Under the pieces are notes generated by a model, which made no database searches, had not been told where the DNA came from, and saw only the letters and a list, made by a program, of their open reading frames with translations. A stretch of 34,619 bases of DNA from Halioglobus sp. GTDB taxonomy: Bacteria > Pseudomonadota > Gammaproteobacteria > Pseudomonadales > Halieaceae. A program made the position numbers and the translations under genes. Shown here one piece after another: positions 1 through 34,619 of this stretch. The DNA is taken from NCBI GenBank assembly GCA_020443425.1, contig JAGRIE010000040.1, positions 1 through 34,619 on the forward strand, given 5' to 3'. How positions within the stretch are numbered: position 1 is the first letter of the stretch; each line of letters opens with the position of its first letter.

Positions 1-13
1 TTTGCTTTGTCAT
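1..13 (-). CDS. Probable 5' end of a gene running off the left edge
   Basis: On the minus strand an ATG at 13-11 is preceded by AGAGGTG (complement of 18-24), with six bases between AGAGG and the start. This is a good ribosome binding site. Only four codons (M-T-K-Q) lie inside the window, so no product can be named. The call rests on the start context alone and could be chance. Confidence 0.35.
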
Positions 14-511
14 GTTTCACCTCTGTAGCGTAGTTTACTCGCTTCAGTCGGTGTCCATCAGTGGTGGGCAGGATCATACATCCTACGATTGCTTTATCCC
101 TTCGTCGCAGCCTATAGTCCTTTCGAAAATGGCGCTGACGGAAATAGCTGCCGTTTTATTGTGTCCCAATAAGTGAAAAGGTGCAGCCGATGGGTAGTTG
201 CCGATGCGCAAGGTGCCGACGAAGGGAAATTTATAATGCCACCGGGATGACGCTCTCACTGGCATGGAACAAAGTCCTCGGCAGTGTGTGTCACGCCGAA
301 CGATCAAACGCTGCTGTCGCAGCAACGCATCAATCGCCATTGCCTGGAGTGGCTTTGGCGACGACCAGGCAGGCCTCGTAACGCGGCTGTGCTGGCGATC
401 TCCCGGTTTTTCTGGGTGCCGGGGTGAAAAGGATTACAACGATTGGCTCAGGGTTGTTTTCATGGAGCTGAACTACAAGGACGTACTTAGCCATCAGGAG
501 GTGGATTTGTC
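14..511. other. Stretch without a convincing gene
   Basis: Several short open frames exist on both strands (for example 83-340 minus and 181-381 plus). None has a good ribosome binding site, a recognisable domain or a protein-like composition. The stretch probably holds the promoter of the left-edge gene and the promoter and leader of the gene at 512. I see no RNA gene or mobile-element remnant in it. Confidence 0.5.
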
Positions 512-958
512 ATGCTACCGGTCAAAAGCGTGTACCCACTGAAGAATGCCACTCACACCCGCGAGCTGGATTTTTGCAGCATCACTATAATCTCCGAGAA
601 TACCGCCGAGATCATTGTCCACGAGGGGGTGGAGGTGTCGGGCCCGATGGTGGAGCAGTGTGTTGCCGTGCTGCGGCAGGCGCTGACTGGACCCTTCTGT
701 CTCCTCGTCAACGAATGCAACTCGCACAGCTATGATTTTCGCGCCCAGACTGCACTGGGCGCTGTCGATGAGTTGCTGGCCGTGGCCCTCGTTTCCGACA
801 AACCGCTGATGGATGTCGCGGTGTGCAGCATGATGCGATTGCCGCGCCCGACGCACTGGCCGATGGCGGTGTTCTCCAAGCGTGAGGACGCGCTGGCAAT
901 GCTCCTGGCCCTGCAGCCACAGGTGAACAGCGCGACCTTGCTAGACGTCGGTACCTGA
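512..958 (+). CDS. Small hypothetical protein, possibly STAS/SpoIIAA-like
   Basis: This 148-residue soluble protein has no signal peptide or membrane segment. The start is well supported by AGGAGG near 496-501, ten bases before the ATG. The middle (about 20-125) alternates beta-like segments (ITIISENTAEIIVHEG) and helices (VEQCVAVLRQAL), then 'PFCLLVNECNSHSYDF'. This layout resembles single-domain STAS/SpoIIAA-like proteins of unknown function. That is a fold impression, not a recognised family. Its last 18 bases overlap the 3' end of the convergent AraC gene, so the two may interfere through antisense transcription. Confidence 0.7.
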   Translation: MLPVKSVYPLKNATHTRELDFCSITIISENTAEIIVHEGVEVSGPMVEQCVAVLRQALTGPFCLLVNECNSHSYDFRAQTALGAVDELLAVALVSDKPLMDVAVCSMMRLPRPTHWPMAVFSKREDALAMLLALQPQVNSATLLDVGT

Positions 959-1942
959 GTCGGGGCGCCACTGCGTCGGCGCCACACCACACCATTTGCG
1001 AAACGCACGCCGGAAGGTGCTCGGGTCACTGAACCCCAGCCTGGTGGTGATTTGTTCCACGGACAGGTCGCCGCGCAGCAGCAGGCGCTGGGCCTGCAGT
1101 GCCAGGCTGGCGTCCCTCAGTGTCCGGAACGAAGTACCCGCGCATTGCAACTGGCGACGGAAGGTCGACGGCGGTCGCTCCAGTGTTGCCGCCACCTCCT
1201 CCAGCGCCGGGATGGGCCTGCCCTGTATTACTGCGGCGCTGATCAGCGCTGCTACCTGTTGTGCCAGGCCGTGGGCCGGATTGCTGAACACCGCGCAGGG
1301 GAACAGCTCGAAAAAGTCCGCAAACTCGGCCCGGGTGCGCACCACCGGCCGCGCCAGGTGCGCTGCCGGAAACTCCAGGCTGTACAGCTCGCCGCCTGCC
1401 AGCACCGGCGCCCGGAACAGCTTCAGGAACGGCATCAGGTCGTCCCGTTCCAGCGGCCCGATGCGCACCACATGCAGCGGGAATTCCACCCCGCCCAGCC
1501 ACTGCAGCAGTTGCAGGAAGGAGAACAGCCCGGTGATATCGACAAGGCTGGCGGCGCTGCTGCGCGCACGGCGCAGGGAGTCGAGCTGGAATACGGCGGT
1601 ATCACCGCTCACCGTGAAGGTGATCTTGCCGGCGCGGGGGTGCAGCATGGCGCAGTAGTCCGCCAGCAGGCCGATGGCCTCGCGCAGGTCTGTCGCACTC
1701 AGCACGCAGCGGCACATCAGTTCGACCTCGCGGCGTGACATCGGCGCATGTGCATCCGCCGACGCCACCGAGTGGTCCAGCCGCTGCACCGCCGCCAGGT
1801 ACCAGCGGGCGAACTCGTTGATCGACGCGGGAGGTGGGCCGGCCACGCTGATACCGGCCTGCGCCAGCTCTTGCTGCAGCAGGTCAATCAGCGGGCGCAG
1901 CGCCGGCTGCAGTCCCGGTTGTGTCTGTGTATCCATTGTCAT
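941..1942 (-). CDS. AraC-family transcriptional regulator
   Basis: A 333-residue DNA-binding regulator. The N-terminal two-thirds matches the 'arabinose-binding/dimerisation' domain of the larger AraC regulators (ELMCRCVLSATDLREAIG, then AVFQLDSLRRARSS). The C-terminal 80 residues form the two-helix-turn-helix AraC domain (SVEQITTRLGFSDPSTFRRA, then the typical 'W..GV.PTQWR'). This group often senses a lipid, steroid or small hydrophobic effector. The ATG at 1942 is used because the longer frame opens with TTG at 1945; no strong ribosome binding site is visible for any of the starts. It is divergent from the flavin monooxygenase at 2073 and is its most likely local regulator, which is an inference from position. 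Confidence 0.9.
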   Translation of the reverse strand: MTMDTQTQPGLQPALRPLIDLLQQELAQAGISVAGPPPASINEFARWYLAAVQRLDHSVASADAHAPMSRREVELMCRCVLSATDLREAIGLLADYCAMLHPRAGKITFTVSGDTAVFQLDSLRRARSSAASLVDITGLFSFLQLLQWLGGVEFPLHVVRIGPLERDDLMPFLKLFRAPVLAGGELYSLEFPAAHLARPVVRTRAEFADFFELFPCAVFSNPAHGLAQQVAALISAAVIQGRPIPALEEVAATLERPPSTFRRQLQCAGTSFRTLRDASLALQAQRLLLRGDLSVEQITTRLGFSDPSTFRRAFRKWCGVAPTQWRPDSGTDV

Positions 1943-1994
1943 CAATGCCGGTGCCAGAGGTTCCCGTCAATATTAGCAGTATAGCTATGTATAG

Positions 1995-2012
1995 TGAGCA
2001 TAATAGTGCTCA
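1995..2012. promoter_or_regulatory. Inverted repeat between AraC gene and monooxygenase, candidate operator
   Basis: TGAGCA-TAATAG-TGCTCA is a perfect 6-bp inverted repeat with a 6-bp spacer. It lies in the 130-bp AT-richer intergenic region between the divergent regulator and monooxygenase genes. It overlaps TATAGT/TAATAG-like -10 sequences. AraC proteins usually bind direct repeats, so the binding partner is uncertain. Confidence 0.35.
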
Positions 2013-2072
2013 TGCCCTCGCTGCGCGCGGGTTACTGTACCGTTCCTTAAATGACAGTCGGAGTGAACGGGT

Positions 2073-3572
2073 ATGGCGAACCAGCAGTTGCGAATCGTGG
2101 TGATAGGCGCGGGCATGGCGGGTATTCTCGCCGGTATCAAGCTCCGCGAGGCGGGCGTGGACGATTTCGTGATCTATGAGAAGGCGGATCGCGTCGGTGG
2201 CACCTGGCGGGAGAACACCTATCCCGGCCTCACCTGCGACACGCCGTCCCATCACTACACCTACACTTTCGAGCGCAACCCCGGCTGGAGCAGCTTCCTG
2301 CCGCCGGGCCCGGAGATACAGGCCTACTTTGAGGACACCTGCCGCAAATACGGTGTCGAGGACAGTATCCGCTTCAATGAGGAGATCGAGAGCGCCGAGT
2401 ACCGGGACGGGCGCTGGCACCTGCAGTTGAAAAGCGGTGCGCAGGATGTCGCCGATGCCGTCATTGCGGCAACGGGCGTGCTGCATCACCCGAGCCTGCC
2501 GGACATAGAGGGCATGGACAGCTTTCGCGGTGCGCTGTTCCACAGTTCGCGCTGGGATCACAGCATTCCGCTGGCAGGGAAGCGCATCGGTGTTATCGGC
2601 ACCGGCTCCACCGGTGTGCAGATTATTTCAGCGCTGGCCGGCACGGCCGCGTTGATCGAACACTATGTGCGCACACCGCAGTGGATCATGCCGGTGGAGA
2701 ACACGCCCTACAGCGAGGCGCAGCGCAGCACCTTCCGGCAGGACCCGGCGGCGCTGGAGGAGGCCATGAAGACGGAGGAATACCTCGCCAGCGTCAACAG
2801 TTACACGCAGGTGATCACCCGTGAGAACATGGCGGCCGCACAGTTCTGGAAAGATACCTGCCTGCAGAACCTGGAGGCCAGTGTTGCCGACCCGGAGCTG
2901 CGTGAGCGCCTGCGTCCGGATCACGAACCGCTGTGCAAGCGGCTGATTTTCTCGCCCGATTACTACCAGGCCATCCAGCACCCGCAGGCGGCACTGGTGT
3001 CGGAGTCGATAGAGCGCATCGAGCCCGAGGGGATTCGCACGCGCGACGGCCAGCTGCACGAGCTGGATATCATCGTACTGGCAACCGGCTTCAAGCCCGA
3101 CCAGTTTATGCGTCCGATGCAGATTACCGGTACCAACGGCGTGACGCTGGAGAGCCTGTGGGCGCAGCGCCCGAAAGCCTACCTGGCGATCAGCATGCCG
3201 GACTTCCCCAATTTCTTCATGCTCAATGGCCCCAACGGCCCGGTGGGCAACTTCCCGCTGATTGACATCGCCGAGCACCAGTGGCACTACATTGACCAGT
3301 TGCTGCAGAAGCTGCGCACGGCGCAGTGCAGCGGGATCTGCGCCAGCGCCGGGGCGCTGGCGCGTTTTGAGGAGAGGCGCATAGAGGCGGCGAAGAAGAC
3401 CGTCTGGTTTGTCGGCGGTTGCAAGAGCTGGTATCTCGATGCCGAGGGTATCCCGTCGAGCTGGCCCTGGGACTACGAGTGCTTCGTCTCAGAGATGCGC
3501 GAGCCCCACTGGAGCGACTATGAACTGATGCCTGCGCCGCAGCGGGAGCAGGCCGCGCACAGCGCGACCTGA
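2073..3572 (+). CDS. Flavin-containing monooxygenase, Baeyer-Villiger type
   Basis: A 499-residue FAD/NADPH-dependent monooxygenase. An N-terminal FAD Rossmann motif is at 12-17 (GAGMAG). The Baeyer-Villiger fingerprint FxGxxxHxxxW is visible as F151-G153-H157-W161, followed by D162. A second NADPH-binding motif is at 176-181 (GTGSTG), and ATGFKPD lies further on. The length is normal for class B monooxygenases that turn ketones into esters or lactones. The start has GGAG nine bases upstream. The substrate cannot be read from sequence. The neighbouring AraC regulator and Old Yellow Enzyme suggest a role in breaking down a cyclic or aliphatic ketone. Confidence 0.92.
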   Translation: MANQQLRIVVIGAGMAGILAGIKLREAGVDDFVIYEKADRVGGTWRENTYPGLTCDTPSHHYTYTFERNPGWSSFLPPGPEIQAYFEDTCRKYGVEDSIRFNEEIESAEYRDGRWHLQLKSGAQDVADAVIAATGVLHHPSLPDIEGMDSFRGALFHSSRWDHSIPLAGKRIGVIGTGSTGVQIISALAGTAALIEHYVRTPQWIMPVENTPYSEAQRSTFRQDPAALEEAMKTEEYLASVNSYTQVITRENMAAAQFWKDTCLQNLEASVADPELRERLRPDHEPLCKRLIFSPDYYQAIQHPQAALVSESIERIEPEGIRTRDGQLHELDIIVLATGFKPDQFMRPMQITGTNGVTLESLWAQRPKAYLAISMPDFPNFFMLNGPNGPVGNFPLIDIAEHQWHYIDQLLQKLRTAQCSGICASAGALARFEERRIEAAKKTVWFVGGCKSWYLDAEGIPSSWPWDYECFVSEMREPHWSDYELMPAPQREQAAHSAT

Positions 3573-3577
3573 GGGTC

Positions 3578-4816
3578 CTAGTCGGGAGCCGAGGCCGGTA
3601 TCCGGTTCAGCGCCAGGTCATTGGGCGGGTTGTAGACACAGCGGGTACCCGCCGGATGATAGATGTAGGCGACGCAGCCGTTGCAGTTATCGCAGCCGGA
3701 CTCTGTGCGCTCACCGCTGCGGAATTTATTCACCAGCCCCGGGTCGTGGATCAGCGTGCGCGCCATCACCACACACTCGAAACCCTCCTGCACGGCCTGC
3801 TCGGCATTGGCCAGCGATTTGACGCCGCCGAGAAAGGCTAGCGGCATGTCCACCGCGGCGCGGATCTTGCGCGAGTACTCCAGGAAATACATCTCCTTGA
3901 AGGTGATGTCGGGCTCGCTGGCCGCGGCACCTTTCATCATCATCGCAGTCAGCCAGTCACCCTGCTGCTTTAACACCTTGACGATCTCCATGCGGTTCAT
4001 GCGGCTGCCGAACATGAACCAGGTCGACTCCACATTGCGCCCGCCGCTGAGTACCAGCATGTCGGCGCCCGCCGCCTGCAGCGCCTGTGCGGTGACAATA
4101 CCGTCCTCAACCTTGGCGCCGCGGCGCGTGCCGTCGGCTACATTGATCTTGGCCAGCACGGCAGTAGTATCGCCGACAGCCTCCTTGACGGCAGCCAGCA
4201 CGCGAGCGGGAAAGCGCACGCGGTTTTCCGCACTGCCGCCGTACTCATCCTCGCGGCGATTGCTCAGTGGTGAAATAAACTGGTTCAGCAGGTAGCCGTG
4301 CCCCATATGCAGTTCCACCGCATCGAACCCGGCATCGCGGGCGAGGCGGGCGGCCGCGACGAACTCCCCGATGACCCGTGTCATGTCAGCCTCGGTCATG
4401 GCGCGTTGCAGGAAATTGCCCTTCAGCGCCCCGGCGGGATTGAAGCCGGAGCTGGAGCTGATGGTGCGGCCTTTCACCTTCATGCCGGTGACAAAGGAGC
4501 CGCCGTGGGTGATCTGTGCCGAGATCGCCGCGCCCCCGGCGTGCACGGCATCGGTGAGTGCGCGCAGGTCCGGCAGTATCTCAGGCCGCATCCATATCTG
4601 GTTCGGCAGGGTGCGGGCCTCGGGTGCCACGGCCATGTAGGCGACGGTGGTCATACCGACGCCGCCACGGGCCAGATCGCTGTGATGCTTCATCAGTGCC
4701 TTGGTGGGGATGCCGTCCATCGACATAGCCTCGTTGGCGCCCGACTTGATGAAACGGTTGCGGAGCGTCAGCGGGCCTATAGTGATCGGGTCGAACGGTG
4801 AAACCGGTGTGTTCAT
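3578..4816 (-). CDS. NADH:flavin oxidoreductase, Old Yellow Enzyme family
   Basis: A 412-residue FMN-binding TIM-barrel enzyme (IGPLTLRNRFIKSGANEAM at the start, then HMGHGYLLNQFISPLSNRR and DEYGGSAENRVRF). Near the C-terminus are cysteines 375, 378, 381 and 393 (CDNCNGC...C). This resembles the [4Fe-4S] ligand set of 2,4-dienoyl-CoA-reductase-like members, but the second, FAD/NADPH domain of those enzymes is absent. The ATG at 4816 is preferred over an upstream TTG at 4870 because the family motif begins a few residues after it; no strong ribosome binding site is seen. It is convergent with the monooxygenase, 5 bp apart. It probably reduces an activated C=C bond in an enone or enoyl substrate; the substrate is unknown. 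Confidence 0.9.
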   Translation of the reverse strand: MNTPVSPFDPITIGPLTLRNRFIKSGANEAMSMDGIPTKALMKHHSDLARGGVGMTTVAYMAVAPEARTLPNQIWMRPEILPDLRALTDAVHAGGAAISAQITHGGSFVTGMKVKGRTISSSSGFNPAGALKGNFLQRAMTEADMTRVIGEFVAAARLARDAGFDAVELHMGHGYLLNQFISPLSNRREDEYGGSAENRVRFPARVLAAVKEAVGDTTAVLAKINVADGTRRGAKVEDGIVTAQALQAAGADMLVLSGGRNVESTWFMFGSRMNRMEIVKVLKQQGDWLTAMMMKGAAASEPDITFKEMYFLEYSRKIRAAVDMPLAFLGGVKSLANAEQAVQEGFECVVMARTLIHDPGLVNKFRSGERTESGCDNCNGCVAYIYHPAGTRCVYNPPNDLALNRIPASAPD

Positions 4817-4917
4817 GCTATTACCATTATTGTGTGGCGTTGGAAGAAAGGCCGGTGCACATGCTAGCAAAAAATAGCGCGGGGTATTACTACTAATGCG
4901 ACGCGGTGGCGGGGTGG

Positions 4918-5730
4918 TCAGCGCGTGTCCACGGCCTCGACTTTAATGAACAGGCGGGTCGATGTGCCCTGGCTTGACTGGGCGCGGGAACCGATGCCTG
5001 CACTCTGGCTGCTGTCCGATTGCTCGATGACGCCGATAGGCAGCCATTCCCCGAGGGGGCCTGTGACCTCTGATTGCAGCTGCTGCGTGGTGATGCTGCG
5101 CCCGGACAGTTGATTATCGCCCTGGTCGATGCTGATTCGCACCGTGTCGCCAGCGAGCCAGGTGGTGGCGTAGAAGCCGGTGGCAGCACTGACATAGTCC
5201 TGCTGGTAGTAGCGCCGGCCATCAGCACCCACGGCGTAGGTTTGCACCGGCGCGCTGACACCGGTGGCGATATACGCCGGCATTCCTTCGGTCACACGCA
5301 CCGCCTGGTTGCCGCCGCTTGCGCGTGTGCCGCTGTAGTTCTCCACGCGGACGGTGGTATGCGATTGCGCACTGCGCTGCCCAGTGCCGTTGGTGATGAC
5401 TGTATCACCGGAGCGGATCACGCTGTCGACATCGATGCCGCGCCCGCCGCTGGCGCCGCTGGCGTCAGTGCGCACCGAGACCAGCAACTGTTGTCCCGCG
5501 GCATCGAGCTGCTGCAGCAGTGCGCGTGTTTTTTCCAGCTCCTGCGGCGTTGCGTTCAAGACCAGCCGGTTCTGGTAGGCGCTCACTGAACTGCCCGCAG
5601 ACAGCAGGGGTTTGATGACGGTGACCAGTTCTGGTGCAGACGCGTAGTTGACCACGATAGAGGTGAGCTCACGCTGTGCCAGTGCCGGCGCCGTGGCACA
5701 CAGGAGAACGAATATCAGTAGGAATCGCAT
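4918..5730 (-). CDS. Small secretin-like periplasmic protein
   Basis: A 270-residue exported protein with a clear signal peptide (about 1-18, ending AxALA). Residues about 20-90 look like a secretin N-domain (SIVVNYASAPELVTVIKPLL, then VLNATPQELEKTRALLQQLD). The C-terminal part (PLGEWLPIGVIEQSD to the end) resembles the start of a secretin beta domain. The gene stops at 270 residues, far shorter than true GspD/PilQ secretins (500-700), and no other secretion gene is nearby. It may be a stand-alone secretin-domain protein rather than a pore. It precedes the Old Yellow Enzyme gene on the same strand by about 100 bp. Confidence 0.75.
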   Translation of the reverse strand: MRFLLIFVLLCATAPALAQRELTSIVVNYASAPELVTVIKPLLSAGSSVSAYQNRLVLNATPQELEKTRALLQQLDAAGQQLLVSVRTDASGASGGRGIDVDSVIRSGDTVITNGTGQRSAQSHTTVRVENYSGTRASGGNQAVRVTEGMPAYIATGVSAPVQTYAVGADGRRYYQQDYVSAATGFYATTWLAGDTVRISIDQGDNQLSGRSITTQQLQSEVTGPLGEWLPIGVIEQSDSSQSAGIGSRAQSSQGTSTRLFIKVEAVDTR

Positions 5731-5787
5731 CGGAAAATACTAGCACAGCACCCGGTAATCGGCGTGTGAATGTTAGAAGGGGAGGAA

Positions 5788-5802
5788 ATGCCGCGTCAAT
5801 AA
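5788..5802 (+). CDS. Possible four-codon leader ORF ahead of zwf
   Basis: ATG-CCG-CGT-CAA-TAA lies 45 bp upstream of zwf. It is preceded by a very strong ribosome binding sequence, AAGGGGAGGAA. zwf itself has a much tighter, weaker site. A mini-ORF of this kind could affect translation of the operon, or be chance. Confidence 0.2.
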   Translation: MPRQ

Positions 5803-5846
5803 GCGTATCCTGACAGCCTGCTCTGTTTTGTTTTACGTGGGATGAG

Positions 5847-7319
5847 ATGCAAACATCGCTAGCCTGTGACCTGTTGATTGTTGGAGGAGAGGGGGATCTC
5901 GCGCTACGCAAATTGTACCCGGCCCTGTATTCCCTGTGGGTGAGCAAGTGCCTGCCCGCCGAGTTCCGGATCATTGCGGTGTCGCGTCGCGAGACCAGCC
6001 CAGCCGAGTTTTTTGACCAGGTGCGCAGCTGGTTCGACACCAGTAAATCCGCCAGGCAGTTCGATGAGGCAGCATGGGCGGCGTTCACGTCAAGCCTGAC
6101 CTTCTTCTCGCTGGACGCCACCTCGGGCGCGGCACTGTCGCAATTGCGAGCTGACATGCTGGCCGACAGCGCGCGCGACCTGGTGGTGTACCTGGCGACG
6201 CCGCCGACGATTTTCGGGCCGGTGTGTGAGGCGATCAAGCAGGCGGGGCTGGTGCGCCCCAATACCCGCATCGTGGTGGAGAAGCCGCTGGGCGCTGACC
6301 GCGAGTCGTTCCTGGCGATCAATAGCCAGCTCACGGCCATTTTCGAGGAGCGGCAGGTCTATCGCATCGACCACTATCTCGGCAAGGAGACGGTGCAGAA
6401 CCTGCTGGCGCTGCGCTTTGCCAATATGTTCCTGGAGCCGCTGTGGAACAGCAAATACATCGACAATGTGCAGATCACGGTGGCCGAATCGCTGGGTGTC
6501 ACCGGCCGCTGGGAATTCTATGACAGCGCCGGCGCGATGCGCGATATGCTGCAAAATCACCTGTTGCAGCTGCTGTGCCTGACCGCGATGGAGCCGCCCA
6601 CCCACCTGGAGCCGACTGCGGTGCGCAACGAAAAGCTGAAGGTGCTGTCCTGCCTGCGGCCACTGCAGCCTGAGATGCTGCGCGACAACGTGGTGCTGGG
6701 CCAGTACCAGACGGGCACAGCCGGTGGCAAGCCGGTGCCGGGCTACTGCGAGGAGGCGGATGCGCAGCCGCAGTCGCGCACCGAGACGTTTGTCGCGATC
6801 AAGGCCCATATCGACAACTGGCGCTGGGCCGGTGTGCCCTTCTACCTGCGCACCGGCAAGCGCCTGCACGCGCAGTTCTCCGAAATCGTGGTGGAGTTCA
6901 AACCTGTGCCACACTCCATCTACCCCGAACAGCGGGTGATGGACGCGCCGAACCGCCTCATCATCCGGCTGCAACCGGAGGAGACCATCAGCCTTGAATT
7001 GATGAACAAGGTGGCGGGGCTGGATGTGCGGATACCGCTGCGTACCGCGGCGCTGGACCTGAGCTTCCCCGAGGAGAATGAGCCGGGCGCCACGCCGGAT
7101 GCCTACCAGCGCCTGTTGCTGGATGTCATCCGGGAAAACCCGACCCTGTTCGTGCGCGCCGATGAAGTGGAGGAAGCCTGGAAATGGGTCGACCAGATCA
7201 AGGCGCTGCTGGAGCGTGCCGGCAAGGCGCCGGAAAAATACGCGGCCGGTAGCTGGGGGCCCACCAGCGCGGTGGCGCTGATAGCGCGGGACGGGCGCAG
7301 CTGGCGGGAATACGATTGA
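5847..7319 (+). CDS. zwf: Glucose-6-phosphate 1-dehydrogenase
   Basis: This 490-residue cytoplasmic enzyme oxidises glucose-6-phosphate to 6-phosphoglucono-lactone, feeding the Entner-Doudoroff and pentose-phosphate routes. The N-terminal nucleotide-binding loop reads GGEGDLALRKLYPALY (about 13-28). EKPLG lies at 145-149 and the substrate/catalytic signature RIDHYLGKE at 173-181. FRL-type active-site context follows (VPFYLRTGKRL). Length is standard. The loop has GGEGDLA where many homologues have GASGDL. It is first in a tight operon: one base separates its stop from pgl. No HexR-like operator was recognised in the 115-bp upstream gap. Confidence 0.97.
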   Translation: MQTSLACDLLIVGGEGDLALRKLYPALYSLWVSKCLPAEFRIIAVSRRETSPAEFFDQVRSWFDTSKSARQFDEAAWAAFTSSLTFFSLDATSGAALSQLRADMLADSARDLVVYLATPPTIFGPVCEAIKQAGLVRPNTRIVVEKPLGADRESFLAINSQLTAIFEERQVYRIDHYLGKETVQNLLALRFANMFLEPLWNSKYIDNVQITVAESLGVTGRWEFYDSAGAMRDMLQNHLLQLLCLTAMEPPTHLEPTAVRNEKLKVLSCLRPLQPEMLRDNVVLGQYQTGTAGGKPVPGYCEEADAQPQSRTETFVAIKAHIDNWRWAGVPFYLRTGKRLHAQFSEIVVEFKPVPHSIYPEQRVMDAPNRLIIRLQPEETISLELMNKVAGLDVRIPLRTAALDLSFPEENEPGATPDAYQRLLLDVIRENPTLFVRADEVEEAWKWVDQIKALLERAGKAPEKYAAGSWGPTSAVALIARDGRSWREYD

Positions 7320-7320
7320 G

Positions 7321-8025
7321 ATGAGACACAGCGTGCACACATTTGACAGCAATGCCGAGCTGTCGGTGCAACTGGCAGCGCGTATTGCCGCAGACCTGGG
7401 GGATGCGATCGCGCAGCGCGGTACTGCGACGCTGGCAGTGTCGGGCGGCTCCACACCCAGACCGCTGTTCGAAGCACTGTCGCGGCAGCCGCTCGAGTGG
7501 GCGCAGGTGGTCGTGACGCAGGTGGACGAGCGCTGGGTAGCGGAGGATCACGCCGATTCCAATGCGCGCTTGATCAAACACCACCTGCTGCAGAACGCCG
7601 CCCGGGAGGCGGGCTTTGTGTCGATGAAAGTCCCTGTCAACTCGCCCTTCGAGGCCGAGGCCGCCGCCAGTGACAAGCTGGCACCCTTCGCCGGCCGTAT
7701 TGATGTGGTGGTGCTCGGCATGGGAGAAGACGGACATACCGCGTCGTTCTTTCCCGGTGCAGAGAGTTTGGCCCGCGCGATGGACCCGGCGGGCGGCGAG
7801 CTGTGCGTGGCGGTGCGGCCGCCGGCCGCCCCACACGACAGAATGACACTGTCGCTGGCGGCGCTGTTGCGCGCACGGCACCTCTACCTGCATATTTCAG
7901 GGCCGGCCAAGCTGCAGGTGCTGGCGCGTGCGAGTGAGGCGGGCAGCGCTGCCGAACTGCCGATTCGCGCGTTCCTGCACTCCGATGCCATTGAGCTCGA
8001 CATTTATCACGCCAACAGGAGTTAG
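7321..8025 (+). CDS. pgl: 6-phosphogluconolactonase
   Basis: A 234-residue enzyme of the NagB/DevB sugar-isomerase-like fold that hydrolyses 6-phosphogluconolactone to 6-phosphogluconate. Seen are the phosphate-binding segment LAVSGGSTPRPLFEAL (about 38-53), VVTQVDERWVAEDHADSNA, and GMGEDGHTASFFPG (about 138-151). All are typical of bacterial Pgl. The start follows the zwf stop by a single base, and its stop is two bases before edd, so the three genes are almost certainly translated from one message. Confidence 0.96.
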   Translation: MRHSVHTFDSNAELSVQLAARIAADLGDAIAQRGTATLAVSGGSTPRPLFEALSRQPLEWAQVVVTQVDERWVAEDHADSNARLIKHHLLQNAAREAGFVSMKVPVNSPFEAEAAASDKLAPFAGRIDVVVLGMGEDGHTASFFPGAESLARAMDPAGGELCVAVRPPAAPHDRMTLSLAALLRARHLYLHISGPAKLQVLARASEAGSAAELPIRAFLHSDAIELDIYHANRS

Positions 8026-8027
8026 AG

Positions 8028-9854
8028 ATGCACCCGGTAGTGGAAGAGGTCACCGCAAACCTGCGCAGGCGCAGCCATGTCACGCGACAGGCCTACCTGG
8101 AGCGCTGCCGGCGATCCCGGGACGAGACCCCGCCGAAGCGCACCCTGTCCTGTGGCAACCTCGCCCACGGTTACGCCGCCTGCAATGAGCACGAGAAGCA
8201 GTTGATCGGCAGTATGTCGGCACCCAATATCGGCATTATCAACGCCTACAACGATATGCTCTCGGCCCACCAACCGCTGGCGGACTACCCGGCGCTGGTG
8301 AAATCGCTGGCGCTGGAACTGGGTGCGACGGCGCAGGTGGCGTCCGGCGTGCCGGCCATGTGCGACGGTGTCACCCAGGGCCAGCCGGGGATGGAGTTGA
8401 GCCTGTTCAGTCGCGATGTGGTGGCGATGGCCACGGCTATCGGGCTCAGCCACAACCTGTTTGATGCGGCGCTGTGTCTGGGTATCTGCGACAAGATTGT
8501 GCCGGGGATGCTGATCGGCGCACTCCAGTTCGGCCATTTGCCCACCGGTTTTATCGGCTCCGGGCCGATGGCAACGGGTATCCCCAACAAGGAGAAAGCC
8601 GCGGTGCGGCAACAGTTTGCCGCCGGCACCGCCGACGAGGCAGCGCTGCTGGCAGTGGAGTCCGCGTCCTACCACAGCGCCGGCACCTGCACGTTCTACG
8701 GCACGGCCAATACCAATCAGGTGATGATGGAGGTGTTGGGCCTACAGTTGCCGGGCAGCTCTTTCCTGCACCCGGATGACCCGCTGCGACCGGCCCTGAC
8801 GCAGCGCACGATAGCGCAACTGGTGCGACCGCTGGACGCAGGCGGTGCGCCTCGCCTGTGCGATGTGGTGACCGAGGCATCGCTGGTGAACGCGGTGGTG
8901 GCGATACTGGCCACCGGTGGCTCCACCAACCACACCCTGCATCTGGTGGCGATCGCGCAGGCGGCCGGTATCGATCTCACCTGGGAGGATATGGATGAGC
9001 TGTCGCGCAGCGTGCCGCTGCTGGCGCGCGTCTACCCCAACGGGTCCGCCGACATCAACGATTTCCAGGCTGGGGGCGGCACCGCGTTCATCGTTCGGGA
9101 ACTGTGCAGTGGTCGCCTGCTGAACGAGGACGTTGTGACCTTGTTGGGGGAGGGACTCGCACCCTACACCTGCACGCCGACGCTGGATAGCGAGGGCATT
9201 GCACAGTGGGTCGAGGAAGTGAAAACCTCGCGGCGACTGGATGTGCTGCGACCTGTGGGTGATCCCTTCGCGGATGAAGGTGGTCTGCGCAGCCTGGCGG
9301 GAAACCTGGGCCACTGTATTATCAAAACGTCAGCCGTGGAGGAGTCGCACCAGGTGGTCAAGGCTCCCTGCCGCGTGTTCGACTCCCAGCAGGGCCTGAA
9401 AGCCGCATTCGATGCCGGTGAGCTGGACCGGGATGTGATCGCCGTGGTGCGGTTCCAGGGCCCGGCCGCCAACGGCATGCCGGAACTGCACAAGATGACG
9501 CCCTACCTCGGCGAGTTGCAGGACCGTGGCCACAAGGTGGCACTGGTGACGGACGGGCGCATGTCCGGTGCCTCGGGTAAAGTCCCGGCGGCGATCCATC
9601 TCTCCCCCGAGGCGGTGGAGGGTGGCCCGATAGGCCGACTGCAGGACGGCGATGTGATTGAACTGGATGCGCACCGCGGCCAGCTCAATGTACTGCTGCC
9701 GATGGCGGAGTTGGAAGCGCGGCCGCTGGCGCAGCAGGCGCCGCAGGATGTCACGCTGGGCCGCAACCTGTTTGACGTGTTCCGCCGCAATGCCAGCAGG
9801 TCCACCAGCGGTGGCTCCGTATTCGGCGCGTCCCGGCACGCGGCTGCGGACTGA
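8028..9854 (+). CDS. edd: Phosphogluconate dehydratase
   Basis: This 608-residue enzyme of the IlvD/Edd family dehydrates 6-phosphogluconate to KDPG, the committing Entner-Doudoroff step. Seen are GIINAYNDMLSAHQPL, the cluster-binding cysteine in CDKIVPG (154-160), and GTCTFYGTANTNQ. Towards the end is the conserved DGRMSGASGKVPAAIH segment (near 509-524). Length matches Edd rather than the shorter IlvD. It is the third gene of the operon. The partner aldolase gene eda is not found next to it in this window. Confidence 0.97.
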   Translation: MHPVVEEVTANLRRRSHVTRQAYLERCRRSRDETPPKRTLSCGNLAHGYAACNEHEKQLIGSMSAPNIGIINAYNDMLSAHQPLADYPALVKSLALELGATAQVASGVPAMCDGVTQGQPGMELSLFSRDVVAMATAIGLSHNLFDAALCLGICDKIVPGMLIGALQFGHLPTGFIGSGPMATGIPNKEKAAVRQQFAAGTADEAALLAVESASYHSAGTCTFYGTANTNQVMMEVLGLQLPGSSFLHPDDPLRPALTQRTIAQLVRPLDAGGAPRLCDVVTEASLVNAVVAILATGGSTNHTLHLVAIAQAAGIDLTWEDMDELSRSVPLLARVYPNGSADINDFQAGGGTAFIVRELCSGRLLNEDVVTLLGEGLAPYTCTPTLDSEGIAQWVEEVKTSRRLDVLRPVGDPFADEGGLRSLAGNLGHCIIKTSAVEESHQVVKAPCRVFDSQQGLKAAFDAGELDRDVIAVVRFQGPAANGMPELHKMTPYLGELQDRGHKVALVTDGRMSGASGKVPAAIHLSPEAVEGGPIGRLQDGDVIELDAHRGQLNVLLPMAELEARPLAQQAPQDVTLGRNLFDVFRRNASRSTSGGSVFGASRHAAAD

Positions 9855-9864
9855 GGAGAGAACT

Positions 9865-10608
9865 ATGTTAAAGGCACTATTTCTCGACATGGATGAGACG
9901 CTGTGCGACACGCAGGCGGCCAACCAGCAAGCCTGCCGCCTGATGGCGCAGCAACTGGATGCACTGTACGGCGCCGCCTGTGACAGCGAAACTGTGGCGC
10001 AGGCCTACCTTAAGGGTATGTACCGGCAGTGGAGCGACAGCCAGCGCGAACGCTACCTGCCGATCATAGCGCAACACGGTGAGGGTGCCTTTCGCGCACA
10101 GTTGATTCGCGACCTGCTGGCTGGGCAGGGTGTCGCCGAAGTCAGTGAAGCTACTGCCCAGTCACTGCTCGATGCATTCGACAGGAACAGGCTGGACGCG
10201 TTTCACTTTTATCCCGGTATCGAAGAGTTCCTGGCCGAGGCGCGCAAACTGTTCACCCTGGTGGTGATCACCAACGGGCCGGAGTACTCCCAGGTGCCGA
10301 AGGTGCGGGCCGTGCACCTGGCCAGGCATGTCGACCATATTATTATCGGCGGACAGGAGCCCGAGCAGAAACCGGCGCGCTCCATCTTTGAGAAGGCACT
10401 GAGGCTGGCAAACTGTGAAGCACACGAGGCCGTCCACGTGGGCGACAGTCTCGCCGCTGACATCGCCGGTGCGCATAACAGCGGCATCACGTCTGTCTGG
10501 ATTCAACACCAGCAACCGCTGGATGCCGAACTGGGCATCAACCCGCATCACACGGTACTTCACCCCAGTGAGATTCCCGCTTTGATTCGCCAACTGCACG
10601 CCGAGTAG
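9865..10608 (+). CDS. HAD-superfamily phosphatase
   Basis: A 247-residue HAD hydrolase. Motif I is DMDET with nucleophile D8 and acid D10. Motif II is VVITNG. The motif III lysine lies in EQKPARSIFEKAL, and motif IV is HVGDSLAADIAGA. A helical cap (about 20-100) places it with the YjjG/N-acylneuraminate-9-phosphatase-like subfamily. The start at 9865 is chosen for its GAGGAGAG ribosome binding site, 10 bp after the edd stop; a longer frame from 9658 only overlaps edd. Its position suggests dephosphorylation of a sugar-phosphate metabolite of the pathway, but HAD substrates cannot be told from sequence. Confidence 0.9.
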   Translation: MLKALFLDMDETLCDTQAANQQACRLMAQQLDALYGAACDSETVAQAYLKGMYRQWSDSQRERYLPIIAQHGEGAFRAQLIRDLLAGQGVAEVSEATAQSLLDAFDRNRLDAFHFYPGIEEFLAEARKLFTLVVITNGPEYSQVPKVRAVHLARHVDHIIIGGQEPEQKPARSIFEKALRLANCEAHEAVHVGDSLAADIAGAHNSGITSVWIQHQQPLDAELGINPHHTVLHPSEIPALIRQLHAE

Positions 10609-10647
10609 GCGGCACGAAAGCTGCGACCCTCAGTTGAGACAAACCGG

Positions 10648-10656
10648 TGCTATTAT
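10648..10656 (+). promoter_or_regulatory. Extended -10 promoter candidate for map
   Basis: TGC-TATTAT lies about 50 bp before the map start, in the 97-bp gap after the HAD gene. The TGn extension fits an extended -10 promoter. No -35 box stands at normal spacing (TTGAGA at 10634 is only 11 bp away). Confidence 0.35.
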
Positions 10657-10705
10657 GTTGTCATTCAGGTGGGGCTCGAAATACAGGTAAGGAACGGATA
10701 ACCCT

Positions 10706-11455
10706 ATGACAGTGCAGAACCAGGCAGACATCGACGGCATTCTGGCCGCGGGCCGTATCGTTGCGAGAGTTCGCGACACCATGCTTGCCGCGGTTGAACC
10801 CGGGATGACAACGCTGGAGCTGGATAAGCTGGGCGGCCAACTGCTCGCGGATGCGGGGGCAGAGTCCGCGCCAAGGCTCACTTATAACTTTCCCGGTGCC
10901 ACCTGTATCAGTGTCAACGAAGAGGCTGCGCACGGTATTCCGGGCACTCGAATCATGGGCGCTGGTGATGTGGTGAACATCGACGTGTCTGCGCGGTTTG
11001 ACGGTTATTTTGCCGATACGGGTGGCACGATGGTCGTGCCGCCGACCTCCCCACTGAAAGCGCGACTGTGTCATGCGACGCAATCCGCACTGCAGAAAGC
11101 GGTGGCGGCAGCGCGCGCCGGCGCCCCGATAAACGCCATCGGCAAGGCTATCCAGTCTGTCGCCAAAGCGCATCGTTTCCGGGTTATTCGCAATCTCGCG
11201 GGTCACGGTATCGGCCGCTCATTGCACGAGGAGCCGGAGGACATTGTCGGTTACTATGATCGCTCGGACAGGCGTGTGTTGCGAGTGGGGCAGGTGATTG
11301 CGATAGAGCCCTTCCTGTCGACCCGGAGCACCTATGTCGAGGAGGGCGAGGATGGCTGGACACTGGTCGGTCACCCTGCCAACCTGTCGGCCCAGTATGA
11401 ACACACGCTTATAGTCACCCATGGTGCCCCGATTATCGCGACACTGTCTGCCTGA
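10706..11455 (+). CDS. map: Methionine aminopeptidase, type I
   Basis: This 249-residue metalloprotease removes the initiator methionine from nascent proteins. All expected residues are visible: substrate histidine H76 (AAHGIPG), metal ligands D93 and D104 (NIDVSARFDGYFADTG), H167 (GHGIG), E201 (IEPFL) and E232 (YEHT). There is no N-terminal extension, so it is type Ia. It stands outside the usual rpsB-tsf context and may be a second map copy. The downstream membrane-protein gene once overlapped its stop (see the gene at 11515). Confidence 0.95.
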   Translation: MTVQNQADIDGILAAGRIVARVRDTMLAAVEPGMTTLELDKLGGQLLADAGAESAPRLTYNFPGATCISVNEEAAHGIPGTRIMGAGDVVNIDVSARFDGYFADTGGTMVVPPTSPLKARLCHATQSALQKAVAAARAGAPINAIGKAIQSVAKAHRFRVIRNLAGHGIGRSLHEEPEDIVGYYDRSDRRVLRVGQVIAIEPFLSTRSTYVEEGEDGWTLVGHPANLSAQYEHTLIVTHGAPIIATLSA

Positions 11456-11514
11456 TGCACCGGGAGTAACGCACTATCAAATACAGCTGGATAGCGGTAT
11501 TCGGGATTGTCCTG

Positions 11515-12066
11515 GTGTGGTCGGGGATAGACCCGAAGGATCAGTTTACCTGGTTGCTTGAGGTGTCACCGGCCATTATCGGCGCCGTCTTGCTGGCGTT
11601 CACATACAACACTTTCAGGCTGACGCCCATCCTGTACTTTTTTATCCTGCTGCACTGTGTCGTGCTGATGATTGGCGGGCACTACACCTACGCTGAAGTC
11701 CCGTTATTCGATGGTCTGCTGGGCTCGGAACGAAATAACTACGACAAGGTCGGCCATTTTTTCCAGGGGTTTGTGCCGGCACTGTTGGCGCGCGAAATCC
11801 TGATCCGTAAACAGGTGGTGAATGGTGTTCACTGGCGCAATATCATTGTGGTGTCGATCTGCCTGGCATTCAGCGCATTCTACGAGTTGATCGAGTGGTG
11901 GGTTGCCCTGGCCAGCGGCGAAGATGCTGAGGCTTTTCTGGGCACCCAGGGTTATATCTGGGACACGCAGTCAGATATGGGCCTGGCCCTGCTCGGGGCC
12001 GTCAGTGCATTACTCCTGCTTGCCCGCGTCCACGACAGAGAGCTGGATAATCTGGCTGTAGCGTAA
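11515..12066 (+). CDS. DUF2238 (YjdF-like) inner-membrane protein, start uncertain
   Basis: A polytopic membrane protein of unknown function. Conserved family segments are visible: SGIDPKDQFTWLLEVSPAII, GGHYTYAEVPL, YDKVGHFFQGFVPALLAREIL, and FYELIEWW with a GTQGYIWDTQSDM loop. The first standard start in the open frame is this GTG, which removes most of the first membrane helix. The helix (KYSWIAVFGIVLVW) is encoded upstream, from about 11476. An ATG at 11455 overlaps the map stop (TGATG) and is in frame, but a TAA at 11467-11469 cuts it after four codons. GGGAG at 11462-11466 would serve an ATC start at 11476. A nonsense mutation, sequencing error or rare start are all possible. Confidence 0.8.
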   Translation: MWSGIDPKDQFTWLLEVSPAIIGAVLLAFTYNTFRLTPILYFFILLHCVVLMIGGHYTYAEVPLFDGLLGSERNNYDKVGHFFQGFVPALLAREILIRKQVVNGVHWRNIIVVSICLAFSAFYELIEWWVALASGEDAEAFLGTQGYIWDTQSDMGLALLGAVSALLLLARVHDRELDNLAVA

Positions 12067-12322
12067 ACGTCCCGGCGCCTGTTCCTGGCCACCTCCGGAA
12101 TTGCGCTTATTGCCGCAGTGCAGGGGGGTGCACTATTACGGCGCGCCCTGCGCGAAAGAATGCATCGTAGCAGAGCGCGGGGCGACACTATCGGGGCTGT
12201 CCTGCGGTGTTGCCGGGCGCCCGGCTGTGGCCTGGATATTGCATCCAGTGTCAGGAAGTCTTTGTAAATTTCTCGCGCACGGGGCATTATCGGTGGAGCG
12301 CCCTGCACAAAAGGAACCGCGT

Positions 12323-12829
12323 TTGCGTCGATTTGTGAGCCGTTATGTCGCCGTTGTCGATGCCGTCAACTACCGGGTCGGCCGTGTCGCAATGTACGGG
12401 ATTTTTGTCCTCATCGGCATCCTGTTGTGGTCCTCTGTCAGTAAAGTGTTTTTCCTCCCCTCACTCTGGACCCTGGAGATGGCGCAGTTTGCGATGGTCG
12501 CCTACTACATCCTGGGTGGGCCCTACTGCCTGCAGCAGGGCTCGGATGTGCGCATGGACCTGTTCTACTCCACCTGGACGGATCGACAGCGCGCCTGGGT
12601 GGACGCCTTCACCATTTTCTTCCTGATGTTCTATCTCGGGGTGCTGCTGTACGGCGGTATCGACAGCACCGTTTACGCGTTTGAGTACAACGAGCGCAGT
12701 TACTCCGCCTGGCGACCCTATATGTGGCCGATCAAGCTGGTGACCTGCATCGGTGTCCTGCTGATGCTGCTGCAGGCAGTCTCTGAGCTGTTCAAGGATA
12801 TCGCCAGGATCAAAGGGGTCAGTCTCTGA
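12323..12829 (+). CDS. dctQ: TRAP transporter small permease, DctQ family
   Basis: A 168-residue inner-membrane protein with four predicted helices (from about 25, 60, 100 and 135), the size and layout of DctQ. Family-like segments are LWTLEMAQFAMVAYYILGG and VRMDLFYSTW. The TTG at 12323 is chosen because AAGGAA at 12311-12316 sits six bases ahead; the longer frame upstream has no membrane or family features. The stop overlaps the ATG of the large permease (TGATG), showing translational coupling. The preceding 256-bp gap after 12066 holds no gene and probably carries the promoter. Confidence 0.9.
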   Translation: MRRFVSRYVAVVDAVNYRVGRVAMYGIFVLIGILLWSSVSKVFFLPSLWTLEMAQFAMVAYYILGGPYCLQQGSDVRMDLFYSTWTDRQRAWVDAFTIFFLMFYLGVLLYGGIDSTVYAFEYNERSYSAWRPYMWPIKLVTCIGVLLMLLQAVSELFKDIARIKGVSL

Positions 12830-14151
12830 TGTCACCCGAGATGATCGCGATCCTGATGTTCTCCTCGATGATGCTGATGCTGATGACAGGGCAGCGGGTG
12901 TTTGCCGCCATCGGGCTGGTCGCCGCGGTTGCGTCGCTGTCACTGTGGGGCACGGGTGGCTCCGACCTGCCGTTCTCTGCGGCGATGAAACTGATGAAGT
13001 GGTATCCACTGCTGACGCTGCCGATGTTCATCTTTATGGGCTACATCCTCTCTGAATCGAAAATCGCCGATGATCTCTACAAGATGTTCCATGTCTGGAT
13101 GGGGTCGATCAACGGTGGGCTGGCGATCGGCACGATAGGGCTGATGGTGCTGGTGTCCGCGATGAACGGCCTGTCGGTAGCGGGGATGGCAATCGGTGCC
13201 ACCATTGCGCTGCCGGAGTTGCTGCGCCGGGGCTACGACAAGCGCATGGTGACGGGGGTGGTGCAGGCCGGGTCCTCGCTGGGCATCCTGGTGCCGCCGT
13301 CGGTGGTATTGGTGCTGTACGCGATGATCGCGCGCCAGCCCGTCGGGCAGCTGTGGCTGGCCGGTATTGTCCCCGGGCTGCTGATGGCGACGATGTTTAT
13401 CCTGTATATCGCGATACGCTGCTACTTCCAGCCGCAGCTGGGGCCCGCGCTGTCGAAGGAGGAGCGCGACGTCCCGCTGGCCGAGAAATTGCGCCTGCTG
13501 CGCGCCGGCCTGCTGCCGATCCTGATCTTTGCAGCCATGATGGTGCCCTTCGTCAATGGTTGGACCAGCCTGGTCGAGAGCTCGGCTATCGGCGCGCTCA
13601 CGGCTTTCATGGTAGCGGTAGTCAAGGGGCGCATGAACAAGGCAGTGTTTGAAGCCTCCGTGCGCCAGACCCTGGCAATCTCCTGTATGTTCATGTGGAT
13701 CATTCTGGCCGCGATGGCCTTCGGTGCGGTCTTTGACGGGCTGGGTGCGGTGGGTGCAATCGAGGGCCTGTTTACCGATCAGCTGCACCTGGGGCCGTGG
13801 ACGATTTTGATCATCATGCAGCTGTCGTTCCTGATTATGGGTACCTTTCTGGACGATACCGCGATGCTGGTCATCGTTGCGCCGCTGTACGTGCCGCTGG
13901 TAGGCCTGCTGGGGTTCGATCTCGTGTGGTACGGCGTGTTGTATACCATCACCACCCAGGTGGCCTATATGACGCCTCCGTTTGGTTACAACCTGTTTCT
14001 GATGCGGGCGATGGCACCGCCGGAAATTGGGCTGCGTGATATTTACAGTTCCATCCTGCCGTTTGTGTTTGTGATGATTCTGGCGCTGGCTGTGGTGATG
14101 GCTTTTCCAAAAATAGCATTGTGGTTACCGGATTTGGTCTATAACAAGTAA
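12829..14151 (+). CDS. dctM: TRAP transporter large permease, DctM family
   Basis: A 440-residue, roughly 12-helix membrane protein that is the ion-coupled transport subunit of a TRAP system. Typical features are PLLTLPMFIFMGYILSES, the first half motif MNGLSVAGMAIGATIALPEL, and VQAGSSLGILVPPSVVLVLY. The C-terminal half ends with MGTFLDDTAMLVIVAPLYVP and TPPFGYNLFLMRA. It is translationally coupled to dctQ and lies 104 bp ahead of dctP. The Q-M-P order is less usual than P-Q-M. Confidence 0.95.
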   Translation: MSPEMIAILMFSSMMLMLMTGQRVFAAIGLVAAVASLSLWGTGGSDLPFSAAMKLMKWYPLLTLPMFIFMGYILSESKIADDLYKMFHVWMGSINGGLAIGTIGLMVLVSAMNGLSVAGMAIGATIALPELLRRGYDKRMVTGVVQAGSSLGILVPPSVVLVLYAMIARQPVGQLWLAGIVPGLLMATMFILYIAIRCYFQPQLGPALSKEERDVPLAEKLRLLRAGLLPILIFAAMMVPFVNGWTSLVESSAIGALTAFMVAVVKGRMNKAVFEASVRQTLAISCMFMWIILAAMAFGAVFDGLGAVGAIEGLFTDQLHLGPWTILIIMQLSFLIMGTFLDDTAMLVIVAPLYVPLVGLLGFDLVWYGVLYTITTQVAYMTPPFGYNLFLMRAMAPPEIGLRDIYSSILPFVFVMILALAVVMAFPKIALWLPDLVYNK

Positions 14152-14180
14152 ACGCACAGAGTGTGTCGTCCGCAGAGAAC

Positions 14181-14210
14181 TTCCCGTCAACGGGAAAACT
14201 AACCGGGAAG
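14181..14210 (+). promoter_or_regulatory. Two mutually exclusive hairpins between dctM and dctP
   Basis: TTCCCG-TCAA-CGGGAA (14181-14196) forms a tight stem-loop. The same left arm, extended to CTTCCCG from 14180, can instead pair with CGGGAAG at 14204-14210. No T-run follows, so it is not a standard terminator. Such a structure between permease and binding-protein genes could set mRNA processing so that dctP is made in excess. Confidence 0.45.
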
Positions 14211-14255
14211 CCAGCCGTAATCGTTTCCCCTGTATTCGCAGAAAGGAGAGTTTCT

Positions 14256-15302
14256 ATGAGTAGTCGAAGGAAGTTTTTACAAGCCGCCGGTGTCGGCGTC
14301 GCGGGTTTGGCCACGGTTGGAGCACCCGCGGTACACGCCCAGAGCAAAACGACCATCAAGTGGCGCATGCAGACCTATGCCGGCCCGGCGTTGGGCGAGC
14401 ATGTGGTGAAACCAGCGGTCGATGCCTTCAACCGGATCGCCGGCGGCGATATGCAGATTGAACTGTATTACGCCGATCAGCTGGTGCCTACCGGCGAGCT
14501 GTTCCGCTCGATGCAGAAGGGCACGATAGACGCCGTGCAATCCGATGACGACTCCATGGCATCGCCGACAGAGGTGGCGGTGTTTGGCGGCTACTTCCCG
14601 TTCGCGACTCGCTACTCGCTCGATGTGCCAGTACTGTTCAATCAGTACGGCCTGGCCGAGATATGGGATGAGGAGTACTCCAAGGTCGGCGTCAAGCACC
14701 TGTCGGCGGGCGCCTGGGATCCCTGTAACTTCGCCACCAAGGAGCCCATCAACAGCCTCGCTGACCTGAAAGGTAAAAAGGTGTTTACCTTCCCGACGGC
14801 GGGCCGCTTCCTCAGCCAGTTCGGGGTGGTGCCGGTGACATTGCCGTGGGAGGATATCGAGGTCGCGGTGCAGACCGGAGAACTCGATGGCATCGCCTGG
14901 TCGGGGATTACCGAGGACTACACGGTCGGTTGGGCGGATGTCACCAACTACTTCCTCACCAACAATATCTCTGGCGCCTGGGTTGGTTCCTTCTTTGCCA
15001 ATATGGAGAAGTACAACGCGCTGCCGGATAACCTGAAGGAGCTGCTCAAACTGGCGATGGATACCTCTCATTACCATCGCCTGTGGTGGTACTGGGGCGG
15101 CGAGGCATCGCTGCGTGTTCACGGTACCAAGATGAAGCTCACCACCATCCCCGACGAGGAATGGGCGACGGTACAGAAAGCAGCCGAGAAATTCTGGGAC
15201 GAGATTGCCGCAGAATCGAAGACCAAGGCGAAAGTGGTGGAAATCTTCCGGCAGTACAATGCCGATATGGAGAAAGCGGGCCCTCCCTACCGCTACAGCT
15301 AG
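14256..15302 (+). CDS. dctP: TRAP transporter substrate-binding protein, DctP family, Tat-exported
   Basis: A 348-residue periplasmic binding protein. The N-terminus carries a twin-arginine signal (SSRRKFLQAAGVGVAG) ending at about AVHAQ, so it is exported folded. The mature part follows the DctP fold: VVKPAVDAFNRIAGGDMQIE, then GRFLSQFGVVPVTLPWEDIE and QTGELDGIAWSG, with a Trp-rich C-terminal region (HRLWWYWGG). The start at 14256 is fixed by GAAAGGAGAG. A Tat signal and these motifs are shared with the alpha-keto-acid-binding TakP-like group, which suggests an organic acid. The downstream genes suggest an amine-bearing ligand instead. Confidence 0.94.
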   Translation: MSSRRKFLQAAGVGVAGLATVGAPAVHAQSKTTIKWRMQTYAGPALGEHVVKPAVDAFNRIAGGDMQIELYYADQLVPTGELFRSMQKGTIDAVQSDDDSMASPTEVAVFGGYFPFATRYSLDVPVLFNQYGLAEIWDEEYSKVGVKHLSAGAWDPCNFATKEPINSLADLKGKKVFTFPTAGRFLSQFGVVPVTLPWEDIEVAVQTGELDGIAWSGITEDYTVGWADVTNYFLTNNISGAWVGSFFANMEKYNALPDNLKELLKLAMDTSHYHRLWWYWGGEASLRVHGTKMKLTTIPDEEWATVQKAAEKFWDEIAAESKTKAKVVEIFRQYNADMEKAGPPYRYS

Positions 15303-15317
15303 GCGTACTGCTAGCCG

Positions 15318-15336
15318 GGAGTGTGCGATACACTCC
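15318..15336 (+). other. Stem-loop downstream of dctP (first of two)
   Basis: GGAGTGT-GCGAT-ACACTCC is a perfect 7-bp stem with a 5-base loop, 16 bp after the dctP stop. CTGTCGTT follows rather than a T-run. It may be a weak terminator or a 3'-end stabiliser for the dctP message. Confidence 0.5.
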
Positions 15337-15343
15337 TGTCGTT

Positions 15344-15376
15344 ATGCCGGGCTCTGCCGCCAGCGGAGTCCGGCAT
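15344..15376 (+). other. Strong 14-bp stem-loop between dctP and the ligase gene
   Basis: The 14 bases at 15344-15357 (ATGCCGGGCTCTGC) pair with 15363-15376 over their whole length, with two G-T wobbles and a CGCCA loop. No T-run follows on either strand. The position, just behind an abundant binding protein, is like REP-type hairpins that protect the upstream message from 3' decay. Confidence 0.55.
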
Positions 15377-15405
15377 CCCCATGAACACCACCAGATGGAG
15401 ACAGC

Positions 15406-16773
15406 ATGCCCGGGAATTTGTCGTTTGAGGAATTGCAGCAGAAAGTTGACGAGGGTTGTATCGACACGGTGATCGCGGCGATGCCGGATATGCAGGGTCG
15501 ACTGATGGGTAAGCGCTTCCAGGCCGAGTTTTTCGTGAAGACGGCGTGGGAGGAGACTCACGGCTGTAACTACCTGCTGGCCACGGATATGGAGATGAAC
15601 ACCGTGGAGGGTTTTGTCTCGACAAGCTGGGCAACCGGTTACGGCGATTACACAATGAAGCCGGATCTGTCGACGCTGCGGGTTGTGCCGTGGCTTGAAG
15701 GTACTGCACTGGTGCTGTGCGATACGCTTGATCATCACACCCATGCGCCGGTTACCCATGCGCCGCGCAGTGTGTTGCGACAGCAGTTGCAGCGGCTCGA
15801 TGCGATGGGGCTGGTATCTGCCGTCGCCACGGAGCTGGAATTTTTTATTTTTCGGGAGAATTTCGAGGAGTTGTCTGATCGCGGCTACAGCAAACCGACA
15901 ACGATCAGCGCCTACAACGAGGACTATCACATCTTCCAGACTACCAAGGAAGAGAGCCTCATGCGCAAGGTACGCAACGGCTTGCAGGCAGCGGGTATCG
16001 AGGTAGAGAACAGCAAGGGGGAAGCCTCTGCCGGCCAGGCCGAGATCAACGTCAGTTATAGCGATGGCCTGACGATGGCCGACAACCATGTGCTGCTGAA
16101 AAATGCGATCAAGGAAATGGCATTTCAGGAGGGCAGGGCAGTTTCCTTCATGGCGAAATGGGATACCAGCGCCGCTGGCTCCTCCAGTCATATTCACCAG
16201 TCGCTACTGAAAAAGGATGGCACGCCGGTATTTTATGATGCCAGTGCGGATCACGGGATGTCCGACACCATGCGACATTACCTCGCCGGCCTGCTGAAGT
16301 ATGCCGACGATATTACGTATTTTCTTGCGCCCTATATCAATTCCTATAAACGCTTTAGCGCGGCCACGTTCGCGCCGACCAAGGCGGTCTGGTCTATCGA
16401 CAATCGCACCGCTGGCTATCGTATCGTCGCGCCCGGCTCGAAGTCTGTGCGGGTGGAGTGCCGCGTCGGCGGCTCCGATCTGAATCCCTACCTGGCCATC
16501 GCCTCGCAGATCGCGGCCGGTATCAAGGGCATCGAGGAAAAGTTGCCGCTGGAGCAGGCTTTTTGCGGTGACGCCTACAAGGCTGAGGGCATCCGGGAAA
16601 TTCCCCGCACCCTGCGCGCTGCTACTGCGGCGTTGCGAGAGTCATCAATGCTGCGCGAGGCGATGGGCGACGAGGTGATTGATCATTATGTGAGAGCGGC
16701 CGAGTGGGAACAGGAGGATTTTGACCAGAGGGTAACAGATTACGAACGCATCCGTGGCTTCGAGAGGGCGTGA
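15406..16773 (+). CDS. Glutamine-synthetase-like gamma-glutamyl ligase
   Basis: A 455-residue member of the GlnA superfamily, of the group that glutamylates amines (PuuA, IpuC, GlnA3 relatives). The metal-binding E143-x-E145 (ELEFFIF), GEASAGQAEINVSYSDGL, the H262/H264 segment SSSHIHQSL, SYKRFSAATFAPTK and RVECRVGGSDLNPY are visible. GGAG five bases upstream supports the start. It lies between a TRAP transporter and two dehydrogenases, a catabolic setting rather than nitrogen assimilation. It probably uses ATP to join glutamate to the amine of an imported compound. The amine is not identified. The hydrolase that would release the product from glutamate is not in the cluster. Confidence 0.88.
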   Translation: MPGNLSFEELQQKVDEGCIDTVIAAMPDMQGRLMGKRFQAEFFVKTAWEETHGCNYLLATDMEMNTVEGFVSTSWATGYGDYTMKPDLSTLRVVPWLEGTALVLCDTLDHHTHAPVTHAPRSVLRQQLQRLDAMGLVSAVATELEFFIFRENFEELSDRGYSKPTTISAYNEDYHIFQTTKEESLMRKVRNGLQAAGIEVENSKGEASAGQAEINVSYSDGLTMADNHVLLKNAIKEMAFQEGRAVSFMAKWDTSAAGSSSHIHQSLLKKDGTPVFYDASADHGMSDTMRHYLAGLLKYADDITYFLAPYINSYKRFSAATFAPTKAVWSIDNRTAGYRIVAPGSKSVRVECRVGGSDLNPYLAIASQIAAGIKGIEEKLPLEQAFCGDAYKAEGIREIPRTLRAATAALRESSMLREAMGDEVIDHYVRAAEWEQEDFDQRVTDYERIRGFERA

Positions 16774-16776
16774 CCG

Positions 16777-18156
16777 ATGGCCAGCATGATTCAATGTATA
16801 TCGCCCATCGACGGCTCGGTTTACGCTGAACGCGAGCCGCTGACGCTCGCCGCCGCGACAGAGGCTGTCGCCCTTGCCGCGTCCGCGCAATACGCATGGC
16901 AGTCGACTCCGCTTGAGCAGCGAATTGAGCGCGTGCTGGCAGGCGTCCAATGCCTAGGTGACATGAGTGCGGATATCACCCGCGAGTTGGCCTGGCAGAT
17001 GGGGCGGCCGGTTCGCTACGGCGGTGAATTTGCCGGGGTGCAGGAGCGGGCCAATTACATGGCCAGTATTGCGCCATCTGCGCTGGCACCGATAGACATC
17101 GAAAACAGCGACGCGTTTATGCGCCGTATCGAGCGCAGACCGCTGGGTGTTGTGCTGGTGGTCGCACCCTGGAACTACCCTTACCTGACCGCGATCAATA
17201 CTATCGTGCCGGCACTTATTGCCGGTAATACCGTGGTGTTGAAACACGCCTCACAAACGCTGCTGGCCGGTGAGCGCCTGGCGGCGGCTTTCATGGCGGC
17301 GGGATTGCCGCCCGGCGTGTTCCAGAACCTGGTGCTGGATCACCCGACGACCGCGGCACTTATCGGCAGTAATGCCTTCGGTTTCATCAACTTCACCGGC
17401 TCGGTCGCTGGCGGCAAGGCGATGGAGCAGGCGGCAGCCGGCACGTTCACGGCGGTGGGCACCGAACTGGGCGGCAAGGACCCGGGTTTTGTGATGGAGG
17501 ATGCCAACCTGGACGCCGCCGTTGAAACGCTGATTGACGGCGCGATGTTTAACTCCGGACAGAGTTGTTGTGGCATTGAGCGTATCTACGTATGCGCAGA
17601 GCTCTTTGATGCGTTTGTGGCAAAGGCTGTCGCCATCGTCGAGCAGTACAAGCTGGGCAACCCCCTCGAAGCAGAGACCACACTGGGGCCGATGGCCAAC
17701 ATCCGTTTCGCCGAGCAGGTGCGGTCACAGATTGCCGAGGCGGTGGGCGCCGGTGCCCGGGCGCTGGTCAATCCCGACCTGTTTCCCAACGATGCCGGGG
17801 CGTACCTGATGCCACAGATTCTCGTCGATGTGACACACGGGATGCGCGTTATGCGGGAGGAGTCGTTCGGCCCGGTCGTCGGTATTATGAAAGTCAGTGA
17901 TGATGAGGAGGCTATCGCGCTGATGAACGACAGCGATTTCGGCCTCACCGCCTCGCTGTGGACCAGTGATGCCGTGCGCGCACAGCGGGTTGGCGCGCGC
18001 CTGCAAACGGGTACTGTATTCATGAACCGCTGTGACTACCTGGACCCGGCGTTGTGCTGGACCGGCTGCAAGGACACCGGTCGCGGCGGCAGCCTTTCGG
18101 TGATTGCGTACCAGAATCTGACGCGCCCGATGTCTTTTCATTTCAAGAAACTCTGA
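16777..18156 (+). CDS. NAD(P)-dependent aldehyde dehydrogenase
   Basis: A 459-residue aldehyde dehydrogenase of the shorter succinate-semialdehyde-like type. Seen are APWNYPY with oxyanion N133, general base E230 (ELGGKDPGFV) and the catalytic loop NSGQSCC with nucleophile C264. The unusual second cysteine, C265, occurs in relatives too. EESFGPVVGI lies near 365. It starts four bases after the ligase stop. In the proposed pathway it would oxidise a gamma-glutamyl-amino aldehyde to the acid. Confidence 0.94.
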   Translation: MASMIQCISPIDGSVYAEREPLTLAAATEAVALAASAQYAWQSTPLEQRIERVLAGVQCLGDMSADITRELAWQMGRPVRYGGEFAGVQERANYMASIAPSALAPIDIENSDAFMRRIERRPLGVVLVVAPWNYPYLTAINTIVPALIAGNTVVLKHASQTLLAGERLAAAFMAAGLPPGVFQNLVLDHPTTAALIGSNAFGFINFTGSVAGGKAMEQAAAGTFTAVGTELGGKDPGFVMEDANLDAAVETLIDGAMFNSGQSCCGIERIYVCAELFDAFVAKAVAIVEQYKLGNPLEAETTLGPMANIRFAEQVRSQIAEAVGAGARALVNPDLFPNDAGAYLMPQILVDVTHGMRVMREESFGPVVGIMKVSDDEEAIALMNDSDFGLTASLWTSDAVRAQRVGARLQTGTVFMNRCDYLDPALCWTGCKDTGRGGSLSVIAYQNLTRPMSFHFKKL

Positions 18157-18174
18157 ACCCTGCAAGGTAGTGTT

Positions 18175-19329
18175 ATGACGGCAACTGCAAACTGGTCCTA
18201 TCCAACGGCGATTCGCTTTGGCCGTGGGCGCATCTCGGAAATTGCCGACGCCTGTGCGGCGGCGGGTATCAACAGGCCGCTGCTGGTGACAGATCGTATG
18301 CTGGCCGATTTGCCGATGGTTAAAAGCACGCTGGCGCTGCTGGACTCTGCCGGTCTCGAGTGCGGGCTGTTTGCCGAGGTGGATCCAAACCCTACTGAAA
18401 TCAATCTGCAGGCGGGGCTCGCTGCCTATCGCGAGGGCGGTCATGACGGCGTGATTGCATTTGGCGGCGGCTCGGGTCTGGATCTGGGCAAGCTGGTTGC
18501 GTTTATGTCGGGACAGACGCGGCCGATCTGGGATTTCGAGGACATTGGCGACTGGTGGTCGCGCGCAGACATTACAGGGATCGCGCCTATCATAGCTGTG
18601 CCAACGACGGCGGGCACCGGTGCCGAGGTCGGACGTGCCGGCGTGCTTACCAACTCGGTGAGCCATGAAAAGAAAATTATCTTTCACCCCAACATCCTGC
18701 CCCGCCAGGTGATCTGTGATCCCGAGTTGACACTCTCTATGCCGCCGGCCGTTACCGCTGGCACAGGCCTGGATGCCTTCGCCCATTGCCTGGAGGCTTA
18801 CTGCTCGCCACATTACCACCCGATGAGCCACGGGATAGCACTCGAGGGTATGCGGCTGGTGAAAGAAAACCTGCCCAGAGTGTATGCCGATGGCTCGGAC
18901 ATCGAGGCGCGAGCCCACATGATGGCCGCCGCTGCGATGGGCGCGACCGCATTTCAGAAAGGCCTGGGAGCGATTCACGCCATCTCACATCCGATTGGCG
19001 CCTTGTATAACACGCATCACGGCACCACCAATGCCGTGGTGATGCCCGCGGTCGTGGCGTTTAATCGCCCGGCCATAGAGGAGTCGATTCGCAGACTGGC
19101 GAACTATCTCGACATTCCGGGCGGCTTCGACGGCTTCTTGCACTATCTGATCGAGCTTAACCGCAGCCTGAATATCCCTGGGAACCTGACGGCGCTGGGT
19201 GTCGTTGATCCCGATCTGGACGTACTGGTGGCAGCTGCACTCGCAGACCCGAGTGCGGGAGGAAACCCCGTCACACTGACGCCCACCAACACCCGCGAAC
19301 TGCTGGAAAAATGCCTCCACAGCAGTTGA
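18175..19329 (+). CDS. Iron-type alcohol dehydrogenase
   Basis: This 384-residue group III alcohol dehydrogenase interconverts an alcohol and an aldehyde with NAD(P). A nucleotide-binding GGGSGLDLGK segment lies near 100. Metal ligands are D200 and H204 (GLDAFAHCLEAYCS), H268 and H282 (IHAISHPIGALYNTHHGTTN). All four have the spacing of FucO-type enzymes. AAGG with six to seven bases before the ATG supports the start, 18 bp after the aldehyde dehydrogenase. An alcohol plus an aldehyde dehydrogenase beside an amine ligase points to an amino alcohol as substrate, which is inference. Confidence 0.94.
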   Translation: MTATANWSYPTAIRFGRGRISEIADACAAAGINRPLLVTDRMLADLPMVKSTLALLDSAGLECGLFAEVDPNPTEINLQAGLAAYREGGHDGVIAFGGGSGLDLGKLVAFMSGQTRPIWDFEDIGDWWSRADITGIAPIIAVPTTAGTGAEVGRAGVLTNSVSHEKKIIFHPNILPRQVICDPELTLSMPPAVTAGTGLDAFAHCLEAYCSPHYHPMSHGIALEGMRLVKENLPRVYADGSDIEARAHMMAAAAMGATAFQKGLGAIHAISHPIGALYNTHHGTTNAVVMPAVVAFNRPAIEESIRRLANYLDIPGGFDGFLHYLIELNRSLNIPGNLTALGVVDPDLDVLVAAALADPSAGGNPVTLTPTNTRELLEKCLHSS

Positions 19330-19403
19330 GCTGAACGGTACTGAGATGTGCGGGACATATGCTCTGGCGTACGAGCCATTTCCCGATAAGGATGGAGCAC
19401 TGC

Positions 19404-19979
19404 ATGATGAGTGCCGGTTTGAGTCTGCACCGCGCCAGGATTTCCTCTTGCGAGAGTGTGTTTCCCGCAATGTTTGCGCCGACGCATCGAATGTTCTCGC
19501 TAGCCCTTCAGTCATCGGTGCTGCTCTCACTGGTCGTGCTGCTATCCGCCTGCTCTCCGCGCGACCCCTCTTGTCCCTTCACCGGCGTCCCCGACACTGC
19601 GCCCAGTGCGGGATGTTTTGCCACCTCGGCTGAGGGCCTGCTGGTGGTTCAAGGGCTCAACGGCAAGCTGAGTCCGCCCGGTGGCAGCAGTGAGCCGGGT
19701 GAGTCAGCGCAGTGCACTGCATTCAGTGAGACCTGGGAAGAGACGGGGCTGCGCTTGCAACCCCGGGAACTGCTGCGCGTTTTTGACACTGGTTTTCATC
19801 TCTACCGCTGTGAACGCGATGCCCTGTCTGGAGACATCGACCCGCCGGTTCGTTTCGAGGTGCGCGCTGCCTTCTATTTGCCTGCAGCGCGGTTCACGGA
19901 GTACGAATGGCGTTATCCGAAGCAGCGAAACGTGTTAGAAAAAATGTTGCAGGATAGTGCTGCAGAGTTTTCCGAGTAG
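19404..19979 (+). CDS. Nudix-type protein with a lipoprotein-like signal
   Basis: A 191-residue protein if it starts at 19404, where GGAG lies six bases upstream. ATGs at 19470 and 19491 give a more normal signal length. A hydrophobic stretch ending LLSAC (C50) looks like a lipobox, predicting a lipidated envelope protein. Residues 94-116 form a Nudix box: G94, E100, E109, E112, E113, G115 and L116 fit the consensus, but the conserved arginine is S108. Aromatic beta strands follow (FDTGFHLYRCE, VRAAFYLPAARF). Nudix enzymes normally act on cytoplasmic nucleotides, so envelope targeting is unusual. Activity is uncertain. Confidence 0.75.
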   Translation: MMSAGLSLHRARISSCESVFPAMFAPTHRMFSLALQSSVLLSLVVLLSACSPRDPSCPFTGVPDTAPSAGCFATSAEGLLVVQGLNGKLSPPGGSSEPGESAQCTAFSETWEETGLRLQPRELLRVFDTGFHLYRCERDALSGDIDPPVRFEVRAAFYLPAARFTEYEWRYPKQRNVLEKMLQDSAAEFSE

Positions 19980-19993
19980 CTGCCAGAGCAGCT
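19978..19993. terminator. Hairpin between convergent genes, weak terminator candidate
   Basis: AGCTGC-CAGA-GCAGCT is a perfect 6-bp stem with a 4-base loop right at the Nudix stop. It lies 12 bp before the 3' end of the convergent small gene. There is no T-run on either side, so termination is only suggested. Confidence 0.3.
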
Positions 19994-20005
19994 TGCCCGG
20001 CGTCT

Positions 20006-20296
20006 TTAATGCAGCACCGGATTGCCGCCAATCTTCAGCAGTACTATCAGCGTCTCGCGCTGGCGTTTTGCCTCTGCCGCCTTGTACAGGCGCAGTTGTT
20101 CGTTGTAACTTCGCGCCAGCAGCCGCAGATAATCGACAATCTGGTTGTGGCGAGTAATGTCCTTGACCTGCTCCAGTGCTGCCTCCTGTTCACGTATAAA
20201 GCGCTGCAGGATGTCCCCATAAGCCTGCATCTCTTCATACGTTGCCACGTCGCCGTGGGGTAGATTGATCGTTAACTGTGGCGCTGAATTCGACAT
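20006..20296 (-). CDS. Small coiled-coil hypothetical protein
   Basis: A 96-residue soluble protein. The start at 20296 is chosen for AGGAG eight bases upstream; the frame extends further upstream, but that part lacks a good start. Residues about 25-85 form a long charged helix (EMQAYGDILQRFIREQEAAL, then YLRLLARSYNEQLRLYKAAE AKRQRE), probably a coiled coil or helical hairpin. It ends with VLLKIGGNPVLH. No family is recognised. It is convergent with the Nudix gene, and the flavoprotein gene is upstream on the same strand. Confidence 0.65.
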   Translation of the reverse strand: MSNSAPQLTINLPHGDVATYEEMQAYGDILQRFIREQEAALEQVKDITRHNQIVDYLRLLARSYNEQLRLYKAAEAKRQRETLIVLLKIGGNPVLH

Positions 20297-20521
20297 ATCT
20301 CGCACTCCTGGACACTGCATGGCTAGGTCATGTGCTTCTGCTGTATAGGGCTTTGCAAAAGTGGTGCCAGTTTGCTTGATGGTCAGAAAATGCGCTTGTA
20401 TCGCGGCGTTTGTGTGATGGTATCCATGCAAACGGTGAGCTGCGCGGCTAATATTGCGCAGAAGTGGTGCGTGATTGCCCCAGAAGGATACGGGGTCTAG
20501 GGCCGGAGGGTGTACTGGCGC

Positions 20522-21997
20522 TTACCAGGTACGCATAGCGGCGCTCAGGCCCGCCAGTCGGCCGAAGAACGTGGCGTCCCCTATGCTCATGCCACTGGAA
20601 TACCCCTCGGCGCAGCGCGGCAGGCCGGCGCTGTTCCTGCCGGCGGCGTATAGTCCCGGCAGGATGGTGTTGTCCGTTGAGAGCACTTCTCCGGTGGGTA
20701 ATGTGTTGAGGCCACCGAATGTCATGGTCGCGAAAATGCCGCCGTTACCCACCGTCAGGTCAAATGCAGCGTAGGGGGGCTGATCCAGCGGCGTGAGGTA
20801 TTTGGCATGTTTGTGGCACTGGGGGTCCTCCCCTGCGCGTGCATGCCGGTTATAGGTGTCGAGTGTTGTCGATAATGCACCCCGTGGTAGAGCAAGTTCG
20901 CTCTCCAACTCGTCGATATTCTCGCCGGTGCCGGCCACGGGGTAGCCTCCCATCGGTGGCCTTTCCAGGACTTTGAAATGGCGGCTGTCTATGATCAGGT
21001 AATAGCGGCCATCGGGCCTGTCCAGTATCGCGCTGCCCAGGCGTCCATGGTACACGTCCTCATTGATAAAACGTTTGCCGGTCTCGTCGACAATGATGGA
21101 CTCCAGAAACTGGTGGGGAGGGTAGAAGGGCGTGCAGATGAATCCCTCGTGCATATTCGTTACCGCGCCACCAGCGGCCATGCCGATCCGTATGCCGTCG
21201 CCAGTATCGTTTGGGTTGCCGTTGGGGTAATTGCCCCTGGCCAGGCGCGGGGCGTAGGTCTCCACCATGTCCCGGTTCATGATAAATCCTCCCGCGGCAA
21301 GCACAACGCCGCGCTGCGCGCGAAAATATCGCACCTGCATATCGATGCGAACAGCCGCGCCGACGATTTCCTCGCCGCGTTTCACCAGCGACAGTGCCCG
21401 CGCCTCGCAAACAATTTGCACGCCTTTTTCGCGCGCGCTGCACAGCAGGTTTGCCATCAGTGGAATGCCGCCGTGATCCCCCTTTATCTGTGGCTTGTGC
21501 CCGCGAGGTGCGGGCCTGGCATGAGTGCTGTACGGCCAGGCTTCCTCGTTGCCGGTGATCATCAGTGCCGCTTCATTGGGTGTGTTGGTATGCTTGTAGG
21601 GGTAGTATTCGGGCTTGAAGACCACACCCTGGCGGGTCAGCCAGTCATAGTGCTCCAGCGTGCGGTCACAGTACAGGCGGACCTTGTCCGCGTCCGCATC
21701 GGGGCCCGCTGCCTGCATCAGGTACGCATACATCTCCTCGATGTCGTCCTCGAAGCCGCAGGCCAGTTGCGTCGGGGTACCGCCGCCCATGTAAATCAGG
21801 CCGCCGGCCATCGCGGTCGAGCCCCCGGTCTCACTGGCGGCTTCCAGCACGATTACCCTGGCACCGGCATCCGCCGCTTCTATCGCGGCACTGAGACCGG
21901 CGCCGCCACCGCCGATAATGAGTACATCTGTTTCTGTGTGCCATTCGTCTACAGTGGAAAAATCGATACTGGCATCAGGGTTTGCGATATCGTTCAT
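20522..21997 (-). CDS. FAD-dependent oxidoreductase, fumarate reductase/KstD-like
   Basis: A 491-residue flavoprotein of the FAD_binding_2 family. It has the N-terminal dinucleotide motif VLIIGGGGAGLSAAIEAADA, ETGGSTAMAGG, a mid-protein VVLAAGGF, and the C-terminal FAD segment CAEGYSSGMSIGDATFFGR. Relatives include 3-ketosteroid-delta1-dehydrogenase and soluble fumarate reductases. No signal peptide or haem motif is present. The ATG at 21997 is preferred over a longer frame because the extra residues are Cys/Arg-rich and unlike the family. It is divergent from an acyl-CoA synthetase, suggesting breakdown of a steroid or other CoA-activated acid. The substrate is unknown. Confidence 0.88.
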   Translation of the reverse strand: MNDIANPDASIDFSTVDEWHTETDVLIIGGGGAGLSAAIEAADAGARVIVLEAASETGGSTAMAGGLIYMGGGTPTQLACGFEDDIEEMYAYLMQAAGPDADADKVRLYCDRTLEHYDWLTRQGVVFKPEYYPYKHTNTPNEAALMITGNEEAWPYSTHARPAPRGHKPQIKGDHGGIPLMANLLCSAREKGVQIVCEARALSLVKRGEEIVGAAVRIDMQVRYFRAQRGVVLAAGGFIMNRDMVETYAPRLARGNYPNGNPNDTGDGIRIGMAAGGAVTNMHEGFICTPFYPPHQFLESIIVDETGKRFINEDVYHGRLGSAILDRPDGRYYLIIDSRHFKVLERPPMGGYPVAGTGENIDELESELALPRGALSTTLDTYNRHARAGEDPQCHKHAKYLTPLDQPPYAAFDLTVGNGGIFATMTFGGLNTLPTGEVLSTDNTILPGLYAAGRNSAGLPRCAEGYSSGMSIGDATFFGRLAGLSAAMRTW

Positions 21998-22098
21998 CAG
22001 AATACAGGGCCTTTGAGTGCAGTGGCGCGAGCAGTTAATGGCATGACATATGCAACTTGTCTTGAGGTCGTCCTCGCGCGCCGTTATCCTGCGCACAC

Positions 22099-22104
22099 TA
22101 TAAT
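22099..22104 (+). promoter_or_regulatory. -10 box for the acyl-CoA synthetase gene
   Basis: A perfect TATAAT lies 22 bp before the ATG at 22127 in the 129-bp divergent region. No convincing -35 box stands 16-18 bp upstream, so an activator may be needed. The message would have a very short leader with GAGGTGGAG. Confidence 0.4.
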
Positions 22105-22126
22105 AGTTTTTTTGTGAGGTGGAGAA

Positions 22127-23827
22127 ATGTACGAGGAACTAAAGCATACCTGGGATGAATTGACAGCCCCCGGGCAATTATTCGAGATTGAGACTCTCCA
22201 GGTGCGAGGTTCGCCGATGCGCGCCTATAAACATGCCCCTGCCTCGCTGCGCGATATCTGGATGGGTACGGCCGCTTTCCAGGACAGGGAGTACCTGATT
22301 TTCCAGCAGGAGCGCCACACCTACGCCCGGTCCCACCAGTTCACCGCCTCCATCGCCCACTGGTTGGCCGAGCAGGGCGTGCAGCCCGGCGACCGGGTGG
22401 CCATTGCGATGCGAAATTATCCAGAGTGGATGCTGGCCTACTGGGCAGTGGTCTCAATGGGTGCGGTTGTCGTCGGCATGAACGCCTGGTGGGTAAGTCA
22501 GGAAATGAGCTACGCGCTGAAAGACTCAACGCCCAAGGTGCTGATTGCCGATCGCGAACGCGTGGCGCAGTTTCTTGAGATCGCCGACGAGTTTCCGGAC
22601 ATCGTGGTGGCGGGTGTTCGCCTCGGTGATGCAGTGCCCGACAGGGTGGTGGATTGGGCTGAAGTCATCAACAGCAAGCCCGAGATGCCCGAGGTCACTA
22701 TTGATCCCGACGATGACGCCTGTATTTTTTATACATCCGGTACGACTGGAACGCCCAAGGGCGCGCAATTGACGCACCGCGGTTGTGTATCGAACCTGAT
22801 GAATATTGGTTTTACGCAGGCGCTGACGCGCGAATCTCTCGCCAAGGCGGGGCTGAAGTCCAAAGGTTCGATGGCAGCGGACGAGGTGAACGTCGCGCTG
22901 GTTGCCACCCCGCTGTTCCATGTTACCGGCAACAACTGCGTCGCACAGGGTATCGCCGCCACCGGCGGCAAGTTGATACACATGTACAAATGGGATGCGG
23001 GCGAAGCGCTGCGTATCGTTGAAGAAGAGAAGGTGACCACTTTCAGTGCTGTGCCGATGATGTCCCGCGAAATGATGTTGCATCCGGACTTCGCGACCCG
23101 TGACACATCCAGCCTGAAGAGCATGGGTGGCGGCGGTGCGGCAGTGCAGCCGGACCTGACGAAAAAGCTCCATGACACCATGGAAAATGCCGCGCCGAAT
23201 GCAGGCTACGGTATGACCGAAACCTGCGGCATCATCTCCGCGTTGTCGGGTATATACCTGGTGGATCGCCCCACCAGTGTCGGTCGCGCGCTGCCCACCT
23301 TCGAGGCCAAATGTGTCGATGGCCAGGGCAACACCGTGCCCACCGGCGAGCCAGGCGAACTCTGGGTGCGCGGTGCCTGTGTGATCAAGGGCTACCTGAA
23401 TCGGCCCGAGGCCACGGCGGAGACAATAACCGACGGTTGGCTGCATACCGGGGACATCGCCTACATGGACGAAGACGCGTTCATCCACCTTGTGGACAGG
23501 GCCAAGGAGATGGTGCTTCGCGGCGGTGAAAACGTGTATTGCGCGGAAGTGGAAAGCGCGATTTTTGCCGATGATGCGGTTGCCGAATGCGTGGTCTTCG
23601 GGGTCGAGGATGAGCGCCTGGGAGAGGAGGTGGCCGCCGCCATTTACCCCAAGACAGGCGCCTCTGTCGACGTCGACCAGTTGCGGATGTCCCTCAGGGA
23701 CAAGATGGCCTCGTACAAGATACCTCGCTATATCTGGGTGGTTGATGCCCCGCTGCCGCGCAACGCCAATGGCAAGTTCGTCAAGCGCGAAGTGCGCGAT
23801 GCGCTGTCACTGGCGGACGCTGTCTAG
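22127..23827 (+). CDS. AMP-forming acyl-CoA synthetase
   Basis: This 566-residue adenylate-forming enzyme activates a carboxylic acid with ATP and CoA. The P-loop-like motif is IFYTSGTTGTPKG (about 203-215). GYGMTETCG, GWLHTGDIAYMDED, VDRAKEMVLRGGENVY and the C-terminal catalytic-lysine region PRNANGKFVKRE are all present. The length suits medium- or long-chain, or steroid-acid, ligases. The ribosome binding site is GGTGGAG. It is divergent from the KstD-like flavoprotein, so the two may act on one substrate. Confidence 0.93.
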   Translation: MYEELKHTWDELTAPGQLFEIETLQVRGSPMRAYKHAPASLRDIWMGTAAFQDREYLIFQQERHTYARSHQFTASIAHWLAEQGVQPGDRVAIAMRNYPEWMLAYWAVVSMGAVVVGMNAWWVSQEMSYALKDSTPKVLIADRERVAQFLEIADEFPDIVVAGVRLGDAVPDRVVDWAEVINSKPEMPEVTIDPDDDACIFYTSGTTGTPKGAQLTHRGCVSNLMNIGFTQALTRESLAKAGLKSKGSMAADEVNVALVATPLFHVTGNNCVAQGIAATGGKLIHMYKWDAGEALRIVEEEKVTTFSAVPMMSREMMLHPDFATRDTSSLKSMGGGGAAVQPDLTKKLHDTMENAAPNAGYGMTETCGIISALSGIYLVDRPTSVGRALPTFEAKCVDGQGNTVPTGEPGELWVRGACVIKGYLNRPEATAETITDGWLHTGDIAYMDEDAFIHLVDRAKEMVLRGGENVYCAEVESAIFADDAVAECVVFGVEDERLGEEVAAAIYPKTGASVDVDQLRMSLRDKMASYKIPRYIWVVDAPLPRNANGKFVKREVRDALSLADAV

Positions 23828-23844
23828 CGCACAAACCAAGCCTT

Positions 23845-23868
23845 ACGCCTATTCAGGCGTTCTTTCTG
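23845..23868 (+). terminator. Rho-independent terminator overlapping the end of the convergent gene
   Basis: ACGCCT-ATTC-AGGCGT followed by TCTTTCT forms a 6-bp hairpin and a T-rich tail, 18 bp after the acyl-CoA synthetase stop. Its right arm includes the stop and last codons of the minus-strand repeat-protein gene. The minus strand lacks a T-run, so it should work mainly for the plus-strand gene. Confidence 0.55.
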
Positions 23869-26800
23869 CGCAGCGGCTGTCTCATCGCGAGTAAGCCGAG
23901 CAGAACCAGCAGCACGGTACCCGGCGCGGGTACCGCGTTGCCATCAATCACATTGACCCTGATCTGCAGGTTGCGCGACTGTGCCAGACCAAAGGGGTCA
24001 GAGTCGTTGTAACTGAACCCGTTGAACGCGATAGTATCCTCAAACAGGCCCAGGCCCGAGGACAGGAAATCGATATTCAGCCCGGAGATCGCATCGCCCG
24101 CACCGAGGTCGCTGAACGGGTCCCAGCCGCTGAGCAGGAAATCGTCGACTGCACTGAGATCGAAATCTCCCATCAGGAAGTCAGCCGGGCCAAATACTGC
24201 GTTTTCCAGTTGCAGCGTGCCGGACGTTGAACTGCCCAGCGCGATGTTGCCGAAATCCAGAATATAGTTGTCGCCGCTCTGCGACAGGGTGCCAAACGCA
24301 GACACCAGGTCGTACTCGGCATTGGCGAGATTGTTCACCTGGGCGCGCACCTGCACCGTACCGTCAGCGCCAGCGGAGACATCCGCCATATCGGGATTCT
24401 GGCTGAGGAAGCTGACGGTGCCTGTCTGGCTGTAGATGCCCGCAGTACCGGTGTCCAGCGCAACAGCGAGATTGCCGCTGTCACCGGAGCCGATATTGCC
24501 TACCGTTGCATCGGCGCTAAAGGCAGTGCCGATACCGCTGAGGTTGGCACGCAGTGTATCGTTCAGCGCCACTGTCGCAGCGGTGTTTTCCACATTGATA
24601 TTGCGCGCGCTTACCGTGTCGCCAACCCGCACGATGCCGAAATCGACTGTCGGTGTATTCAGCTGCCCGACGGCGGGCGCATAGACTTTCCCGTTAACTG
24701 TAACGCTGCCGCTGGCAGTCTGTGCCGCAACATCGGCTGCCCCGGTGGTACCGGCGCCGGTGGAGACGAAATCGAGATTCACCGCGTTGCTGCTGAGCCC
24801 GGCGACTGCAGTGGAACCCAGGCCGACCAGAATGGAGGTGTTGTCACTGGCCTGTGCGGCGAGATTGGCGATACTGCCGCCGTTGCTTTGGGCGTTACCT
24901 GAGGTGCCGGAGACGCTGACTTTCAGGCCCTCAGTGAAACTGTCCGGTGAGGCGTTGCTGATGGAGACAGCCTGATTGGCGGCAACGGCATCGCCGACCC
25001 GGGCCACGACATCCACGCTGGTGGTATTCAGCAGCGGGTTGGCCAATCGATACACTTCGGCGCTCATGTCAACGGTCTGTGAGGGCAGGTTAGTGGGGGT
25101 GCCGCCATTAAAGCTGCCGTCCGATACCAGCGTGACGGTTGCCGAACCCGTGTGTGCGCCCGCGGTATTGGTGCCGGTGAATTGCACTTGCAGCGAACCG
25201 TTGTCCGTGGCACCTGCTGCGAGGCCAGTGAACGAGCCGCTGGCACCAAAGCCGCTGTCGACTGTGGCGATGGAGGCATTCAGGCCCTCACCGATAACCG
25301 CGTTATTGGAAATTGACAGGTCGACCGGGCCGACCGGCGCGGCATCGATACGGACCTTGCCGAAGTCCACCGGATTCGGCGTGACCGGACCGGGTTGAGC
25401 GAGTGTGCCAACATTGGCTTCGACATTGGCGAGTACGCCGATGGCCTGATCGGGCAACGCGGTAATACCCAGACCGCTGGTGCCAGCGCCATTGGAGTCG
25501 AAGGCCACCACCACCTGGCCTGTTTTACTGCCGATTGTGCTGGTATCGATACCCACGGCCATCGCAGAGTTGTTCGATGCACCCGCGGCGAGCAGACTGA
25601 CTGATCCGCCGTTGTTGGTGGCATCGCCAGTAGTGCCGCCCGCCTTGAAGATTGCATCCAGCCGCTCGCTGAAACCATCGTTGGCAGCGGTGTTCTGGAT
25701 ATCCAGTAACTGCGCCTGTGCACTGCCCACCAGTACATTGCCAAAGTTGATCGTGGTCGGCTGTGTATTCGCCTCGGCCAAACGCCAGCCCGTGCCATTG
25801 ACGGTAATGGTCTGTGGGCCGCCAAGCGCGAGTTCGCCGAGGCCGTTGGAACCGCTGGTAGTGATACCATTGGAATTGAATTGCACTGCTACCGTGCCAG
25901 TGTTGAGCCCGGCGTTGATGCCGGACAAACCGATATTCACCGTGCCGTCGCTACCGGCCGTGGCATTGGTAAAGCCGCTGCCCGTGGCCTGGCCCGTAGT
26001 GGAACCGACCACGGCATCCAGCCCTTCCTGAAATCCGGCAGCTGCAATGTTGGTATTGGTTACAGTAATTCCCGGTGCCGACTGGGCGCCCGACCCGGCG
26101 CGGAAGTTACCCAGCTCGACCGTGGCGGGTAGCGGCGCGGACACCTGCGCCACCTGGTACACATTGCCATTCACGGTGACCGCCTGACTGCCCGCTGCGG
26201 CGATGCCAAGTCCGTTGCTGACACCGTTGACGGTGCCCGTGGTTTCATAATCCAGCGTCACCGTGCCGCTCTTCGCACCTGCGCTGCCGGTGCCTACCGC
26301 CACCGAAATTGTGCCGCTGTTATCGGTGGAACCTGCGAGCAGGCCGACAATGTTGCCGCTGCCGCTCACCGCGCCGGTCATGCCGCTGACACTGGCGTTG
26401 AGGTCTTCGCTGAAGCTGCCTGATGCTGCAGTATTACTGACCGAAACCGCTGCGGTGTTGGTGCCGCCAACCCGCTGGTTTGCCACCTGCACCGGTGAGC
26501 CGGCACTACCGACAGCAGCGTTATAGGCCGCTGCGCCGCCTGCGAGTACGATATCGAGCTGTTGGTCGACGATATTCTCGAAGTTGCTGCGAAGATTCAG
26601 TTTCTGGCCGACCAGTGGCGCCAGCAGACCGGAACTCGCGGCGGTGAAAACCACATCGAGATTGCCGGTATCGCTGCCGGGCGCTCCGGTGTTGTAGTTG
26701 CTGGCAGTGACGCCGGCGCCCGAGAGGCGCGCATCGGTGATGTTGCCGCCGTTGACACCGGTTTGTATCGCCCCGCGCAGTGACGGACCGGAGGTGCCGG

Positions 26801-29800
26801 TATTGGCGATCTGGTAGTTGAAGGTGTTGGCACCGACGCGCATATTGCCAATCGTCAAGGTCGCGTTCGGTGTTGAACCATCGGTGATACCGCTGCCGGT
26901 AACTGCCTGCGCCACGTCACCGCCAGCGACGATCTGTCCGGCACCACTGACGCCAGCGCGACGGTCAAAACTGTTGCCCGAGCCGGCTGCGATATTGGTG
27001 TAATCGGAAGTGAGCGTAAGATTCTGAGTGCCGATATCGAGTGCGGCGCCGGTTGCTCCCATCGCAAGCACACCCTGTGTATTTGCCACATTGGCCAGCT
27101 TCATCACACCGCTACTGTCGACCTGCAGCGTTCCAGTGCCGCTCACCTGGACCTGGGAGTTCAGGGTGCCATTCTGTGCACGCACCAGGCCGTTGTTGGT
27201 CAGGGCGGATTCCGTCAGCGTGATGGTGCCGCCACCATCGGAGTTGATAGTGCCGTTGTTGACCAGCACCTGCGTGCCCCCGAAAATAACTTGCGCACCA
27301 ATGGTGCCGTTTTGGCCGCGAATGGTGACCCCGGATCCAAGCGTGGTGGTGCCATTCCCTTCCAGGGTAATACGGTTACTGGCGCCGGTACTACCGAGTA
27401 CCACGGAGCCGGAACCGCCCACTGTGTTGTCGCCTTCGAAGCTGAGGATACTGTTGAGGTTAAGGTTCAGAAGCCCGTCCAGGGTCAACCCGTTGACCAC
27501 GCGCTCACGACCGTTGGCGACGGTGGCCATATCCACAACACCCGTGATCCTCGTTCCATCGAGAACATTAAAGCCGCTGTTGCTGACGCGGAACATACCG
27601 CCGTTGGTGGAGGAAATAGTGCCGCCGGTCACGCGCTGGCCGGACTGAAGGACGAGGCCATTGTCCGCGTGAATGTCAGCGGAACTGCTGTTGGTGACAT
27701 CGCTGGCGAGAACGAGGGTGGCACCGTTGCGTGCTTCAAGCACGTTGTTGTTGTTGACGGTTGATTCGGTGAGCGTCATGGTGCCGCCTGACACATCGGC
27801 GGAGATCAACCCGTTGTTGACCAGCACTTGCGTGCCGCCAATATTGAACTGACCGCCAATGGTGCCATTCTCTCCGCGGATGGTGACCCCTGATTCCAGA
27901 ACAGTCGTACCATTGCCGTCCAGGGTAATACGGTTGCTGGCGCCGGTGTCGCCGAGCACCACCGTGGCGTCGCCGGCCAGTGTGTTATCGCCTTCGAAAC
28001 TCAGGATGCTGTTGAGGTTGAGATCGAGAATGCCATCCAGGGTCAAATCGTTGACCACGCGCTCACGGCCGTTTGCAATCGTGGCCATATCGAAGTTGCC
28101 CGAGATACTGGTTCCGTCCAGGTAGTTCGAACCACTGGTATTGGCGCGGAAAATACCGCCGTTCACAGTGGAAATTGTGCCACCGGTAATGCGCTGTCCA
28201 GACTGTAAGACGAGACTGTTGTCCGCGTGAATTTCTCCTGCGACAGCGTTGTTCACATTGCTGTTCAGAACCAGCGTGGCACCGTTAAGTGCTTCGAGCC
28301 TGTTGTTGTTGTCGATGACCGATTCGGTCAGGGTAAGGGTGCCGCCGTTGACGTCGGCTGAGATGAGCCCGTTATTCACCAGCGTCTGTGTACCGCCGAT
28401 GTTGATCTGCTGTCCAATGGTGCCGTTTTCGCCACGGATTGTGATGCCGGCGCCGATAGTGGTTGTGCCGTTGCCGTCCAGGTCAAAGCGGTTGCCGGGC
28501 CCGGTATCGCCGAGTACCACGGTGCCGTTCCCGTCCAGTGAGTTGTCGCCTTCAAAACTGAGGATGCCGTTCCTGTTGATATCAATCGTACCATCCAGGG
28601 TCAGGCCGTTGATTACCCGTTCACGGGTATTGAGGTTGGTGGACATGTCCAGCAGGCCGGTGAGTGCGACATCGTCGAGAAAATTGGCACCGCTTGCGGT
28701 AACAAGAAATTTTCCGGTGCCGGTGGAATTCATCTCTCCCCCGGTGACGCGCATACCATTCTGTATCACCACACTGTTGTCGGCGAGGATCTCGCCCGCC
28801 GAGTTGTCCACGCCAATCAGCAGGTTCAGGGTGGCACCGTTGCGTGCCTCAATGACACTGTTATTGACGACGGCCGATTCTCTAAGTGTGATCGTGCCAC
28901 CAGTGACGTCGGCCGAGATCAGTCCGTTATTGACCAGCGTCTGTGTGCCGCCGAGGTTGACCTGCTGTCCGATGGTGCCGTTCTCACCACGGAGGGTGAT
29001 GCCGGCGCCGATGGTGGTGGTGCCGTTGCCGTCCAGGTCAAATCGGTTGCCGGGCCCGGTATCGCCAAGTACCACGGTGCCATTGCCGTCCAACAGGTTG
29101 TCCCCTTCAAAACTCAGGATGCCGTTCCTGTTGATATCAATGGTACCGTCCAGGGTCAGGCCGTTGATTATGCGTTCACGGGTATTGAGGTTGGTGGACA
29201 TGTCCAGCAGGCCGCTGAGTGCGACATCGTCGAGAAAATTGGCACCGCTTGAGGTAACAACAAATTTTCCGGTGCCGGTGGCGTTCATCTCACCCCCGGT
29301 GACGCGCATCCCCGTCTGTATAACCACGCCATTTTCGGCGCGTATCTCCCCAGTCGAGTTGTCCACACCAATCTGCAGATTCAGGGTGCCACCACTGCGC
29401 GCCTCGAGGACAGCGTTGTTGATTACCGCAGAGTCTTTAAGTGTGATCGTGCCGCCATTGACGTCGGCCGAGATCAGCCCGTTATTCACCAAGGTTTGTG
29501 TGCCGCTGAGGTTGATTTGCTGTCCTATGGTGCCGTTTTCGCCACGGAGGGTGATGTCGGCACCGATGGTGGTGGTGCCGTTGCCATCCAGGTCGAATCG
29601 GTTGCCGAACCCGGTATCACCAAATACCACGGTGCCATTGCCGTCCAACAGGTTGTCCCCTTCAAAGCTCAGGATGCCGTTTCTGTTGATATCAATTTCG
29701 CCATTGACGGTCATGCCGTTGACCACGCGTTCCCGGCTGTTGAGGGTCGTGGCCATATCAAGCACACCATTCAGTGTGACGCCGCGGAGAAAATTGCTGC

Positions 29801-30320
29801 CGGTGGACGTCGCAAGGAAGCTGCCATTACCGCTTGAATTCAATTCGCCGCCGACCAGGTTGACGCCTCTTAATGCGATGGTTCCGTCGGCATCAGCCAG
29901 CAGTGTGCTGCCTGTGTTTGTCAGTGTGCCGCCGTTCAGGTTGAGTGTACCGGCACTGCTTCCGCCCGCCTGCCAGGTGCCGCCGTTGGTGCCACCGTTA
30001 CTGATTGTGAGCGACGAACCGCCATTGACGACCAGCAGTGCGCTGGCGTTGGTTGTCAGTGAGAGGATAGTGTCGTTGAGGGAATCGTGTGTAATGGTCT
30101 TGAGGCCGGTGACCGTTGTGATGGAGACATCGTCTGCGGCAGCCGGGAGTGACGGATTGGAACTCCAGAGACTGGCGTCTCCCCACAGTCCGCTGACATC
30201 ACTGGTCCAACTGACCGGCGCAGCCTGCACTGCGGCTGAAGCGACAAACATGGCAGAGAGGGCGAAAGCGCCGCGTAAAGCGTTGAAGCGATTCTTATGC
30301 AGAATGAGGGTGTTGCTCAT
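23853..30320 (-). CDS. Giant repeat protein with PEP-CTERM sorting signal
   Basis: A 2155-residue exported protein. Signal peptide is at 1-33 (ending VQA). Beta-rich Gly/Asn/Thr-rich sequence leads into five 185-186-residue repeats, with FEGDN at 219, 404, 589, 775 and 961. From about 1170 to 2030 come several choice-of-anchor-D-like units (VDFGIVRVG, NTAA, 'VTVNGxVY'). A unique Asp/Phe-rich part follows, then a PEP-CTERM tail: VPAPGT, a hydrophobic helix and RRKN. The usual VPEP glutamate is alanine here. PEP-CTERM proteins are handled by an exosortase, which is not in this window. AGGAG eight bases before the ATG fixes the start. No enzyme domain was seen. A surface or matrix structural role is inferred. 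Confidence 0.9.
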   Translation of the reverse strand: MSNTLILHKNRFNALRGAFALSAMFVASAAVQAAPVSWTSDVSGLWGDASLWSSNPSLPAAADDVSITTVTGLKTITHDSLNDTILSLTTNASALLVVNGGSSLTISNGGTNGGTWQAGGSSAGTLNLNGGTLTNTGSTLLADADGTIALRGVNLVGGELNSSGNGSFLATSTGSNFLRGVTLNGVLDMATTLNSRERVVNGMTVNGEIDINRNGILSFEGDNLLDGNGTVVFGDTGFGNRFDLDGNGTTTIGADITLRGENGTIGQQINLSGTQTLVNNGLISADVNGGTITLKDSAVINNAVLEARSGGTLNLQIGVDNSTGEIRAENGVVIQTGMRVTGGEMNATGTGKFVVTSSGANFLDDVALSGLLDMSTNLNTRERIINGLTLDGTIDINRNGILSFEGDNLLDGNGTVVLGDTGPGNRFDLDGNGTTTIGAGITLRGENGTIGQQVNLGGTQTLVNNGLISADVTGGTITLRESAVVNNSVIEARNGATLNLLIGVDNSAGEILADNSVVIQNGMRVTGGEMNSTGTGKFLVTASGANFLDDVALTGLLDMSTNLNTRERVINGLTLDGTIDINRNGILSFEGDNSLDGNGTVVLGDTGPGNRFDLDGNGTTTIGAGITIRGENGTIGQQINIGGTQTLVNNGLISADVNGGTLTLTESVIDNNNRLEALNGATLVLNSNVNNAVAGEIHADNSLVLQSGQRITGGTISTVNGGIFRANTSGSNYLDGTSISGNFDMATIANGRERVVNDLTLDGILDLNLNSILSFEGDNTLAGDATVVLGDTGASNRITLDGNGTTVLESGVTIRGENGTIGGQFNIGGTQVLVNNGLISADVSGGTMTLTESTVNNNNVLEARNGATLVLASDVTNSSSADIHADNGLVLQSGQRVTGGTISSTNGGMFRVSNSGFNVLDGTRITGVVDMATVANGRERVVNGLTLDGLLNLNLNSILSFEGDNTVGGSGSVVLGSTGASNRITLEGNGTTTLGSGVTIRGQNGTIGAQVIFGGTQVLVNNGTINSDGGGTITLTESALTNNGLVRAQNGTLNSQVQVSGTGTLQVDSSGVMKLANVANTQGVLAMGATGAALDIGTQNLTLTSDYTNIAAGSGNSFDRRAGVSGAGQIVAGGDVAQAVTGSGITDGSTPNATLTIGNMRVGANTFNYQIANTGTSGPSLRGAIQTGVNGGNITDARLSGAGVTASNYNTGAPGSDTGNLDVVFTAASSGLLAPLVGQKLNLRSNFENIVDQQLDIVLAGGAAAYNAAVGSAGSPVQVANQRVGGTNTAAVSVSNTAASGSFSEDLNASVSGMTGAVSGSGNIVGLLAGSTDNSGTISVAVGTGSAGAKSGTVTLDYETTGTVNGVSNGLGIAAAGSQAVTVNGNVYQVAQVSAPLPATVELGNFRAGSGAQSAPGITVTNTNIAAAGFQEGLDAVVGSTTGQATGSGFTNATAGSDGTVNIGLSGINAGLNTGTVAVQFNSNGITTSGSNGLGELALGGPQTITVNGTGWRLAEANTQPTTINFGNVLVGSAQAQLLDIQNTAANDGFSERLDAIFKAGGTTGDATNNGGSVSLLAAGASNNSAMAVGIDTSTIGSKTGQVVVAFDSNGAGTSGLGITALPDQAIGVLANVEANVGTLAQPGPVTPNPVDFGKVRIDAAPVGPVDLSISNNAVIGEGLNASIATVDSGFGASGSFTGLAAGATDNGSLQVQFTGTNTAGAHTGSATVTLVSDGSFNGGTPTNLPSQTVDMSAEVYRLANPLLNTTSVDVVARVGDAVAANQAVSISNASPDSFTEGLKVSVSGTSGNAQSNGGSIANLAAQASDNTSILVGLGSTAVAGLSSNAVNLDFVSTGAGTTGAADVAAQTASGSVTVNGKVYAPAVGQLNTPTVDFGIVRVGDTVSARNINVENTAATVALNDTLRANLSGIGTAFSADATVGNIGSGDSGNLAVALDTGTAGIYSQTGTVSFLSQNPDMADVSAGADGTVQVRAQVNNLANAEYDLVSAFGTLSQSGDNYILDFGNIALGSSTSGTLQLENAVFGPADFLMGDFDLSAVDDFLLSGWDPFSDLGAGDAISGLNIDFLSSGLGLFEDTIAFNGFSYNDSDPFGLAQSRNLQIRVNVIDGNAVPAPGTVLLVLLGLLAMRQPLRRKNA
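27068..29852 (-). repeat. Five tandem 555-558 bp repeats within the PEP-CTERM gene
   Basis: The same landmark (TTC in the complement of the FEGDN codons) recurs at 29661, 29106, 28551, 27993 and 27435, giving periods of 555, 555, 558 and 558 bp. The second and third copies are nearly alike over long stretches, while the fourth and fifth form a second pair. A partial sixth unit follows. The boundaries are approximate. Confidence 0.85.
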
Positions 30321-30324
30321 GTGA

Positions 30325-30350
30325 CAAACTCCTGGCCCTGTCTTAGTTTG
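30325..30350 (-). promoter_or_regulatory. Inverted repeat overlapping the ribosome binding site of the PEP-CTERM gene
   Basis: CAAACT (30325-30330) and AGTTTG (30345-30350) are perfect 6-bp arms. The minus-strand AGGAG (complement of 30329-30333) touches one arm. Folding would partly hide the ribosome binding site. Confidence 0.4.
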
Positions 30351-30391
30351 CAGGCTCCGGTGGTCCGTGTTTATTTAGCGAATAGATGACT

Positions 30392-30407
30392 TGCAAGAAA
30401 CGCGCCA
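30392..30407 (-). promoter_or_regulatory. Sigma-54 (RpoN) promoter of the PEP-CTERM gene
   Basis: The minus strand reads TGGCGCG-TTTC-TTGCA. This matches the -24/-12 consensus TGGCACG-N4-TTGCA with one change and exact spacing (GG-N10-GC). Transcription would begin near 30380, giving a leader of about 60 bases. PEP-CTERM/exosortase systems are known to be linked to sigma-54 and the PrsK/PrsR pair. Confidence 0.65.
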
Positions 30408-30502
30408 GTGGTCACCTCACTCCGGAGGCCACAAACGGATTGCAGTGTCAGGCGGGGCTGGCGATTCGCGGCAGGACGACATCTTTTTTTTAAATCTTTA
30501 AA

Positions 30503-30530
30503 ACAGTTATGTGCAGTTCTGCACAGTTAT
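30503..30530. promoter_or_regulatory. Palindrome with flanking direct repeat, candidate activator site
   Basis: TGTGCAG-TT-CTGCACA (30510-30525) is a perfect 7-bp palindrome. ACAGTTAT occurs at 30503-30510 and again at 30523-30530, exactly 20 bp (about two helical turns) apart. It lies about 100 bp upstream of the minus promoter, where a sigma-54 activator such as PrsR would bind. The PrsR site is not known to me, so the assignment is inferred. Confidence 0.4.
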
Positions 30531-30855
30531 TCGAGCTTTCTGGCTGCGCGATTGGCCCGTGACAGCAATCGATCCTGCTGGTTTTAACGGTGTTACGTAT
30601 TGTTGCACTTGTGAGCGCAGTGTAAAGAATCCTGACAGAAAGATTTCGCGGTGCCGGGGAGTAATAGCGCTGTATAGACTCGCGGATAATTGCGATAGCT
30701 TGGAATAAGAGCACTTTGGTTTTGCGCCAGACGCAGCAGCACGCGCATGAGGTGTCAGCTTTTTTTACATTCCGGCTTTCGCGCCGAGTGTGACCGCATT
30801 TGATTTATTTCAAATTTGTTTTTAAAACAAGCGCATATGTGAACTGAGCCATTTT

Positions 30856-30871
30856 TGGTTCAAATTTTGCA
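30856..30871 (+). promoter_or_regulatory. Sigma-54-like promoter of the glycine-rich gene
   Basis: TGGTTCA-AATT-TTGCA keeps the essential GG-N10-GC spacing and the full TTGCA of the -12 element, but differs from TGGCACG at three positions. Transcription would begin near 30882, giving a leader of about 127 bases. It is weaker than the minus-strand element; its likelihood rises because both genes are large secreted repeat proteins. Confidence 0.5.
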
Positions 30872-30941
30872 TGGTTCGCTTTCGATCGATATGACCCGGT
30901 TTTGAATGGAATTGAAGGATGTGGTCTCGATAGTTCATAGC

Positions 30942-31006
30942 AACCTCAAGACCACAAAAATATAAAGATACCGGCCGAAACCGCAAATCGGCCCAAGCTT
31001 GAGGTT
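30942..31006 (+). promoter_or_regulatory. Nested leader hairpin that can hide the ribosome binding site
   Basis: AACCTCAAG (30942-30950) is perfectly complementary to CTTGAGGTT (30998-31006). The latter contains GAGG, the ribosome binding site of the gene at 31009. Inside the loop, GGCCGA (30973-30978) pairs with TCGGCC (30988-30993). The arrangement suits translational control by a ligand, protein, small RNA or temperature. It does not match a riboswitch class I recognise. Confidence 0.5.
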
Positions 31007-31008
31007 TG

Positions 31009-34000
31009 ATGATTATGCCCTCCACCCGGACTTCCCGTGTAGTACCAGCCCTTGTTTTTCCTTTGCTCTCAGCGCTCGCCCTGTCGCTGGTGACCCTTCC
31101 CGGTTGGGCGGCTGTCGATACGGTGAACGGCACGCCGGGCATCTTCGGCGATGCTGGTGCGCCAGGCAATCCGGGTGACCCGGGCACAGACGGTACGGCC
31201 GGCGGTGACGCCACGGCAAATGCTACCACCGTGAATACGGATGCAACCAACACCGCGACAGCGACAGGCGGCAACGGCGGGCGCGGCGGCAATGGCGGTA
31301 CCGGTTCTCCGAGCGGAGCGGATGGCGGTGACGGCGGTGACGGTGCTAATGGTGGCGATGGAGAGGCCACTGCTGACACCACGGTAGCCAGCGGCAATGG
31401 TTCAGCAAGCGCAACCGGTAATGGAGGCGCCGGAGGAGCGGGAGGAAGCGGTGGTTCCGCCAGCGGTGGCGGTACCGCGGGTACGGGCGGCGATGCGGGC
31501 GATGGCGGCAGTGGGACCGCATCCGCGGTTGTCACCAACAATGGTAGCGGCTCGGCCACAGTGAATGCGATCGCAAATGGCGGTAATGGTGGCACTGGTG
31601 GCAGTGTGGGTGGCAATGCTGGAAACGGCGGTATGGCGATCCTGGGGCCTGTCTACGGCACATCCAATGGGGGTGCGGTCACTGTCACTGGCACGGCCAA
31701 TGGCGGTAATGGAGGCACTGCCAGTGGCGCAGGTAGCGCCGGGGACGGTGCCAGTACCAACCTGACCAACCAGGTAGATGGCGACACCTCTGGCAACCTG
31801 ACTCTGACGCAGACAGCGACGGGCGGTAACAGCGGTAATGTCGTCGAGGGTGTCAACGGCGCGGCGGGCGACGCTTTCAGTTCCCTGAGCAAGACCAGCA
31901 GTGCCAGTAGTTTGTTGCAGGTAAACGCCAGAGCCACCGGCGGTAATGGTGGGTATCGGGATACGGCGACCGGTAAGGCCGCGAATGGCGGCGCGGCGAC
32001 ATCGGTATCCGTGGCGGAAAATTCCGTCGGAGAGGCGCGGGCCAATTACAGTTTTGGTGCCGATGCTCAAGGTGGCACCGGCGGTGCCGGTTACAGCGGC
32101 GCGGATGGTGGTGATGGTGGTGTGGCGACCCGCACCGCGACCGCGACGACTATCGGCGACTTTATAGCGCGTACCTATGGCTGGGCCATTGGCGGCAACG
32201 GCGGTGCAATCTTCAGTGGCGCAGGTGGAGGCACGGCGGGCGTGGGTGGCGCGGCGACTGACACGACCACAGTCACTTCAACAGGTAATGGCCTTATTGA
32301 CGCCAATTCGGTTGGTGCCTATGGCGGTAATGGCGGAGTAGTCGGCAGCGGCACCGGCACCGGCGGCGCTGGCGGTGTTGCCACTGCCACGGCCACCGGC
32401 AGCAACGCGGGAACGGCCACGGTAACCGTGGGTACAACGGCCGAGGGCGGTAACGGCGGCTATGGCCGGGGTGTGGGTGAGTCAGGCGGCGCTGGCGCGG
32501 AAGGTGTGATTGTGTCCGCGACCGGCACTTCCACTGGCGGCGGTGCGGTCAATGTGACGGCGGTGCAGCGCGGCGGTGCCGGCGGTGACGGCTATGACGG
32601 TGCCAATGGCGGTGCCGGTGCGGATTCGGACCTGGTCGACGTTGTGACCGGCTCGACTTCCGGCGCCCTGAATTTGACGCAGACGGCGACAGCGGGTGCG
32701 GGTGGAACGGCGCGTGATTCCGCCAGTGCGGCAGGCGCTGCCGGTGACGCCACTTCTTCGCTGACGGCGAATAATTCCGACGGCGGTAATGTTACGGGCA
32801 CCAGCAACGCAGACGGTGGAGCAGGCGGGGGTGCTGCTGGTGCAGGCAACACGACTGACGCGGCCGCAGGTGGTGCCGCTGCGGCGGCTATTGCCATGAC
32901 CGACTCCGGCAATGTAACGGCTAACGCCACGGCGGACGGGGGTAACGGCGGTGCGGCAGTTGATGGTGCAGCGGGCGACGGCGGCGCCGCCGGCCTGGGC
33001 GTCGGCCTGGTGGGTGTGACGGGTGAGTCCACCGGTGGCGGCACGGTCACTGTCAACGGTACGGCCAATGGCGGTAGTGGTGGTGCCACCAGCGGGAGTG
33101 GCGATGCCGGTGACGGAGGAGCGGCTACGCTGAATGGCCTGCCGTATGGCACATCTAATGGTGGCGCAGTCACTGTCAACGGTACGGCCAATGGCGGTAA
33201 TGGTGGCGCTGCGAGCGGTAGCGGCGATGCGGGCGACGGTGCCAGCACCAGCCTGACCGATCAGGTGGACGGCGCCACGACAGGCAGCCTGACCCTGAAC
33301 CAGACGGCAACCGGCGGTAACAGCGGCAGTGTAAATGATGGTGCCAATGGCACCGCGGGTGACGCCTTCAGTTCCCTGACCAGGAGCAGCAGCAGTTCCA
33401 GTTTGCTGCAGGTGAGTGCCAGAGCCACCGGTGGCAACGGCGGGCAACGCAACGCGGCGACCGGCAAGGCCGCCGATGGTGGCGCGGCGACATCGGTCTC
33501 TGTGGCAGAGAATTCAGCGGGTGAAGCGCGGGCCAACTATAACTTTACCTACGACGCCCAGGGTGGCACCGGGGGTGCGGGTACTAATGGCGCGGACGGC
33601 GGCGATGGCGGTGCGGCGACCCGCACCGCGACCGCGACCACGATCGGCGATTTTATCGCGCGTACCTATGGTTGGGCTCTGGGTGGCACCGGCGGCAATC
33701 TCAACGGTGGCACTGGCGGCACTGCCGGTGCCGGTGGCGCCGCAACTGACACCACCACAGTGACGTCCACAGGCAATGGCGCGATCGATTCAAACTCCGT
33801 GGGTGCCTATGGCGGTGATGGTGGCGTCGTTGCCAGTGGAACCGGCACCGGTGGTGCCGGTGGTGTCGCCACGGCCACGGCCACGGGCGGCAACGCGGGG
33901 ACTGCGACAGTGACAGTCGGTACCACCGCGGAAGGCGGCAACGGTGGCTATGGCCGAGGCGTGGGTGAGTCAGGCGGCGCCGGCGCAGAGGGTACGATCG

Positions 34001-34619
34001 TATCCGCGACCGGGACGTCCACGGGTGGTGGAACGGTCAACGTGACGGCGACGCAGCGCGGTGGTGCCGGCGGTGACGGCTATGACGGTGCCGATGGCGG
34101 TGCCGGTGCGGATTCGGACTTGGTCGATGTGGTGACCGGTTCGACTTCAGGCACCCTGAATTTGACGCAGACGGCGATTGCGGGTGCGGGTGGAACGGCG
34201 CGTGATTCCGCCAGTGCGGCAGGCGCTGCCGGTGACGCCACTTCTTCGCTGACGGCGAATAATTCTGACGGCGGCAATGTGACCGGTACCAGTAATGCCG
34301 ATGGCGGCGCAGGTGGCGCGGCTGTTGGTACAGGTAATACGACCGATGCCAGCGCGGGTGGTTCAGCAGCGGCGGCTATCGCGATGACGGATAGCGGCAA
34401 TGTGACGGCCACCGCGACAGCGGACGGTGGTAACGGCGGTGCGGCAGTTGATGGTGCAGCGGGCGACGGCGGCGTCGCCAGCCTGGGCGTCGGCCTGGTG
34501 GGTGTGACGGGCGAGTCCACCGGTGGTGGCACGGTCAATGTCACGGGCACAGCCAATGGTGGTAATGGTGGTAATGCCACCGGCACGGGCGATGCGGGTG
34601 ACGGCGCCAGCACCAGCCT
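31009..34619 (+). CDS. Giant glycine-rich secreted repeat protein, 3' end beyond the window
   Basis: An open frame of more than 1200 codons with no stop before the right edge. Start is 31009 or the in-frame ATG at 31015; GAGG at 31001-31004 serves either. A signal peptide ends near LPGWA-AVD (about 35). Directly after it come eight collagen-like Gly-X-Y triplets (GTPGIFGDAGAPGNPGDP...), then long Gly/Ala/Thr/Asn/Ser-rich sequence full of GGNGG and GGxGG. Almost no Lys or Cys is present. A rare hydrophobic island, DFIARTYGWA, recurs once per super-repeat. No enzyme domain is seen. The composition recalls PGRS-like and other beta-roll surface proteins, without proof of relation. A PEP-CTERM tail beyond the window is plausible. 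Confidence 0.88.
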   Translation, partial: MIMPSTRTSRVVPALVFPLLSALALSLVTLPGWAAVDTVNGTPGIFGDAGAPGNPGDPGTDGTAGGDATANATTVNTDATNTATATGGNGGRGGNGGTGSPSGADGGDGGDGANGGDGEATADTTVASGNGSASATGNGGAGGAGGSGGSASGGGTAGTGGDAGDGGSGTASAVVTNNGSGSATVNAIANGGNGGTGGSVGGNAGNGGMAILGPVYGTSNGGAVTVTGTANGGNGGTASGAGSAGDGASTNLTNQVDGDTSGNLTLTQTATGGNSGNVVEGVNGAAGDAFSSLSKTSSASSLLQVNARATGGNGGYRDTATGKAANGGAATSVSVAENSVGEARANYSFGADAQGGTGGAGYSGADGGDGGVATRTATATTIGDFIARTYGWAIGGNGGAIFSGAGGGTAGVGGAATDTTTVTSTGNGLIDANSVGAYGGNGGVVGSGTGTGGAGGVATATATGSNAGTATVTVGTTAEGGNGGYGRGVGESGGAGAEGVIVSATGTSTGGGAVNVTAVQRGGAGGDGYDGANGGAGADSDLVDVVTGSTSGALNLTQTATAGAGGTARDSASAAGAAGDATSSLTANNSDGGNVTGTSNADGGAGGGAAGAGNTTDAAAGGAAAAAIAMTDSGNVTANATADGGNGGAAVDGAAGDGGAAGLGVGLVGVTGESTGGGTVTVNGTANGGSGGATSGSGDAGDGGAATLNGLPYGTSNGGAVTVNGTANGGNGGAASGSGDAGDGASTSLTDQVDGATTGSLTLNQTATGGNSGSVNDGANGTAGDAFSSLTRSSSSSSLLQVSARATGGNGGQRNAATGKAADGGAATSVSVAENSAGEARANYNFTYDAQGGTGGAGTNGADGGDGGAATRTATATTIGDFIARTYGWALGGTGGNLNGGTGGTAGAGGAATDTTTVTSTGNGAIDSNSVGAYGGDGGVVASGTGTGGAGGVATATATGGNAGTATVTVGTTAEGGNGGYGRGVGESGGAGAEGTIVSATGTSTGGGTVNVTATQRGGAGGDGYDGADGGAGADSDLVDVVTGSTSGTLNLTQTAIAGAGGTARDSASAAGAAGDATSSLTANNSDGGNVTGTSNADGGAGGAAVGTGNTTDASAGGSAAAAIAMTDSGNVTATATADGGNGGAAVDGAAGDGGVASLGVGLVGVTGESTGGGTVNVTGTANGGNGGNATGTGDAGDGASTS
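31657..34619 (+). repeat. Super-repeat of about 1365 bp in the glycine-rich gene
   Basis: Copy 1 spans 31657-33021 (455 codons). A 126-bp (42-codon) extra unit at 33022-33147 follows. Copy 2 spans 33148-34509 (454 codons), and copy 3 begins at 34510 and leaves the window. Landmarks recur at 1491 or 1488 bp, for example the Ala-Phe-Ser-Ser-Leu codons near 31870 and 33361. A segment of over 60 bp around 32713-32775 recurs unchanged near 34201-34263, showing recent duplication or gene conversion. Confidence 0.85.

Follow-up and report, generated by a model that had tools for sequence, protein, structure and literature searches.

The window analysed here, the whole stretch of 34,619 nucleotides, comes from a Halioglobus-like bacterium and contains two divergently oriented genes separated by a 688-nt spacer. 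The features of the locus are as follows.

23853..30320, minus strand: gene 1, encoding a 2155-aa protein, with its ATG at 30320
23856..23933, minus strand: C-terminal sorting-type tail of the gene 1 protein (VPAPGT...RRKNA), PEP-CTERM-like
30392..30407, minus strand: gene 1 sigma-54 box (-24/-12), TGGCGCGTTTCTTGCA, exact consensus, 72 nt ahead of the start codon
30621..30638, minus strand: PrsR box of gene 1 (motif 1 of Haft), pointing towards that gene, CTGTCAGGATTCTTTACA, with 2 mismatches (16/18 positions)
30752..30769, plus strand: PrsR box facing gene 2, GTGTCAGCTTTTTTTACA, exact (6 such sites genome-wide)
30856..30871, plus strand: gene 2 sigma-54 box (-24/-12), TGGTTCAAATTTTGCA, 138 nt ahead of the start codon
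30973..30993, plus strand: possible leader hairpin, just 5' of the gene 2 start region
31009..34617, plus strand: 5' part of gene 2, encoding a Gly/Ala-rich repeat protein, with its ATG at 31009, cut by the contig end

The gene 1 protein begins with a hydrophobic, signal-like segment (judged by eye) and continues in repeats of about 186 aa that are predicted to form a beta-solenoid; it also has choice-of-anchor D domains (NF012200 choice_anch_D, 145 bits, seven stretches). Tandem Repeats Finder reports no arrays between 23800 and 34619; its longest detectable period is 500 bases, so that the gene repeats lie at or outside its reach. The structure model of residues 145-545 is all-beta (mean pLDDT 86) and may resemble beta-helix adhesins of the self-associating antigen 43 and TibA kind, which provide the first Foldseek matches. 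This similarity is weak, with E ≤0.001 in one of 173 matches, 12-17% identity to these adhesins and a TM by query of at most 0.33 among the 50 matches listed. Antigen 43 and TibA are autotransporters, whereas the gene 1 protein has a C-terminal sorting-type tail instead.

Gene 2 also starts with a hydrophobic, signal-like N-terminus (again judged by eye), and its homologous full-length frames specify 3315 aa in relative G016 and 4260 aa in relative G001. A scan of genome contigs for gene 2 gives two loci. By synteny, the gene probably continues on contig C44, where its presumed end carries a PEP-CTERM-type tail and adjoins a convergent prsT gene (PrsT, 628 bits).

The sequence-only reading had assigned a PEP-CTERM protein to one gene of the pair. 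Both proteins, rather than one, appear to end in a PEP-CTERM-type tail, with family-model scores near the cut-offs. The 33-aa tail of gene 1, taken alone, scores 16.8 bits with TIGR02595, above the cut-off of 16 and over profile positions 1-16 only, and 18.7 bits with PF07589, below the cut-off of 20.7; full-length scans of the protein give no PEP-CTERM match. The 35-aa tail of gene 2 alone exceeds both cut-offs (TIGR02595 21.8, PF07589 23.1) and falls below both when the 905-aa gene 2 piece is scanned whole (14.3 and 15.5). A genome search with PF07589 lists neither tail, so that PEP-CTERM genome searches can miss tails such as these.

Each gene has a -24(GG)/-12(GC) motif between its PrsR box and its start codon, and the GG-N10-GC elements earlier proposed for the two start regions are present exactly as written, at 30392-30407 on the minus and 30856-30871 on the plus strand. 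The gene 1 box is one of only four exact TGGCRCGN4TTGCW matches in the 4.33-Mb genome, where allowing up to one mismatch yields 157 matches and the reversed pattern 86, and none of 4000 dinucleotide shuffles of the intergenic region places an exact match within the 300 nt preceding gene 1. It is also the only one of the four plainly at a promoter position, another lying within a 499-aa frame and two overlapping shorter frames, so that by itself the generic consensus has little predictive value. The gene 2 box has three mismatches to the consensus used and is weak alone; 100 of 4000 shuffles produce TGG-N8-TTGCW within the 300 nt preceding gene 2. Across the whole window, sigma-54 matches with up to three mismatches show no excess (66 found, 79.9 expected).

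Both sigma-54 boxes rise above chance because of the PrsR boxes that accompany them, which the sequence-only reading had missed. The match level of the gene 1 PrsR box and the exact gene 2 PrsR box were each reached in 0/4000 shuffles, the former also in 0/3000 in a further test, and the genome-wide motif scan gives 32 sites, both intergenic boxes included, against 10 for the reversed pattern. The distance to the sigma-54 box is 213 nt at gene 1 and 86 nt at gene 2.

The elements are conserved to differing extents in relatives. The gene 2 PrsR box is exact in G001 and has one mismatch in G016, and the sigma-54 box has the counterparts TGGTACGAATATTGCG and TGGAACAAATTTTGCT in these genomes, respectively. 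Relative G002 keeps the gene 1 elements, with TGGCTCGTTATTTGCT for the sigma-54 box and GTGTCAGGATAATTTACA for the PrsR box at a spacer of 207 nt, in an intergenic sequence that has otherwise diverged from that of this species; in G016 the gene 1 PrsR box is weak (13/18 positions) and its spacer is 74 nt. As to the divergent pair forming a module, the genes are paired here but the pairing is kept in just one of the three relatives having either gene. The proposed shared control region likewise holds in that divergent elements lie in one spacer, with the word 'shared' being loose because box and promoter are separate for the two genes.

The tie drawn earlier to PEP-CTERM systems, PrsK/PrsR and RpoN is borne out by the genome, in which PrsK (762 bits), PrsR (702 bits) and PrsT (549 bits) are adjacent on contig C166, all above curated cut-offs, alongside a single RpoN match (500 bits) and the prsT gene beside the presumed end of gene 2. 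Scanning the genome for the same promoter at other PEP-CTERM genes, as had been suggested, finds the PrsR/sigma-54 pair at 13 of 19 (boxes chosen by hand from the best three per gene), with TTTACA exact in 11 and carrying one mismatch in 2; the remaining six genes are without the pair. In 57 genomes the combined pattern occurs at 177 sites, compared with 9 for the reversed control.

Promoters of this type have been described before, which lessens the earlier suggestion of a module not described as such. Haft 2006 reported a PrsR box, a 17-nt motif ending in TTTACA, followed by a sigma-54 box after a spacer of 32-92 nt, at PEP-CTERM genes with long upstream regions and with PrsK, PrsR and PrsT present (PMC1569441). 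The TTTACA motif, the -24/-12 motif and PrsK/PrsR/PrsT are common to both cases, but the present spacer has two boxes, one for each gene of a divergent pair, and the gene 1 spacer of 213 nt lies outside the range with its maximum of 92 whereas that of gene 2 lies inside. For pepA of Aquincola tertiaricarbonis, a PEP-CTERM gene beside prsT, the -24/-12 promoter has been mapped and dependence on RpoN1 was reported in 2023 (PMC9850573). Adjacency to prsT is common to pepA and the presumed end of gene 2, although prsT is downstream of pepA and convergent with gene 2, and the pepA family profile NF033554 covers 261 aa in contrast to the 2155 aa and more than 3000 aa of the proteins here. The switch type is known, and the locus adds one more member to a regulon already described.

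We consider it likely that the spacer holds back-to-back PEP-CTERM-system promoters driven by PrsR and sigma-54. In the regulon as a whole the loop would be set by helical phase and, at a fair share of the promoters, probably by IHF. The kinase PrsK would activate PrsR, an NtrC-type activator, which would bind the outward-facing boxes ending in TTTACA and, through looping, reach the sigma-54 RNA polymerase positioned at the -24/-12 boxes. This contact would turn on transcription of two giant secreted proteins with PEP-CTERM-type tails, both probably passed to the exosortase pathway and the exopolysaccharide surface layer, with a presumed surface or matrix function. On the sequence evidence, gene 2 is firmly placed in the regulon by its exact PrsR box and its sigma-54 box, kept in G016 and G001, so that the sigma-54 control proposed for both genes is upheld for this one; gene 1 is only a probable member, because its 213-nt spacer is far beyond the usual range. 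The earlier interpretation is largely, though not in every part, supported, on better grounds than it gave. In this way two giant surface proteins are linked to a signalling system for proteins of the surface and of flocs that is known but has seen few tests.

Gene 2 might alone belong to the PrsR regulon, with the gene 1 sigma-54 box answering to another activator and no co-regulation of the pair. This box is the best generic one of the region yet stands at an abnormal distance from its PrsR box, and a genome profile search gives seven further NtrC-type matches above 200 bits from which such an activator could come. We nonetheless regard this as unlikely, as the gene 1 PrsR box is absent from the shuffles, is correctly oriented both here (213 nt) and in G002 (207 nt) while the rest of the intergenic sequence has diverged between the two species, and has a weaker equivalent at 74 nt in G016. 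It is still less probable that transcription of gene 1 starts from a sigma-70-type promoter overlapping the TTTACA of the minus box (TTTACA-N16-AACAAT, minus strand, 30626-30599), its sigma-54 box being fortuitous: this single match compares with a shuffle mean of 1.0, and the sigma-54 box is exact with a counterpart in G002. That the elements are simply chance matches in the spacer is scarcely credible. The frequency of the plus sigma-54 box by itself in shuffles, the lack of a window-wide excess and the three other exact genomic matches not plainly at promoters would accord with chance, but shuffling reproduces neither the PrsR boxes nor the sigma-54 box of gene 1, and the conservation in relatives and the reversed-pattern controls likewise argue against it.

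Promoters of the PrsR/sigma-54 regulon follow a spacing rule. Box-to-promoter spacers across the regulon cluster near 64, 75 and 86 nt, with none of the 75 script-read sites in between and 7 of 69 trough sites in a further count; at gene 2 of two relatives the spacer is 96-97 nt. The 75 regulon spacers were compared with shuffled spacers for a relaxed form of the IHF consensus WATCARN4TTR, as quoted in PMC7962754. The reverse form occurs in 22 (shuffled mean 1.8, maximum 6) and the forward form in 6 (mean 1.6, maximum 8). In 21 of the 22 spacers having one, the IHF-like site begins 32-34 nt before the sigma-54 box, and at a fair share of the promoters IHF is probably bound there. The strict form of the site is missing at gene 1, and no match belongs to gene 2. 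With spacers of 195-225 nt there are 27 matches and in the control 10; of the 27 boxes, 10 also have a normal-range match, so that a separate long-spacer class is not convincing.

Strict helical spacing with an IHF-like site inside the PrsR/sigma-54 switch may be new, as no description of phasing or of an IHF site at PEP-CTERM promoters was found in the open-licence literature searched, and a term search of the main text of Haft 2006 gives no mention of IHF or periodicity (PMC1569441). A stricter grammar, for and against which we see the chances as balanced, would have an IHF-bent unit fixed at 32-34 nt ahead of the sigma-54 box and a PrsR box shifting only by whole helical turns through the distances above, including that of 96-97 nt, so that PrsR would have to act from one face of the helix. 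The gene 1 promoter would be an exception to such a grammar, with its loop of some 210 nt conserved in two species, and it may be tuned to fire differently from that of gene 2. Together, the helical spacing and the IHF-like site would give a motif pair known for 20 years an activation mechanism precise enough to test, and further PrsR targets could be sought by the same spacing, including proteins with tails missed by the PEP-CTERM genome search.

Turning to RNA features, Rfam gives no match at gathering scores between 30200 and 31100, and terminator-like matches number two against a shuffle mean of 0.7. The possible leader hairpin of gene 2 lies in a 51-nt fold of -13.6 kcal/mol (z -2.2), with a fold z of only -0.3 for the whole 149-nt leader, and its region has similar sequence in G016 and G001 by eye.

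Gene 1 and gene 2 have separate, outward-facing predicted promoters, each with a sigma-54 box (GG-N10-GC) and, upstream of it, a predicted site for PrsR, the NtrC-type activator of the PEP-CTERM system (PrsR box, ending in TTTACA). The features concerned are as follows.

30320 to 23853, minus strand: gene 1, 2155 aa
31009 to contig end (frame open), plus strand: gene 2, incomplete in the window
30752-30769, plus strand: PrsR box of gene 2, exact; spacer to the gene 2 sigma-54 box 86 nt
30621-30638, minus strand: PrsR box of gene 1, two mismatches; spacer to the gene 1 sigma-54 box 213 nt

Contig C157, all 34,619 bases of which make up the window, comes from a genome of 4.33 Mb and 222 contigs, and its remaining scanned frames have routine metabolic functions (glucose-6-phosphate dehydrogenase, a 6-phosphogluconolactonase-type protein, an ILVD/EDD dehydratase, TRAP transporter parts, a glutamine synthetase-like protein, aldehyde and iron alcohol dehydrogenases, an AMP-binding ligase and FAD proteins). 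The two GG-N10-GC elements claimed by the sequence-only reading are present where it had placed them. That of gene 1 fits TGGCRCGN4TTGCW without a mismatch, as only four sites in the genome do, and that of gene 2 is weak by itself, arising by chance in 100 of 4000 shuffles. Neither PrsR box was reached by shuffling the region (0/4000 each).

According to Haft et al. 2006 (PMC1569441), 99 out of 167 PEP-CTERM genes of proteobacteria are preceded by a 17-nt motif ending in TTTACA. After a spacer of 62.8 nt on average (32–92) comes a sigma-54 motif, whose end lies a mean of 71 nt upstream of the start codon; the pair is tied there to PrsK, PrsR and PrsT. The present genome encodes one RpoN, and PrsK, PrsR and PrsT (762, 702 and 549 bits) adjacent to one another. 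A search with PF07589 gave 19 PEP-CTERM matches, and a sigma-54 box, by our own selection, was judged plausible at 13 of these, 42–119 nt 5' of the first ATG. The PrsR motif lies upstream in every one of the 13, with TTTACA exact in 11 and one mismatch in two. The scan of PEP-CTERM genes that had been proposed for this promoter finds the pair at 13 of 19 genes, the other six lacking it. Across the genome, GTGTCAGNWTTTTTTACA with up to three mismatches gives 32 sites, six of them exact (reversed pattern, 10), and two of the 32 fall between gene 1 and gene 2. Judged from these elements, gene 2 is a firm predicted member of the PrsR regulon, and gene 1, whose spacer is exceptional, probably belongs to it as well; the locus adds to a regulon that is already known.

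Further sites were seen in the genome. At C140:35487 (L098) a PrsR box and sigma-54 box, 75 nt apart, precede a short frame (89 aa in this genome) without a PEP-CTERM tail; the spacer sequences of this target (L098, L166, L175) are alike in the relatives G016 and G002, so that this is a different type of conserved target. C189:135524 (L106), C159:1848 (L111) and C166:9667 (L121) each have a PrsR-type site followed by a sigma-54-like box, at distances of 75, 65 and 86 nt, and the downstream frames there have no obvious PEP-CTERM tail or were read only in part. Genes at C55:39843, C178:125437 and C11:65064, none of which is in the set of 19 found with PF07589, carry the pair and encode proteins with a VPxPxT-type end.

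Among 57 genomes, gene 1 finds matches in four and gene 2 in three, own genome included. G016 has both genes, again divergent (2307 and 3315 aa). G001 has only gene 2 of the pair (4260 aa), its matches to gene 1 lying within the C-terminal module of gene 2, and G002 has only gene 1 (2340 aa); the divergent frame next to it there contains a TonB-dependent receptor plug domain.

Promoter elements of gene 1 and gene 2 in relatives
Gene 2, G016: PrsR box GCGTCAGTTTTTTTTACA; sigma-54 box TGGAACAAATTTTGCT; spacer 97
Gene 2, G001: PrsR box GTGTCAGCTTTTTTTACA; sigma-54 box TGGTACGAATATTGCG; spacer 96
Gene 1, G002: PrsR box GTGTCAGGATAATTTACA; sigma-54 box TGGCTCGTTATTTGCT; spacer 207; 0/3000 shuffles for each element
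Gene 1, G016: ATGTCAAAAAAATTTACA, 13/18 positions only; TGGTATTAATCCTGCA; spacer 74

In the own genome and in G002, the 260 nt that follow the gene 1 PrsR box contain no other GG-N10-GC. A possible hairpin at 30973-30993 lies in the gene 2 leader directly before the start region, and both G016 and G001 have, as judged by eye, similar sequence in the corresponding position.

Across the regulon the distance between the two boxes appears to follow a helical rule, and this phasing, together with an IHF-like site, is the part of the findings worth pursuing. The combined pattern GTCAN6TTTACA-N60..90-GGN9TGC gave 177 sites in the 57 genomes against nine for its reversed control; gaps of 91–121 gave 36 against seven and gaps of 195–225 gave 27 against 10 (sums by hand). 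Spacers among 150 listed of the 177 sites are 59–66, 72–77 or 84–87 nt in 149 and 82 in one. Within a script-read set of 75 (60 of 66 sites from seven relatives and 15 of 16 from the own genome), none falls in the troughs at 67–71 and 78–83, and a period of 11.1 fits best (R 0.82, a value that none of 5000 uniform draws reached); merging similar spacers leaves 72 and the result unchanged. The pattern pins GTCA, TTTACA, GG and TGC, so that the sites are a selected set, but since every gap from 60 to 90 was permitted the troughs are not a product of that selection. In 185 genomes drawn evenly from the class, the pattern has 125 sites, 16 of which are in the own genome, against 20 reversed (hand sum). 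The other four genomes with at least six sites contribute 40, none in the troughs; the remaining 69, spread over 44 genomes (1–5 each), place seven there against 24.5 under a uniform spread, and are probably true sites mixed with chance matches. For the gene 1 spacers of 213 and 207 nt, the phase varies with the period assumed.

YAAN4TTGWW, which relaxes the IHF consensus given in PMC7962754 and reads it in reverse, occurs inside 22 of the 75 spacers (shuffled mean 1.8, maximum 6), the strict IHF-like form being absent from 53. This predicted IHF site starts 32–34 nt upstream of the sigma-54 box in 21 of the 22, and at 54 in one, independently of spacer length, and it is the distance from the PrsR box that moves by turns, at about 31, 42 and 52 nt. 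The forward form shows no clear excess (6/75; mean 1.6, maximum 8). In the main text of Haft et al. 2006 (PMC1569441) the terms 'IHF', 'integration host factor' and 'periodic' are absent, and 'helical' appears solely in the title of a cited work.

The start of contig C44 appears to hold the C-terminal part of gene 2: its frame is open on the 5' side and ends in VPLPGTLVLVVTGLLFMSSRRRRQSPR, and the join to C157 is proposed because gene 2 is full-length in relatives, where its size differs by about 950 residues. Going by this tail, gene 2 would also be a sorted protein. The C-terminal parts of gene 1 and gene 2 are homologous, so that both have a choice-of-anchor D module and tail in common. The repeats of gene 1 (residues 145–545) are predicted to be all-beta (mean pLDDT 86), and the top Foldseek matches, which are weak, are self-associating beta-helix adhesins; one of 173 matches has E ≤0.001, and TM by query is ≤0.33 among the best 50 of the 173. 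The assembly gap between 34619 and the start of C44 splits gene 2, perhaps through its repeats. About 50 nt past the inferred gene 2 end on C44 lies a convergent second PrsT (628 bits), and in G001 a TPR-like frame, recognised by eye, is likewise convergent after gene 2. The genome holds at least two PrsT genes (L064 11093-13870 and L130 2793-5576; 549 and 628 bits), one adjoining prsK-prsR and the other the inferred end of gene 2.
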